Assembly: GCA_902526075.1 (NCBI GenBank)
Contig: CABZJM010000008.1
Location: forward strand, 1 to 59,870
Origin: an uncultured Bacteroidota bacterium
Lineage (GTDB): Bacteria > Bacteroidota > Bacteroidia > Flavobacteriales > Flavobacteriaceae
Direction: 5' to 3'
DNA length: 59,870 bases
Program-made: the position numbers and the translations under genes
Shown here: positions 1 through 59,870 of the stretch, in pieces
How positions within the stretch are numbered: the stretch's first letter is position 1
How the letters are laid out: each line of letters begins with the position of its first letter
Notes under the pieces: model-generated
Told to the model about the DNA's origin: nothing
What the model saw: only the letters and a program-made list of their open reading frames with translations
The model's database searches: none

Positions 1-591
1 TATTTTATGATTTTTGCTAAGCAAATTATCCTTTGGTGAATTTCCATTGTATTTTTCAAGATTTACAAAATTAGGAATCACTTGAATAGATTTATCAATA
101 TTAAATAGGGATAGCGTATCAGCTTTTAGACTTTCAGAGACAGCTGTCACATAATCTGAATTATTGATACTAAACTCAACTGCCGTTTTGTATGAGGGAT
201 TACTTCCAACTAAAGTTATATCAGTACCATGTAATGTTGTTACAACTGGGATATCAATATTTTGAGCTTTAAGCATTTGTTTTGCCATTAATGCAGCGTA
301 TGCATGTGGAATCGCATAATGAACGTGTAGAATATCAATTTTATATTTTTTAACCATTTCTACAAGTCTAGAAGAAAGTGCAAGTTCGTAGGGTGGATAA
401 TGAAAAAGCGGATAATTAGGAACATCAACCTCGTGAAAATGAACTTTATTGCTGTAAAGTTCTAGTTTAACTGGTTGGTTGTAGGTGATAAAATGTATTT
501 CATATCTTTTTTTAGATAACTCAATTCCTAGTTCAGTAGCTAAAACTCCACTACCTCCAAAAGTTGGGTAACAAACTATACCAATAATCAT
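1..591 (-). CDS. bshA: N-acetyl-alpha-D-glucosaminyl L-malate synthase BshA (partial, C-terminus beyond window)
   Basis: GT4-family glycosyltransferase that joins GlcNAc to L-malate, the first step of bacillithiol synthesis in the cytosol. Reading the minus strand from the ATG at 591 gives 197 codons beginning MIIGIVCYPTFGGSGVLATE, with the glycine-rich GGSGV loop near residue 12, an HVHYAIPHA motif near residue 100 and TLHGTD near residue 133, all typical of BshA. The usual length is about 380 residues, so the C-terminal UDP-sugar-binding half lies outside the window. It starts 3 nt after the stop of the NagZ-like gene and is the last visible gene of a long minus-strand operon. Confidence 0.93.
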   Translation of the reverse strand, partial: MIIGIVCYPTFGGSGVLATELGIELSKKRYEIHFITYNQPVKLELYSNKVHFHEVDVPNYPLFHYPPYELALSSRLVEMVKKYKIDILHVHYAIPHAYAALMAKQMLKAQNIDIPVVTTLHGTDITLVGSNPSYKTAVEFSINNSDYVTAVSESLKADTLSLFNIDKSIQVIPNFVNLEKYNGNSPKDNLLSKNHKI

Positions 592-594
592 TGC

Positions 595-3510
595 TCAGTT
601 ATTAATTGAGTTATATATAATTTCCTGAATTTTACTTCTAATGTTTTCATTTACAAGTTTAGATTTACCAGCTGATTCACCAGCTGGATAGGACCTGTTA
701 GACAAAAATACATATATAATTTCTTGATCAGGGTCAGCCCATGCAAATGTACCTGTCCAACCAGAATGTCCAAAACTATTCATTGATACACATCCACATG
801 TGGGGCCATCATCCTCCAATTGTGGTTTGTCAAAACCAACACCCCTTCTGTTATCTTCATCGCAATAATAACAATTATTAAATAAATTAATTGTTTCAGG
901 TTTTAAAATCTGTTCATTACCATAATTACCATTTTGGATGTACAACTGCATTACTTTTGCTACATTTAATGCATTACCAAATAAGCCTGCATGTGTAGAA
1001 ACCCCACCAAGCATAGCTGCTGCCATATCATGTACATAACCGTTTATTTCTTTATACCTAAAGTATTCGTCTATTTCGGTTGGAGCAATATTATTAGTTG
1101 AATATTTTAATGTAGGATTATAAGTTAATTCTATACCTAGTTTGCGAAACATCAGTTCGTAAATAATTTGATCAAGATTTTGATTGTAATGATTTTCTAT
1201 AAATTCTTGAATAATTAAGTAAGACAGATCACTATACTTGTATTTATCTTTAAGTAAATCACTTTTTTTAATAATATTTCTTATTGTATCAACATAATCT
1301 GTTCTTAAATATAAGTCTGGGGAAACCTTTACACTGTTTGTTATATTTCTACTAAAACTGTAATATTTTGAAGATGGTCTATTTTTTTCATCTAAAGTTA
1401 ATTTATAGAATGGAATCCAAGCCTGAAGAGCAGCATGGCCAGACAGCAACTCTTTAACGGATATTTCTGATTTGTTAGAGTTTTCATATCTCGGAATAAT
1501 TTCCTTTAATTTAGTTTCTAGACCTATTATGTTTTTGTCAACAAGATTTATAATTATAGGAGTTGTAACAAGAATTTTTGTAAGTGATGCTAAATCATAA
1601 ATTGTCTCGGAGTTAGTTTTTAAATTCTCATTATATCTTAGTCTACCAAAAGACTTATCGTAAATAACCTTAGAATTTTTTGCAACTAAAATTTGAGCTC
1701 CCGGAGTCATTTCATTTTGAATTGCGTAATTAATAAGTGAATCGATTTTATTAAGTTTATTTCTGTCAACACCTACCATTTCAGGATCAGCGTAGCTAAG
1801 GATATTAAGACTTTGCAATATTATTCCAGTACCTTCTTTATGTGTTTCATCAATGCTAACAGGTAAATTTCCTTTAATTTCTTTCGCACCAAAAATTTGT
1901 TGAGCAATAGTTTTTTGAAATTCGTAGTTATTTTGAAAACCGACAATTACAGAATTATAAGATTTGAGATTTAATTGGGATAAAGTATATGGATTTGTAA
2001 ATGACACCAATATCTTATTATCATGTTCATCTATTATTTTCAACATATCTTGCTCTTTTTCAGAAAACTTTTTGTTCATATTTTCCCATGGAGTTTCAGA
2101 TTTCATGTGAAAACTCACTATCAATAATTTGTGATTTACAAATAAACTATTTAAATCATTTAAATTGATATTTGAAGCTTTTATTGACTTAATCTTCTTA
2201 AACTTATTTAAATAGTCATTAAAAATTGCCCCATCACTATTTCCAAACTGTATATTTAATATGCTTTCGGTGTCTAACTTGACCGGGATTACATTACTGT
2301 TGTTTTTGATAAGTGTTGGAATATTTTCAATTGATTTATTGATCAGATTGGTAACAGAAATACTGTTAAGATCGTCTATTAGTTTAGTTGTTTCAACTGG
2401 TTTGTAATTATTTAAACCTACCTTGTATTTAGCCTTTAGTATTTTTTTTACAGATCTAGCTAGTCTTTCCTCGCTGATTTTTCCTTTTTTAATTGACTTT
2501 TTTATAGATTTTATACCTCTAGATATGTCTGATGACATCAAAAGAATATCATTTCCAGCTAAAAAGGCCATTAGATCTACATTTTTTTTTGTAAAATCTG
2601 ATACGCCTTTCATTTCAAGTGCATCAGTGATAATTAAGCCATTAAAATTAAGTTCTTTAATCAGTATTTTTTCAATGATATTTTTCGATAATGTTGAAGG
2701 AAGCATGTTTTCTTTTTCCAAAGAAGGAACATTTAGGTGGGCTATCATAATAGCAGATAACCCATCTTCAATTAATTTTTTAAATGGATGCAATTCCACC
2801 TTTTTAATTCTTTTTTCATCAAAATTAATTGTAGGTAAAGTCAAATGAGAGTCCTTGGACGTATCACCATGACCAGGAAAGTGTTTTGCTGTTGCCAATA
2901 CATTATGTGACTGAATACCTTTAGTGAAACTAATTCCTTTCTCTGACACGTTTATTTTATTCTCTCCAAAAGACCTATTTCCTATTATTGGATTTTTAGA
3001 ATTAGTATTTATATCAATTACAGGGGCAAAATTCATATGAATTCCTAGTCTTTTAAATTGATTACCTATTTCAGAGCCTATTTTTTCAATAAGTAAATCA
3101 TCTCTAATTGCACCCAAACTCATATTCCATGGGAATTTTGGGACTGAATCTAACCTCATTCCTACTCCCCATTCTGCATCCATACTTATCATTAAAGGTA
3201 TTTCTGAAATATTTTGATATTTATTAATGAGATTTGCTTGAATTGAAGGATGACCAGTTGAAAATATAAGACCACCAATCTTAAAATCTTTAATATTATT
3301 AAGAATTTTTTCAGAATTATTTAAATTCTTCGATGTTGCCTGAATAAAAAATAATTGTCCGATTTTTTCATCAAGTGTGAGTTTATTGTAAATGGAGTCT
3401 ACCCATTTTTCCTGATTTTGATAATCTTCTGAAATTAACGGATCAACAGTTTGAGAATTAAGCTTTTGAACACTTAATATTAATATAAATAATATAAATA
3501 TTCTAATCAT
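595..3510 (-). CDS. Glycoside hydrolase family 3 (NagZ-like) fused to serine beta-lactamase-family domain
   Basis: A 971-residue exported two-enzyme protein. After a signal peptide (about residues 1-19) comes a GH3 beta-N-acetylglucosaminidase-like domain with the KHFPGHGDT signature at 209-217 and the likely nucleophile Asp296 in IITDALEMKG. A GH3 C-terminal-like region (about 390-560) follows, then a class C beta-lactamase/DD-peptidase-like domain (about 575-971) with Ser642-x-x-Lys645 (ASLTK), Tyr759-Ser-Asp761 and a late HSG motif. The likely role is peptidoglycan turnover in the periplasm. Its start overlaps the stop of the upstream gene as ATGA, and bshA follows 3 nt later. This fusion is, from memory, widespread in Bacteroidota; the substrate of the second domain is unknown. 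Confidence 0.9.
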   Translation of the reverse strand: MIRIFILFILILSVQKLNSQTVDPLISEDYQNQEKWVDSIYNKLTLDEKIGQLFFIQATSKNLNNSEKILNNIKDFKIGGLIFSTGHPSIQANLINKYQNISEIPLMISMDAEWGVGMRLDSVPKFPWNMSLGAIRDDLLIEKIGSEIGNQFKRLGIHMNFAPVIDINTNSKNPIIGNRSFGENKINVSEKGISFTKGIQSHNVLATAKHFPGHGDTSKDSHLTLPTINFDEKRIKKVELHPFKKLIEDGLSAIMIAHLNVPSLEKENMLPSTLSKNIIEKILIKELNFNGLIITDALEMKGVSDFTKKNVDLMAFLAGNDILLMSSDISRGIKSIKKSIKKGKISEERLARSVKKILKAKYKVGLNNYKPVETTKLIDDLNSISVTNLINKSIENIPTLIKNNSNVIPVKLDTESILNIQFGNSDGAIFNDYLNKFKKIKSIKASNINLNDLNSLFVNHKLLIVSFHMKSETPWENMNKKFSEKEQDMLKIIDEHDNKILVSFTNPYTLSQLNLKSYNSVIVGFQNNYEFQKTIAQQIFGAKEIKGNLPVSIDETHKEGTGIILQSLNILSYADPEMVGVDRNKLNKIDSLINYAIQNEMTPGAQILVAKNSKVIYDKSFGRLRYNENLKTNSETIYDLASLTKILVTTPIIINLVDKNIIGLETKLKEIIPRYENSNKSEISVKELLSGHAALQAWIPFYKLTLDEKNRPSSKYYSFSRNITNSVKVSPDLYLRTDYVDTIRNIIKKSDLLKDKYKYSDLSYLIIQEFIENHYNQNLDQIIYELMFRKLGIELTYNPTLKYSTNNIAPTEIDEYFRYKEINGYVHDMAAAMLGGVSTHAGLFGNALNVAKVMQLYIQNGNYGNEQILKPETINLFNNCYYCDEDNRRGVGFDKPQLEDDGPTCGCVSMNSFGHSGWTGTFAWADPDQEIIYVFLSNRSYPAGESAGKSKLVNENIRSKIQEIIYNSINN

Positions 3511-3989
3511 TTAATGTATCTGTTATGCCAACTATTTTTGATGTCAACTTGCCAATTATTTTCCAATTCATTTATATCTTTTACCAAATTATTAAAAACA
3601 ATAAGATTGTCTTTTTTTCCAAGACTTTGACAATAAATCTTAAATTGATTTAGATGTTGAGTGATAATTTTTCCATTTTCAATGTATTTAACATGTAATT
3701 TATCAAGTAATTGCAATTCATATGAATTTTCCAAGTCTTTTATAAAGTTGATAAGTGAATCAATAGAACATCCAGAAACTAAATTACCTTCGTCAGCTGC
3801 AAAGATGATAAATGTATTATACCTGATTTCAAATGATGATTTGAAGTCTCTTTGATGCGATTTCCATTCATTCAGAAATAAGCTTATTTTTTCTTTAATC
3901 TTCTCAACCACAGTATCATCTATAAAATCTAGTGATTGGAAAATCCAAACCCTTGAATTTTTCTTTAACGATTTAAAATTAACCATCAT
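3507..3989 (-). CDS. Conserved Bacteroidota protein of unknown function, often labelled ABC transporter ATPase
   Basis: A 160-residue cytosolic protein without signal peptide or membrane segment. It has the conserved pattern SRVWIFQS near residue 12, FLNEWKSH near 38, and an AADEGNLVSGCSIDSL block near 69-84 with an invariant-looking Cys. Related proteins are, as I recall, commonly annotated as ABC transporter ATPase, but I see no Walker A, Walker B or signature motif, so that label is not supported. It sits 2 nt after the CCG-domain Fe-S gene and overlaps the NagZ-like gene by 4 nt, so it is translated within the operon. Two Met codons open the frame (3989, 3986). Function unknown. Confidence 0.8.
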   Translation of the reverse strand: MMVNFKSLKKNSRVWIFQSLDFIDDTVVEKIKEKISLFLNEWKSHQRDFKSSFEIRYNTFIIFAADEGNLVSGCSIDSLINFIKDLENSYELQLLDKLHVKYIENGKIITQHLNQFKIYCQSLGKKDNLIVFNNLVKDINELENNWQVDIKNSWHNRYIK

Positions 3990-3991
3990 AA

Positions 3992-4780
3992 TTATAAATC
4001 CTTAGCTTTGACAATAAGTTCAGCAATGTCCAAAACTTCAACTTTTTTATTTTCCTCAAACGACTTTGTGCCATCAGTTAACATTGTGTTGCAAAACGGA
4101 CATCCTGTAGCTACTATTTTTGAAGTATTCTCTTTAATTTCTTTAGCACGTTCAATATTTATTTCTGTTTTTCCTTTTTCTGATTCCTTAAACATTTGAG
4201 CCCCTCCAGCACCACAACAAAGCGCTTTTGATTTACATCTCTTAAGTTCTGATAATTCTGCATCAAGTTTTTTAATCAGGTTACGAGGTGCGCTATACTC
4301 TTTATTTGCCCTACCAAGAAAGCAAGGATCATGATATGTGATTTTTTTTCCTTTATATGTCCCTCCCTTAATCGAAAACCTTCCTTCTTCCAAAAGTTTA
4401 TTTATAAATTGAGTATGATGATAAACATCATAATTGCCTCCTAAACTAGGATACTCATTTTTGATGGTATTAAAGCAATGTGGACAGGTTGTGACAATTG
4501 TTTTTATATCAAATGAATTTAGTGTCTCAATGTTAGTCATAGCCTGCATTTGAAATAAAAATTCATTCCCAGCCCTCTTAGCAGGATCACCGGTACATGA
4601 TTCATCTTTCCCTAATACTCCAAAACTGATATTTGCAGAATTTAAAATCCTGACAAAGGCCTTTGTTATTCTTTTGGCTCTATCGTCAAAACTACCCGCA
4701 CATCCAATCCAAAATAAGGTTTCAGGTGAAGTACCGTCATTTTGAAAATCTTCAATTGTTTTAATTTTTAGTCTACTCAT
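3992..4780 (-). CDS. CCG-domain Fe-S protein (heterodisulfide reductase HdrB/HdrD-like)
   Basis: A 262-residue soluble protein with cysteine-rich CCG domains of the kind that hold the disulfide-reducing clusters of heterodisulfide reductase and GlpC/LutA-like proteins. The second copy is complete: DPCFLG, then CCGAGGAQMF about 35 residues later, then CPFC. The first copy is partly degenerate: IGC, then SCTGDPAKR where CCG would be expected, then CPHC. It overlaps the HAD-like gene by 8 nt, with the membrane Fe-S protein one gene further upstream. Together they probably form a membrane-linked electron-transfer or disulfide-reducing complex. The physiological substrate cannot be read from sequence. 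Confidence 0.85.
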   Translation of the reverse strand: MSRLKIKTIEDFQNDGTSPETLFWIGCAGSFDDRAKRITKAFVRILNSANISFGVLGKDESCTGDPAKRAGNEFLFQMQAMTNIETLNSFDIKTIVTTCPHCFNTIKNEYPSLGGNYDVYHHTQFINKLLEEGRFSIKGGTYKGKKITYHDPCFLGRANKEYSAPRNLIKKLDAELSELKRCKSKALCCGAGGAQMFKESEKGKTEINIERAKEIKENTSKIVATGCPFCNTMLTDGTKSFEENKKVEVLDIAELIVKAKDL

Positions 4781-5210
4781 CTTTAAAAACTTCGATAGTA
4801 ACTTCTTTTTTGACTAGATCTCCAAATGTACCGTTATATCTAGTTGCTTTAACTAAATGATTATCTATCCAGTGATAATTTCCACCTCTTGGTTTTCCCA
4901 TTAGTAATGAATGATATCTAAACCCATATTTTTTCAGCCATTCTTCAGTTACTTCTCTATGTTCCTCAACTCTTGATGTAAAAAAACATATCACATGGCC
5001 TTCATCATACCATTGATTACATGTTTTTAGTGCATCATCAAATGGTAGGCATGTTGCCATTCTTTCAGGTTCTTCATTTGGAATGTCATCTGTAATTGTT
5101 CCGTCAATATCAATCAAATAATTTTTAATTCCATCTGGCAGGACTGGACTTATTTTTTTTCCTGATTCAACTTTTTCGTGTAAAGTTCTTTCTATTTCGT
5201 CTTTATTCAT
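4773..5210 (-). CDS. Small HAD-like phosphatase-family protein
   Basis: A 145-residue cytosolic protein. Residues about 31-38 read YLIDIDGT, a HAD motif I (DxDGT) with nucleophile and acid/base Asp. FFTSR near residue 76 fits motif II, and HWIDNHLV near 115 is in the place of motif III/IV. The length suits a cap-less HAD phosphatase. The substrate is unknown; homologues sometimes carry unsupported sugar-phosphate labels. It lies 5 nt after the membrane Fe-S gene and overlaps the CCG gene by 8 nt, so it is inserted inside the Fe-S pair, a placement that suggests co-regulation rather than a proven functional link. Confidence 0.75.
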   Translation of the reverse strand: MNKDEIERTLHEKVESGKKISPVLPDGIKNYLIDIDGTITDDIPNEEPERMATCLPFDDALKTCNQWYDEGHVICFFTSRVEEHREVTEEWLKKYGFRYHSLLMGKPRGGNYHWIDNHLVKATRYNGTFGDLVKKEVTIEVFKDE

Positions 5211-5215
5211 AATGT

Positions 5216-6496
5216 TTATTCATTCCAATTTAGTCTATCTTGTTGATTGAATGGCCATGGAGCACCATTATTCTCAATATTATTCATCATGTTGTTTAAC
5301 TCATTAGGTGCTGATGATTCCTCCATGATTAAATGTCTCCTCATATCCATAATTATCGATAAAGGGTTGATACTTATTGGACATTCTTCTACACAAGCAT
5401 TACATGAGGTGCACGCCCATAATTCTTCTTTTGAAATATAATCACCTAATAACTTTTTGTTATCATCTTTAAACCATCCATTTTTATCTATATTCCTTCC
5501 CACTTCTTCAATTCTATCCCTCACATCCATCATTATTTTTCTAGGAGAAAGTTTTTTTCCTGTAATATTGGCGGGACATGAACTGGTACATCTACCACAT
5601 TCTGTGCATGAATAAGCATTTAATAACTGAAGCCAAGATAAATCTTTGACATCAGATGCTCCAAAGTTAATGTCATCTAATGTATCGGACTCAGAAGTTT
5701 TACCCATCATAATATTTACCTCATTGGTAACGGATTTAATATTATTCAGTTTACCACTATTTTCAAGTGATCCATAAAAGGTGTTTGGAAATGCAAGAAT
5801 TATATGTAAATGTTTTGAATAGTATAAGTAGTTTAGAAAAATTAAAATTCCAACGATATGTGACCACCAAAAAGATCTTTCAAGTATATGCAAAGTTTCT
5901 GATGAAAACCCTTCAAAAAATGGATATATTAAACCACTTATAAGATTTCCATTATTCATGTTCTGAAATTCTACATCGGTAGCATTCATTAGTAAAAACA
6001 AACTCATCAATACAATTTCAAAGTATAGTATTAGATCTGCATCTAACTTTGGCCAACCCATCATTTTTGTTTCATAAAATCTTTTTATTCGGGACAAATT
6101 TCTTCTTGTCCAAAATATCAATACAGCAATCAAAACTAGAATAGCAAAAATTTCAAATAGACCAATTAGAATTCCGTATAGAACACCAATTGATGAAAAC
6201 ATTCTGTGAGTACCAAAAATACCATCAATTATTATCTCTATTAGTTCAATATTTATAATTATAAAACCCAGATAAACAATTATGTGTAATATTCCAGCTA
6301 TTGGTCTTCTGGCCATTTTAGACTGACCCAAGGCTATCCTAATCATATTTTTCCATCTCTGAGGACTATCATCTATAGTTTCAGTTTGACCTTTACCAAA
6401 ATTTATATTTCTTCTTAATCTCTTAATATTTATAACAAAAAATCCTAGTGCAATTATCAGAATAACAGAAAATATTATGTTAGGGAGTAATTCCAA
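5216..6496 (-). CDS. Membrane-bound 4Fe-4S oxidoreductase (HdrE/DsrM-like N-terminus, dicluster ferredoxin C-terminus)
   Basis: A 426-residue protein with about five to six hydrophobic helices in residues 1-230 (first near 5-25, others near 70-95, 105-130, 150-170, 205-225). A cytosolic tail follows with two 4Fe-4S motifs: CTECGRCTSSCP near residue 295 and CTSCNACVEECP near 363. This is the architecture of proteins that pass electrons between the quinone pool and a CCG-type partner, and such a partner is encoded 0.4 kb downstream. It is directly adjacent (0 nt) to the MCE gene. The electron donor and acceptor are inferred, not shown. Confidence 0.86.
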   Translation of the reverse strand: MELLPNIIFSVILIIALGFFVINIKRLRRNINFGKGQTETIDDSPQRWKNMIRIALGQSKMARRPIAGILHIIVYLGFIIINIELIEIIIDGIFGTHRMFSSIGVLYGILIGLFEIFAILVLIAVLIFWTRRNLSRIKRFYETKMMGWPKLDADLILYFEIVLMSLFLLMNATDVEFQNMNNGNLISGLIYPFFEGFSSETLHILERSFWWSHIVGILIFLNYLYYSKHLHIILAFPNTFYGSLENSGKLNNIKSVTNEVNIMMGKTSESDTLDDINFGASDVKDLSWLQLLNAYSCTECGRCTSSCPANITGKKLSPRKIMMDVRDRIEEVGRNIDKNGWFKDDNKKLLGDYISKEELWACTSCNACVEECPISINPLSIIMDMRRHLIMEESSAPNELNNMMNNIENNGAPWPFNQQDRLNWNE

Positions 6497-7441
6497 TTAA
6501 TTATTTTTTTTGAATGCTTTATTCCTTTTTCCAAAGACCGAAATATTAATATATCTTTCGGGATTTAGTTTAATATCCTCAATAAGAATATTTAACTCCT
6601 TAGTTGCGTTCTCAAGATTAACATAAATAGAATTGTCATTTATCAACTGTCCAGCAGTGCCTTCTGAATTTTTTAAGCTTGTCGTAATTGAATTTAAGTT
6701 AATAACTAAATCGTTTAGGTTTGAAGTTATATTTTTGAGATCATTCGACGATATTGAATCCGAAATTGATTTAATATTATTACTGGCATCTTTAAAATTA
6801 GAAATTGCATATGAAAAATTTTCGGAGTTATTTGAAATTAAACTTGAAATTTCTTCGGATGTTTCAGATAAACTTTTGGTTAAATTGGAAACATCTTGTA
6901 CACTTGATTTTAGCTCCTGTTTAGTTTCCTCATCAAATAAGTTATTAATATTACCAAGCACTATTTCTGCATTTTTCATAACTGCTTCAATTTGAAGTTG
7001 GACCTGTGGTAAGATCTGATTTACCAATTCTGTAAGACCTGGTTTAATAATACCTCTCAATATGTCTCCGTTATTGGCGATGGTTGAGTCATTTTTATAG
7101 TCAGGAATTATTGCAATTGCCTTACCCCCTATTAAACCTGTTTCATATAATTCAGCAGAACTTGTTTTTGGAAATAAAACATCATTTTCTATAATTATGT
7201 CGACAAGTAATTCCCTTGTATTTTTTGAGTTAAAATTTATTTTTTGAACTTTTCCAATTTTAAAACCATTAAGGGTAACTGGGTTTGAAACTGAAAGACC
7301 GTCAACTTTTTCATATTTAATTGTAAATTTTCTGTTCTTTTCAAAAAGATTAATACCCTTGAGATAATTATATGAGAAAACACTCATCATGACACCAACT
7401 ATGGCTAAAAAACCTACTTTTATTTCTTTGGAGTATTTCAA
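6497..7441 (-). CDS. mlaD: MlaD/MCE-domain phospholipid-transport protein
   Basis: A 314-residue protein with one N-terminal membrane anchor (about residues 9-28) and an MCE domain at about 38-115, including the VDGLSVSNPVTLNGFKIGKV strand region and ELYETGLIGGKAIAI. A long, polar, Asn/Ser-rich helical C-terminus (about 150-300) probably forms a coiled-coil or tunnel element. MCE proteins bind lipid in the periplasm for transport between the membranes. The ATPase and permease partners (MlaF/MlaE) are not in this window. It follows the amidase gene by 44 nt and abuts the Fe-S gene, within the long minus-strand operon. Confidence 0.88.
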   Translation of the reverse strand: MKYSKEIKVGFLAIVGVMMSVFSYNYLKGINLFEKNRKFTIKYEKVDGLSVSNPVTLNGFKIGKVQKINFNSKNTRELLVDIIIENDVLFPKTSSAELYETGLIGGKAIAIIPDYKNDSTIANNGDILRGIIKPGLTELVNQILPQVQLQIEAVMKNAEIVLGNINNLFDEETKQELKSSVQDVSNLTKSLSETSEEISSLISNNSENFSYAISNFKDASNNIKSISDSISSNDLKNITSNLNDLVINLNSITTSLKNSEGTAGQLINDNSIYVNLENATKELNILIEDIKLNPERYINISVFGKRNKAFKKNN

Positions 7442-7485
7442 TTTTTTTATTCTTATATAAAATTAGGAATTTATATTACAAGTTA

Positions 7486-8562
7486 TTAGTCTACATCAAA
7501 TAACTTACCATTTTTAAAACCGACAATGTATGCATTGGGATATCCATTAAGCCTAGCATATTTTTTTTTCTTTCTAATCTCAATAAGACTAGTTGAGTTT
7601 GAATAAAAGTACTTATAAAATGAACCGTCTTTAACTCTTGACAGGCTTTTTAGTCCTTTGAAATTGTATGATTTTGGTTCAAGTCTTCTTTTACCTGCTG
7701 CTATTTGTACCTTGTAAGTGACTATATCATTAATATTTGATTCAGTTAGAGGGTTTTCAGAGTAATTTATGGCTTTTTTATACCTTTCAATAGCGTCATA
7801 TATACTATTGGATATATCAATTTGTCCTTTTTTTGAGTTTAAGTAAGCCCCCTCTTTTGGATTGGTCATAAAACCAGCTTCTATTAATATACTAGGCATA
7901 TAAGTATTGTGTAGTACCCAAAACCCAGATTGCTTGACACCTCTATTTCTAATTTTTAAATTTTTTGTAAAGTTGTTTTGTACAAAGCTTGCAAGCAATA
8001 TGCTTTGATCTAAATATTCTTCTTGCATTAAGGTTGTTCCAATTAAAGATTCAGTTGATGTTGGACTATAAGTTTCTTGGTCATCTTGATAGTGGTCATC
8101 TAAAAAGATAATTTCGTTTTCTTTTTTAGCTACATTGAAATTTGCATCACTGACGTGTAATCCATAAACAAATGTTTCTGATCCGTGAACTGAACTATCG
8201 TGAAAAGCATTACAGTGGATAGAAATAAATAGGTCGGCATCAACATCATTTGCAATCTTAGCTCTTTGTCTAAGGGTTAGGAAAATATCCTTGTCCCTAG
8301 TGTATATCACTTCATTGCCACTATTCTCAAGCTTTTTTCCTAAATGTAGCGCTATTTTCAATACAATATCCTTTTCTTTTATACCGCTTTTATTTGGTCT
8401 GCCAGGGTCTTTTCCTCCGTGACCAGCATCAATAACTATTTTAAAGCGATCTTGGGAATAAATTTCACTTGAAGATGTCGAAAAGAAAAGGAATGTAACA
8501 AAGAGGACAAAGGCTGTTAAACTATGGTTAAAAAATGAGGGGATTAAACAAACTTTAATCAT
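7486..8562 (-). CDS. N-acetylmuramoyl-L-alanine amidase (Amidase_3 family)
   Basis: A 358-residue exported zinc amidase that cleaves the stem peptide from peptidoglycan glycan. A hydrophobic export signal covers about residues 14-34. The catalytic domain holds VIDAGHGGKDPG near 43-53 (zinc His), an Asp/Glu-rich KEKDIVLKIA stretch, SIHCNAF near 115 (second zinc His) and the late IEAGFMTN with catalytic Glu near 227. The C-terminal 80 residues (VQIAAGKRR onward) look like a small SPOR-like envelope-binding domain. It heads the minus-strand operon to bshA and is divergent from lptD across 76 bp. Confidence 0.9.
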   Translation of the reverse strand: MIKVCLIPSFFNHSLTAFVLFVTFLFFSTSSSEIYSQDRFKIVIDAGHGGKDPGRPNKSGIKEKDIVLKIALHLGKKLENSGNEVIYTRDKDIFLTLRQRAKIANDVDADLFISIHCNAFHDSSVHGSETFVYGLHVSDANFNVAKKENEIIFLDDHYQDDQETYSPTSTESLIGTTLMQEEYLDQSILLASFVQNNFTKNLKIRNRGVKQSGFWVLHNTYMPSILIEAGFMTNPKEGAYLNSKKGQIDISNSIYDAIERYKKAINYSENPLTESNINDIVTYKVQIAAGKRRLEPKSYNFKGLKSLSRVKDGSFYKYFYSNSTSLIEIRKKKKYARLNGYPNAYIVGFKNGKLFDVD

Positions 8563-8638
8563 AAATTATGTATTATAGCTTCAAAATATACGTAAATTTA
8601 TATATGTTTCCGATATACACTAATATACATTCAATAGG

Positions 8639-11254
8639 TTGAAAACACGCTTCTTCAAATTATTTTTATTCTTAAGTTATACATTTTTTATAAACACCAA
8701 TCTTAATGCCAGAAGCTATTTTCAAGTTAATGACACCATTCAAAAAACCGATTCACTAAAACCTCAAAACAATGCACTTTTAGGAAAAATTTTATATGAA
8801 GCAACAGATACAACGTCTATCAGTCCAAAAGAAAAGCTAATTAGACTTTACAATAATGCAAAGATAAACTATCAAGATATGGAGATTACCTCTGGGATAA
8901 TTATAGTTGATTACGATAAAAACGAAATTTATGCTGGTAGAATCAAAGATTCTTTGGGAGAATACACACAGCTTCCAGTTTTTAAGCAAGGACAAGACGA
9001 AATCAGGCCGGATTCCCTCAAATTTAATATGGATTCCAAGAAAGCAATAATATTCAACTCAAGAACAGAAGAAGCAGGATTAAATATTCTTTCTGATAAA
9101 ACTAAAAAAGAAAATGACTCTGTTTACTATATGGATAGAGCAAAATTTACTACTTCTGCTGATATTGAAAATCCAGAATATTATTTCCTGCTAAGAAAAG
9201 CTAAAGTGATCCCTGGAAAAAAAATAATAACAGGTCCAACTAATATGTATATTGCTGATGTTCCAACACCAATTGGTTTGCCATTCGCCTATTTTCCAAT
9301 ATCAAATAAAAGAAGTTCAGGAATAATTTTTCCATCATTCGGCGAACAAAACTCAAGAGGATACTTCGTTCAAAATGGAGGATATTATCTACCAATTAAT
9401 GATAATTTAGATTTAACCCTTCTTGGAGATTATTATACCAATGGCAGCTATGGTTTTAGAATAGAAAACACATATTTGTACAGATATAAATTTAGAGGTA
9501 ATTTAAGTTTTAGATTCGAAAATTTAATTCAAAGTGAAAGAGGATTTCCAGATTATTCTAAAAGTTCTATATATAATTTAAGGTGGTCTCACAGTCAGGA
9601 TTCAAAATCTAATCCAAACTCTAGATTTTCAGCATCTGTAAATTTAGGTAGTAGTAAGTACTACCAGCAGTCTATTAATCAAATGAATGCGGCTAATTTC
9701 TTAAATAACTCTCTTTCATCTTCAGTTTCTTATTCTAAGACGTTCCCTGGTGAACCTCAAGTTAATATGAGTCTATCAGCTACACATTCTCAAAATACAA
9801 ATACACAAACAATAAATATGACACTTCCCACCCTACAAGCGAGTGTTTCAAGAATTTATCCTTTTGCACCTAAAGTTGGCACAAAAAAAGGTATCATTCA
9901 AAATATAAATTTTCAGTACAATTTAAGAGGAGAAAATAGAATCTTAACTACAGATTCCTTATTCTTCAAGAAGGAAATGTTTGAAAATGCAAAATCCGGT
10001 TTTCAACATTCCATACCAATAAGTACCAATTTCAAGTTGCTAAAATATTTTAGTTTTTCTACAAGTGCCAATCTACAGGAGACATGGGTTTTTAAAACAA
10101 TTAACAGAGAATATGATATTGAACTTCAGGAAGTGATAACAAGTGAAAATAGTGGTTTTGACTCATTCAGAACATATAATTTTTCGACCAGTTTGGGAAC
10201 AACTGTTTATGGAATGTATAATTTTTCAGAAAAGAGTAAAATAAAGGCTATAAGACATGTTATGAGACCTTCTTTAAGCTATGGAATATCCCCTTCATTT
10301 GATAAATATTATGATAGTTATGAAGTTATAACTGCTGACGGCCTAACTACCTCTGATATTCAATATTCAAGGTTTGAAGGATCTATCTTTGGTTTACCAA
10401 ATAAAAACTACGCTAGCTCAGTTGCATTATCCTTTAATAACAATGTTGAGGCGAAAGTTATTGATAAGGAAAGCGAAGAAGATGAATTGAAAAAAGTTGT
10501 CATATTAAATAATTTAAATTTCTCAACTTCTTATAACCTCGCAGCAGATTCCTTACGATTATCACCTGTAAGAATGAATGGTGGAACTCAGTTATTTAAA
10601 AATAAAATGAATGTCAATTTTGGAGCTACATTTGATCCCTATGCTTTAGATGAAAACAATAATAGGATTGATAAGTTTCAAATAAATGATGGAGGTGGTT
10701 TGTTTAGATTAACAAGTGCAAATCTAACGTTCAATTACGCATTTAGCAGTGATAATTCAGAAAAAGATTCGGAAAGAAGTCAAGCTGCAATTGATGAATC
10801 TGTTAGAAATGGTGGTAGAGATGACGATTTATTCGGAAGAGCAATGGATACATCCACTGAGGAATTTTCACAGGTTGATAAAGAAAAGAAAGAAAAAGCA
10901 CCTGATAATCTATATAATTATAAAATACCATGGTCATTAAGAATGGCATATGCTGTAAATTACAACAACACGGTTGGTCAAAACGAAATTTCCTCCCATT
11001 CCTTAATGTTTTCTGGTGATATTGAACTGTCTCCCAAATGGAACGCAGGAATTTCATCTGGCTACGATTTTAAAAATCAAGGCATTACTTACACACAATT
11101 GAGGTTTGAAAGGGATTTGCTTAGTTGGAGAATGAACTTTAGTTGGATTCCATTTAGCACAAACAAATCTTGGAATTTTTTCATTGGTATAAAAAGCGGT
11201 ATGTTAAGTGATATAAAATATGATAAGAGAAGGCAAAGAGATAAAATTTTATAA
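8639..11254 (+). CDS. lptD: LPS-assembly outer membrane protein LptD
   Basis: An 871-residue outer-membrane beta-barrel that inserts lipopolysaccharide into the outer leaflet. A signal peptide covers about residues 1-24 and a short N-terminal OstA-like jellyroll about 60-200 (KLIRLYNNAKINYQDMEITS). ADVPTPIGLPFAYFPI near 208-223 is a strongly typical LptD barrel-entry motif; the rest is alternating aromatic beta strands. No in-frame ATG lies near the start, so the TTG at 8639 is used; it places the signal peptide correctly. The usual disulfide cysteines of proteobacterial LptD are absent. It is divergent from the amidase operon, and ridA follows 13 nt later. Confidence 0.9.
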   Translation: MKTRFFKLFLFLSYTFFINTNLNARSYFQVNDTIQKTDSLKPQNNALLGKILYEATDTTSISPKEKLIRLYNNAKINYQDMEITSGIIIVDYDKNEIYAGRIKDSLGEYTQLPVFKQGQDEIRPDSLKFNMDSKKAIIFNSRTEEAGLNILSDKTKKENDSVYYMDRAKFTTSADIENPEYYFLLRKAKVIPGKKIITGPTNMYIADVPTPIGLPFAYFPISNKRSSGIIFPSFGEQNSRGYFVQNGGYYLPINDNLDLTLLGDYYTNGSYGFRIENTYLYRYKFRGNLSFRFENLIQSERGFPDYSKSSIYNLRWSHSQDSKSNPNSRFSASVNLGSSKYYQQSINQMNAANFLNNSLSSSVSYSKTFPGEPQVNMSLSATHSQNTNTQTINMTLPTLQASVSRIYPFAPKVGTKKGIIQNINFQYNLRGENRILTTDSLFFKKEMFENAKSGFQHSIPISTNFKLLKYFSFSTSANLQETWVFKTINREYDIELQEVITSENSGFDSFRTYNFSTSLGTTVYGMYNFSEKSKIKAIRHVMRPSLSYGISPSFDKYYDSYEVITADGLTTSDIQYSRFEGSIFGLPNKNYASSVALSFNNNVEAKVIDKESEEDELKKVVILNNLNFSTSYNLAADSLRLSPVRMNGGTQLFKNKMNVNFGATFDPYALDENNNRIDKFQINDGGGLFRLTSANLTFNYAFSSDNSEKDSERSQAAIDESVRNGGRDDDLFGRAMDTSTEEFSQVDKEKKEKAPDNLYNYKIPWSLRMAYAVNYNNTVGQNEISSHSLMFSGDIELSPKWNAGISSGYDFKNQGITYTQLRFERDLLSWRMNFSWIPFSTNKSWNFFIGIKSGMLSDIKYDKRRQRDKIL

Positions 11255-11267
11255 TTAAATTTATAAT

Positions 11268-11648
11268 ATGAAAAAAATAATTAAAACAGATAATGCCCCT
11301 AAACCAATTGGACCATATAATCAAGCAGTTATTGCTGGTGATTACATGTTTATATCTGGTCAGATAGCATTAAACCCAAAAAACGGAAAATTAATCACTG
11401 ATGATATAAATAAGGAAACTACTCAGGTTATGAACAATTTGAAGGCTATTCTCTCAGAATCATTTTTGACATTTGATAATGTTGTAAAAACAACAATTTT
11501 TTTATCTAGTATGGATAATTTCTCTAGTGTAAATGAAATATATGGTTCTTATTTAGATAAAGACAACGCTCCAGCTAGGGAAACTGTAGAAGTTAGTAAA
11601 TTGCCAGCGGGAGTTAATGTTGAAATATCAATGATTGCTATTTTGTAG
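11268..11648 (+). CDS. ridA: RidA family 2-iminobutanoate/2-iminopropanoate deaminase
   Basis: A 126-residue cytosolic enzyme that hydrolyses reactive enamine/imine intermediates released by PLP enzymes. The sequence opens with NAPKPIGPYNQAV, contains YMFISGQIALNP near 32-43, and ends with PARETVEVSKLPAGVNVEI, where the Arg near residue 104 is the substrate carboxylate ligand of the RidA clade. Length is exactly that of the family. It lies 13 nt after lptD and probably shares its transcript. Its last 21 nt overlap the convergent kinase gene. Confidence 0.93.
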   Translation: MKKIIKTDNAPKPIGPYNQAVIAGDYMFISGQIALNPKNGKLITDDINKETTQVMNNLKAILSESFLTFDNVVKTTIFLSSMDNFSSVNEIYGSYLDKDNAPARETVEVSKLPAGVNVEISMIAIL

Positions 11649-12497
11649 ATTTTTTTGATGATATTTTAATAATCCGTCTATGGGCTTTCGGATTATATTT
11701 CCGGCATTTAAGCCATATTTTGACAAGCACCTTTTCAGTTCATCCTTGAGATAAAATGAAATTGATCCCACAAAATGAATTGGTATTTCCTTCGCTTCAG
11801 TAAATTGTAAGATTTGTCTTTCAATAAACAAATCAAATCCTCTTTTAATCAGTGATTGACAGTATTCTGAATCTTTATTGTTTATCATGAACTTAGCAAA
11901 AGTTGCTAAATATGTATTTGGGTTTGGCTGCTTATATAAATTATCCTTAATTGATTCTGCATCTAAATCAAATTCCTCTTCAAATTTTTTTGCTGTTTCA
12001 ACCGGAATTCTATTAAAATAAAAATCCCTTAACAATTGTCTTCCAAAATAATTACCACTTGCATCATCCATTAGAATATATCCTAAAGAAATAACTCTTT
12101 GGTCAATTTTTTTACCGTCAAAATAGGTGCAGTTAGAGCCTGTTCCTAAAATACATACTATAGATTTAGAATTTTCTTCAGCAGTAGAATAAATAGCAGC
12201 ATATGTATCTTCCTTAATGCAAAATTCTACACAATTTTTAAAAATATTAGAAAAAACGTTTTTAATTAAAACCCTAGGCGGCTCAGTTCCACACCCAGCA
12301 CCATAGAAGAATATTTCTTGAACTTCCTTTCTGAATTTATACAATTCAAAATTATTTACAATCCTTTCTTTTAAAATATGATTTGTAAGAACTTGTGGAT
12401 TTAGTCCTAAAGTTTGAGTTTCAAACAGTATTTCACCTCCCCTATCTATAGAAATCCAATCAGTTTTTGTTGAACCACTGTCTACAATTAAGATCAT
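11628..12497 (-). CDS. N-acetylglucosamine kinase-like protein (BadF/BadG/BcrA/BcrD ATPase family)
   Basis: A 289-residue member of the ASKHA sugar-kinase/actin fold. Phosphate-1 motif DSGSTKTDW lies at residues 5-13 and the second nucleotide loop ILGTGSNCTYFDG near 111-123; DDASGNYFGRQLL near 139-151 is the conserved family block. It probably phosphorylates GlcNAc or another amino sugar, which would suit recycling of cell-wall sugars. It is the third gene of a pfkA-gapA-kinase operon (11 nt after gapA), and this placement supports a sugar-phosphate role. The exact substrate is inferred. Confidence 0.82.
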   Translation of the reverse strand: MILIVDSGSTKTDWISIDRGGEILFETQTLGLNPQVLTNHILKERIVNNFELYKFRKEVQEIFFYGAGCGTEPPRVLIKNVFSNIFKNCVEFCIKEDTYAAIYSTAEENSKSIVCILGTGSNCTYFDGKKIDQRVISLGYILMDDASGNYFGRQLLRDFYFNRIPVETAKKFEEEFDLDAESIKDNLYKQPNPNTYLATFAKFMINNKDSEYCQSLIKRGFDLFIERQILQFTEAKEIPIHFVGSISFYLKDELKRCLSKYGLNAGNIIRKPIDGLLKYHQKNLQNSNH

Positions 12498-12508
12498 AAG
12501 GTTTTTTG

Positions 12509-13510
12509 TTAGTTAGTATTATGAATCTTATGCATTAATTCAACTAATTTTGTAGAGTAAGCATATTCATTGTCATACCATGAAATTATTTTAAAAAAAT
12601 TCTTACTAAGCTCAATTCCTGCATTTGCGTCAAAGTTACTTGTTAAAGGACAACCAACATAATCTTGAGAAACTACTGCTTCTTCAGTATAGCCAAGTAC
12701 ACCCTTTAATTCGTTTTCACTAGCCTTTTTAAATGTTTTTTTTATCTCATCATATGATGTCTGATTCTCAAGTATAACCGTTAAATCAACAACAGAAACA
12801 TTGGCTGTAGGAATTCTAAAAGCCATTCCTGTAAGCTTACCGTTCAGTTCTGGAATTACTTTTCCAACTGCAATCGCTGCACCTGTTGATGATGGTATAA
12901 TATTATTAAGGGAAGATCTCCCTAGTCTGTAATTTTTAGCTGGTCCGTCCACTGTCATTTGAGTTGCTGTTGCAGCATGAACAGTTGTCATTAAACCTTG
13001 CTTTATAGTAAAGTTGTCATGAAGCACTTTAGCTATTGGAGCTAAACAATTAGTAGTACAAGATGCATTCGAAACAATTTTATCATTTTCCGAAATTGAA
13101 TCACAATTTACCCCCATTACAAACATAGGAATATCCTTTGATGGAGCAGATACTGCTACCTTTTTTGCACCTGCTTCTAAATGTAAACTAGCTTTATCCA
13201 TAGTTGTAAAAATACCTGTACACTCTGCTACTACATCTATATCTAGTTCATCCCATTTAATATTTGATGGATTTTTTTCTGCTGTGACACGAATTCGATT
13301 ACCATTTACAACTAAATCATTTCCGTTAACATTAATATCATCATTGAGTTTTCCGTGTACAGAGTCGTATTTTAGTAAGTATGCTAAGTGATTTACATCT
13401 AATAAATCGTTGATCGCTAAAACCTCTACGTCATTCCTCTTAAGAATAGCTCTGAATGTTATTCTACCGATTCTACCGAAACCATTTATCCCTATCTTGA
13501 TTTTACTCAT
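12509..13510 (-). CDS. gapA: Glyceraldehyde-3-phosphate dehydrogenase, type I
   Basis: A 333-residue glycolytic enzyme that converts glyceraldehyde 3-phosphate to 1,3-bisphosphoglycerate with NAD. The Rossmann motif INGFGRIGR is at residues 8-16, with AINDL near 33-37 in the cofactor-ribose position, which suits NAD. The active site [12 protein letters not shown] carries the catalytic Cys151. HAATATQ and the phosphate-binding TGAA block follow, and [10 protein letters not shown] is present near the C-terminus. It lies 13 nt after pfkA and 11 nt before the kinase gene, so glycolytic enzymes are co-transcribed. Confidence 0.97.
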
Positions 13511-13523
13511 TTTTTTAGTTTTA

Positions 13524-14510
13524 TTAAATTGACATTATATCACTGACTTTTAAGAGTTCAGTATTGATTTTTGTAATACCCTTAATTGCTTTTTTGAAGG
13601 GGGTTAATTTAACAATATTATTTTGTAAGCCGACCATTGAAGTAGTTTCACCGTCTATGATTGATTCGACAGCTTTAACTCCCAATCTACTTGCTAAAAC
13701 TCTGTCAAAACAAGTTGGAGAACCTCCTCTTTGCATATGGCCGAGAACGGCAACTCTAGCTTCATAATCTGAAAGATGTCTTTCAACATAATCTTTAAGC
13801 TGTAAAACATTTTCACCTGTTTTATCACCTTCAGCCACAACCACGATACTTGATGATTTTCCAGTTTTTTGACTTCTTTTTAAAGACTGAATCAATCTAT
13901 CCAAACCTAAGTTTTCTTCAGGTATCAAAATTTCTTCTGCACCAGCAGCTACTCCAGCATTTAATGCAATATGTCCGGCATCTCTTCCCATAACTTCGAT
14001 AAAAAATAATCTATTATGTGAGCTAGCAGTATCCCTAATCTTATCTATTGCCTCCACTACAGTATTTGTTGCAGAATCAAATCCAACCGTGTGTGATGTT
14101 CCGAATATATCGTTATCAATAGTTGCAGGGACACCAATTAAAGGAAAATTAAATTCCTCGCTAAAAATTAGTCCTCCTGTAAAAGTTCCATCACCTCCAA
14201 TAACTATTAACCCATCTACATTGTTCATTTTTAGCTTTTCAAATGCTTCTTTTCTACCAGCTTTTGTTCTGAAACCTTTGGACCTTGCAGTTTTTAAGAT
14301 TGTACCACCTTTATTAATTATACCTTTGACACTTCTAGCGTTCATTTCAAACATCTTCCCTTTTATTAATCCGTCATATCCTTTAGAAATACCAATTGGG
14401 ACAATTTTATGAAACACACAAGTACGAACAACAGACCTAATTACTGCATTCATGCCAGGTGCATCACCCCCAGATGTTAATAATGCTATATTCTTTAATA
14501 CTTTTTTCAC
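13524..14510 (-). CDS. pfkA: ATP-dependent 6-phosphofructokinase
   Basis: A 328-residue glycolytic kinase making fructose 1,6-bisphosphate. The N-terminal [18 protein letters not shown] motif, [11 protein letters not shown] near residue 103 (a glycine where the PPi-dependent enzymes have Asp, so ATP is the expected donor), PATIDNDI near 127, [11 protein letters not shown] near 167 and HMQRGGSP near 254 are all present. It is the first gene of the pfkA-gapA-kinase operon and is divergent from tsaD across 86 bp. That spacer holds a perfect 18-bp palindrome 23 bp from the pfkA start. Confidence 0.97.
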
Positions 14511-14532
14511 AAGGATAAATATAATAATCTAT

Positions 14533-14557
14533 ATGCTTATTAATAAGCATTTTTTTA
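14533..14557. promoter_or_regulatory. 18-bp perfect palindrome plus T-run between pfkA and tsaD
   Basis: The bases ATGCTTATTAATAAGCAT at 14533-14550 are a perfect palindrome, followed on the plus strand by seven T (14551-14557). Read as RNA on the plus strand it resembles an intrinsic terminator, yet no plus-strand gene ends here; read as DNA it resembles a dimeric-regulator operator. It lies in the 86-bp divergent promoter region of pfkA and tsaD. Which role applies is not decidable from sequence. Confidence 0.45.
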
Positions 14558-14596
14558 ATTCTTTTTTTTTAAGAAAACTAACCATAAATTTACACT

Positions 14597-15605
14597 ATGA
14601 AAGAAGACATATATATTTTAGCTATCGAAACATCTTGTGATGATACATCAGTTGCTGTGTTAAAGAACAAACAGGTTCTTTCAAATATCGTCTCAGGCCA
14701 AAAAATACATGAAATATTTGGAGGTGTTGTTCCAGAAATTGCGTCAAGAGAACATAATAAGCTGATTGTTCCTGTTTTTAAAAAAAGCAATTAAAGAATC
14801 TAAAATTAAGTTAAATGATATTAATGCTATTGCCTATACCAGAGGTCCAGGATTATTAGGTTCATTACTAGTAGGAGCATCTTTTGCTAAATCTTTAGCA
14901 TTTTCCCTAAATATTCCATTATTAGAAATAAATCATATGCAAGCACATATTCTTTCCATATTCATTGATGATAACCCAGAAAAACCAAAATTTCCTTTTA
15001 TTGCATTGACTATTTCTGGTGGACACACTCAATTAGTGGTTGTTAATAGTCACCTTGATTTTACTGAGATTGGAACGACTCTTGATGACGCTGCGGGTGA
15101 AGCTTTTGATAAATCAGGAAAAATCATGAATTTAGATTACCCCGCAGGACCTAAAATTGACAAATTAGCTGTAAAGGGCGATATAAATAAGTTTAAGTTT
15201 CCCAAACCCAATGTAAGGGGATTAAATTTTAGTTTTTCAGGATTAAAAACAAATTTCAAAAATTTCACAAATAATCAACCAAATGATTTCATTAAAAAAA
15301 ATATTAACGACTTGTGCGCATCTCTGCAATCTACAATAGTCGAAATACTAATTGATAAAATAGTTAAAGCTAGAGATCAATTTCAGATTAATGAATTTGT
15401 TATCTGTGGAGGTGTTTCTGCTAATTCATATTTAAGAAAAGAATTGAAACGTCTGATGATAAGTGATAATATAAAGACATATGTCCCAAAAATTAATTAT
15501 TCAACGGATAACGCTGCCATGATCGGAATAAATGGTTATTTTAAATTTATTAAATCAAAATTTAGTGAATTATCTGAGTGTAGTGTATCAAAATACCCAG
15601 TGTAA
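14597..15605 (+). CDS. tsaD: tRNA N6-adenosine threonylcarbamoyltransferase TsaD, with a +1 A-run frameshift
   Basis: Kae1/Qri7 family ASKHA-fold enzyme that transfers the threonylcarbamoyl group to A37 of ANN-decoding tRNAs. The gene reads in two frames: residues 1-63 ([25 protein letters not shown]) from 14597, then, after the A7 run at 14780-14786, the rest (ARGPG-like [11 protein letters not shown], the metal-binding [37 protein letters not shown]) in the next frame to 15605. With one A removed the product is 335 residues, the normal length, with no residue missing. Uncorrected, translation stops at 14794. Usually an essential gene, so sequence error or slippage is more likely than true loss. 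It overlaps rsmE as TAATG. Confidence 0.9.
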
Positions 15606-16313
15606 TGAATATTTTTTACTCCAATAACATTAATAAATCTACTAAAAAAATCGTCATTCTTGGTCAGGAAAATAGTCACCTGATCAAAGTTCTAAGAAAA
15701 AAAACGGGTGATAATGTAAGTATTACAGATGGTAAAGGATTCTTATACAGTTGCTCAATTATAGAATCTGATAAAAATAAATCTACTTTACAGATTGAAA
15801 AATCAGTGGAATTCAAAAATGAATCACCAAAACTTAATGTTGCAATTTCATTAACTAAAAATAAAGACAGATTTGAATGGTTTCTTGAAAAAGCAACTGA
15901 AATAGGAGTTAACGAAATAACCCCTGTGATATGTAGGTATTCAGAAAGAAATAAAATTAATTTAGAAAGATCCACAAAAATATTAGTATCCTCTATGAAG
16001 CAATCATTGAGAAATAGGTTGCCAATTATTAATAAACCTCTCAATTTCAAAGATTATATAATGTCAAAAAGTAAAAGCAACGTTGATTCATTTATAGCTA
16101 CCTGTTTAAATTCTGAAATCAGCTTTTTTAAGGAAAAACTAATAAAGGGTAACGATTCTGAGATTATGGTTGGACCCGAAGGTGGGTTTTCACAAAATGA
16201 ACTTGATTTAGCAAAAAAAAGCTAAATTTGTACCTGTTTCACTTGGAGAAGGAAGGCTTCGAACCGAAACAGCTGGAGTTATGGTTTGTTCAATTTTTTC
16301 AACAATTAATTAA
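15605..16313 (+). CDS. rsmE: 16S rRNA (uracil1498-N3)-methyltransferase RsmE, with a +1 A-run frameshift
   Basis: SPOUT-family methyltransferase acting on U1498 of 16S rRNA. The N-terminal PUA-like part and the SPOUT domain are visible: VAISLTKNKDRFEWFLEKATEIG written in pieces as VAISLTKNKDRFE and WFLEKATEIGV near 79-103, and MVGPEGGFSQNEL near 188-200. After residue 204 an A8 run (16213-16220) shifts the frame and stops translation at 16225. Removing one A restores the last 31 residues including LGEGRLRTETAGV, the conserved knot motif, ending at the TAA 16311-16313 and giving 235 residues, normal for the family. Without that tail the enzyme should not bind S-adenosylmethionine. It follows tsaD with a 1-nt overlap. 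Confidence 0.88.
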
Positions 16314-16315
16314 AG

Positions 16316-17386
16316 ATGAATTCAAAAGAATTAGTAAAATCGGTAATAATATTATCATCCTTAACCCTTGCAGTGTTATTTTTTCTTGAAATAAAATTAG
16401 GTATACTGTATATTTTTATAGCCTTAATATTATCCTTGGTAGTTAATCCATTTAACAAATTTTTAAAATCTAGATTTAAATTAAGTGGGGCTTTATCGTC
16501 AATTTTTTCTGTAACAATGCTTGTTTCAGGTATTTCTATGATTATAGTCTTATTTGTACCTATTCTAACTAAACAAGGAAAAAACCTATCCCTTCTTAAT
16601 ACAGTTGAATTTAAAAATAAATTTAAATCTACAAGTGAAGGAATAATAAACTATTTAGAAAGTAAAAATATAAGTATTATTGATTTTTTTACAGATCTTA
16701 ATTTTATTTCTGAAATTGATTTTGGATTTATTACCAAATTATTCAATTCAATTATTTCTCAAATTGGCAGTTTAAGTATTGGAGTTATGTCTGTATTATT
16801 TATTACTTTCTTTTTTTTAAAAGATGGAAAAGGCATTTTTAAAACTTTGTTAAGCCAGTTTCCTTCAAAACAAAGAAAAAAACTAAAATTATCATTTGTC
16901 AAGATTGAAAATTTATTAACAAGGTATTTCTCAGGAGTTTTAATGCAAATAACGATCTTATTTATTCTCTACTTTATCCTTTTACTAATATTAGGAATCG
17001 AAAATTCTTTTGCCATTGCCTTTATTTGCGCTATATTAAATATTATCCCTTATTTGGGTCCATTAATTAGTATTTTTTTAATGATAATATTATCAGCAAC
17101 AAATAATATAGATGCATTTATTTTCAATGACTTTTTAGCTAATTCAATTTGGTTACTTTCTGGTTTCACAGTAATTCAAATGCTTGATAACTTTATTGTG
17201 CAACCATATATATTTTCATCATCAATAAAATCTCACCCCCTTGAGGTATTTATAGTTATAATTTTTTCAGGATTACTGTTTGGTATTTTTGGTTTAATTA
17301 TAGCTATTCCTGTATATACTACTATAAAAGTTATCTATAATAGTTTTTTTGATACAAAAAAAATCATGATAAACTTGTTTAAGTAA
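16316..17386 (+). CDS. AI-2E family transporter (UPF0118/PerM-like)
   Basis: A 356-residue inner-membrane protein with about seven to eight hydrophobic helices: two near the N-terminus (about 10-50), one at about 60-80, then a soluble segment (about 90-150), and a C-terminal bundle from about 155. The family motifs FFLKDGKGIFKTL near 166-178 and NIIPYLGPLISI near 241-252 are present. Family members export diverse small molecules or exchange Na+/H+; the AI-2 function itself should not be assumed. The ATG lies 2 nt after the restored rsmE stop, consistent with a tsaD-rsmE-transporter operon. Confidence 0.88.
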   Translation: MNSKELVKSVIILSSLTLAVLFFLEIKLGILYIFIALILSLVVNPFNKFLKSRFKLSGALSSIFSVTMLVSGISMIIVLFVPILTKQGKNLSLLNTVEFKNKFKSTSEGIINYLESKNISIIDFFTDLNFISEIDFGFITKLFNSIISQIGSLSIGVMSVLFITFFFLKDGKGIFKTLLSQFPSKQRKKLKLSFVKIENLLTRYFSGVLMQITILFILYFILLLILGIENSFAIAFICAILNIIPYLGPLISIFLMIILSATNNIDAFIFNDFLANSIWLLSGFTVIQMLDNFIVQPYIFSSSIKSHPLEVFIVIIFSGLLFGIFGLIIAIPVYTTIKVIYNSFFDTKKIMINLFK

Positions 17387-17420
17387 ATTAATGAGATTAA
17401 TATTTTATTGATTACTGATA

Positions 17421-17450
17421 ATAAATAAAAATCCCCACAACAGTGAGGAT
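17421..17450 (-). terminator. Intrinsic terminator of the tRNA Ser-Pro-Arg unit
   Basis: On the minus strand the stem ATCCTCAC pairs with GTGGGGAT (8 bp, one G-U) across a TGTT loop, and is followed by TTTTTATTTATT. It begins 7 nt after the 3' end of tRNA-Arg, so it closes the tRNA transcript. In the other direction the T-run is weaker, but it could still help end the AI-2E transporter transcript. Confidence 0.8.
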
Positions 17451-17457
17451 TATTCTG

Positions 17458-17531
17458 TGATCGCGAAAGGATTCGAACCTTTGACCGTCTGCTTAGAAGG
17501 CAGATGCTCTATCCAGCTGAGCTACGCGACC
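17458..17531 (-). tRNA. tRNA-Arg (anticodon TCT)
   Basis: The minus strand gives a 74-nt cloverleaf. Acceptor GGTCGCG pairs with CGCGATC (one G-U), the anticodon stem CTGCC/GGCAG-type arms flank loop TTCTAAG with anticodon TCT (AGA codons), and the T arm contains GGTTCGAATCC. The discriminator is A and the 3' CCA is not encoded (CAG follows). Last tRNA of a three-gene unit. Confidence 0.96.
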
Positions 17532-17545
17532 ATACTAAAGATATG

Positions 17546-17620
17546 TCGGGGTGGCAGGATTCGAACCTGCGACCTCCGCGTCCCAAACGCGGCGCGATAA
17601 CCGGGCTACGCTACACCCCG
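17546..17620 (-). tRNA. tRNA-Pro (anticodon TGG)
   Basis: The minus strand gives a 75-nt cloverleaf with acceptor CGGGGTG pairing with CACCCCG, the anticodon arm CCGCG-TTTGGGA-CGCGG with anticodon TGG, and a GGTTCGAATCC T arm. The discriminator is A; CCA is not encoded (CAT follows). It lies 3 nt after tRNA-Ser and 14 nt before tRNA-Arg. Confidence 0.96.
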
Positions 17621-17623
17621 AGA

Positions 17624-17710
17624 TGGCGGAGAGACAGGGATTCGAACCCTGGCGACATTTGCACATCGACAGATTAGCAATCTGCTCCATTACCACTCTG
17701 GCACCTCTCC
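17624..17710 (-). tRNA. tRNA-Ser (anticodon GCT)
   Basis: The minus strand gives an 87-nt type II tRNA with a long variable arm (GATGTGCAAATGTC). Acceptor GGAGAGG pairs with TCTCTCC, the anticodon arm AGATT-GCTA-ATCT shows anticodon GCT (AGC/AGU codons), and the T arm is GGGTTCGAATCCC. The discriminator G is followed by an encoded CCA (17624-17626), unlike its two neighbours. First gene of the unit. Confidence 0.96.
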
Positions 17711-17742
17711 AATACTATAAAGTATTTAATAAAATGCGGTTG

Positions 17743-17773
17743 CAAAAATAGTTTTTCATTAACAACAACGCAA
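17743..17773 (-). promoter_or_regulatory. Bacteroidota-type promoter for the tRNA unit
   Basis: On the minus strand TTG (17771-17773), 20 nt, then TATTTTTG (17743-17750) exactly match the Bacteroidota housekeeping promoter TTG-N17-23-TAnnTTTG. The expected transcription start, about 4-7 nt downstream, lies 25-30 nt before mature tRNA-Ser. With the terminator at 17421-17450 this defines a complete transcription unit. Confidence 0.75.
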
Positions 17774-17790
17774 CTATATCTATTTTTTTT

Positions 17791-19860
17791 TTAATTACTT
17801 CCATCAGAGTAACTTACTCTTACGTGGTAAATGTTTTTCAATTTTTCTTTAAGAACAGATTTTATAATTGAAATATTTTTAAAAGTAAGCTCACAATTTT
17901 CAAATTGTTGATCTTCAACTTGCTTATCTATTATGGTTTCAATAAAAGAATCAACCTTATCATTATCAGGTTTATCTAAGCTCTTAGTTGCTGCTTCAAC
18001 CGAATCACACATCATAACAAGTGCCATTTCAACGCTATAAGGTTTTGGACCATCGTATCGAAAATCTAATTTGTTAATTTCAGGGTCTAACCTAGCCTCT
18101 TTATTATAAAAAAATCCGATTAAATTAGTTCCATGATGAGTTTTTATAAATTCGATTACCCTCTCAGGAACACCTGCATTTTTTGCCAGTTTTACACCAT
18201 CAACAACATGTTGTTTGATTATTTCAATACTTTCTTTTGATGATATATTTTCATGAGGATTTTGTTCAGATAATTGATTTTCAGTGAAAAAAGATGGATT
18301 CGAAATTTTACCAATGTCATGATGTAGAGCTCCAACTCTTGACAATAATGCATTAGCATTTATTTTATTCGCGCAGGCCTCAGCAAGATTTGCAACGTTT
18401 ATCGAATGATGGAAGGTTCCTGGCGCCTTGTTCGACAATTCTTTTAATAAACTAGAATTAGTATCAGATAGTTCTAATAAGGATACATCTGAGACTAGTC
18501 CAAACATCTTTTCATAGATATATATTAGGGGGTATATAAACAAAGTTAAAAGACCACATAAAATAAATAAAGAAAAGTTATTTAAGGGTAAATTTTCAAT
18601 ATTCCCTTCTTGAATTACATAAAAAGAAAAATAAGCCAGCATATAAACCAATGTTATCTGTGCTACAGCTATAAATAAATTTGCTCTCTTGTAAATATTG
18701 TCAGACGTTAGAATAGTAACAACTCCAGCAATTATATTCAAAAATATAAACTCGTAGCTATTAGGCACCACAAAACCCAATAACATTACAGTTACAGAAT
18801 GTATAAAAAAAGCAATTCTAGAGTCAAAGAAGGCTTTAAAAAGTAATGGCATTATACAGAGCGGTATCATGTATATGTAATTTGAATTGACATCTACAAC
18901 CCAAGTTGTAATTAAAATAATAAGTGTTATGTTGAAATAAACAAATGCAATTTTATTATTGTTTTCATATATATTTCTTTCAAATTTTCTAATAAAAAGG
19001 ACAATCATTAACAGGGAAAGAATCACCAGCAAAGAATATGCAGAAATAATTAAATATAGATCGGATAATGATGAGCTATTAGCCTCATATTCCTTCTTCA
19101 AAGAGTCTAATATTATAAGCTTCTCTCCCTCAATAACTTCACCCTTTGAAATTATTAATGTTTCTTTTTCTATGAAGCCCCTATTTGGTGAAATATTTAT
19201 TGTTGCCTCATTAATTGATTCATCTGAAAGTACTCTGGAATAAAATAAGTTTGGAGTAATAATGTCAAAAACCAACGAAATTATTTGAGATTTATATTTT
19301 TCACTATTAGTTTCAATAATTTTATTATTAATAAAAGTTATCAAGTCTTCGGGCTTAATTAATCTGTTATAGTATGTTGAATTAATAAGTTTATTATCTA
19401 ATAAAATTGATATTAGCTGACTATCTTTAAACTCGAAATTTTCTTCAAGTAATCCTTTAGAATATACTTCATTTATTATTTGAGAAGATTGAATTTTAAT
19501 ATTTTTTACTTCTTCATCTTTAAAAAGAATAAATAGAGAATCATTCTTTAACTCTTCTATTCGGGTAATTAGTTGATTATTTGAGTTAGAAATTAATGAT
19601 GTGTCAATTTCAAAAAATAAAGGGGTTTTTATTTTTGCTTGAGTAATTTCATCATCAATTTCCTCTTTGGACTTTTTAATTGCAAAATCAAAAGGTGCAT
19701 ATAGATTTTCAGATTGCCAGGGCCTTCCATTCTCAAAGTTATATTTGAATTTTCCACTTTTTGGAAAGAAATAAATAATTAAAAATGCTGATAGCACAAA
19801 TAAAAGAACCCTAAATATTCTTGAAAAACCTTTATTTATACTGTTAAATAGTTTGCCCAT
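17791..19860 (-). CDS. 7TM-HD family cyclic-di-AMP phosphodiesterase (PgpH-like)
   Basis: A 689-residue membrane hydrolase. It has an N-terminal membrane anchor (about residues 15-30), an extracellular 7TMR-HDED sensor region (about 50-265), seven hydrophobic helices (about 268-455), and a cytosolic HD domain (about 475-689). The metal-binding HD residues are in FHHSINVANLA, LHHDIGK near residue 515, IKQHVVDGVKLA and IKTHHGT. PgpH proteins cleave c-di-AMP to pApA, controlling osmotic and wall homeostasis; the ligand here is inferred from the family. It is divergent from the thiolase gene (79 bp). Confidence 0.9.
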   Translation of the reverse strand: MGKLFNSINKGFSRIFRVLLFVLSAFLIIYFFPKSGKFKYNFENGRPWQSENLYAPFDFAIKKSKEEIDDEITQAKIKTPLFFEIDTSLISNSNNQLITRIEELKNDSLFILFKDEEVKNIKIQSSQIINEVYSKGLLEENFEFKDSQLISILLDNKLINSTYYNRLIKPEDLITFINNKIIETNSEKYKSQIISLVFDIITPNLFYSRVLSDESINEATINISPNRGFIEKETLIISKGEVIEGEKLIILDSLKKEYEANSSSLSDLYLIISAYSLLVILSLLMIVLFIRKFERNIYENNNKIAFVYFNITLIILITTWVVDVNSNYIYMIPLCIMPLLFKAFFDSRIAFFIHSVTVMLLGFVVPNSYEFIFLNIIAGVVTILTSDNIYKRANLFIAVAQITLVYMLAYFSFYVIQEGNIENLPLNNFSLFILCGLLTLFIYPLIYIYEKMFGLVSDVSLLELSDTNSSLLKELSNKAPGTFHHSINVANLAEACANKINANALLSRVGALHHDIGKISNPSFFTENQLSEQNPHENISSKESIEIIKQHVVDGVKLAKNAGVPERVIEFIKTHHGTNLIGFFYNKEARLDPEINKLDFRYDGPKPYSVEMALVMMCDSVEAATKSLDKPDNDKVDSFIETIIDKQVEDQQFENCELTFKNISIIKSVLKEKLKNIYHVRVSYSDGSN

Positions 19861-19939
19861 GGTCTGTATTGAATAAATTTACTAAATATTTAAGAGTATA
19901 ATACAATTTATATTTTATTAACTTTAAATAAATAAAAAC

Positions 19940-21115
19940 ATGCAAAACAAAGTTGTCATAGTCAGTGCTGTAAGAACCCCTCTGGGGTGTTTTATGGGGT
20001 CACTTTCTAATTTTTCAGCTGTAGAGCTAGGGATATACGCGTTAGAGGGAGCATTATCAAAGATTGAATTAGACAGAAAAGAAATTAATGAGTTAATTGT
20101 TGGACATGTGTTACAGTCTGGTTGCGGTCAAGCTCCTGCAAAACAAATTGCCTTAGGAGCTAAATTAAGACCTGAAACCCCTTGTTCATCAGTGAATAAA
20201 GTTTGTTCTTCAGGTCTAAAAGCCGTTAATTTAGCTGCTCAATCAATTCAACTTGGTATTAATGAAATTGTAGTGGCTGGCGGAGTTGAAAGTATGAGTA
20301 ATGCTCCACACTACTTAAATTTGAGAAAAGCTAATAAATATGGCAATTCTGCAACTATTGACGGATTAATGACTGATGGCCTCACAGATGCTTATAGTCA
20401 AGAATCAATGGGTGTATTAGCCGATAAATGTTCAACAGAATATCGTATTTCAAGAGAATTACAAGATAATTACGCTATATCTTCATATAAGAGATCTATA
20501 AATTCCTCAAAAAATGGTTTGTTTAAAAATGAAATGATACCTGTAAATTATAAGGACAAGAGAGGTAATGAAATATGTGTAGATCAAGATGAACAGATTA
20601 GCAAAGTGTATTTTGAAAAGATTCCAAATCTTAGACCAGCGTTTGTAAAAGATGGTTCAATAACTGCAGCAAACTCTTCCCCAATTAGTGATGGAGCTTC
20701 CATGTTAATTTTAATGAGTGAAAAAAAAGCTAGTGAACTAAACATTAATCCAATTGCAGAAATAGTTGGTTACAATGATGCAGCCATATCTCCAGACTTA
20801 TTTACAATTGCCCCTGCTAAATCTATTGAAAATTTACTCAATCTAACTAAACATGATTTGAGCGATATTGATTTGTTTGAAATAAACGAAGCTTTTTCAA
20901 TGGTACCTCTCATAAATATTAGTATGTTGTCAATTGATCCTGACAAAGTAAATATTACAGGTGGAGCTGTTTCTCTGGGTCATCCTATTGGTTGTTCAGG
21001 TGCAAGAATATTAACCACATTAATTCATTCATTACATCAAAATAGGAAGAAAAATGGTATTGCTACCATTTGTAACGGGGGTGGTGGAGCTTCTTCCATT
21101 CAAATAAGGATTTAA
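19940..21115 (+). CDS. Acetyl-CoA C-acetyltransferase (thiolase)
   Basis: A 391-residue thiolase that condenses or cleaves acetoacetyl-CoA. The nucleophilic Cys89 is in VNKVCSSGLKA; EINEAFSMV near 312-320, GHPIGCSGARI near 343-353 (catalytic His) and ICNGGGGAS near 378-386 (second Cys) complete the active site. Length is typical. Degradative and biosynthetic types cannot be separated here with certainty, and no other beta-oxidation gene is nearby. The NlpC/P60 gene starts 1 nt after the stop codon. Confidence 0.94.
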   Translation: MQNKVVIVSAVRTPLGCFMGSLSNFSAVELGIYALEGALSKIELDRKEINELIVGHVLQSGCGQAPAKQIALGAKLRPETPCSSVNKVCSSGLKAVNLAAQSIQLGINEIVVAGGVESMSNAPHYLNLRKANKYGNSATIDGLMTDGLTDAYSQESMGVLADKCSTEYRISRELQDNYAISSYKRSINSSKNGLFKNEMIPVNYKDKRGNEICVDQDEQISKVYFEKIPNLRPAFVKDGSITAANSSPISDGASMLILMSEKKASELNINPIAEIVGYNDAAISPDLFTIAPAKSIENLLNLTKHDLSDIDLFEINEAFSMVPLINISMLSIDPDKVNITGGAVSLGHPIGCSGARILTTLIHSLHQNRKKNGIATICNGGGGASSIQIRI

Positions 21116-21116
21116 T

Positions 21117-21860
21117 ATGGATTTAGGTATATGCAACTTAAGTATTGTGCCTGTAAGAATTTCTGATTCAGATAAATCTGAAATGATCACACAATTAGTT
21201 TATGGGGATCTATTCACAATTATTGAAGAGAAGGGTAAATGGACTATGATAAAATGTGAATTTGACAGCTATGAGGGCTGGATAAATTCAAAACAATATC
21301 AAAGACTTGATGAAAACGATAATATTATAATCGATAATCCAACATATTCTTTTGACTTAGTTGAGTTTATAGAGAATGAAAATAAAGAATTAATTACCAT
21401 TTCAATAGGTTCAAATATTTCTAATATTAATCTGCTAAATCATAGTTATGATGGAAAGCTGATATCTGGAAAACAGAATAGGGATTCAATTGTAAATACT
21501 GCACTACTCTATTTGCATAGCCCATATCTATGGGGAGGGAAAACACCGTTTGGTATTGACTGTTCAGGATTCACACAAATGGTCTATAAAATAAACGGAT
21601 ATAAAATTTTAAGGGACGCAAAAGAACAAGCTACACAAGGAATTACGCTGAGTTTTATAGAAGAGTCAGAACCAGGTGATTTGGCTTTTTTTCACAACGA
21701 TAATGATGAGATCATTCATGTTGGAATAATTCTTAAAAATAATCATATTATACATGCCAGCGGCAAAGTAAGAATTGACAGACTAGACCAGTCAGGAATA
21801 TATAATAATGAGAAAAAAAAACATACTCACCCTCTTAGATATATTAAGAAGATTATATAA
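21117..21860 (+). CDS. NlpC/P60-family C40 peptidase with SH3-like domains
   Basis: A 247-residue cysteine peptidase that cuts gamma-D-Glu-type bonds in peptidoglycan peptides. Residues about 1-70 form a bacterial SH3-like wall-binding domain (VYGDLFTIIEEKGKWTMIKC as separate strands YGDLFTIIE and WTMIKCE). The catalytic domain has PFGIDCSGFTQ with Cys149, HVGIIL near 198 and HASG near 211. No signal peptide is apparent, which is unusual for a wall enzyme, so it may act on imported muropeptides in the cytosol. It follows the thiolase gene by 1 nt and abuts the convergent TPR gene. Confidence 0.88.
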   Translation: MDLGICNLSIVPVRISDSDKSEMITQLVYGDLFTIIEEKGKWTMIKCEFDSYEGWINSKQYQRLDENDNIIIDNPTYSFDLVEFIENENKELITISIGSNISNINLLNHSYDGKLISGKQNRDSIVNTALLYLHSPYLWGGKTPFGIDCSGFTQMVYKINGYKILRDAKEQATQGITLSFIEESEPGDLAFFHNDNDEIIHVGIILKNNHIIHASGKVRIDRLDQSGIYNNEKKKHTHPLRYIKKII

Positions 21861-23135
21861 TTAGTTGTTTTCCAACTCAGCAACGATAACTTTATACTTA
21901 TTTTCTTGCTCAGTATCACCTAAAGCCGAATAAATATTTTTTAAGGTTCTAGCAGCGCTTAAATTATCATTTTCTAAATTATAAATCTTTTCAAGATATG
22001 GTATAGCACTTTTGTATAAGTTTTCTCTTTCAATTTTTAATTCGTCATATCTGTTATAATCGGCTGTAGACATTCCAAGTGAGTTCATTTCCTCAATCAT
22101 TGGACCCTCTTTTTCAAGGATTAGGGCTGCAGCATTTAAATAGGCTTTTGTGTAATTTACATCAATTTCGATTGCTTTGTTATAATAGGAAATTGCATCA
22201 TCAAAATTTCCTTTATCTGCATTAACAACACCTAAATTAAATACTAAATCTACATTATTTGGTTCAATCTCAAGAGCTTTAGAGATTAAACTTTGATAAA
22301 CATCTACTTCTCCCATTTCCCATCTTATGTTAGATTCAAGTAATATTAAATTGATATCATTTTCATCAATCTGCTTAGCCTTTTCTAAGTATTCTATCGA
22401 TTTTAAAAAGTTTTCTTGAGTTTTATATATTGCAGCAACAGACCTAAAAATATCGATTTCAACAGAGTCTGCCATTTCATCTCTTGGTGATTCGTGGGTA
22501 CCAATAACATCCACCGAGAAATTTCTCGATTTTTCATCTTGAAAAACTTGTTCATTTCCAGATTCTTTCTCTACTGCATAAAAATTCATAGATCGTCCTG
22601 AATAGCCTAGTTCAATTAATTTCTCGTAAAAACCAAGTGCAACTTTATAATCATTTGCTTCAGTGGCCACTAAAGCTGCGTTATATAAGTATAGTGTGTC
22701 CTTCGTTGAAACATTGTAAGCTGCTTCTAAATTCTTGTAAGAATTTTTGTAATTCTTAAGCTCTAGCGCTGTCCTAGAGTCATTTATAAAAGAATTAAAA
22801 AGACTGGTAAAAATATTGTCAATTTTTGAAGTATATATTTTTGTTCCCAATAATTCAATTTTTTTAGACTCATTAAAATCTCTAATACTTAAAATTTTAT
22901 TGTCAAAAGTTCCACTTCCATTTTGATATCTAGCCATTCCCTTAAGGAAATAATATTTTGCCTTTGTCTTATCATCTGCAGCATTGACTAGACTTTTAAT
23001 TGAATTGATTGAATTTAAAGCATTTTCATATTCACCAGCTTTAATCTGCTTGTCAATAGTCTTTAGTTCCTTTTTTTGAGCATAACCCAGTTGAAATAAA
23101 CCAAAAATAATTAGAAACAGTATAGTTTTTTTCAT
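21861..23135 (-). CDS. Exported tetratricopeptide-repeat protein
   Basis: A 424-residue protein with a clear signal peptide (residues 1-19, ending YAQ) followed by tandem TPR helices. The best repeats are near 140-172, 240-262 (SIEYLEKAKQIDENDINLIL in pieces SIEYLEKAKQ), 284-330 (AISYYNKAIEIDVNYTKAYL region) and 367-400. The low-complexity register suggests about seven or eight repeats used as a protein-binding scaffold. Function unknown. It starts 20 nt after gyrA, an arrangement I recall as common in Flavobacteriia, so it is probably co-transcribed with gyrA. Confidence 0.87.
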   Translation of the reverse strand: MKKTILFLIIFGLFQLGYAQKKELKTIDKQIKAGEYENALNSINSIKSLVNAADDKTKAKYYFLKGMARYQNGSGTFDNKILSIRDFNESKKIELLGTKIYTSKIDNIFTSLFNSFINDSRTALELKNYKNSYKNLEAAYNVSTKDTLYLYNAALVATEANDYKVALGFYEKLIELGYSGRSMNFYAVEKESGNEQVFQDEKSRNFSVDVIGTHESPRDEMADSVEIDIFRSVAAIYKTQENFLKSIEYLEKAKQIDENDINLILLESNIRWEMGEVDVYQSLISKALEIEPNNVDLVFNLGVVNADKGNFDDAISYYNKAIEIDVNYTKAYLNAAALILEKEGPMIEEMNSLGMSTADYNRYDELKIERENLYKSAIPYLEKIYNLENDNLSAARTLKNIYSALGDTEQENKYKVIVAELENN

Positions 23136-23155
23136 TGTTATAAATCTGTTTTATT

Positions 23156-25636
23156 TTAATCTGATGATTCAAGTTCTTCATCATGCTGGTTCTCCTCTTT
23201 TTCATGTATTACTTTAGCCACTGCGGCTATTGAATCACCATCTTTAATATTTATAAGCTTCACTCCTTGTGTTGCACGACCCATAACCCTTAAATCTTCA
23301 ACTGCCATTCGAATTGCAATGCCTGATTTGTTTATTATCATTAATCCATTTGAGTCGTCTACATTTTTAATAGCTACTAAATCACCTGTTTTTTCAGTTA
23401 TAGAAATCGTTTTGACCCCTTTTCCACCCCTATTTGTTATTCTATAATCTTCGAGACGTGATCTTTTACCATATCCGTTTAAACTGACAACTAAAATATT
23501 ACTTTCCATATTGTTAACAGCAACCATACCAATAACTTCATCTTCATCATGCTGAAGCCTAATACCTCTAACTCCAGACGCATTTCGTCCCATAGGCCTT
23601 GTTTTTGCTTCTTCAAATCTAATTGCTTTTCCAGATTTTAATGCAAGCATAACCTGGCTATTTCCATCTGTTAGCTTTGCTTCAAGCAATTCATCATCAT
23701 CTTTGATAGTAATGGCATTGATACCATTAACACGTGGTCTAGAATACTGCTCTAAAGATGTCTTTTTTACCTGCCCTTTTTTTGTTGCCATTATCACGTA
23801 GTGATTATTGATATAATTATCGTCTTTTAAATCTTTAGTACAAATAAACGCTTTTACCTTATCATCTTGTTCTATGTTGATAAGATTTTGTATTGCTCTT
23901 CCTTTAGATGTTCTACTGCCCTCTGGAATTTCATAAACCCTCATCCAGAAACACTTTCCCTTTTGTGTGAAAAATAACATGTATTGATGATTAGTACCAA
24001 CAAATAGATCTTCTAAAAAATCTTCATTTCTGGTAGTTGATGCCTTTTGACCAACTCCACCCCTATTCTGAACTTTGTATTCGTCTAATGATGTTCTTTT
24101 AATATATCCTGCATGAGAAATAGTAATAACAACTTTTTCATCAGGTATCATGTCCTCAATTGATAAATCCCCACCTGAGTACTCTATTTTCGACCTTCTA
24201 TCATCTCCATACTTTTCTTTAATTTCTGTCAACTCTTCAGAAATTATATTCATTCTTCTTTTTTCATCCGAAAGAATATCTTTAAGGTCCTCAATCAATT
24301 TCTTTATTTCTTCATATTCATTTCTTAACTTATCCTGTTCCAAACCTGTGAGTTGTCTCAGTCTCATTTCAACAATGGCCTTAGCTTGGATTTCAGAGAG
24401 TTTGAAAGTTTTAATTAAGTTATCTCTTGCATCTTCTGCATTTTTTGAAGCTTTAATTAAAGCAATAACATCATCAATATTATCAGACGCAATGATTAAT
24501 CCTTCTAGAATGTGACATCTATCCTCGGCCTTTTTTAATTCAAACTTGGTTCTTCTAACAACTACATCATGTCTGTGATCTACAAAGTACTTAATCATGT
24601 CTTTAAGATTAAGCATATGAGGTCGTCCTTTTACAAGGGCAATATTGTTTACACTAAAAGATGATTGAAGTGGACTATATTTAAATAGTTTATTAAGCAC
24701 TATGTTAGGAATAGCATCTCTTCTAAGTACAAAGACGATTCTCATTCCATTTCTGTCTGATTCATCTCTTATTGTAGATATGCCCTCTAACTTTTTATCA
24801 TTTACTAGGTCTGCGATTTTTTTGATCATATCAGCTTTATTTACTTGATATGGAATTTCTGTTACAATTATTGACTCTTTACCATCAACTTCTTCGATTT
24901 CAGCTTTACCACGCATAACGACTTTGCCTCTGCCAGTGTGAAAGGCTTCTTTTACTCCTTCATATCCATGAATTATACCACCGGTTGGGAAGTCAGGTGC
25001 TTTTACATATTGCATTAGACCATCAATATCAATAGAGTTATCATTGATATACTCAAGCGTACCGTCAATAACCTCAGTTAAATTATGTGGAGGAATATTT
25101 GTAGCCATACCAACAGCTATTCCAGAGGCACCATTAACCAGTAAAGCAGGAATTTTTGTCGGTAGAACTGTAGGTTCTTTTAATGTGTCATCAAAATTTA
25201 GTTTATAATCAACAGTATCTTTTTCAATATCTGAAAGCATTTCTTCAGATATTTTCTGCATTCTAGCTTCTGTATATCTCATTGCAGCTGGGCTGTCTCC
25301 GTCTACGGATCCAAAATTCCCTTGACCATCCACTAGCATATACCTTAAACTCCAATCTTGAGCCATTCTGACCATTGTATCATAAATAGCAGAGTCACCA
25401 TGCGGGTGGTATTTACCCATAACTTCACCCACAATTCTGGCAGACTTTTTGTGCGCAGAGGAAGCTTTAACTCCTAAATCGTGCATGCCATACAAAACAC
25501 GCCTGTGAACTGGTTTTAAACCATCCCTTACGTCTGGAAGAGCTCTGGAAACTATTACTGACATTGAATAATCAATGTATGCAGATTTCATCTCATCCTC
25601 AATATTAATTGGTATTAATTTTTCGCCATCATTCAT
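23156..25636 (-). CDS. gyrA: DNA gyrase subunit A
   Basis: An 826-residue catalytic subunit of the type II topoisomerase that introduces negative supercoils. Catalytic Tyr121 lies in [10 protein letters not shown]. Ser82 and Asp86 occupy the positions of E. coli Ser83 and Asp87, the residues most often changed in quinolone resistance, so the wild-type state is seen. A GyrA-box, QNRGGVG, near residue 527 opens the C-terminal six-bladed DNA-wrapping domain, and the tail is acidic. It is divergent from clpC (185 bp), and the TPR gene follows at 20 nt. Confidence 0.97.
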
Positions 25637-25676
25637 AATAAAAATTATTGTATTATTTCATATAAACAGTAGGAAA

Positions 25677-25684
25677 CAAATATA
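25677..25684 (-). promoter_or_regulatory. Candidate -7 promoter box of gyrA
   Basis: TATATTTG on the minus strand is an exact TAnnTTTG match whose end lies 40 nt before the gyrA ATG. I find no TTG at the expected 17-23 nt upstream spacing, so the call rests on one element only. Confidence 0.3.
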
Positions 25685-25821
25685 TGAATTTAAGAAGATT
25701 TTTTATGATAAAAATCTATTTCGAAACATATAATTTATTAACAATTTTAAGTTATAAATTTTAACTCTGTTTAATATTGTTTTAAAAAATCTTTATGATT
25801 ATTTTTACAAAAAGTTTTTTT

Positions 25822-28356
25822 ATGGATGATAATTTTTCACCACGTGTTAAAGATGTAATTACTTACAGTAAAGAGGAAGCATTGAGGTTGGGTCATGATT
25901 TTATTGGAACTGAGCACTTAGTTCTCGGATTAATTAGAAATGGTGAAGGAAAGGCGATAGATATATTAAACCTTCTTGGAATTGATTTAAACGAGCTAAG
26001 ACGTAAAATTGAATCATTAAATCCTATCAATTTTGATAATGAAGCAAAAGAGTCATCAAAGAAAAACCTTCATCTAACTAGACAAGCTGAAAGGGCCCTC
26101 AAAACCACTTTTTTAGAAGCTAAACTTTTCCAAAGTTCAGTAATAAACACTGCACATTTGCTGTTATGTATCTTAAGAAATGAAAATGATCCCACTACAA
26201 AAATTTTCAATAATATAAATATTAATTATAACGTTGTAAAAGATGAGTACAAATCAATAATTGGTAAGGATGATTTTTCAGATGAATCAACTGACGATAC
26301 TGAGCCATCTGAATTTGAAGAAGTCAAGGTAACAAAGTCAACAAAATCAAAATCTTCCAAGAAATCTAAAACACCTGTTTTAGACAATTTTGGCAAAGAC
26401 CTTACTGCCATGGCTGAAAATGATGAGCTTGACCCGATAATAGGGAGAAATTCAGAAATTCAAAGAGTCTCGCAAATATTAAGTCGAAGAAAGAAGAATA
26501 ATCCTCTTCTTATTGGCGAGCCAGGTGTTGGAAAGTCTGCAATTGCTGAAGGTCTGGCAATTCGAATTATCAAAAAGAAAGTTTCAAGAGTTCTTTATAA
26601 CAAAAGAATTATATCATTGGATTTAGCAAGCTTGGTTGCTGGTACAAAATATAGAGGCCAATTTGAGGAAAGAATGAAAGCTGTTATGAACGAATTAGAG
26701 AAAAACTCTGAGATAATCCTATTTATAGATGAAATTCATACCATAGTTGGTGCTGGTGGTGCAACAGGAAGTCTTGATGCATCTAACATGTTCAAACCTG
26801 CACTAGCAAGAGGTACAATTCAATGTATTGGCGCTACCACCCTGGATGAATACAGAAATTCAATTGAAAAAGACGGCGCACTTGAAAGAAGATTCCAAAA
26901 AATTATTGTTGAACAAACTAATGAAGAAGAAACATTAGAGATTCTTACGAATATTAAAGATAAATATGAAGATCACCACAATGTGATTTACACAGATGAA
27001 GCTTTATTGGCATGTGTAAAATTAACCTCTAGATACATGACTGATAGACATCTACCTGACAAAGCAATTGATGCCTTAGACGAGGCAGGCTCAAGAGTCC
27101 ATTTAACAAATTTAGATGTTCCACAACATATTCATGAGCTTGAAAGAGAATTAGATGATGCAAAAGACAAGAAAAATACAGCAGTTAAAAATCAAAAGTA
27201 TGAGGAAGCAGCAAGCTTTAGAGATAAAGAAAAAAATATAGAAAGCAAGCTGAGTTTAGCCCAAAATCAATGGGAGGAAGAATGTAAAAAAAATAAGGAA
27301 ATTGTTAATGAGGAAAGTATTGCAGATGTTGTCTCAATGATGACAGGTATACCCCTAAACAAATTAAAACAATCTGAAAGCAATAAGTTATCTAAACTGA
27401 CAACTCTGGTAAAAGAAAATATTATAGGTCAAGATGAGGCAATAGAAAAAGTGGTTAGGTCTATCCAAAGAAATAGAGCAGGATTGAAGGATCCAAAAAA
27501 ACCTATAGGCTCATTTATATTCCTTGGACAGACCGGAGTTGGAAAAACACAATTAGCTAAAATTCTTGCTAAAGAATTGTTTGATAGTGAAGAAGCCTTG
27601 ATTAGGGTTGACATGAGTGAATATATGGAGAAATTTGCTGTATCAAGATTAATTGGAGCTCCACCAGGATATGTTGGCTACGAAGATGGTGGTCAATTGA
27701 CAGAAAAAATTAGAAGGAAACCATATGCAGTAGTTTTACTTGATGAGATTGAAAAAGCTCACCCAGATATTTTTAACATGCTTCTACAAGTTTTAGACGA
27801 TGGTTTTTTAACAGATAGTCTTGGTAGAAAAATTGATTTTACAAATTGTGTAATTATAATGACATCCAATCTGGGAGTTAAGAAAATTCAAGATTTCGGT
27901 TCTGGAGTTGGGTTTGGTACTACAGCAAAAAAATCTCAAGAGGACGCATTTACAAGAAAAACAATAATGAATTCTCTTCAGAAGAAATTCGCTCCAGAAT
28001 TTTTAAATAGAATTGATGAGGTAATCATTTTTAATTCATTATCAAAAGAGAATATTCATAAAATTATTGAAATAGAGTTATCAAAATTATATATTAGAAT
28101 TGAGGAATTAGGTTATAAAATCAAATTATCCAAAAAAGCTAAGGATTTCTTGGCTGATAAAGGTTATGACAAAAAATACGGGGCAAGACCATTAAAAAGA
28201 ACAATTCAAAAGCATGTTGAAGATTTAATTGCTTCTGAAATCCTCAATTCAATGATTAACGAAGGTGATACAATTAATATTGACTATAGCTTGGGTAAAG
28301 AGGAATTGAACATCAAAATCCAAAATAAAAAGGAATCTAAAACATCAAAAAAATAA
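25822..28356 (+). CDS. clpC: ATP-dependent Clp protease ATP-binding subunit ClpC
   Basis: A Hsp100 unfoldase that feeds substrates to ClpP. An upstream in-frame ATG at 25795 would add nine unconserved residues; the ATG at 25822 gives MDDNFSPRVKDVI, which matches the family start, for 844 residues. In order: Clp N-domain (about 1-145), an acidic/Ser-Lys linker, AAA1 with GEPGVGKSAIAEG, a middle region carrying a UVR-like motif KYEEAASFRDKE, and AAA2 with GQTGVGKTQLAK and VVLLDEIEKAHPD. It is divergent from gyrA and overlaps the convergent hutH by 12 nt. Confidence 0.95.
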   Translation: MDDNFSPRVKDVITYSKEEALRLGHDFIGTEHLVLGLIRNGEGKAIDILNLLGIDLNELRRKIESLNPINFDNEAKESSKKNLHLTRQAERALKTTFLEAKLFQSSVINTAHLLLCILRNENDPTTKIFNNININYNVVKDEYKSIIGKDDFSDESTDDTEPSEFEEVKVTKSTKSKSSKKSKTPVLDNFGKDLTAMAENDELDPIIGRNSEIQRVSQILSRRKKNNPLLIGEPGVGKSAIAEGLAIRIIKKKVSRVLYNKRIISLDLASLVAGTKYRGQFEERMKAVMNELEKNSEIILFIDEIHTIVGAGGATGSLDASNMFKPALARGTIQCIGATTLDEYRNSIEKDGALERRFQKIIVEQTNEEETLEILTNIKDKYEDHHNVIYTDEALLACVKLTSRYMTDRHLPDKAIDALDEAGSRVHLTNLDVPQHIHELERELDDAKDKKNTAVKNQKYEEAASFRDKEKNIESKLSLAQNQWEEECKKNKEIVNEESIADVVSMMTGIPLNKLKQSESNKLSKLTTLVKENIIGQDEAIEKVVRSIQRNRAGLKDPKKPIGSFIFLGQTGVGKTQLAKILAKELFDSEEALIRVDMSEYMEKFAVSRLIGAPPGYVGYEDGGQLTEKIRRKPYAVVLLDEIEKAHPDIFNMLLQVLDDGFLTDSLGRKIDFTNCVIIMTSNLGVKKIQDFGSGVGFGTTAKKSQEDAFTRKTIMNSLQKKFAPEFLNRIDEVIIFNSLSKENIHKIIEIELSKLYIRIEELGYKIKLSKKAKDFLADKGYDKKYGARPLKRTIQKHVEDLIASEILNSMINEGDTINIDYSLGKEELNIKIQNKKESKTSKK

Positions 28357-29844
28357 ATCAATTTTTATTTTTTCTTTTAAATAATTTGAAACTTTTCTTA
28401 TATCATTATGAAATACTCTATCATTTGTGATTTTAGGACTCAATATTCTAATATTTGAAATAAATTCATTTACTGTTTTTGAAGATCCATGATTGTTAAA
28501 CTCTTTGGCTTGAGCTGAAACAATTGTTTCAATTGCTAATATTTGATACAGGTTTTCAACTATATCTCTCAGTTGGTTTGCTCCATTTGCACCCATACTT
28601 ACATGATCTTCTTGTCCATTTGAAGAAGTTATTGAATCAGTACTTGAAGGAGTTGACAATTGCTTATTGGAGCTTACCAAGCTTGCCGAAGTATATTGAA
28701 GAATCATTAAACCAGAGTTTAGACCTGGGTTAGTAGATAGAAATGGTGGTAAATTTCTTTTTCCAGATAATAAATTAAAAACTCTTCTCTCGGAAATATT
28801 TCCAAGCTCAGACATAGATATTTTAAGAAAATCTATTGCATACGCTAAAGGCTGTCCGTGAAAATTTCCACAAGAAATTATCTTTCTATCTTCTAAAAAT
28901 ATTAACGGATTATCGGTTACCGAATTAATTTCTGTAGAAATTATATTAATACAATAATTTAAAGTGTCTTGAGTTGCCCCATGAACCTGTGGAATACATC
29001 TAAAAGAATAAGGATCTTGAACATTTTCTTTTTTTAAATCATTTATCTCCCCTCCCTCTAAATTCTTAAGAATATTTTTAGTAACATTTATTTGACCTTC
29101 ATAAGGTCTAATTTTTGAAATTAAAGGATCAAATGGCGACAAGCTACAGTTAAATGCATCTAATGAAACACTTGCAATCAAATCAGAATAATTACAAATA
29201 TTAATAGAATTGATGGTAGAGTCAATAAGAGAAGCCAACATATATTGAGTTCCATTTATAAGAGCTAATCCTTCTTTAGCTCCTAGAGTTAATGAATCAA
29301 GTTTAAATTTGCTTAGAATAATTTCGGTTTTATATATTTCACCCTTAAATTCAACTTCACCTAAACCAATTAATGGTAGTGACAAATGTGATAAAGGAGC
29401 CAGGTCTCCAGAGGCACCTAAAGAACCATATTTATAAACAACTGGCAATATATCATTATTATAAAAAAATAGAAGTCTTTCAATAGTTTGAATTTTTATT
29501 CCACTATAACCCTTAGTTAGCGAAATGATCTTTAATAGAATCATTAATTTGACGATTTTTGAATCGATTTTGTCGCCAACACCACACGCGTGGGATTTTA
29601 TTAAGTTTTCCTGATGAACACATAGCTCATCATTATTGATTTTTACATTATGTAAATCCCCAAAACCTGTGTTAATTCCATAAAATTTATTATCAGAATT
29701 ATTAATTGTATTTTCAAAAATTTTCCTTGATGCAGTTATCATTTCAATAATATTATCATCAATTGATAGTTTTAAATCTTTATTGATAATTGTACTTATA
29801 TCAGCAAATGAAATGTTATTATCTTTTAAAATGAAAGAAGTCAT
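28345..29844 (-). CDS. hutH: Histidine ammonia-lyase family protein
   Basis: A 499-residue aromatic amino acid lyase. Ala144-Ser145-Gly146 in YGSLGASGDLAPL forms the MIO electrophile autocatalytically. Tyr55 in FYGINTGFG and His85 in NLIKSHACGVG correspond to active-site residues; the SH pair rather than HL favours histidine over tyrosine as substrate. The product would be urocanate and ammonia. No hutU, hutI or hutG is nearby, so the rest of the pathway must lie elsewhere or the enzyme serves another role. It overlaps clpC convergently and is divergent from gcvT. Confidence 0.88.
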   Translation of the reverse strand: MTSFILKDNNISFADISTIINKDLKLSIDDNIIEMITASRKIFENTINNSDNKFYGINTGFGDLHNVKINNDELCVHQENLIKSHACGVGDKIDSKIVKLMILLKIISLTKGYSGIKIQTIERLLFFYNNDILPVVYKYGSLGASGDLAPLSHLSLPLIGLGEVEFKGEIYKTEIILSKFKLDSLTLGAKEGLALINGTQYMLASLIDSTINSINICNYSDLIASVSLDAFNCSLSPFDPLISKIRPYEGQINVTKNILKNLEGGEINDLKKENVQDPYSFRCIPQVHGATQDTLNYCINIISTEINSVTDNPLIFLEDRKIISCGNFHGQPLAYAIDFLKISMSELGNISERRVFNLLSGKRNLPPFLSTNPGLNSGLMILQYTSASLVSSNKQLSTPSSTDSITSSNGQEDHVSMGANGANQLRDIVENLYQILAIETIVSAQAKEFNNHGSSKTVNEFISNIRILSPKITNDRVFHNDIRKVSNYLKEKIKIDLFF

Positions 29845-29900
29845 TTAAAATAAATTTGAACTAAAATTAGTTAAATTTGAATTCACAAAAAACTTTTAGA

Positions 29901-30962
29901 ATGAAGAAAACCGCACTTCATGATATTCATAAGGAATTGAATGCTAAAATGATTGATTTTGCAGGCTATATGATGCCAGTGCAATATGAAGGCGTAAATA
30001 TTGAGCATATAACTGTAAAAAAAAATGTTGGTGTATTTGATGTGTCTCATATGGGAGAATTTTATATACACGGAGATGAAGCAGAGATTTTTCTTCAGTC
30101 AGTTTTAAGTAATGATATAAGTCTTTTAAAAAAGGGGCAAGCTCAATATAATTGCATTCCAAATGAAAAAGGAGGCATTGTAGATGATCTTATATTGTAT
30201 AAGTTTGAAGATAACAGATTTATGCTAGTTGTTAATGCATCTAATATTGAAAAAGATTGGGAGTTTTTAAACAATAAAAATTTATATAATGTTCAATTAC
30301 TAAATGTTTCAGATAGTTTTTCACTAATTGCTATACAAGGGCCTAATGCATTAGATGTTTTGACCCCCCTTTTTGATATTGAACTTAGTGAGATAAAATA
30401 TTATCATTTTGAATACATTGACGGTATTATAGTTTCTAATACGGGCTATACAGGTTGTGCTGGTTTTGAAATCTATTGTAAAAATGAAATAGCAGGAGAT
30501 TTATGGGATAAAATATTTAAATCTGGAAAAAAATATGATATTAAGCCAATAGGTTTGGCCGCAAGAGATACCTTAAGACTTGAAATGGGCTTTTGTTTAT
30601 ATGGAAATGATATCGACGATAACACCTCTCCTATTGAAGCAGGACTATCATGGATTACAAAAACAAATAAAGAATTTACGTCAAGTAAAATATTTATAAA
30701 ACAGAAGAAAGATGGAATTAGTAAAAAATTAATTGGGTTTAAAATGCTCGAAAAAGGAATTCCAAGAAAAGATTATGATATTTTGAATAATGAAAATGAA
30801 ATAATCGGCGTTGTTACATCTGGAACTATGTCTCCTTCACTAAACATTGGAATTGGTTTAGGTTATGTTAATATTGAAAATTCAGCTACAGAGACGGAAA
30901 TATTTATACAAATAAGAAAAAATAGAAAAAAAGCTGTGGTTGTGAATACACCTTTTAAATAA
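29901..30962 (+). CDS. gcvT: Glycine cleavage system aminomethyltransferase (T protein)
   Basis: A 353-residue folate-dependent enzyme that releases ammonia and makes 5,10-methylene-THF from the H-protein aminomethyl arm. The frame could open at a TTG at 29877, but the ATG at 29901 gives MKKTALHDIHKEL, the expected family start. DFAGYMMPVQYEG near 18-30, VFDVSHMGEF near 47-56, NTGYTGCAGFEIY near 178-190 and AARDTLRLEMGFCLYG near 223-238 are typical. The partner genes gcvP and gcvH are not in this window. It lies 7 nt before yebC. Confidence 0.95.
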   Translation: MKKTALHDIHKELNAKMIDFAGYMMPVQYEGVNIEHITVKKNVGVFDVSHMGEFYIHGDEAEIFLQSVLSNDISLLKKGQAQYNCIPNEKGGIVDDLILYKFEDNRFMLVVNASNIEKDWEFLNNKNLYNVQLLNVSDSFSLIAIQGPNALDVLTPLFDIELSEIKYYHFEYIDGIIVSNTGYTGCAGFEIYCKNEIAGDLWDKIFKSGKKYDIKPIGLAARDTLRLEMGFCLYGNDIDDNTSPIEAGLSWITKTNKEFTSSKIFIKQKKDGISKKLIGFKMLEKGIPRKDYDILNNENEIIGVVTSGTMSPSLNIGIGLGYVNIENSATETEIFIQIRKNRKKAVVVNTPFK

Positions 30963-30969
30963 TTTATAT

Positions 30970-31680
30970 ATGGGTAGAGCATTTGAATTCAGAAAGGCCA
31001 GAAAAATGAAAAGATGGTCAGCTATGAGTAAAGCTTTCACTAGGATTGGTAAAGATATTGTAATTGCAGTCAAAGAAGGTGGTCCTGTCCCAGATTCAAA
31101 CTCAAAACTTAGGGCAGTAATTCAAAACGCCAAGTCTGTAAATATGCCGAAGGACAATATTGAAAGAGCTATTAAAAGAGCATCAGACAAGTCAGCTGGG
31201 GATTATAAAGAGATACTATTTGAAGGTTACGGTCCTTCAGGTATTGCTATATTGGTTGAAACGGCAACAGATAACAATACTAGAACAGTTGCAAATATCA
31301 GAAGCTATTTCAATAAGCATAACGGAAATTTAGGCACATCTGGATCAGTTGTTTTTATGTTTGATCACACCTGTAATTTCAAAATAAATAAAGAAAATAT
31401 TGATATTGAAAATCTTGAATTTGATTTAATTGACTTTGGAGTTGAGGAAGTTTTTGAAGAAGATGAAAATATCTTAATTTATGGTTCTTTTGATAGTTTT
31501 GGAGAAATTCAAAGAGAGCTAGAATCCAAGAAAATTAAAATTATTTCATCTGGATTTCACAGAATTCCAAATAATCTAAAGGAGGTCGACAATGAGGATA
31601 GGGATGAAAATGAAAAGTTGTTAGAGAAAATTGAAAATGACGATGATGTTCAGAACGTTTTTCATAACATGAAAGATTAG
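30970..31680 (+). CDS. YebC/PmpR family regulatory protein
   Basis: A 236-residue cytosolic protein of the YebC/TACO1 family, reported both as DNA-binding regulators and, more recently, as ribosome-associated translation factors. The three-domain family length and motifs are intact: FEFRKARKMKRWSAMSKAFT at 5-24, GGPVPDSNSKLR near 37-48, MPKDNIERAIKRA near 58-70, YEGYGPSG-like FEGYGPSGIA near 80-89, and FNKHNGNLGTSGSV near 112-125. It follows gcvT by 7 nt. The last 4 nt overlap the convergent acyltransferase gene. Confidence 0.93.
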   Translation: MGRAFEFRKARKMKRWSAMSKAFTRIGKDIVIAVKEGGPVPDSNSKLRAVIQNAKSVNMPKDNIERAIKRASDKSAGDYKEILFEGYGPSGIAILVETATDNNTRTVANIRSYFNKHNGNLGTSGSVVFMFDHTCNFKINKENIDIENLEFDLIDFGVEEVFEEDENILIYGSFDSFGEIQRELESKKIKIISSGFHRIPNNLKEVDNEDRDENEKLLEKIENDDDVQNVFHNMKD

Positions 31681-32243
31681 TTTTTTTTATAAAAACTGTA
31701 CTCCTTTACTTTCCCGATTACCCCGTCAAAGTAATTTTCTATATAATCAAAATCAGATTTTTTATTTCCTGTTGGATAAAATGGTTCAGAAATTATTGTT
31801 TTTTTATTCATATAATCCATGGATAACATAACTATTGGAACTTTTGCCTCAATTGCTATATAATAAAATCCTGATTTAAACTTTTTGACTCTTTTTCTTG
31901 TTCCCTCCGGAGCTAATGATAATCTAAATTCTTTATTATTATTGAAAATATTAGCAATTTGACTAACCAAATTATTATTTGACGATCTATTGACAGGAAC
32001 ACCTCCAGTCCACTTTAAAAAAACACCTAAAGGAAATATGAAAAGTTCTTCTTTTGCTAAATAGCTCGACTTAAAATCAAGAGCACCTCTGATTAAAATT
32101 CCAAGATAAAAATCAACCCAATGAGTATGTGGAGCAGTAATAATTACTGATTTCTTTACAGAGTTAAGGGATGAAAAACTATCTCCTTCAATTTTCCATC
32201 TGATCAGATATTTTAAAATAAAATTATAAATTACCTTTTTCAC
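31677..32243 (-). CDS. 1-acyl-sn-glycerol-3-phosphate acyltransferase-like protein (PlsC family)
   Basis: A 188-residue acyltransferase-fold protein. The catalytic H-x5-D-like motif is APHTHWVDFYLG near residues 37-48, the second block is FPLGVFLKWTGGVPVNR near 69-85, and the glycerophosphate-binding block is LAPEGTRKR near 113-121. The short length and lack of a strong membrane segment are those of the small PlsC-like group found in Bacteroidota. The acyl acceptor is uncertain. Its start overlaps kdsB by 20 nt, so translation of the two is probably coupled. Confidence 0.85.
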   Translation of the reverse strand: MKKVIYNFILKYLIRWKIEGDSFSSLNSVKKSVIITAPHTHWVDFYLGILIRGALDFKSSYLAKEELFIFPLGVFLKWTGGVPVNRSSNNNLVSQIANIFNNNKEFRLSLAPEGTRKRVKKFKSGFYYIAIEAKVPIVMLSMDYMNKKTIISEPFYPTGNKKSDFDYIENYFDGVIGKVKEYSFYKKN

Positions 32244-32964
32244 AAAATATTTTTATCGCCTTTTGAATATCTTCTTCTGTATCAATCCCTATAAATGTTT
32301 CGTTTGAATTAATCATTTTAATTTTTATATCATTTTCGATTAATCTTAGAGCTTCAATTTTTTCAGATGATTCCAGTTTTCCTTCATCGAGTTTAGCAAA
32401 TTCAACAAGAGACTCCTTTCTAAATGCGTATATTCCAACATGTTTATGGGCTTTTGAAATGTTTAAATCTTTTTTAAATGGAATTGGATGTCTTGAAAAA
32501 TAAATAGCATTATTACTCACATCAGTGAAAACCTTAACGTTATTTGGGTTTTTTAGCTCTTGTTCGTCTTTGATTGGTGTCATTACGGAAACTATTCCAA
32601 TACTATTTTCCTTGTCATGTGTAAAAGTATTTAAAATGGACTGAATAGTATTTGAGTTAATAAAAGGCTCATCACCTTGAACATTAATGATTATATCGGC
32701 TTCAATTTTTGATGCCACACCAGCTATTCTATCTGTTCCGGTTTGATAATTTGCATCATCAAATATGTATTTAATCTTACTGTTTTCTAATTCATAAATA
32801 ATTTCACGACTATTGGTAATAACAAGAACGTCATCAAAAAGATTAGATTTTGCTGTTGCCTCATAAGTTCTCGCTATCAATGACTTACCACAAATTTCTC
32901 TTAGAAGTTTTTTGGATAATCTAGTTGAATCTAACCTAGCGGGTATTGCAGCAACAATTCTCAT
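32224..32964 (-). CDS. kdsB: 3-deoxy-manno-octulosonate cytidylyltransferase
   Basis: A 246-residue enzyme that activates Kdo as CMP-Kdo for lipopolysaccharide inner-core synthesis. The nucleotide-binding start IPARLDSTRLSKKLL lies near residues 6-20, INVQGDEPFI near 92-101 carries the metal-binding Asp, and YFSRHPIPF near 153-161 is conserved. Together with lptD it shows a Kdo-containing outer membrane. It lies 31 nt after the RecD-like helicase gene in direction of transcription and overlaps the acyltransferase gene. Confidence 0.95.
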   Translation of the reverse strand: MRIVAAIPARLDSTRLSKKLLREICGKSLIARTYEATAKSNLFDDVLVITNSREIIYELENSKIKYIFDDANYQTGTDRIAGVASKIEADIIINVQGDEPFINSNTIQSILNTFTHDKENSIGIVSVMTPIKDEQELKNPNNVKVFTDVSNNAIYFSRHPIPFKKDLNISKAHKHVGIYAFRKESLVEFAKLDEGKLESSEKIEALRLIENDIKIKMINSNETFIGIDTEEDIQKAIKIFCEKGNL

Positions 32965-32994
32965 ATTACAAAATTAACATTAAAAGATATAATA

Positions 32995-34407
32995 TTATTG
33001 TTTAAAACCAATTAGATGTAATTTACTTTTTGCTCTAGTTATAGCAGTATATAACCATCTAAAAAAATCTTCATCCATTCCATTAGGCAAAAAGGGAAAT
33101 TCAAGAAATATTGAGCTCCATTGACCACCTTGAGACTTGTGACAGGTAAATGAGTAAGCAAATTTAACCTGAAGAGCATTAAAAAATTTATTATTTTTAA
33201 CACCCATATGCCTCTTATATTTAGTCTTTACATTCATATAGTCTTTTAATATTTCCTGATATAATTTATTCATTATGTTAAAATCCAATGCAGGAGTATT
33301 AATAAACAAAGAGTCTAGTATTAGAACTGTTTCAAAAGGGGAAATTTTCGGATAATCTACCATCGATATTTTTACCTCCGCAAATTTAAATCCATATATA
33401 TTTTGAATGTTATGAATTTCCTTGATTTTAATTATATCTCCATTTGCTATAAACCCTAAATCTCTCTTATTATTTAGCCAAAAATAATTATTCTTTATAA
33501 CCATCAATAAGTCCCCGACCGAGATAATATTTTCATTATTTAATATTTTATCTCTTACCGATCTGTTATAGAGATTTGCTCTTTTGTTGGATCTTACAAT
33601 TATAGCGGTTTCTTCAATACCATATTTACTATATGAATCTTGGATTAGATTCATTAATTGTTCACCATCTTCTACTTTAACAACATCACTAAATATTTCC
33701 GAATTGAAACTTATATCTTCAAAAAAATCACTTTCAATTTTATTTCTAACGGACGTTGCAAATGATAATATACCAGACTCTTTTTCTTGTCTAACAACAT
33801 CAGTAAGTTCCACAGAATTAATCGATTTATTATATTCCTTTTCTAAATACCCATCATCTAAAGCATAAGAAATATTTGATTTTACAGGTGGTAATTGAGC
33901 TACATCTCCGATTATCAACAACTTACATTTAAACCCTGAATAAACATATTTAATTATATTATCCAACAAAGATTGTGAAAATAAACCGACTCCATCTCCT
34001 CTATTTGTACTGATCATCGAGGCTTCATCTACAATAAATATTGTATTTTTATGCTTATTTATTTTTAAAGTAAATTCTAGATTACCAGAGAAATTGTTTT
34101 TGGTATAAAATATTTCTTTATGAACTGTATAAGCCTCCTTATTACAATATGAGGAAAGCACCTTAGCAGATCTGCCTGTTGGGGCTAACAAAACAACACT
34201 TTTATTAATTTTCCATAAATTTTTTACAATATTTGAAATTATATAAGTTTTTCCTGTTCCAGCGTATCCTTTTAAAATAAAAATTTCATCATTTATTTTA
34301 TTTTCAATAAATGAAATGATTTTTTCTAAAGCTAATTCCTGTTTTTTATTTAATTGATTTTGAAGGTTTTTTGTTATAATTGACGACAGATTTTCCTTCA
34401 TATTCAC
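32995..34407 (-). CDS. RecD-like/UvrD_C2-containing DNA helicase (AAA family ATPase)
   Basis: A 470-residue superfamily 1 helicase. Walker A is LKGYAGTGKTYIIS near residues 42-55, Walker B IFIVDEASM near 124-132, motif III-like LLIIGDVAQLPPVKS near 165-179, and the C-terminal UvrD_C2-type block TCHKSQGGQW near 434-443 with RWLYTAITRAKSKL at the end. It lacks the N-terminal RecC-binding and accessory domains of true RecD, so a free-standing RecD2/Dda-like role in replication or repair is likely. It is divergent from the 34512 gene (104 bp) and may be co-transcribed with kdsB. Confidence 0.88.
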   Translation of the reverse strand: MNMKENLSSIITKNLQNQLNKKQELALEKIISFIENKINDEIFILKGYAGTGKTYIISNIVKNLWKINKSVVLLAPTGRSAKVLSSYCNKEAYTVHKEIFYTKNNFSGNLEFTLKINKHKNTIFIVDEASMISTNRGDGVGLFSQSLLDNIIKYVYSGFKCKLLIIGDVAQLPPVKSNISYALDDGYLEKEYNKSINSVELTDVVRQEKESGILSFATSVRNKIESDFFEDISFNSEIFSDVVKVEDGEQLMNLIQDSYSKYGIEETAIIVRSNKRANLYNRSVRDKILNNENIISVGDLLMVIKNNYFWLNNKRDLGFIANGDIIKIKEIHNIQNIYGFKFAEVKISMVDYPKISPFETVLILDSLFINTPALDFNIMNKLYQEILKDYMNVKTKYKRHMGVKNNKFFNALQVKFAYSFTCHKSQGGQWSSIFLEFPFLPNGMDEDFFRWLYTAITRAKSKLHLIGFKQ

Positions 34408-34477
34408 AATAAAATTAGATTATCAAATATATAAATGTTTTTTATTGCTATAGATTTTTACAAATAAAAAAAAATTG

Positions 34478-34485
34478 TAGTTTTG
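34478..34485 (+). promoter_or_regulatory. Candidate -7 promoter box of the 34512 operon
   Basis: TAGTTTTG is an exact TAnnTTTG match ending 26 nt before the ATG at 34512. The nearest upstream TTG is 30 nt away, longer than the usual 17-23, so support is partial. Confidence 0.35.
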
Positions 34486-34511
34486 CTAATCTCACATAAT
34501 CCCAATAAACC

Positions 34512-35249
34512 ATGATGAAAGTTTTACTTTTCTTATCCCCTTTTATTGCTATTGGTATTGTATACTATGTTAAAACAAGAATGCAAGACAAACACAGGTC
34601 TTATGTGTTAGGCAGCCTATGGTTTATTATAATTGTATTTGCTTCTCTTCTTTTTACTTCAATATATGATGAAATAAAATTTGATGAAGTTAAAAATGCA
34701 AGATATCAGCTTGTAATAAAGAATCTCAAAGATATAAGAGACACTCAGCTTGCCCACAGATCGGTTAAAGGAGTTTTTCAAGATAATTGGGATAGCTTAG
34801 TGAAATTTGTTGAAATTGATTCATTTATAATCACCCAAAGAAGAGATTCTAGTGTTCTTGACAAAGAAATGACTAAAAGATATGGTGGGGTTAAGACCTT
34901 TAAGGATATTGTAATTGTTGATACATTAGGCTTTATTTCCGTCAAAGACTCCTTGTTTGGTTTTGATGACAGGTATCTTAGTATGATGTATGTACCCTTC
35001 TCCAAAGATGATCAAACAAGATTTAAGCTTAAAGCAGGTTTTTTAAATCAAAATGGTATAGATATTCCTGTATTTGAAGCTTTTGTGAAAAAAAGAGTTA
35101 TTCTCTACGACCAATCCCAAAACTTGGTTTTAAAGGAAAATCAAGTACAGTCTGTAGATGGTGTAAATGGTTCATCATTAAAAATTGGATCGATGAATGA
35201 GGTGAACACAAATGGGAATTGGCCAAAAAACTACTCAAAAGACAACTAA
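34512..35249 (+). CDS. Conserved membrane-anchored protein of unknown function
   Basis: A 245-residue protein not recognised as a named family. Two hydrophobic helices (about residues 3-20 and 33-53) are separated by a short basic segment, so a hairpin anchor is likely. A soluble domain of about 190 residues follows, starting KNARYQLVIKNLKDIRDTQL. The Tyr/Asp/Arg-rich middle (RRDSSVLDKEMTKRYGG as RRDSSVLDKE and MTKRYGG) has no catalytic motif that I can see. Its end overlaps the next gene by 38 nt out of frame, so the two are translated together with rsmD downstream. From memory, similar genes precede the DUF3822 gene in other Flavobacteriia. Confidence 0.72.
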   Translation: MMKVLLFLSPFIAIGIVYYVKTRMQDKHRSYVLGSLWFIIIVFASLLFTSIYDEIKFDEVKNARYQLVIKNLKDIRDTQLAHRSVKGVFQDNWDSLVKFVEIDSFIITQRRDSSVLDKEMTKRYGGVKTFKDIVIVDTLGFISVKDSLFGFDDRYLSMMYVPFSKDDQTRFKLKAGFLNQNGIDIPVFEAFVKKRVILYDQSQNLVLKENQVQSVDGVNGSSLKIGSMNEVNTNGNWPKNYSKDN

Positions 35250-36036
35250 AATAGATTCTTACATCAATAATAGCTCATTAGCAATCCATATAAATGAAAG
35301 TTGGGTTATCTTTTGTTTATTTAATCATCAAAAGCTTTCTAGTTTAAACAAAGTCAGTTTTTTAAACAAGAAAAAATCGAATTTTATTCTCAAAACAATC
35401 AGGAAATACATTAAATCTTTTTCTAAAGAAGATATTCCATCTGAGGTTAAATTAATATATTATAACAAAACATCAACCCTTGTTCCCTCCAATATTTATG
35501 ACCATAAAAACTCGTTAAACTATTTGAAGTATAATGCATCGATTAAAGTAGATGATATAGCTGCTAATGATCAAGTTTTAAATCACGAAATAAACAACGT
35601 TTATATTCCTAATACAGAAATAAACAACTTCATATTTGAGAAATTTAAAACATTCGATTTTTATCATTACAGCTCATTAATTATAGAAAAAATTTCAAAT
35701 GAATTAGTCAAAAATTTCTCTGAAAAGGTTTATGTTAATATAAATGATGGATTTTTTGATATCTTTTTTTTTAAAGACAAAAAATTACAATTTTACAATT
35801 CTTTTGATTTTAATTCGAGTGAAGATATCTTATTTTACTTATTGTTTTGCTTTTCAGAATTAAAATTAAATCCAGATAAAATACACACTTTTTTTAGCGG
35901 TTCTATAGATTTAGACTCTAAATTATATGAGCTTATTTATAGGTATGTGAGAAATGTTGAGTTAATAGATCCATTGGATATTGATGGGGTTGACTCTAAT
36001 GTTTTAAATTCTAATATTTTATTAAGTGAATTCTAA
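35212..36036 (+). CDS. DUF3822 family protein
   Basis: A 274-residue protein of the DUF3822 type, found in Bacteroidota just before rsmD. No signal peptide or membrane segment is seen. The pattern LAIHINESWVIFCLFN near residues 22-37 and VYVNINDGFFDIFFFKDKKL (as VNINDGFFDIFFF, near 173-185) repeats the DxGxxxxxxF beta-hairpin form seen in actin-like ATPase folds, which suggests two actin-like subdomains, but the phosphate loops are degenerate. Function unknown. It overlaps the preceding gene by 38 nt and rsmD by 1 nt (TAATG). Confidence 0.75.
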   Translation: MGIGQKTTQKTTKIDSYINNSSLAIHINESWVIFCLFNHQKLSSLNKVSFLNKKKSNFILKTIRKYIKSFSKEDIPSEVKLIYYNKTSTLVPSNIYDHKNSLNYLKYNASIKVDDIAANDQVLNHEINNVYIPNTEINNFIFEKFKTFDFYHYSSLIIEKISNELVKNFSEKVYVNINDGFFDIFFFKDKKLQFYNSFDFNSSEDILFYLLFCFSELKLNPDKIHTFFSGSIDLDSKLYELIYRYVRNVELIDPLDIDGVDSNVLNSNILLSEF

Positions 36037-36578
36037 TGAGAATAATCTCTGGAGAATTTGGTGGTAGGAGAATAAAAATAGCAAGAAATTTACCAATTCG
36101 ACCCACAACAGACCAAGCTAAAGAAGGTATATTTAATATAATTTCAAATAAAGTTGATCTTGTGGGTTTAAAAATACTTGATTTATTCTCAGGATCAGGG
36201 ATGGTTGGATTAGAATTTATTTCAAGAGGAGCGAAAGTTACATTTGTTGAAAAAAATGTTAAATGTGTAAAATATATATCGTCAACATTAAATGAATTAA
36301 ATATAACATCAAAAATCATAAAACAAGATGTTTTTAAATTTTTGTCTAATTGTAATTCAAATTTTGATATAATTTTTGCTGATCCACCATATTCTTTCAA
36401 TGAAGAAGATTATAAAAAACTAATTAATTTGGTTGAAAATAATTTTTTAAATGATAGTACTTTTTTGTTTATTCTTGAACACAATAAAAAAAAAGATTTT
36501 CGAAAAGTAAATAACTTTGTTGATAATAGAAACTACGGAGATTGTTCTTTTACTTTCTTCCAACAAAAAAGCGGGTAA
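36036..36578 (+). CDS. rsmD: 16S rRNA (guanine966-N2)-methyltransferase RsmD
   Basis: A 180-residue Rossmann-fold methyltransferase acting on G966 of 16S rRNA. RIISGEFGGRRI at 2-13 is the typical start, ILDLFSGSGMVGLE near 46-59 is the SAM-binding motif I, and DIIFADPPYSF near 112-122 is the catalytic motif IV (DPPY). The final codons AGC-GGG-TAA form one arm of the hairpin shared with rnpB. An in-frame A9 run sits near residue 148. It overlaps the DUF3822 gene as TAATG. Confidence 0.94.
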   Translation: MRIISGEFGGRRIKIARNLPIRPTTDQAKEGIFNIISNKVDLVGLKILDLFSGSGMVGLEFISRGAKVTFVEKNVKCVKYISSTLNELNITSKIIKQDVFKFLSNCNSNFDIIFADPPYSFNEEDYKKLINLVENNFLNDSTFLFILEHNKKKDFRKVNNFVDNRNYGDCSFTFFQQKSG

Positions 36579-36589
36579 TACCCGCTTTT
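36567..36589. terminator. Bidirectional intrinsic terminator shared by rsmD and rnpB
   Basis: Stem GCGGGT (36571-36576), loop AAT, stem ACCCGC (36580-36585), flanked by an A-run on the left and TTTT on the right, so it reads as hairpin plus U-run in both directions. The rsmD stop codon TAA (36576-36578) lies inside it, and the 3' end of the RNase P RNA is 3 nt away. Confidence 0.82.
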
Positions 36590-36591
36590 CA

Positions 36592-36880
36592 GTGAATCTA
36601 TAAGCCGAATTCTGTACTTTATTAAAAAGTTCTTGTCATTTATCTTGACATATAGTTGCCTATATGCTCTAGCTGCCCACCCTCCAGCATCGAGCGTACA
36701 ACTCTCAAAAGCTGGTTTACATGGCATTTCACCGCACAGAGTTTACATGATTTCACTACAGCATTACCTGTACATACTTTCTGTTGCACTTTTCCTAACC
36801 TTTCGATTGATGGTCGTTAACCATTGTGCTGTACTTTGGTGTTCGGACTTTCCTCTATAAATAGCGACAAGACGATTCAC
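36592..36880 (-). ncRNA. rnpB: RNase P RNA (bacterial type A-like)
   Basis: The minus strand carries the catalytic RNA of tRNA 5'-end processing. Diagnostic blocks are GAGGAAAGTCCGAACACC (conserved region I) about 25 nt from the 5' end, AGGGTGGGCAGCTAGAG in the middle-to-3' part, and ACAGAATTCGGCTTATAG (conserved region V) at the 3' end. The 5' GTGAATC pairs with the 3' GATTCAC to close helix P1. Length about 289 nt, short but within the compact range. Apparent open frames on either strand here (36533-36727, 36633-36860) are artefacts of the RNA gene. It is convergent with rsmD and divergent from dnaX. Confidence 0.95.
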
Positions 36881-36884
36881 AATA

Positions 36885-36912
36885 CAAATATAACAATGTT
36901 AATATATATCAA
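36885..36912 (-). promoter_or_regulatory. Bacteroidota-type promoter of rnpB
   Basis: On the minus strand TTG (36910-36912), 17 nt, TATATTTG (36885-36892) match TTG-N17-23-TAnnTTTG. The -7 box ends 5 nt before the predicted RNase P RNA 5' end at 36880, just where transcription should start. Confidence 0.72.
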
Positions 36913-36987
36913 TAATTAAAATATTTAATTATTAAAAAAATGTACTCGTTTTTATATATTTAAACAATTATTTAGCACATAGAAAAT

Positions 36988-38616
36988 ATGAGTGATTTTT
37001 TAGTTTCTGCACGAAAATATAGACCTGTAAATTTTGAAGATGTAGTAGGACAGCAAGCAATTACTTCAACACTTAAAAGTGCAATTTCAAATAATAAATT
37101 GGCACAAGCATTATTATTTACAGGACCCAGGGGAGTTGGGAAAACCAGTTGTGCTAGAATCGTTGCAAGAGAAATTAATAATTTTAAAATTAATGATGAC
37201 AACTCTTACAATATATTTGAATTAGATGCAGCATCTAACAATGGAGTTGAAGGAATAAGAAATTTAATAGATCAAACAAGAATTCCCCCACAAATCGGAA
37301 AATACAAAGTTTACATAATCGATGAAGTTCATATGTTGTCATCAGGAGCATTTAATGCATTTTTAAAAACATTAGAAGAACCACCTTCACACTGTATCTT
37401 CATTCTCGCAACAACTGAAAAACATAAAATAATTCCTACCATTCTTTCCAGATGCCAGATTTATAACTTTAAAAGAATTACAATTGACGATATAGTAAGT
37501 CATCTAAAAAAGATATGTGAAATTGAACAAATACAGTATGAAGATGAAGCGTTAAATCAGATAGCCAATAAATGTGATGGTGCAATGAGAGATGCGCTAC
37601 AGCTATTCGACAAAGTTGTAGGAATTAATAAAAATATTAGCTTACAAGTGGTTCTTGAAAATCTAAATTCAATTGGTTTTGATGCATTTTTAGAAATAGT
37701 TAATCTAATTAATAAAAAAAATATTCCGGATTTAATTAATAGAACTAATTCTATTCTAAACCAAGGAATTTCTGGAGATTTGTTTTTATCTGGTCTTTCT
37801 TCTTTTTTTAGAGATATTTTAGTTAGTAAAAATAAACTATCTCACAAACTCTTAAAACTTGATAGGACAAAAATTAGTAAATTATCCGATTTGGGTTCAG
37901 ATTTAAATTATGATTATTTGATAGAATACATTAATATCTTAAATGAAGCAGAAATAAATTTTCAAAAAAGTATAAATCAAAGACTATTGATTGAGCTAGC
38001 TGTATTAAAAATATCGTCTCTTGAATTAGACAACAAAAAAAAAAAAATTAAATATAAATTAATTCCAATTTCAACATTTCAAACTCAGGTTTTTAAGTCC
38101 CACTTTTCAAAAAAAACAGTTCAAAAGAAATCAAAACCAATAGCAGATATAAATCTCACTGATTTTGAAACATCCACTCTTTCTTTGAAAAGTATAGAAA
38201 AAGAAAAAGAAATTACCGATGTCTCATCAAATGTTGAGGAATTAGAATATAATCTGGAAAAAAATATATCTCATAAAGATATTACTGATACATGGGATGA
38301 TTATGTTAATAAACAAGAGTATAAAGGTAGATATAATATTGCATCGATACTTAGAATATCTGATCCTCAATTCAAGGATAATATCATTATTTACTCGGTT
38401 CCCAATAATACAGCTGCACTTGAGGTTGAACAAGAAAAACAAAATCTAGTTCTATTCATCAGAAGAAAGCTTAATTCAAAAATTAATATTTCACTAAAAA
38501 TTGATAAAAGCATTAATAAAAAGGTAGCTTATACCAACAAAGAGAAGTATGAATTACTTATGAAGAAAAACCCTATTATTCAAGAATTAAAGAATCAATT
38601 TAAATTATCAATCTAA
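36988..38616 (+). CDS. dnaX: DNA polymerase III subunits tau/gamma
   Basis: A 542-residue clamp-loader ATPase. SARKYRPVNFEDVVGQ at 7-22, Walker A TGPRGVGKTSC at 45-55, Walker B YIIDEVHML near 107-115, and the arginine-finger SRC motif in ILSRCQIYNF near 153-162. The cysteine zinc module of E. coli DnaX between motifs is absent, as I recall for other Flavobacteriia. Domains I-III end near residue 346 (QRLLIELAVLKISSLEL); then comes AAC followed by thirteen A (38035-38047), a Lys-rich linker, and a C-terminal tau domain to 542. Shifts in either direction at the A13 run stop within five codons, which would make a gamma-like product of about 355 residues. Confidence 0.95.
   Translation: MSDFLVSARKYRPVNFEDVVGQQAITSTLKSAISNNKLAQALLFTGPRGVGKTSCARIVAREINNFKINDDNSYNIFELDAASNNGVEGIRNLIDQTRIPPQIGKYKVYIIDEVHMLSSGAFNAFLKTLEEPPSHCIFILATTEKHKIIPTILSRCQIYNFKRITIDDIVSHLKKICEIEQIQYEDEALNQIANKCDGAMRDALQLFDKVVGINKNISLQVVLENLNSIGFDAFLEIVNLINKKNIPDLINRTNSILNQGISGDLFLSGLSSFFRDILVSKNKLSHKLLKLDRTKISKLSDLGSDLNYDYLIEYINILNEAEINFQKSINQRLLIELAVLKISSLELDNKKKKIKYKLIPISTFQTQVFKSHFSKKTVQKKSKPIADINLTDFETSTLSLKSIEKEKEITDVSSNVEELEYNLEKNISHKDITDTWDDYVNKQEYKGRYNIASILRISDPQFKDNIIIYSVPNNTAALEVEQEKQNLVLFIRRKLNSKINISLKIDKSINKKVAYTNKEKYELLMKKNPIIQELKNQFKLSI
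38035..38047 (+). other. A13 run in dnaX, candidate transcriptional-slippage site
   Basis: Thirteen consecutive A encode Lys350-353 plus the first base of ATT, directly after the end of clamp-loader domain III. One extra A gives AAT then TAA; one A fewer gives TTA-AAT-ATA-AAT-TAA. Thus both frames stop at once. Known parallels are slippage on an A9 run in Thermus thermophilus dnaX and the ribosomal frameshift of E. coli dnaX. Confidence 0.6.
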
Positions 38617-38620
38617 TTAA

Positions 38621-38667
38621 CCTTAATTAATAAAGTATAATAGAGAATTAAACTTTATTAATTAGGG
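38621..38667. terminator. Long inverted repeat between convergent dnaX and pdxH
   Basis: CCTTAATTAATAAAGT (38621-38636) pairs with ACTTTATTAATTAGGG (38652-38667) over 16 bp with one G-U, around a 15-nt loop. It fills the 45-bp convergent spacer and its right arm contains the pdxH stop codon. It lacks a clear U-run, so it may terminate or stabilise the 3' ends of both transcripts. Confidence 0.5.
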
Positions 38668-39309
38668 ACTTAAACGTTCTATTTTCCAAAAATTTTTATC
38701 TCTGGTATATCTAATTCTATCATGTAGTCTATTTTCACCTCCCTGCCAAAATTCATATTTGATTGGCTTTATTATATATCCACCCCAGTAATCAGGTCTT
38801 TGAATTTCCTTGTTCAAATACTCCTTACTTATATGATTAAATTTTTCTATAATATCATCCTTTGAATTAATTTTTGAACTTTGATTTTCTGAGACAATTG
38901 CTCCAATTTTACTACCTTTTGGTCTTGAATTAAAATATTTTGTACTAAAAGCTTTTGATGTCTTTGATGCAGTCCCATTAATAATTACTTGTCTCTCAAA
39001 ATCTTCCCAAAAAAAAGAAATTGAGACTTTATTGTTTTTATCAATTGAAACGCCCTTATCACTTTTATAATTTGTAAAAAAAACAAAGCCTTCATATGAA
39101 TAGTATTTTAATAAAACAATGCGTGCGTTTGGATAGCCAGATGGAGAAATTGTTGATAATGTCATTGCATTAATCTCTGATTTGTTTGTTGATGAACTAA
39201 CTTCCTTGAACCAAATATCGAATAGAAGAAATGGATCTTTTGGTATGTCCTCTTCTGTTAAAGAATTCTTTGAATATGATTTTCTTAAATTACTTATGTC
39301 TCTTAGCAT
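38662..39309 (-). CDS. pdxH: Pyridoxamine 5'-phosphate oxidase
   Basis: A 215-residue FMN enzyme that oxidises pyridoxine/pyridoxamine 5'-phosphate to pyridoxal 5'-phosphate. AMTLSTISPSGYPNARIVLLK spans about 44-64 (SPSGYPNARIVLLK), FFTNYKSDKG near 72-81 is the FMN-binding block, VSISFFWEDFERQVIINGTA follows in pieces near 92-111 (FFWEDFERQVI), and the C-terminus reads EFWQGGENRLHDRIRYTR (substrate-binding Arg and His). It comes 25 nt after rnz and probably belongs to the pyr-rnz operon. Confidence 0.95.
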   Translation of the reverse strand: MLRDISNLRKSYSKNSLTEEDIPKDPFLLFDIWFKEVSSSTNKSEINAMTLSTISPSGYPNARIVLLKYYSYEGFVFFTNYKSDKGVSIDKNNKVSISFFWEDFERQVIINGTASKTSKAFSTKYFNSRPKGSKIGAIVSENQSSKINSKDDIIEKFNHISKEYLNKEIQRPDYWGGYIIKPIKYEFWQGGENRLHDRIRYTRDKNFWKIERLSP

Positions 39310-39334
39310 ATCACAAATTTAAATAATCTTTATT

Positions 39335-40240
39335 CTAAACTTCTATTTTTTTTCCTTCTTCTGAAATAATAACGTCTTCAAATATAGTTGAAACTTCTGT
39401 AATGAAATCATTATTGTCATCATATCTTGAGGAAAAATGACCTATTAAAAGTTTTTTTACTCCACCTTTTTTTGCAAGTTTTGCAGCATCTAAAGTAGTT
39501 GAATGAAGAGTAATAGCTGCTTTTTCTTTATCTTTTTTAAGAAAGGTAGTTTCACAATACAAAAGATCTACACCCTTAATATAATTAATTAGTTCATCGA
39601 AATAGGCTGTGTCACTACAATATGCAAATGCTCTTGGCTTTTTTCCGGGTTTTGTAACATCAATATAATTAATTTCAACTCCGTCATTATTTATAACGTT
39701 TTCTTTCTTGGTAAGTTTATTGTAATAAATCTTATCAATATTTTTTTCTAGTGCTTTTTCTAAAATCAGTTTTCTTTTCTTCTCTTTTTCCCTGATTAAG
39801 AATCCATTAGTATAAATCGAATGTTTTAAAGGAAAAGCATATATTGAAAATTGATTATTTTCTAATATCTTAATTATAGTATGATTGTTTAAGACTTTCA
39901 TTTCTAGTTCATAACCTAAATTCATATTTGAAAACTTTAAATGAGCTTGAAGAATTTTAAGCACTGAAAGTGGACAAAATAAAGTTAATTTCTTATCTCT
40001 CTTCATTAAAGAAAAAGTTGAAATCAATCCAATCAACCCAAAATAGTGATCCCCGTGGGCATGACTTATTAAAATTATTTCAATCTTTGAAAGTTTTATT
40101 TTATTTTTTCTTAATTGAAATTGAGCTCCCTCACAGCAATCAATTAAAATATTAGTACTACATACATTTAGAATTAAAGAGGAGGAAAACAACCCAACTT
40201 TTGGAATAGCACCTTGAGAACCCAGAACTGTAACTTTCAA
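39335..40240 (-). CDS. rnz: Ribonuclease Z
   Basis: A 301-residue metallo-beta-lactamase-fold endonuclease that trims tRNA 3' ends. The zinc motif ISHAHGDHYFGL has His60, His62, Asp64 and His65; a third His lies in PLKHSIYTNG near 138-147, CSDTAYFDELI near 208 carries the bridging Asp, and LLIGHFSSRY near 272-281 carries the last His. Relevant here because two of the three tRNAs in this window lack an encoded CCA and need 3' trimming. It overlaps pyrB by 4 nt (ATGA). Confidence 0.93.
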   Translation of the reverse strand: MKVTVLGSQGAIPKVGLFSSSLILNVCSTNILIDCCEGAQFQLRKNKIKLSKIEIILISHAHGDHYFGLIGLISTFSLMKRDKKLTLFCPLSVLKILQAHLKFSNMNLGYELEMKVLNNHTIIKILENNQFSIYAFPLKHSIYTNGFLIREKEKKRKLILEKALEKNIDKIYYNKLTKKENVINNDGVEINYIDVTKPGKKPRAFAYCSDTAYFDELINYIKGVDLLYCETTFLKKDKEKAAITLHSTTLDAAKLAKKGGVKKLLIGHFSSRYDDNNDFITEVSTIFEDVIISEEGKKIEV

Positions 40241-41169
40241 CGGTCAAAATTTTTCTTCGCCAATAAATAAATAACAGCCATTCTAATTGCTACACCATTT
40301 TCAACCTGATCTAATATTATTGAGTTATTTGAATCTGCTACTTCACTTGTAATTTCCACCCCTCTGTTGATTGGTCCAGGATGCATAATAACAATATCTT
40401 TGTTCACATTTTGCAATCTATCCATAGTTAGTCCATAATATTTTTTGTATTCTCTTATTGAAGGAAAGTAACTCTCTGACATCCTTTCATTTTGTAATCT
40501 TAGCATATTTGCAACATCGCACCATTTAAGAGCTTTATCTAAATCTGTTTCAACCTTTACTCCAAAATCCTTCAAATATTTTGGGATTAGAGTGTGAGGG
40601 CCACAAACTTTTACATTTGCTCCTTGTAGTTGAAGTGCAAAAATATTAGACAGGGCTACCCTACTATGGATTATATCCCCTACAATTAAAATATTTTTAT
40701 TGTTTAAATCTCCAATTTCTTGACGCATTGAATAGCAATCAAGTAAAGCTTGAGTGGGGTGTTCATGGGCTCCATCACCAGCATTTATTATTGTGGCATT
40801 TACTTTTTTAGATAATAAGTGCGGTGCCCCAGGATTAGAGTGCCTAATTACAATCATATCAACTTTCATTGATAATATATTATTTACTGTGTCTATTAGT
40901 GACTCTCCTTTTTTTACAGATGATTGTGTAGAAGAAAAATTTAATACATCGGCAGATAATCTCTTCTCAGCCAATTCAAATGATAATTTTGTTCTTGTTG
41001 AATTTTCAAAAAAAAGATTTGCAATAGTAATATCCCTGAGAGATGGAACCTTTTTAATTGGTCTATTGATTACCTCCTTAAAGTTATCAGCTGTCTCGAA
41101 GATTAGCTCCAAATCATTTTTATTCAAAAACTTGATTCCCAATAAATGATCTACACTTAGATTATCCAT
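40237..41169 (-). CDS. pyrB: Aspartate carbamoyltransferase catalytic subunit
   Basis: A 310-residue enzyme of pyrimidine synthesis joining carbamoyl phosphate to aspartate. LFFENSTRTKLSFELAEKRL at 52-71 holds the STRT carbamoyl-phosphate site, HEHPTQALLDCYSMR near 136-150 the catalytic His, and MHPGPINRGVEI near 263-274 the aspartate loop. No regulatory pyrI follows. It sits between pyrR (8-nt overlap) and rnz (4-nt overlap), so the three are translationally linked. Confidence 0.96.
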   Translation of the reverse strand: MDNLSVDHLLGIKFLNKNDLELIFETADNFKEVINRPIKKVPSLRDITIANLFFENSTRTKLSFELAEKRLSADVLNFSSTQSSVKKGESLIDTVNNILSMKVDMIVIRHSNPGAPHLLSKKVNATIINAGDGAHEHPTQALLDCYSMRQEIGDLNNKNILIVGDIIHSRVALSNIFALQLQGANVKVCGPHTLIPKYLKDFGVKVETDLDKALKWCDVANMLRLQNERMSESYFPSIREYKKYYGLTMDRLQNVNKDIVIMHPGPINRGVEITSEVADSNNSIILDQVENGVAIRMAVIYLLAKKNFDR

Positions 41170-41710
41170 TCTTAAAATTCTCTATGTAAACATAATTACC
41201 ATTATTTTCATCATTCCATTCTACATTAACTTTTTGATTTTCATATACATCAACTTGAATGCCTTTATAATCAGGCTGAATGGGTAATTCTCTACTAAAT
41301 CTTCTATCTACAAGAATCAACAATTCAATTGTTTTTGGGCGACCAAAACTTTCGATAGCAGTCAAAGCAGCTCTAATTGTTCTACCAGTGTATAAAACAT
41401 CATCGATGAAGACGACTTTTTTATTTTCAACTAATAGCTTAAAATCAGTCTTATTTGGTAAAAGGATATCCTTATTTCTTCTAAAATCATCCCTAAAGAA
41501 CGTAATATCCAAAAAACCATAGTCAACAGAGCTAATGTTGTATTTATCAATTAAAATACTAACTAATTTGTTACATAATGACTTTCCGCGTGGCTGTAAA
41601 CCTACCAAGATTGTTTGTTTAAAATCTTGGTGATTTTCAGTAAGCTGACATGCCAATCGATCTAGAGTTGTGTCCAGTTGATTGTTATTTAGAATAATTT
41701 TTTTTTTCAT
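41162..41710 (-). CDS. pyrR: Bifunctional pyr operon regulator/uracil phosphoribosyltransferase PyrR
   Basis: A 182-residue phosphoribosyltransferase-fold protein. The PRPP loop is VVFIDDVLYTGRTIRAAL near residues 94-111, and QLTENHQDFKQTILVGLQPRG (in pieces ENHQDF and LVGLQPRG) near 26-46 matches PyrR. In Firmicutes PyrR binds nascent pyr mRNA to promote attenuation at high UMP. Here it heads pyrR-pyrB-rnz, and a hairpin with a U-run lies 26 nt before its start. RNA binding in this clade is not established by sequence. Confidence 0.92.
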   Translation of the reverse strand: MKKKIILNNNQLDTTLDRLACQLTENHQDFKQTILVGLQPRGKSLCNKLVSILIDKYNISSVDYGFLDITFFRDDFRRNKDILLPNKTDFKLLVENKKVVFIDDVLYTGRTIRAALTAIESFGRPKTIELLILVDRRFSRELPIQPDYKGIQVDVYENQKVNVEWNDENNGNYVYIENFKNG

Positions 41711-41735
41711 CCTCAGAGAAATAACATTTTAAATT

Positions 41736-41764
41736 AAAAAAAGCCTTTCAATTGAAAGGCTTTT
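41736..41764 (-). terminator. Intrinsic terminator after rpsA, 26 nt before pyrR
   Basis: Read on the minus strand, stem GCCTTTC pairs with GAAAGGC across AATT and is followed by seven T (complement of 41736-41742). It starts 8 nt after the rpsA stop. Only 26 nt separate the T-run from the pyrR start, and I see no promoter box in that gap, so it may also act as an attenuator on readthrough into pyrR. Confidence 0.8.
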
Positions 41765-41768
41765 ACTA

Positions 41769-43643
41769 TTATTTTCCATCCATTTTATCTTTTAGTTCCT
41801 GCAACTGTTCGTTTGCATCACCTAGGGTGTTTTTAGATGTTTCTTTGTCCTGTTGTAATTTTTTTGTCATCACTTTTTTATTGATTTCTTCAATATCTTT
41901 AAAAGTTTGAGTATGCGATAAAACAACTCTCTTTGAATCTTTATTAAACTCAATGACCTTTAAATCTACAGCTTCACCTTTTTGAAGTTTACTACCATCC
42001 TCTTTAACCATGTGTCTTGAAGGTATGAAAGCTATAACATCTTCATTAAATTTGACTGTTGCACCTTTGGGTACAATTTCGTAAACCTCAGAATGATGAA
42101 TTGAATCTAGAGTATACTCATTTTCATATTTATCCCATGGATTTTCAGTTAATTGTTTATGCCCTAGGCTTAGCTTTCTTTTATCAACATCAAGCTCTAA
42201 AACTAATACATCAATTTTTTCTCCGGTTTTACAGAATTCCCTTGGGTGTTTAATTTTCTTAGTCCAGGTGAGATCAGAAATATAAATCAGTCCGTCAACT
42301 CCTTCTTCTAGTTCAACAAAAACTCCAAAGTTGGTAAAATTTCTTACTATTCCACTATGTTTTGATTGAATAGGATACTTCTTAGTAATGTCTGTCCATG
42401 GATCAGGAGTAAGTTGTTTTACACCTAAGGACATTTTTCTTTCTTCTCTGTCAAAAGTTAAAATTTGGGCTTTAATTTCATCTCCCACATTAAAAAAGTC
42501 TTGTGCAGATCTTAAGTGGGTTGACCATGACATTTCAGAAACATGCACAAGCCCTTCAACACCTTCAGAAATTTCAACAAAAGCTCCATAATCAGCAATT
42601 ACAACTACTCTACCCTTAACGATATCACCTACTTTTATATCATCTGCAAGTGCTTCCCATGGGTGTTTACTTAATTGCTTTAAGCCTAATTGAATTCTAG
42701 ACTTATCTTCATCAAAATCTAGAATAACAACTTTTAGCTGTTGATCAAGCTCAACAATTTCATTAGGGTGATTAATTCTAGACCATGATAGATCTGTGAT
42801 ATGGATTAAACCATCTACTCCTCCTAAATCCATAAATACACCATAAGATGTTATATTTTTAACAACACCCTCTAAAATTTGACCTTTTTCTAATTGTTTT
42901 ATTATTTCCTTTTTTTGAAGCTCAATATCTGCTTCAATTAAGGCTTTATGAGATACAACAACATTTTTAAATTCATGATTTATCTTGACAACTTTAAATT
43001 CCATTGTCTTGTTAACATACTGATCATAATCTCTAATTGGTTTAACATCAATTTGTGAGCCAGGAAGGAATGCTTCTATTCCAAAAACATCAACAATCAT
43101 CCCGCCTTTTGTTCTACATTTGACAAACCCATTAACAACCTCCCCAGAATCATGAGCATCATTAACCCTATCCCAAGCTTTAATTACTCTTGCTTTTCTG
43201 TGAGATAGAATTAATTGACCTGTTGCATCTTCTCGAATATCAATAAGAACTTCCACTTTATCACCAACTTTTAAAGATGGGTTATATCTAAATTCGTTTA
43301 AAGATATTACTCCTTCAGACTTAGCGTTTATATCAATAATTGCTTCTCTGTCAGTCATGTGAACAACGGTTCCTTCCACAACATTATTAGTTAATGTTTC
43401 AACAAAATTTTCTTCAACTAATTTTTCAAATTCTTTGATTTGTTTTTCATCAACTTGATCAATACCTTCTTCATAATTATGCCAGTCAAAATCTGAAATA
43501 TTATTTACCGAGGTTTCTTTTACTTTAGTTTCTTTATTTGTTTTTGTAGCTTTTTTAGAAGATTTTTTTTCAGCTACATCTTTGACTGATGTTTCTTCAG
43601 AAATTTTTTCAGTAATTTCTTTTTTTTCTGCTTTTTTAGGCAT
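41769..43643 (-). CDS. rpsA: 30S ribosomal protein S1
   Basis: A 624-residue mRNA-binding ribosomal protein. An N-terminal Lys/Glu-rich extension (about 1-65) precedes six S1 OB-fold repeats, visible as recurring blocks: VVEGTVVHM (about 88), GEVVNGFVKC (about 168), GQILEGVVKNITSYGVFMDL (about 252), GDIVKGRVVVIADYGAFVEI (about 337), HSGIVRNFTNFGVFVEL (about 425) and HSEVYEIVPKGATVKF (about 510). Four carry the LGLKQLS or LGVKQLT-type linkers. The two N-terminal repeats are most divergent, as in ribosome-anchoring domains. A 152-bp spacer separates it from cmk. Confidence 0.95.
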   Translation of the reverse strand: MPKKAEKKEITEKISEETSVKDVAEKKSSKKATKTNKETKVKETSVNNISDFDWHNYEEGIDQVDEKQIKEFEKLVEENFVETLTNNVVEGTVVHMTDREAIIDINAKSEGVISLNEFRYNPSLKVGDKVEVLIDIREDATGQLILSHRKARVIKAWDRVNDAHDSGEVVNGFVKCRTKGGMIVDVFGIEAFLPGSQIDVKPIRDYDQYVNKTMEFKVVKINHEFKNVVVSHKALIEADIELQKKEIIKQLEKGQILEGVVKNITSYGVFMDLGGVDGLIHITDLSWSRINHPNEIVELDQQLKVVILDFDEDKSRIQLGLKQLSKHPWEALADDIKVGDIVKGRVVVIADYGAFVEISEGVEGLVHVSEMSWSTHLRSAQDFFNVGDEIKAQILTFDREERKMSLGVKQLTPDPWTDITKKYPIQSKHSGIVRNFTNFGVFVELEEGVDGLIYISDLTWTKKIKHPREFCKTGEKIDVLVLELDVDKRKLSLGHKQLTENPWDKYENEYTLDSIHHSEVYEIVPKGATVKFNEDVIAFIPSRHMVKEDGSKLQKGEAVDLKVIEFNKDSKRVVLSHTQTFKDIEEINKKVMTKKLQQDKETSKNTLGDANEQLQELKDKMDGK

Positions 43644-43795
43644 TACAAAAGATTTGTATTCTAAAATTTTAACTGATTTAACATATAAATTTTAGAAGAA
43701 ATTAAAATTTAATTAAACCATTTGCTTCAGTTATTATATGACAAAAGGCGTACGAAAATAAAAAATATTATTAAGATAACGGTGATTAAGGTAAA

Positions 43796-44485
43796 TTAAT
43801 TGACTATTTTTTTATCAATTAGAAGTATTATCTGTTTAATTTGCTCATCAATTGACATATTACTGTTATCAATTACAACCGCATCTTTTTCAATTGTAAG
43901 AGGTGAATCAGTCCTGGATGAATCAAGGTTATCTCTTATCCTTAAGTTATTTAGTATATCATCATAACTTACAGATAATCCATTATTTATCATTTCTTCA
44001 AACCTTCTTTTAGCCCTTACGGTATCTGATGCTGTTAAAAATAGCTTTATATCAGCATCAGGAAAAACCACAGAACCAATGTCTCTTCCATCCATTACCA
44101 CACCTTTTTTTCTGTCAATATTTCTCTGCAGCTTTACCATTTCTTTTCTTATCTCAGGAATAGCGGCAACTTTACTTACAAGATTTGAAATTTCTAGACT
44201 GCCAATTTCTTTTTCAACATTTCTGCCATTTAAAAAGATTGCTGAAATCAAGTTAATTTCATTAAATCTAAAATTTAAGGATACGGCATTTAACTTTTCA
44301 ATGAATAAATCAATATTTTCATTTAATTCCTCAAATAGATTATTTTTAATTGCAAAGAGTGTTACCGCCCTATACATTGAGCCAGAATTTATATATATAT
44401 AACCATATTTTAGGGCTATTTCCTTGGCAATTGAACTTTTTCCAGTAGACGCATGACCATCTATGGCTATAGTGAGTTTTTTCAT
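43796..44485 (-). CDS. cmk: Cytidylate kinase
   Basis: A 229-residue nucleoside-monophosphate kinase that phosphorylates CMP and dCMP. The P-loop is IDGHASTGKSSIAK at 8-21, followed by YINSGSMYRAVTL near 31-43. VVMDGRDIGSVVFPDADIK near 129-147 is the CMP-binding block, and ASDTVRAKRRFEE near 152-164 is the LID region. It overlaps porQ by 1 nt (TAATG) in a lon-porQ-cmk operon. Confidence 0.95.
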   Translation of the reverse strand: MKKLTIAIDGHASTGKSSIAKEIALKYGYIYINSGSMYRAVTLFAIKNNLFEELNENIDLFIEKLNAVSLNFRFNEINLISAIFLNGRNVEKEIGSLEISNLVSKVAAIPEIRKEMVKLQRNIDRKKGVVMDGRDIGSVVFPDADIKLFLTASDTVRAKRRFEEMINNGLSVSYDDILNNLRIRDNLDSSRTDSPLTIEKDAVVIDNSNMSIDEQIKQIILLIDKKIVN

Positions 44486-45531
44486 TAATTCAGGTCTAAT
44501 TGTAATCCAATAAAATTAACATTTGATGCACTAGAATATCTTGAATGACAATAATTAAAACGAAGTTTGTTAAATTTCATTCCAAATCCAAACGATATAC
44601 CTGAAAAGTTTCTTTGATCTAATATCCTTAATTCTTCAGAACGTCTAAAGCTATATCCAAGCTGCATTTTAAAAAAAGAATCGGGGAATAATTCAACTCC
44701 AATAATAGTATGCCTGAGAATTTCATTAAAAAAAGAGATTTTTTCTTCTGTAATATTTCCATCTAAATCGGTTATTATTCTTGATGGATTTGCTAAGCCT
44801 ATTGGCCATTTTTGAAGGTTTTCTAACGTAATATGCCAAGTAATCGGTGCATTTTCAAGTCTTTGAGATACACCAAGATTAATTTCAAACGGCAGCTTCT
44901 CATTAACTTCATTGTATGGTTTAATTTGATATCCGATGTTTCTTACCACCAAGGATGCTTTAATATCATTGATAATGTCATGATAAAAAAATCCTATATC
45001 TGCAGCAATTCCATATGAATTATACTGTTCAAATGTTGAAGTGATAAATTTTACATTTGAACCAAATATTATCGGAATATTATTTAATTTGTTGGCATAA
45101 CCTACAGAAAATACAGATTCATTTCCAGAAAAATCTGTTGTATAATTTCCAAACTCGTCATATCCCACGAAATCACCATAGTTAATGTAAGAGAAACCAC
45201 AATGAATTGTATTACCTCTGTTATCAAGCATATATGCATAAGCTAATGAACCATAAGATATATCTGAAAAATAAGTAAAGTAATTAACGGATAACATGTT
45301 ATCCATCCCTTGATTTATAGACGATGGGTTAAAAAGACCCGAAATAACATCATCATCTTGAATCGTAACATTCTTTCCACCTAAGGCTAAATGTCTGGGT
45401 GAACTAGGAATATTCAGAAATTGGTATGTTGATTCTCCAGCAATTTGACTGTAGGATAAACTGTAATCTAGAATTATGGAAAAAAAAATTAAAAACAGAG
45501 TTTTCTTCAATCTCATGTGTCTAAAACTCAC
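44485..45531 (-). CDS. porQ: Type IX secretion system protein PorQ
   Basis: A 348-residue outer-membrane beta-barrel of the PorV/PorQ family. A signal sequence covers about residues 8-28 (ending SYSQ); AGESTYQFLNIPSSPRHLALG near 31-51 (given here as AGESTYQFLNIP and SPRHLALGGKN) is the diagnostic PorQ start. The rest is amphipathic beta strands, ending FIGLQLDLN with a terminal barrel strand. PorQ is an accessory part of the Bacteroidota T9SS. No protein with an evident T9SS C-terminal signal is encoded in this window, so the cargo and the core Gld/Spr genes must lie elsewhere. It is 14 nt after lon. Confidence 0.9.
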   Translation of the reverse strand: MSFRHMRLKKTLFLIFFSIILDYSLSYSQIAGESTYQFLNIPSSPRHLALGGKNVTIQDDDVISGLFNPSSINQGMDNMLSVNYFTYFSDISYGSLAYAYMLDNRGNTIHCGFSYINYGDFVGYDEFGNYTTDFSGNESVFSVGYANKLNNIPIIFGSNVKFITSTFEQYNSYGIAADIGFFYHDIINDIKASLVVRNIGYQIKPYNEVNEKLPFEINLGVSQRLENAPITWHITLENLQKWPIGLANPSRIITDLDGNITEEKISFFNEILRHTIIGVELFPDSFFKMQLGYSFRRSEELRILDQRNFSGISFGFGMKFNKLRFNYCHSRYSSASNVNFIGLQLDLN

Positions 45532-45545
45532 TTAGATGAATAATA

Positions 45546-47996
45546 TTATAATTTTTTTGCATTTTTAACCAACTTGTCTGTCAATGCTAGTTCGATAACC
45601 TCGCTCATTTCATTTACGTAATGAAATTTAAGACCCTTGATATAGCTTCCATTTATTTCGTTCACATCAGGTTTATTTCGAGCGGAAAGAATCACTTCAT
45701 TAATTTTTGCTCGCTTTGCAGCTAATATTTTTTCTTTAATCCCTCCTACGGGCAAAACCTTACCTCTTAAAGTAATTTCGCCTGTCATTGCTATTCTTGA
45801 TTTTATTCTTTTTTGAGTAAATAATGAAGTCAAGGAAGTCAACATTGCTATACCAGCACTAGGCCCATCCTTCGGAGTTGCACCTTCCGGAACATGGATA
45901 TGTATATTATATTTATCAAAAACATCAGCATTAATATTGAATTGATTACAGTTTGATTTTAAATACTCTAGAGCTATTGTAGCTGATTCGGACATAACTT
46001 TACCTAAATTACCAGTTATTGAAAGTTTACCCTTTCCTTTTGATAAAGTAGATTCGATAAATAGTATATCTCCCCCAACTCTAGTCCATGCTAGACCGGT
46101 AACTACACCGGCTATTTCATTTGACTCATACTTATCTCTCAAAAGTTTAGCTGGACCTAATATTTCCTTTAGTTGTTCAGGTGAAATATTGGAGTTATAT
46201 TCTATATTTGTGGCTATATTCTTAGCACAATACCTAACAATTTTAGCTATATTTTTTTCCAAACCTCTAACTCCTGACTCCCTGGTGTAACCTTCAATTA
46301 TGTTTTCCATAACACGAACACCTAATTTCAAATCTTTAGATTTTAAGCCATGTTCTTTAATTTGTTTAGGCAATAAAAACTTTTTTCCTATTTGGATTTT
46401 ATCTTCTGTGGTATATCCGCTAACATTAATGACCTCCATTCGATCTAATAAAGCTGGCTGAATATTAGAAATATTATTTGATGTTGCGATGAACATCACT
46501 TTTGACAAATCAAAACCTTTTTCTAAATAATTGTCATAAAATTCGTTATTTTGCTCGGGATCTAAAACTTCCAACATAGCGGATGAAGGATCACCAACAT
46601 TTGATGATGTAAGTTTATCAATTTCATCTAAAACAAAAACAGGGTTAGATGTTTTCGCTTTTTTAATGTTTTGTATAATTCTTCCAGGCATCGCTCCAAT
46701 ATATGTTTTTCTATGCCCTCGGATTTCAGCCTCATCACGTAACCCTCCAAGAGATACCCTAACATACTTTCTACCGATAGCTTCTGCAATTGACTTACCA
46801 AGTGAGGTTTTTCCAACTCCAGGTGGACCTTGTAAACATAAAATAGGAGATTTCATATCATTTCTAAGCTTTAACACAGCAAGATATTCTATGATTCTTT
46901 TTTTTACATCATCTAATCCAAAATGATCTCTGTCTAATATTTTTTTTGCTTTAATTAAATTAAATTTGTCTTTTGAAAATTCATTCCATGGTAGATCAAG
47001 AATTAAATCTAAATAGTTTCTTTGAACTGAATACTCAGAAACCTGAGGGTTCATTCGTTGTAATTTAGCTAATTCTTTTTCAAAGTGTTTTTTAATCTCA
47101 CTATTCCATTTTTTCTTCTTAGCTCTGCTTCGCATATCATCTAACTCAGAATCATGACTAACTCCACCCAATTCTTCTTGAATAGTCTTCATTTGTTGGT
47201 GTAGAAAAAATTCTCTTTGTTGTTGATTTAAATCGGTTTGAACTTTTGATTGAATATCATTTTTTATCTCAAGTTTTTTGAACTCTACGTTCATATGTTT
47301 GAGTGTTTCTAATGCTCTTTTCTGAAGATTATTAATTTCGAGTAAAACTTGTTTCTCGTTAACAGGCAAATTTAAATTTGACGAAACGAAATTTATTAGA
47401 AACGAATTACTTTCAATATTTTTAATAGCAAATGATGCTTCAGAGGGGATATTTGGATTTCTTTTAATTATTTCAAGGGATAAGTCTTTTATGGAGTCAA
47501 TAATAGCATTAAACTCAGAATTATCTTTTCCGGGATTTTCTTCTGGGTAATCTTCAATATTGGATGTGATGTATGGTTTTTCAGAAATTACCCTTTCAAT
47601 CTCAAACCTCTTTTTACCCTGAATAATAACGGTTGTATTACCATCAGGCATTTGTAATACTTTTAATATTTTAGCGACTGTTCCAATTTTATAAATATCT
47701 TTCAACTTTGGATCCTCTACATTTTCGTCTTTTTGTGCAACAACTCCAATAAGTTTATTGAAATTATTTGCATCTTTAATCAATTTTATTGACTTGTCTC
47801 TTGATGCTGTAATTGGAATAACCACACCTGGAAACAAAACGGTATTTCTTAATGAAAGGATTGGTAAAGTTAACGGTAGCTCTTCCTTACTTATTTCCAA
47901 TTCATCCTCTGGCGTCATAAGTGGAATTAACTCAGCATTTTCATCGATGTCCTGAGCTGACAAATTGTCAATACTAAAAAGGTTTTTTCTAGACAT
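45546..47996 (-). CDS. lon: ATP-dependent endopeptidase Lon
   Basis: An 816-residue cytosolic AAA+ serine protease. An N-terminal LonB-type substrate-binding domain (about residues 40-250, starting LPLTLPILSLRNTVLFPG) precedes a helical segment with QREFFLHQQMKTIQEELG. AAA motifs are LQGPPGVGKTSLGKSIA (Walker A) and VFVLDEIDKL (Walker B). The protease domain has PKDGPSAGIAMLTS with the catalytic Ser and GGIKEKILAAKRA with the catalytic Lys. It degrades misfolded and regulatory proteins. First gene of the lon-porQ-cmk operon. Confidence 0.96.
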   Translation of the reverse strand: MSRKNLFSIDNLSAQDIDENAELIPLMTPEDELEISKEELPLTLPILSLRNTVLFPGVVIPITASRDKSIKLIKDANNFNKLIGVVAQKDENVEDPKLKDIYKIGTVAKILKVLQMPDGNTTVIIQGKKRFEIERVISEKPYITSNIEDYPEENPGKDNSEFNAIIDSIKDLSLEIIKRNPNIPSEASFAIKNIESNSFLINFVSSNLNLPVNEKQVLLEINNLQKRALETLKHMNVEFKKLEIKNDIQSKVQTDLNQQQREFFLHQQMKTIQEELGGVSHDSELDDMRSRAKKKKWNSEIKKHFEKELAKLQRMNPQVSEYSVQRNYLDLILDLPWNEFSKDKFNLIKAKKILDRDHFGLDDVKKRIIEYLAVLKLRNDMKSPILCLQGPPGVGKTSLGKSIAEAIGRKYVRVSLGGLRDEAEIRGHRKTYIGAMPGRIIQNIKKAKTSNPVFVLDEIDKLTSSNVGDPSSAMLEVLDPEQNNEFYDNYLEKGFDLSKVMFIATSNNISNIQPALLDRMEVINVSGYTTEDKIQIGKKFLLPKQIKEHGLKSKDLKLGVRVMENIIEGYTRESGVRGLEKNIAKIVRYCAKNIATNIEYNSNISPEQLKEILGPAKLLRDKYESNEIAGVVTGLAWTRVGGDILFIESTLSKGKGKLSITGNLGKVMSESATIALEYLKSNCNQFNINADVFDKYNIHIHVPEGATPKDGPSAGIAMLTSLTSLFTQKRIKSRIAMTGEITLRGKVLPVGGIKEKILAAKRAKINEVILSARNKPDVNEINGSYIKGLKFHYVNEMSEVIELALTDKLVKNAKKL

Positions 47997-48036
47997 ATTA
48001 GCTTTTTGATGTGTATGTAAATGATTCTATATCAGT

Positions 48037-48066
48037 AAAATGTAATAAAAACCATTAAATACACAA
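48037..48066 (-). promoter_or_regulatory. Candidate promoter of the lon-porQ-cmk operon
   Basis: On the minus strand TTG (48064-48066), 19 nt, TACATTTT (48037-48044) match TTG-N17-23-TAnnTTTG except for the last base. It ends 40 nt before the lon ATG. No CIRCE or sigma-32-like heat-shock element was seen in the 101-bp spacer. Confidence 0.4.
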
Positions 48067-48097
48067 TATATATTTCAAGTACTATGCCATTAAAAAA

Positions 48098-49405
48098 TTA
48101 TAATTTTGAAATTCTGGTCAGTATATAAATTGATGGTATGAAGAATAGTGCGAAAAGTAAAATTGCTAATCTAATACTTCCAGTGTAAAGATCCATTGTG
48201 GCATAGATTGCGGTTCCTAAAACAATACTTAGTTTTTGAGATACATCATAAAAACTAAAATATGAGGTTGAATATTTAACGTCAATCAATTTTGAATATG
48301 TGGATCTGGACAATGACTGAATACCACCCATTCCTAAACCAATAAATCCAGCTGCAATATAAAATTCAAGTGGTGAAGTTACAAAGTAGCCAAAAAAGCA
48401 TATAGTTGCCCACAAAATATTAATACAAATAAGAGTATTTATATTACCAAAATAGACCGAAAGTTTTGCACTCAGATAGGCTCCAGCTGCTGCTAAAATC
48501 TGAATAACAATAATTGCTAAAATCAAACCTGATTGCATGGTTTCCTCATCCATCCAACTAATTTCATTTAAATCTGCACCAAAATAACTGGCTAGAAGAA
48601 TGATAGTTTGAGTAGGGATTGTGAAAATAAAAAATGAAAATAAAAATATTCTGAGTTTATTATTTACTTTTAATTGTTTTACAACAGACATTAACTGATT
48701 AAATCCACTCAAAAAAGTTTTTAGAGAGTATAAATTTTTTTTTTCTAAATTATAGTGTTTTTTGCCAGGCAAGTAATGGAATGAATATTGACTAAATAGA
48801 AACCACCATACTCCAACAAGAACAAAAGACATTTTTACGGCCTTATTTTTATCGTTAAGACCAAAGGATTCTGGAAATTGTGTTAAGAATAAACAAAAAA
48901 TTAGTAGAATAATACTTCCTAAATAACCTAGAGAATATCCTTTAGCACTTGTCATATCTTGTTGATCAGCATTTGCAATATCAGGCAAATAAGAGTTGTA
49001 AAAAACTAAACTACCCCAAAAACCAACAACTGCAAAAAAGTAATAAATAATTCCAAGATCGAAATTATCTAAATCAAAATTGTAAAGTAAAATACAAGAA
49101 AATGAACCCAGGTAACAAAATATTTTCATAAAAAGCTTTTTATATCCGGTATGATCAGCGACACCTGACAATAAAGGGGATATTATAGCTAAAATTAGAA
49201 ATGTAAAAGAGGATATATATCCAATAAAAGCATCATTTTCAATTGATTTAAACCAAAGAAAATCTACACTATCACCTCCAGTAATACTTTTGAAATATAT
49301 CGGAAATATAGCAGTGGATATTACCAAAGGATAAACAGAATTTGCCCAATCGTAAAATGCCCAAGCATTTAATAACTTTTTGTCCCCTTTATTATAAAAT
49401 TTCAT
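48098..49405 (-). CDS. UMF1/Atg22-like MFS transporter
   Basis: A 435-residue inner-membrane protein with about 12 hydrophobic helices in two halves, separated by a basic loop near 215-245. The start LLNAWAFYDWANSVYPLVIS near 10-29 is the signature of the UMF1/Atg22-like branch. ISPLLSGVADHTGYKK near 75-90 is the MFS loop 2-3 motif, and GGIQSLSRSTYSKL near 357-370 its C-terminal counterpart. Substrate unknown (amino acids for eukaryotic Atg22). It is divergent from msrB (76 bp) and upstream of lon with 101 bp between. Confidence 0.88.
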   Translation of the reverse strand: MKFYNKGDKKLLNAWAFYDWANSVYPLVISTAIFPIYFKSITGGDSVDFLWFKSIENDAFIGYISSFTFLILAIISPLLSGVADHTGYKKLFMKIFCYLGSFSCILLYNFDLDNFDLGIIYYFFAVVGFWGSLVFYNSYLPDIANADQQDMTSAKGYSLGYLGSIILLIFCLFLTQFPESFGLNDKNKAVKMSFVLVGVWWFLFSQYSFHYLPGKKHYNLEKKNLYSLKTFLSGFNQLMSVVKQLKVNNKLRIFLFSFFIFTIPTQTIILLASYFGADLNEISWMDEETMQSGLILAIIVIQILAAAGAYLSAKLSVYFGNINTLICINILWATICFFGYFVTSPLEFYIAAGFIGLGMGGIQSLSRSTYSKLIDVKYSTSYFSFYDVSQKLSIVLGTAIYATMDLYTGSIRLAILLFALFFIPSIYILTRISKL

Positions 49406-49481
49406 TTAATTAAAATAAATTTGCATCTAATTACAATCAATACAAATATTACAATATTTTATTGATTTGTTTAATTATTTA

Positions 49482-49982
49482 ATGATGAAAAAAATCATAT
49501 TATTTTTTATTTTATTTACTACATCTAGTAACATCATATTTTCACAAAATAAAATCTATTTAAAAGATACTGAAATGGGCAAACAAAAAGTTAATAAAAC
49601 CGATGAGGAATGGAAAAACATTCTGAGCGATGAAGAGTATAGAGTACTTCGACAAAAGGGTACTGAATATCCTCATACAGGCAAATACAATCTACATTTT
49701 GAAAACGGAGTTTATAATTGTAACGGCTGCAAGACTCCACTTTTTAATAGTGATCAAAAATTTGAAACTAATTGTGGGTGGCCAAGTTTTGATGAAGCAA
49801 TTGAAGGTACTATAAAATATGTTGATGATTACTCCCATAATATGGTAAGAACTGAAATAGTTTGTGTAAATTGTGGAGGGCATTTAGGTCATGTATTTAA
49901 TGATGGGCCAACAGAAACTGGACTAAGATATTGTGTTAATTCAATTAGTATAGATTTTAATAAAGATCCAAATAAAAAATAG
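49482..49982 (+). CDS. msrB: Exported peptide-methionine (R)-S-oxide reductase
   Basis: A 166-residue MsrB with an N-terminal signal peptide (MMKKIILFFILFTTSS, cleavage near residue 22), so it repairs oxidised methionine in the periplasm. A TTG five codons upstream keeps the frame open, but ATG 49482 or 49485 gives the better signal. The zinc site is CNGC plus CVNC, the catalytic Cys is in GLRYCVNSISIDF, and KFETNCGWPSFDEAI is the conserved substrate loop. It lies 3 nt before lpdA, so thiol redox enzymes may be co-transcribed. Confidence 0.94.
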   Translation: MMKKIILFFILFTTSSNIIFSQNKIYLKDTEMGKQKVNKTDEEWKNILSDEEYRVLRQKGTEYPHTGKYNLHFENGVYNCNGCKTPLFNSDQKFETNCGWPSFDEAIEGTIKYVDDYSHNMVRTEIVCVNCGGHLGHVFNDGPTETGLRYCVNSISIDFNKDPNKK

Positions 49983-49985
49983 CTT

Positions 49986-51362
49986 ATGATTAATTATGAT
50001 ATAATAGTGGTTGGAAGCGGCCCAGGGGGCTACGTAACAGCTATCAGGGCTTCTCAATTAGGTTTTAAAACAGCGGTTGTAGAAAAAGAGAGTCTTGGTG
50101 GTGTTTGCCTTAATTGGGGATGTATACCCACTAAGGCTTTACTAAAATCAGCACAGGTATTTGACTATTTAAATCATGCTGAAGATTATGGTTTAAACGC
50201 TGAAAATATTAGTCATGACTTTACCAAAGTGGTCAAAAGAAGTAGAAATATTGCTTCTGGAATGAGCAAAGGAGTTAATTTTCTTATGAAAAAAAATAAA
50301 ATTGATGTTTTGAAAGGCTATGGAAAATTAAAAAAAGATAAGACTGTTTCTGTTGACGGAACAGATTATAAAGCTAAATATATAATTATTGCTACAGGAT
50401 CAAAATCAAGAGTCTTACCCTCAATTCCTCAAGATGGTAAGCTAATTATGGGATACCGTGAAGCTATGACATTAGAAAAACAGCCAAGTAGTATTACTAT
50501 TGTTGGGTCAGGTGCAATTGGAATCGAATTTGCTTATTTTTTTAATAGTATGGGTACAGAAGTAACTGTAATTGAATATATGCCGAATATAGTTCCCTTA
50601 GAAGATATTGATGTTTCAAAAGAATTGGAAAAGTCATTTAAGAAAAAAGGGATCAAGATTATGACTTCTTCTGAGGTTATTTCCGTAGAAAAGAAAAAAA
50701 ATAAAGTTTTAGCAAAAGTTAAAGTAAATGACAAGGAAGAGGTTATCCAATCAGAAATATTACTATCAGCTGTTGGAATTAAATCAAATATTGAAAATAT
50801 AGGCTTAGAAGATGTTGGTATTGCAACTGATAAAGACAAAATATTAGTAGATAAGTTTTATAATACTAATATTCCGGGGTATTATGCCATTGGTGATATT
50901 GTCGCTGGTCCTACCCTTGCTCATGTTGCATCAGCTGAAGGTATTTTATGTGTTGAGAAAATTGCTGGTCATGAAGTAACACCAATTGATTATGGAAACA
51001 TTCCTGGCTGTACATATTGTAGTCCAGAAATATCAAGTGTTGGTTTGACTGAAAAACAAGCTATTGAAGAGGGTTATAAAATAAAAGTTGGCAAATTCCC
51101 TTTCTCAGCCTCAGGGAAAGCAAGTGCATCTGGTTCAAAAGAAGGTTTTGTCAAAGTTATTTTTGATGAAAAATATGGTGAATGGCTAGGTTGCCACATG
51201 ATTGGAGCAGGAGTTACTGATATGATTGCTGAAGCGGTTTTAGCTAGAAAGCTTGAAACAACAGGCACCGAAGTATTGAAAGCTATTCATCCGCATCCAA
51301 CGATGTCTGAAGCGGTTATGGAAGCAGTAGCTGCTGCTTATGACGAGGTTATTCATCTTTAA
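49986..51362 (+). CDS. lpdA: Dihydrolipoyl dehydrogenase
   Basis: A 458-residue FAD/NAD disulfide oxidoreductase, the E3 part of 2-oxoacid dehydrogenases and the L protein of glycine cleavage (gcvT is elsewhere in this window). FAD loop VVGSGPGGYVTAI at 8-20, redox pair Cys41 and Cys46 in LGGVCLNWGCIPTKAL, NAD loop IVGSGAIGIEFA near 177, second FAD site YAIGDIVAGPTLAH near 303, and the dimer-interface HPHPTMSEAVMEA with catalytic His near 438. The other complex subunits are not here. Confidence 0.95.
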   Translation: MINYDIIVVGSGPGGYVTAIRASQLGFKTAVVEKESLGGVCLNWGCIPTKALLKSAQVFDYLNHAEDYGLNAENISHDFTKVVKRSRNIASGMSKGVNFLMKKNKIDVLKGYGKLKKDKTVSVDGTDYKAKYIIIATGSKSRVLPSIPQDGKLIMGYREAMTLEKQPSSITIVGSGAIGIEFAYFFNSMGTEVTVIEYMPNIVPLEDIDVSKELEKSFKKKGIKIMTSSEVISVEKKKNKVLAKVKVNDKEEVIQSEILLSAVGIKSNIENIGLEDVGIATDKDKILVDKFYNTNIPGYYAIGDIVAGPTLAHVASAEGILCVEKIAGHEVTPIDYGNIPGCTYCSPEISSVGLTEKQAIEEGYKIKVGKFPFSASGKASASGSKEGFVKVIFDEKYGEWLGCHMIGAGVTDMIAEAVLARKLETTGTEVLKAIHPHPTMSEAVMEAVAAAYDEVIHL

Positions 51363-51775
51363 ATTAGCGCCTCCAACGCTAGTGCGTAAGATTTTAATCC
51401 AAAACCGCATATTACCCCTTCAACATTTTTAGAAATTAGCGAGGTATGTCTTATTTCCTCTCTCTCATAAATATTAGAAATATGCACCTCGATAACGGGA
51501 GTTTGTATTGCGGCAATTGCATCTGCTATTCCAACTGATGTATGAGTATAGGCTGCTGCATTTAAAATTATACCATCGTACGTAAAGCCAATCTCCTGAA
51601 TCTTATTGATCAATTCACCTTCTACGTTTGATTGGTAAAATTCAATTTTAACGGTGGGATAATTTGTCTTTAGCTCATTTAAATAATCATTAAATGATTG
51701 CTTTCCATAAATTGAAGTTTCCCTTATTCCTAAAAGATTTAAATTTGGGCCATTAATGATGATAATTTTTTTCAC
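51359..51775 (-). CDS. aroQ: Type II 3-dehydroquinate dehydratase
   Basis: A 138-residue dodecameric enzyme of the shikimate pathway. IINGPNLNLLGIRETSIYG at 5-23 carries the catalytic Arg and Tyr of the flexible loop, ILNAAAYTHTSVGIADAI near 70-87 carries the Asn and substrate-binding Ser, and VIEVHISNIYEREEIRHTS near 94-112 carries the catalytic His. Length is typical. It is convergent with lpdA (4-nt overlap) and divergent from xerD (38 bp). Confidence 0.96.
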   Translation of the reverse strand: MKKIIIINGPNLNLLGIRETSIYGKQSFNDYLNELKTNYPTVKIEFYQSNVEGELINKIQEIGFTYDGIILNAAAYTHTSVGIADAIAAIQTPVIEVHISNIYEREEIRHTSLISKNVEGVICGFGLKSYALALEALI

Positions 51776-51813
51776 GTTGTAAATTTATTAAATTTATTAG
51801 AGATTGATTAACT

Positions 51814-52719
51814 ATGAAATGGATTCATGCAATTAGCGATTTCAAAGACTACCTTAAAATTGAAAGAGGTTTGAGTGAAAACTCAATTTCTAGTTACGAA
51901 AATGATCTTAAAAAGTTGAAATCATACCTCAATAAAAATATAAAAGAAATAAGTCCCTTAGATGTTACAGCCGATCATGTAAAAGAATTTATTTACTATA
52001 TTTCGAAAAAGGTTAAAACAAATTCACAATCAAGAATAATTTCTGGTATCAGGAGTTTTTATGATTATTTATTATTTGAAAAATTAATTGTAACTAATCC
52101 CTTATCAAATATTGAATCACCTAAATTACAGAGAAAACTTCCAAGCACACTTTCGCTTGATGAGATAAATCTAATGATTAATAATATTGATAGATTGAAA
52201 AAAGAATCGGAAAGAAATATTGCTATAATTGAAACTTTATATGGATGTGGATTAAGGGTTAGCGAACTTATAGAGTTGAAAATTTCTGACTTATATTTTA
52301 GCGAAGATTTCATTAAGGTTACAGGAAAAGGAAATAAGCAAAGGTTGGTGCCTGTGAGCCATATTAATAAAAGATGTATTAACGACTATTTATTGAATTC
52401 AAGGTCAAAAATAAAAATAGTTGCAAAACACTCAGATATTCTTTTTTTAAACAGAAATGGATGTAAATTAACCCGGGCTATGATTTTTACAATTGTTAAA
52501 AATCTTTCCAAAAAATCAGATATTAAGAAAATTATATCTCCACATACATTTAGACATTCTTTTGCTACTCATCTTTTAGAGAATGGAGCTGATTTAAAAA
52601 CTATTCAACAGCTATTGGGTCATGAAAGCATAACTACCACAGAAATCTACATGCATTTAGACAATAAAGCTTTGGTTAATGTGATGAATAAATTTCACCC
52701 CCGGTCAAAAACTACTTAG
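51814..52719 (+). CDS. xerD: Site-specific tyrosine recombinase XerD
   Basis: A 301-residue recombinase that resolves chromosome dimers. The SAM-like N-domain covers residues 1-95, and the catalytic set is complete: Arg148 (GCGLRVSEL), Lys172 (TGKGNKQR), His244 and Arg247 (HTFRHSFATHLL), His270 (LLGHESITT) and Tyr279 (TEIYMH). The location among housekeeping genes and the standard length argue for the chromosomal Xer enzyme rather than a phage or element integrase. I see no direct repeats flanking it. Confidence 0.93.
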   Translation: MKWIHAISDFKDYLKIERGLSENSISSYENDLKKLKSYLNKNIKEISPLDVTADHVKEFIYYISKKVKTNSQSRIISGIRSFYDYLLFEKLIVTNPLSNIESPKLQRKLPSTLSLDEINLMINNIDRLKKESERNIAIIETLYGCGLRVSELIELKISDLYFSEDFIKVTGKGNKQRLVPVSHINKRCINDYLLNSRSKIKIVAKHSDILFLNRNGCKLTRAMIFTIVKNLSKKSDIKKIISPHTFRHSFATHLLENGADLKTIQQLLGHESITTTEIYMHLDNKALVNVMNKFHPRSKTT

Positions 52720-52731
52720 CAATTTTAAAAC

Positions 52732-52904
52732 TATAAAAAACCTACAAAAGCTTTTTTATTTAAACTCCAGTTAAACAGGATTAGGGCTACAAGACTGATC
52801 AAAAATCTGAACAAAAATTTCAGCACGATTTAACAACCTAAACTCACCCTTTATAATTAATTAGCGTTGAGTTAACAAAAAAAACCAATGTAGGTAGTTT
52901 TATA
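52732..52904 (-). ncRNA. ssrS: Candidate 6S RNA (6S-Flavo type) downstream of zapA
   Basis: The 201-bp spacer between convergent xerD and zapA encodes no protein. On the minus strand TATAAAACTACCTACA (52904-52889) pairs with TGTAGGTTTTTTATA (52746-52732), closing a rod of about 173 nt. Further inward TTAACTC pairs with GAGTTTAA (one bulge), TTAGG with CCTAA, and CTGAA with TTCAG as an apical hairpin. This is the long, interrupted hairpin form of 6S RNA, which sequesters RNA polymerase in stationary phase. A 6S family restricted to Bacteroidota (6S-Flavo) is known, and proximity to zapA recalls ssrS in proteobacteria. No promoter box was found, so it may be processed from the zapA transcript. 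Confidence 0.6.
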
Positions 52905-52920
52905 TTGTAATGTAAAGAAC

Positions 52921-53208
52921 TTATTTCTTGTTATCAAGAATATTTATCATGTTAGACAATCTATACTCAATGTCATTAATAAATGTTTCTTCATTCAAAG
53001 AACTTTGTTTCTTGCTTGATGCAATCTGAAGCGCACACATTGCTAGAGCATCTTGCTTATCACGAACAGAATAATTCTGTTCAAACTTTTTTATCAGACT
53101 ATTAATTTGCTGAGAGGCTAACCTCAGACCCTCTTCTTGAGATTGATCAATAGTTAAAGGGTAAACCCTGTTAGCAACTGACAACTTAATTTTGAGCTTA
53201 TTACTCAT
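52921..53208 (-). CDS. zapA: Cell division protein ZapA
   Basis: A 95-residue cytosolic protein that cross-links FtsZ filaments. The start KLKIKLSVANRVYPLTIDQSQ (read as IKLSVANRVYPLTI, residues 6-19) and EGLRLASQQINSLIKKFEQ (near 26-44) match the ZapA head domain, and ALAMCALQIA near 63-72 leads into the C-terminal coiled coil. It starts 3 nt after the stop of the coiled-coil gene, so the two are co-translated. Confidence 0.86.
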   Translation of the reverse strand: MSNKLKIKLSVANRVYPLTIDQSQEEGLRLASQQINSLIKKFEQNYSVRDKQDALAMCALQIASSKKQSSLNEETFINDIEYRLSNMINILDNKK

Positions 53209-53211
53209 TTT

Positions 53212-53502
53212 TTAGTCTGATAGTTGAGAAATACATGAATCTATTTCTCTAATAAGTGAGTCAATCTCACATCGTGTTTCATTAATATTATTTTCGCTAC
53301 CCGAAATAGTATTTGCAATTTTTAAAGCCTTAAATCTCTCATCAAGTAGTCTAAACTCTGCATTTAATTCATTATTATCATTAATCAGCATTTGATTCTT
53401 ATCTAACAAATCATTTTTTTCATTCTTCAGCTTTGAAAGCTCGGCTATAATAGACTCAACCTTTTTTTCCAAATCAATCAACAAATCCTGAATTTTTTTC
53501 AT
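53212..53502 (-). CDS. Small coiled-coil protein upstream of zapA (ZapB-like size and shape)
   Basis: A 96-residue protein of unknown function. Residues about 3-60 form a continuous heptad coiled coil rich in Leu, Lys, Glu and Asn (LLIDLEKKVESIIAEL, then LKNEKNDLLDKNQML). No enzyme motif, signal peptide or membrane segment is present. The pairing with zapA and the ZapB-like build suggest a divisome accessory role, by context only. A TAAATTTG promoter box lies 19 nt upstream, so it probably heads the transcript through zapA into the candidate 6S RNA. Confidence 0.75.
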   Translation of the reverse strand: MKKIQDLLIDLEKKVESIIAELSKLKNEKNDLLDKNQMLINDNNELNAEFRLLDERFKALKIANTISGSENNINETRCEIDSLIREIDSCISQLSD

Positions 53503-53521
53503 ATTACAAGTACTACATTTA

Positions 53522-53529
53522 CAAATTTA
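53522..53529 (-). promoter_or_regulatory. Candidate -7 box of the coiled-coil/zapA operon
   Basis: TAAATTTG on the minus strand is an exact TAnnTTTG match ending 19 nt before the ATG at 53502. No TTG is found at the usual 17-23 nt upstream. Confidence 0.35.
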
Positions 53530-53596
53530 ACATTCAATTTTAAATTTTCTGAGTTTTTCATTTATTAATTACAATTATATATTATTTTAGATTTCG

Positions 53597-55291
53597 ATGA
53601 GATATTATTTATTGGCAATATTTTTTCTGTTTAATTCGATAATATATACCCAAAACTCTGGAGACTATCCACTTGATATACCAATAATTCTTTCAGGTAC
53701 TTTTGCTGAGCTACGACCTAATCATTTTCATGCAGGTATTGATATAAAAACAAAGGGAACTGAGGGATTTAATGTACATTCAATAGGCGATGGTTACGTA
53801 AAAAGAATCCAGATTACTCATGGAGGTTACGGAAAAGCATTATATATCAAACATGATAATGGTCAATCATCTGTTTATGCACATCTGAAAAAATATTCTC
53901 CAAAAATTGAGAAAATTGTAAAAGAAATTCAATATTCTAAAGAATCTTACACCATTAGGGTATATCCAAAAAAGAATGAAATTAGAATTTCTGAAAAGGA
54001 GTTAATCGGCTACAGCGGTAATACAGGTAGAAGTTACGGTCCACACTTACATTATGAGCTTAGAGATGATAAAGACAGACCGATAAATCCATTAGAATAT
54101 AAAAACTACGCTATTTTAGATACAATACCGCCTGTAGTACTTGGTTTACATTACAAAGAAATTCCACAAAATTCAATTAGCGGTTCAAACTCAAGCTTTA
54201 AAAAACTTAAGATTACAAAAATTTCTAATAAACTTTTTATTTCAGACACACTTAACACAAGTGGCTTAATAGGGTTTGGTGTAAACTCATATGATAGGAT
54301 GAATAATACATGGAATAAAATGGGTTTATCTGATATAAAAGTAAACTTAGATGGTGAAGAAGTTTTTAACATGAATTTTAATTCGTTTTCATATGATGAA
54401 TGGAGGCATATTAACACTTTTATTGATTATGCTTCATACAAGAATAAAAAAATCAGGATTCAGAAGCTTTATATTGAAGATTATAATCCTCTAAATATGT
54501 ATAACAGATCTCTAGGAAATGGAGTTATAAATATAAATCTTAAGGATAAAGTTTATTTATATGCTATTCGTCTATTTGATTATAATAAAAATTACACAGA
54601 AATCTTGGTTCCTATACTTTGGAAAGAAAAAACAAATTATAAAACCAACGGGTTAAAATCAGAAAATATTTATTCTATCAATAAGGCTAGTGAATACAAT
54701 TTGTTATTTGATAGTTCGTCTATTAAATTAAGCGAAAATACTTTCTACACTGATAAAGAAATTGAAATTATTGAGAGAGATAATATTTTATCAATCGATA
54801 AAGATTCAATTCCTGTTCTCAAAGAAATAACAATTAAATTTAATACAGACCGTTATAATGATTCGTTAGTAAACAAAACTTACATTGCAAAACTTGAAAA
54901 AGACGATAAATCATCTTTTGTTTCAAATAGCTTAAATAAAGGTAAACTAACAGCTAAAATTAAACTTTTGGGTGATTACATGATAAAAGTTGATTCAATT
55001 CCGCCAACTGTAAATTTAATTGATTTAGAAAATAATCAATGGATTTCAAACAAGGATAATTTACAAATAAAAATAAGTGATAAAAATTCAGGAATAAGCT
55101 CCTACAGAGGAACATTAAATGATAAGTGGATTCTTTTAGAATATAACCCAATGAAAGGAATTTTAACCTATGATTTTGAGGATAATATCAACAATTCTGA
55201 ACCCAAAAATATATTAAAAGTTAATGTTACTGATAATGTCGGTAATACTAAACTTTTAGAGAAAGTTTTTTTTAGAACAGTTAAAAAATGA
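53597..55291 (+). CDS. Exported M23-family (LytM-like) metallopeptidase
   Basis: A 564-residue periplasmic or surface protein with a signal peptide (residues 1-19). The M23 zinc site is in HFHAGIDIKTKG at 43-54 (His45, Asp49) and GPHLHYELRD near 153-162 (HxH), with HGGYGKALYIKHDNG between. The catalytic domain is at the N-terminus, followed by about 380 residues of beta-rich modules; the last part (IPPTVNLIDLENNQWIS, split as SIPPTVNLID) resembles an Ig-like or Bacteroidota surface module. The usual target is peptidoglycan cross-links. It overlaps the TonB receptor gene by 4 nt (ATGA) and is divergent from the zapA operon. Confidence 0.9.
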   Translation: MRYYLLAIFFLFNSIIYTQNSGDYPLDIPIILSGTFAELRPNHFHAGIDIKTKGTEGFNVHSIGDGYVKRIQITHGGYGKALYIKHDNGQSSVYAHLKKYSPKIEKIVKEIQYSKESYTIRVYPKKNEIRISEKELIGYSGNTGRSYGPHLHYELRDDKDRPINPLEYKNYAILDTIPPVVLGLHYKEIPQNSISGSNSSFKKLKITKISNKLFISDTLNTSGLIGFGVNSYDRMNNTWNKMGLSDIKVNLDGEEVFNMNFNSFSYDEWRHINTFIDYASYKNKKIRIQKLYIEDYNPLNMYNRSLGNGVININLKDKVYLYAIRLFDYNKNYTEILVPILWKEKTNYKTNGLKSENIYSINKASEYNLLFDSSSIKLSENTFYTDKEIEIIERDNILSIDKDSIPVLKEITIKFNTDRYNDSLVNKTYIAKLEKDDKSSFVSNSLNKGKLTAKIKLLGDYMIKVDSIPPTVNLIDLENNQWISNKDNLQIKISDKNSGISSYRGTLNDKWILLEYNPMKGILTYDFEDNINNSEPKNILKVNVTDNVGNTKLLEKVFFRTVKK

Positions 55292-57732
55292 AAAATTTGG
55301 TACTCATTTTATTGTGTCTTGTTTCCTCTTGTTTTTTTTCGCAAGAAGGTGTTATTACAGGTCTAATCTTAGATGAAGAAAATTTTCCAATAAAAAATGT
55401 TAATATTCAATTTGATAATAAAGGCTCAATCAGTAATGTTGATGGATATTACAAAATTGAACTTGAGTCAGAAAAAAATATCAATATTGTATTTACTCAT
55501 ATAAATCATAAAAAACTTCAAATTACAGTTAACTTATCTAAAAATGAAACCCTTGAATTTAATCCAGTTTTAAGCACCAAGTTTGAACAAATCTCAGAAG
55601 TTATTTTGAATACAACTAGAAGAGAAGATTTAAAGTCTATTCAAAATATATCACCTGAAAAACTTAGAGACATTAAAGGAGTACAGCCTGGAATTGAAAA
55701 TATTTTAAAAACTCTTCCTGGTGTAAGTATTAATAATGAAATGAGCACACAATATTCTGTTAGAGGTGGAAATTTTGATGAAAATCTAGTGTACGTAAAT
55801 GGAATTGAAATTTACAGGCCTTTTTTGATAAGATCTGGTCAACAAGAGGGTCTAAGTTTTGTTAATTCAGAAATGACTTACGATATAAAATTTTCATCTG
55901 GTGGATTTGAATCAAAATATGGGGATAAGATGTCATCAGTTTTGGATATTAAATATAAATCTCCAGATTCAAATCAGTATAGAATTAATACGAGTTTTTT
56001 AGGAGGTAGCTTTACCTCAGAAAATGTTTCAAATGATAAAAATATTTCAAATATACTTGGGTTAAGATATAGAGACAATAGCTTATTAGTCAATTCAAAA
56101 GAAACAAACTCAAACTTTAAACCTTCTTTTTTTGATTTACAAAACCATTTAAGACTATCGATTAATCCAAGACTTAGTATATCGACTCTCACAAATTTCT
56201 CATTAAATAGATACAATTTTAAGCCCTTAAATAGACAAACTAACTTTGGAACACTTGATGATCCACTAGCATTAATAATATTTTATGACGGTGAAGAAAA
56301 AGATAGATATACTACTTTTTTCAACTCTATTTCCGCTGATTACAAACCAAATCAACGTGATACATATACAATAAACTCATCTTTTTACAACACAAATGAA
56401 AAAGAGTATTTTGACATACTCGCACAATATAATCTTGCCGAGGTGAATACTAATATTGGTAGTGAGGATCTTGGTGAGGTAGAATTTAGCCAGGGAGTTG
56501 GAAGTCAGCTAAATCATGCTAGAAATGATTTAAATGCTCAAATTTTTAATATTGAGTCTAAAATTAAATTAATAAGAAAGAAAAACGAATTCAATTTCTC
56601 TTTTAAATTCACAAAAGAAAATATAAGTGATAGAATTGTTGAATGGGAAGTTATTGATTCTGCTGGTTATTTTATTGACCCGCCTTTCATTACTAATATC
56701 TCTGAACAACCTTATGAAGCTAATGAGGGGCCAATAGTACCATTTCAGAATATTCGATCTACAAATGACACTTCAATAGAAAGAATCCAATTTTATTCAC
56801 AATGGGAAAGTGAAAGCTATATAAATAACAATAAAATTTATTACAACCTTGGTATTAGAACACACAATTGGTCGTTAAATTCCAGTGAAGATTGGTCAAA
56901 TGATGTCAAAAACAAAACAGTGATAAGTCCAAGATTTCAAATTGGGTATGTGCCAAGTTGGAATCCAAAAATGATTTTCAATTTAAAATATGGTATATAT
57001 TACCAACCTCCGTTCTACAAAGAACTGAGAAGTTTTTCTGGTGAAATCAACCCCTCTCTCAGAGCTCAAAAATCAATACATTATGTATTCTCAAATGAAT
57101 ATAGATTTGATTTATGGAATAGACCTTTTAGATTAAACTGTGAACTCTATTATAAGGATTTGGATGATTTAAATACTTATACTATAGATAATGTTAGGAT
57201 TAGATATGTAGCAAACAATAATGCATTTGGATACGCCTACGGATTAGATTTAAGGTTAAATGGAGAATTCGTTAAAGGAACCGAATCATGGTTTAGTTTT
57301 GGATACTTAAAAACTGAAGAAAATATCGATGATAGAGGTTATATTTCAAGACCAACTGACCAAAGATTAAAATTCGGGGTTTTATTTCAAGATTATGTCC
57401 CCAATATGCCTAATTTAAAGATGTTTATTAATTTGATATACAATACTGGATTACCTGGTGGCTCTCCTAGCTATGCAGATCCTTATGAATATCAAAACAG
57501 ATTACCAGATTACAAGAGAGCCGATATAGGAATTATGTATTTGATTGATAATACTAAAAAACTTTTTAACGTTGAGGAGGTGTCAATTGGTTTGGAGATA
57601 TTTAACATGTTTAACATGCAAAATACAATTACAAATACATGGGTGAGAGATGTTTACTCAAAAAGGCAATACAGTATTCCAAACTATCTTAGTCCAAGAA
57701 TATTTAATCTTAACATGGATATTAAATTCTAA
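55288..57732 (+). CDS. TonB-dependent outer-membrane receptor with CarboxypepD_reg-like N-domain
   Basis: An 814-residue receptor. A signal peptide (1-18) is followed by a carboxypeptidase-regulatory-like beta sandwich (about 20-100, GVITGLILDEENFPIKNVNI as VITGLILDEENFPIKN), then a plug domain (about 110-215) with LKTLPGVSINNEMSTQYSVR in pieces (LPGVSINNE, SVRGGNFDENLVYVNG) and a barrel to the C-terminal LNMDIKF with final Phe. No susD-like partner or TonB-box-specific cue gives the ligand. It is translationally coupled to the M23 peptidase gene, and overlaps the convergent cysteine desulfurase gene by 4 nt. Confidence 0.9.
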   Translation: MKNLVLILLCLVSSCFFSQEGVITGLILDEENFPIKNVNIQFDNKGSISNVDGYYKIELESEKNINIVFTHINHKKLQITVNLSKNETLEFNPVLSTKFEQISEVILNTTRREDLKSIQNISPEKLRDIKGVQPGIENILKTLPGVSINNEMSTQYSVRGGNFDENLVYVNGIEIYRPFLIRSGQQEGLSFVNSEMTYDIKFSSGGFESKYGDKMSSVLDIKYKSPDSNQYRINTSFLGGSFTSENVSNDKNISNILGLRYRDNSLLVNSKETNSNFKPSFFDLQNHLRLSINPRLSISTLTNFSLNRYNFKPLNRQTNFGTLDDPLALIIFYDGEEKDRYTTFFNSISADYKPNQRDTYTINSSFYNTNEKEYFDILAQYNLAEVNTNIGSEDLGEVEFSQGVGSQLNHARNDLNAQIFNIESKIKLIRKKNEFNFSFKFTKENISDRIVEWEVIDSAGYFIDPPFITNISEQPYEANEGPIVPFQNIRSTNDTSIERIQFYSQWESESYINNNKIYYNLGIRTHNWSLNSSEDWSNDVKNKTVISPRFQIGYVPSWNPKMIFNLKYGIYYQPPFYKELRSFSGEINPSLRAQKSIHYVFSNEYRFDLWNRPFRLNCELYYKDLDDLNTYTIDNVRIRYVANNNAFGYAYGLDLRLNGEFVKGTESWFSFGYLKTEENIDDRGYISRPTDQRLKFGVLFQDYVPNMPNLKMFINLIYNTGLPGGSPSYADPYEYQNRLPDYKRADIGIMYLIDNTKKLFNVEEVSIGLEIFNMFNMQNTITNTWVRDVYSKRQYSIPNYLSPRIFNLNMDIKF

Positions 57733-58874
57733 TTCATCAAATCATTGATTTGATCAATGACAAAGTCAAGCTCATCCTTTGTATTATAAATACTAAATGA
57801 AAATCTTAAAGACACCTTCTTGTTATCTTCTTTATTCTGTATTTCTTCAAGAACATGTGAGCCAGCATCACTCCCACTCTGACAAGCACTTCCTTTGGAG
57901 CAAGCAATTCCTTTCATATCTAGTTTAAACATAAACAACCCTCCAACATCACGCTCTATTGGTAATAATATATTAACCATTGTGTAAGTTGAGTTATTCA
58001 TATCTTCACATAGACCATTGAATTTAACATTTTTTACCTTCTTTTTTAGTTCAGAAATAAAGTAGGTTTTTAATTCAGTTATATATTCTTTTTCAGATTC
58101 GAGATTTTTAGTTGAAATTTTTAATGCTTCTGACATACCAACTATATTATGAACTGACTCAGTTCCTGCTCTGAGCCCCTTTTCTTGCATGCCACCTGTA
58201 ATATATGATCCTAAGTTTGTATTTTTTCTTACGAATGCAAATCCAATACCCTTAGGGCCATGAAATTTATGAGCACTTGCAACAAAAAAATCAACTTTTA
58301 TATTTTCAAAATCTAAATCATAATGTCCAACAGATTGAACCGTATCACTATGAAACAAAGAATTATTTTTTTGACAAATTTCAGAAACCAATTGAATATC
58401 AGTGATATTTCCAATTTCATTGTTTATGTGCATCAGGCTAACCAGAGATTTTTCATCAGATCTTTTTAATATTTCTTCTAAATCATTTAAATCAACATGA
58501 CCTGATTTTGATACCTTTACATATGAAACCTTGATATCATTTGAGCTGACAAGATCATTAATAGTATGAGTTACGGCATGATGCTCGATTTTTGTTGTTA
58601 TTAGGTGAGAAACACCTAAATTATGAACGCAATTTCTGATTATCATATTATCTCCTTCTGTACCGCCAGATGTAAATATAATCTCAGAAGATTTTACATT
58701 TAAAATATCTGCAATTTCTTTTCTTGAGGACTCAATTAAAGATTTAGATGATCTACCATAACTATGTGTAGATGAGGGATTTCCATATTCATTTTTAATG
58801 ATTAAGGAAATTACACTAACCACCTCTTCTCTTATCTTTGTAGTAGCGGCATTGTCAAGATAAATTTTAGACAT
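57729..58874 (-). CDS. Cysteine desulfurase (NifS/IscS family)
   Basis: A 381-residue PLP enzyme that supplies sulfur from cysteine for Fe-S clusters and tRNA thiolation. YLDNAATTKI at 5-14 is the family start, SGGTEGDN near 69-76, HHAVTHT near 98-104, PLP Lys203 in SAHKFHGPKG and the persulfide Cys331 in SKGSACQSGS on the mobile loop. The short GSAC loop fits group I (NifS/IscS) rather than SufS. No iscU, iscR or suf genes are next to it. It lies 34 nt after the aminotransferase gene. Confidence 0.93.
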   Translation of the reverse strand: MSKIYLDNAATTKIREEVVSVISLIIKNEYGNPSSTHSYGRSSKSLIESSRKEIADILNVKSSEIIFTSGGTEGDNMIIRNCVHNLGVSHLITTKIEHHAVTHTINDLVSSNDIKVSYVKVSKSGHVDLNDLEEILKRSDEKSLVSLMHINNEIGNITDIQLVSEICQKNNSLFHSDTVQSVGHYDLDFENIKVDFFVASAHKFHGPKGIGFAFVRKNTNLGSYITGGMQEKGLRAGTESVHNIVGMSEALKISTKNLESEKEYITELKTYFISELKKKVKNVKFNGLCEDMNNSTYTMVNILLPIERDVGGLFMFKLDMKGIACSKGSACQSGSDAGSHVLEEIQNKEDNKKVSLRFSFSIYNTKDELDFVIDQINDLMN

Positions 58875-58908
58875 ATCGATTGCTTAGCTATACTAATTTA
58901 TTAAATTA

Positions 58909-59870
58909 TTATTCAAAATCTTTAAGAGAAGATATAATTATATTAATACAATCGTTTAGCTGTTCCTCATTAATAATCAAAGGAGGTGCAAATCTTATTA
59001 TATTACCGTGTGTGGGCTTAGCGAGTAACCCATTTTGAGCCATTTTTAAACACATATTCCAAGCAATATCACTATTCTCTTCATCATTTATTACAATAGC
59101 ATTTAACAATCCTTTTCCCCTAATTTTTTCGACAATTTTACTTCCATCAATGTAAGATTGTAGCCTTTCTCTGAAAATAACTCCCATTTTATCTGCATTT
59201 TCAGCTAATTTCTCATCCCTAATAACATTCAATGCAGCAATAGCTACTTCACAAGCAACTGGATTACCACCAAAGGTAGAACCATGTTCACCAGGTTTAA
59301 TTGTAAGCATAACTTCATCAGACGCTAATATTGCAGAAACTGGAAATACACCACCTGAAAGAGCCTTTCCTAAAATTAATATGTCAGGCTTGAATCCGTG
59401 ATGTTCGCAGCAAAGCATTTTCCCAGTTCTACCAATACCAGTTTGGACTTCATCTGCAATAAATAAAACATTTGATTCTTTACACAAATCATATGCTCTC
59501 TTTAAATAATCGTCATTAGGAACTACAACTCCAGCTTCTCCTTGAATTGGCTCAACCATGAACGCAACCACATTATGATCTTTTAAAGAATCCTCAAGTG
59601 ATTCTATATCATTATAAGGTATGATTTCATAGCCCGGCATAAACGGACCAAAACCATTAGTGCTACTGTGATCAGTCGAAGAGGAAATTGCTCCTAAGGT
59701 TCTACCCCAAAAATTTCCTTCAACAAAAATAATTTTTGCGGAATTATCGGCAACCTTTTTAACTTCATAACCCCATTTTCTTGCTAATTTAACTGCAGTT
59801 TCACCACCTTCTACGCCAGTATTCATTGGCAATACTTTATCATATCCAAAAAATTCAGTGATAAATTTCT
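58909..59870 (-). CDS. rocD: Ornithine aminotransferase (partial, N-terminus beyond window)
   Basis: A class III PLP aminotransferase that moves the delta-amino group of ornithine to 2-oxoglutarate, giving glutamate semialdehyde. The frame runs off the window edge: 320 codons are present, starting [18 protein letters not shown], while the family is about 400 residues. [46 protein letters not shown] (PLP Lys) and [20 protein letters not shown] (split as [11 protein letters not shown]) are diagnostic of OAT. A TTG at 59832 is not the real start because the frame continues upstream with conserved sequence. The cysteine desulfurase gene follows by 34 nt. Confidence 0.94.

Follow-up and report, generated by a model that had tools for sequence, protein, structure and literature searches.

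The window analysed here, that is, the whole stretch of 59,870 nucleotides, carries a dnaX gene (36988..38616, +) whose single open reading frame encodes a tau subunit of 542 residues, as the preliminary description of this DNA had stated. The product matches TIGR02397 (dnaX_nterm; residues 6–342, 360 bits against a cut-off of 250), the NCBIfam gamma/tau models, the Pfam AAA, ATPase lid and domain III families and, over residues 4–268, the E. coli gamma/tau chains in the PDB (E about 1e-50). Codons 1–349 (36988..38034, +) encode domains I–III, as delimited by the extents of the PF12169 and TIGR02397 matches, and are common to tau and to the predicted gamma. They are followed by thirteen consecutive As (38035..38047, +; codons 350–353 and one further base), a candidate slippage site that is kept in most of the relatives surveyed. 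As the domain III match (PF12169; 26.5 bits against a cut-off of 24.4) covers residues 233–354, the run lies at the end of domain III, directly after the clamp-loader domains, where it had been placed; it is also the longest homopolymer of the window, in which no other exceeds ten. The tau-specific C-terminal part (38048..38613, +) is made in the genomic frame only. When one A is added to the run in silico, the product ends in KKKKN at a TAA (38049..38051, +) and is 354 residues long; when one A is removed, it ends in KKKKLNIN at a second TAA (38060..38062, +), formed by the last two bases of a TTA leucine codon together with the A that opens the following one, and is 357 residues long. Either one-base shift would hence yield the gamma-like product of about 355 residues, limited to domains I–III, that had been announced.

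The length of the run is not significant by itself, because 38 of 100 dinucleotide shuffles of the window contain at least one A13; chance would supply 0.74 such 13-A matches over the two strands of the window, and composition was rejected as a ground for singling out this site. The AT-richness of the window, together with sense-strand runs of 9–10 As in seven other open reading frames of at least 100 residues, speaks against the reading that we prefer. Two T10 tracts of the forward strand are possible slippage sites too: the one at 48735–48744 is a sense A10 inside the reading frame 48098–49405 (−), and the one at 41698–41707 is a sense A10 near the start of the reading frame 41162–41710 (−). 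The source genome assembly (62% complete) has four sites with at least eleven As. Two of them, an A14 and one A11, fall outside the listed reading frames of at least 60 residues, the second A11 is at codon 3 of a reading frame that by eye is murB-like, and the fourth site is the A13 of dnaX. The A14, the longest A-run found in this genome (G000:C17:9086-9099, equivalent to L263:1587-1600), lies between another reading frame and one that by eye resembles a response regulator gene. The sequence of the window alone would be insufficient, and the case for A13 is a comparative one.

To this end, dnaX loci were gathered from the genus, family, order, class and phylum of the window and from 80 named genomes. 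The 239 loci gave 233 distinct ones once two contig ends and four duplicates had been dropped, and each was scored for its longest A-run in an interval reaching from 12 nt upstream to 105 nt downstream of the domain III end. Ten genomes from a set of 100 were left out: G011, G014, G015 and G019, with weak matches only and none at 1e-30; G063, G083, G094 and G097, with weak or partial matches; and G086 and G095, small genomes at 35–36% identity. The class sample comprised 20 of 37 genomes spread over genera, chosen with the open-frame lengths in view and the sequences unseen. The phylum sample comprised 20 of at least about 223 genomes, likewise spread over genera, taken among the better-scoring of the matches listed and with frame lengths seen beforehand. 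The 80 named loci were found partly through the peptide pattern DNKKKKIK, which spans the run itself.

A run of 9–13 As is present at the domain III boundary in 207 of the 233 loci, in 137 of 153 when the 80 named loci are set aside, and in 207 of 250 when 17 runless loci from the genus of G040 (see below) are added. Run lengths were 2–4 in 19 loci, 5–8 in 7 (7–8 in just 3), 9 in 29, 10 in 142, 11 in 25, 12 in 8 and 13 in 3, so that 36 loci have 11–13 As. Seventeen of the 21 genomes of the genus yielded a dnaX, all 17 with runs of 10–13 (the source locus and the 16 others); the run is then present in 63/64 loci of the family, 29/32 of the order, 18/20 of the class and 10/20 of the phylum outside the class. 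For the named genomes the figures are 37/37 in Flavobacteriia, 6/6 in Sphingobacteriia, 6/6 in Chitinophagia, 1/1 in Cytophagia, 15/23 in Bacteroidia and 5/7 among those named only to phylum. As the first phylum picks leaned to better-scoring genomes, we added 30 genomes from outside the class, covering 29 families; among the 29 scorable ones (one locus ends too early), 13 have a run of 9–10, four of these genes being split at the run, and 16 have none, which brings the count outside the class to 23 of 49. The four split loci, L332 (G104), L333 (G373), L340 (G177) and L343 (G109), are two-ORF dnaX genes in which an A9–A10 run marks the junction and tau occupies the −1 frame, the layout described by GeneTack for Chlorobi. 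Twenty more family loci formed a second set, for which the prediction was fixed before the sequences were read, although frame lengths were visible when the loci were chosen. All 20 (19 new, one a duplicate of L047) have a run of 9–13, and both non-tau frames stop within 5 codons in all 19 loci that could be judged, the duplicate included, one locus ending too early for the tau frame to be called. The check for AAG codons or loss of the run in relatives thus left the proposed device standing.

Is the run more than a lysine-rich linker in an AT-rich genome, with any slippage being noise? Such an explanation without recoding agrees with A13 being within the expectation from composition, and synonymous codon draws often give A9 in the AT-rich members; within the genus the synonymous test is weak (17/17 observed, 12.7 expected). 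Over all 233 genes, draws from each gene's own codon usage predict 103.4 loci with the run against the 207 observed, and among loci with a GC content of at least 0.45 it is kept in 42 of 56 against 9.5 expected. Not one of 1946 windows of the same size (117 nt) further upstream in these genes has a run of nine or more As, no gene exceeding A8 there, and the tau-specific part contains such a run in 9 of 152 single-ORF genes. Codon choice preserves the run in the GC-rich relatives, and with it the out-of-frame stops that follow at once.

These stops were examined in the 133 run-bearing genes with a single reading frame. The frame reached by adding one A stops at a median of 2 codons and that reached by removing one at 5, and in 120 of the 133 genes each of the two is closed within 10 codons, compared with 34% of the 15051 control positions taken from these genes. 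In the genes whose tau frame has Ile/Leu/Val-Ile-Pro a short way past the run, the first codon of this motif was scored for the form xTA, which builds a TAA in a shifted frame. It has this form in 88 of the 93 run-bearing genes with the motif (25.5 expected), in 51 of 55 when restricted to single-ORF genes (17.6 expected), and the isoleucine codon is ATA in 65 of 67 genes with an Ile motif, compared with 20% before an A upstream in the same genes; the window gene has TTA at this position. As the rows are related, the figures of the codon and stop tests are counts and not independent trials. The expectation that out-of-frame stops near the boundary would also be kept in relatives was borne out, which argues further against an absence of recoding.

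The frame of tau itself provides another line of evidence. Among the 207 run-bearing loci, 133 have a single reading frame, 66 have tau in the −1 frame, where one more A is needed, and 8 have it in the +1 frame; tau is thus out of the zero frame in 74. The second set adds two loci with tau in the +1 frame, for a total of 10. Even within the genus, L018 and L019 are split in opposite directions, one in each shifted frame, next to 15 genes with a single reading frame. In a tree built with FastTree from the N-terminal part of dnaX (250 rows, including 17 for the G040 genus), parsimony counts at least 34 changes of frame state, at least 32 of them among run-bearing rows, and 12 changes of run presence; 20 label shuffles gave 72–85 and 37–43 changes, respectively. 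Single flips in draft genomes could be homopolymer assembly errors, which are unlikely as a general explanation because the split states span many species of one genus as well as one-contig genomes (e.g. L149). For a functional tau, 74 off-frame genes out of 207 would be intolerable without recoding, and together with the GC-rich loci, the upstream windows and the shifted stops they make the linker explanation highly improbable. Flips might also reflect phase variation at the DNA level, with tau toggled between cells and no slippage on RNA: the near relatives L048 and L052 have A10 and A9 between the same flanks, and their frame is flipped. However, tau carries the polymerase contact (PMC3290774), and presumably no cell can do without it; the split state is moreover common to many species of genus g66 and to complete genomes. 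We regard phase variation as extremely improbable. Slippage by RNA polymerase is the reading that we retain, and frames that flip while the run is kept would amount to a natural test of its effectiveness. Automatic gene calling would presumably misread many of the split genes as truncated.

We propose that A13 is a programmed slippage site at which RNA polymerase slips, so that dnaX makes both gamma and tau, and on the comparative evidence we consider this probable. Placed where clamp-loader domain III ends, the run would randomise the reading frame in a programmed manner. Slippage would generate dnaX mRNAs with extra or missing As: those changed by zero or by a multiple of three would encode tau, of 542 residues or one residue more or less, and the others would meet a stop within a few codons and encode a gamma-like clamp-loader subunit of 354 or 357 residues with domains I–III only. 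The slippage, its mainly transcriptional nature, the ratio between the products and the use of gamma in clamp loaders are what we infer. Polymerase slippage fits since the run lengths have a lower edge at nine, both directions of shift occur and downstream structure is lacking. According to PMC1088944, avoidance of A/T runs becomes evident at nine in many genomes, and some AT-rich bacteria may have suppressed slippage.

The same gamma-like product would arise if ribosomes slipped instead, by sliding on iterated AAA codons or by −1 frameshifting on A_AAA_AAA. According to PMC4363877, E. coli ribosomes slide when they meet long A-runs, with translation ending at out-of-frame stops; in a cell-free system the sliding was robust at A11. 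Tau lies in the −1 frame in 66 of the 74 split genes, and two lineages of the same order use ribosomal-looking sites that have no long run. In the source genome (62% complete) a single tRNA-Lys gene was found, UUU, which is compatible with ribosomal slipping and favours it if anything; the tRNA-Lys count was rejected as a discriminator. So was the phase of the run, as all three phases occur and any run of nine holds an in-frame A_AAA_AAA. The best fold downstream of the window run is −0.4 kcal/mol (z +1.19), and the mean z over the 207 run-bearing loci is −0.28 against −0.40 in controls; with no structure signal in either, hairpin-stimulated frameshifting was rejected as a general mechanism. 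By eye, no Shine-Dalgarno (SD)-like motif is present in the 24 nt before the window run, and such motifs occur 5–24 nt upstream in just 22 of the 207 loci, a figure that rises to 103, in favour of ribosomes, once the four bases that immediately precede the run are included. Bacteroidia ribosomes fail to recognise SD sequences (PMC9976891), and prfB frameshifting is low in F. johnsoniae (PMC12421855), so that SD-aided recoding in the E. coli manner should be less available. Two further points weigh against ribosomes: tau in the +1 frame cannot come from classical −1 frameshifting, which concerns the 10 loci above, and a heptamer would suffice for a ribosome, yet runs of 7–8 are rare. Ribosomal slipping in place of polymerase slippage, the strongest of the alternatives, is thus rather unlikely, although ribosomal sliding may add to slippage by the polymerase at A13.

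The run is absent from 26 of the 233 loci, including 8 named Bacteroidia and several lineages outside the class. In G075, a 0.34-Mb genome, the runless dnaX (L174) ends at 345 residues, at the end of domain III, and no tau part was seen in the stretch just downstream; this is perhaps a natural gamma-only organism. L107, from a Bacteroidales MAG, shows an in-frame TAG immediately behind domain III, past which that frame stays open; this could be readthrough, a second reading frame or an error. Two lineages within the order have a split dnaX without a long run. In G079 (L158/L244), the only genome examined of its genus, gamma ends at A_AAA_AAG-TAG just after domain III, tau follows in the −1 frame, and a 14-bp hairpin lies 3′ of the TAG (−26.5 kcal/mol, z −4.1). 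The site is like that of E. coli dnaX with the roles reversed, and suggests that slippage has here been exchanged for ribosomal frameshifting. The other lineage is the genus of G040, where dnaX was found in 18 of 22 genomes (L245–L262; L246 is G040); the 17 further loci were sampled because G040 was an exception, and stand outside the 233. None of the 18 has the A-run. With a junction at about codon 354, gamma ends at AAA/AAG followed by TAA/TAG in all 18, at GGG GAA AAR TAA-like sites, and tau starts with an FIIPxSHF-like sequence in the −1 (or +2) frame in all 18, L255 having a long open stretch in frame 0 too. Third-position conservation is 0.88 just before the stop and 0.77 upstream. The direction of shift is fixed, unlike in the run-bearing genes, and the junction is a possible undescribed recoding site. 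The slippage device is absent from some lineages and in two has apparently been replaced by short-run or run-free recoding. These observations can be joined into a broader reading, which we put forward tentatively, as plausible but not favoured: polymerase slippage in the class of the window and much of the other Bacteroidota would leave the tau frame nearly neutral to selection, with dozens of flips while the run is kept; reliance on it would be due to ribosomes without SD-aided recoding; and at least two lineages (G079 and the genus of G040) would have swapped to run-free, probably ribosomal, devices at the same junction.

Gamma formation from dnaX by slippage in Thermus and by frameshifting in E. 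coli is established (PMC5009743), the Thermus thermophilus site being an A9 at which transcription slips (PMC1088944, PMC5009743). According to a review, most bacteria beyond the enterobacteria and Thermus are without dnaX frameshift signatures and may not make gamma (PMC3290774). If the reading proposed here is true, a means of making gamma has been retained across much of one phylum, and this would speak for gamma being important. In 2013, GeneTack predicted slippage in 17 two-ORF dnaX genes from 12 genera, nine of them with A10, including Chloroherpeton and Chlorobium (PMC3711429); its nine A10 species may well include Bacteroidetes, so that some cases from that group were likely known before. 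Beyond that study and reviews, our search of the open-access literature found no paper on the single-ORF Bacteroidota cases, their breadth or the frame flips. The preliminary reading of gamma made by slippage accordingly stands in part: the run and the stops are conserved and slippage is probable from the sequences, whereas the claim of an independent Bacteroidota case does not hold, given the spread of the run through the class and beyond it and this earlier prediction for poly-A dnaX genes.

Like the GeneTack genes, the window gene has a poly-A tract at the gamma/tau junction, and their layout is matched by its relatives L018 and L019, in which gamma is in the zero frame and tau needs a shift. 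The genes listed by GeneTack, however, are all split at the DNA level and all −1, whereas the window gene is a single reading frame with tau in the zero frame, and its relatives are split in both directions. E. coli likewise makes gamma and tau from one gene, as is predicted here, but the window gene has no A_AAA_AAG heptamer (its run is followed by TT, the heptamer being A_AAA_AAA), no 3′ stem-loop and no upstream SD-like motif. The layout resembles that of Thermus: a single reading frame for tau, an A-run of at least nine, near stops in both other frames, and gamma as the product of the out-of-phase frames. Slippage itself has been measured in Thermus and is predicted here. The Thermus run lies at seven-eighths of the gene (PMC1088944), and that of the window is an A13 at about 65% of the coding sequence, immediately behind domain III. 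The window gene is one instance of a widespread device known from other bacteria, here with a long run.
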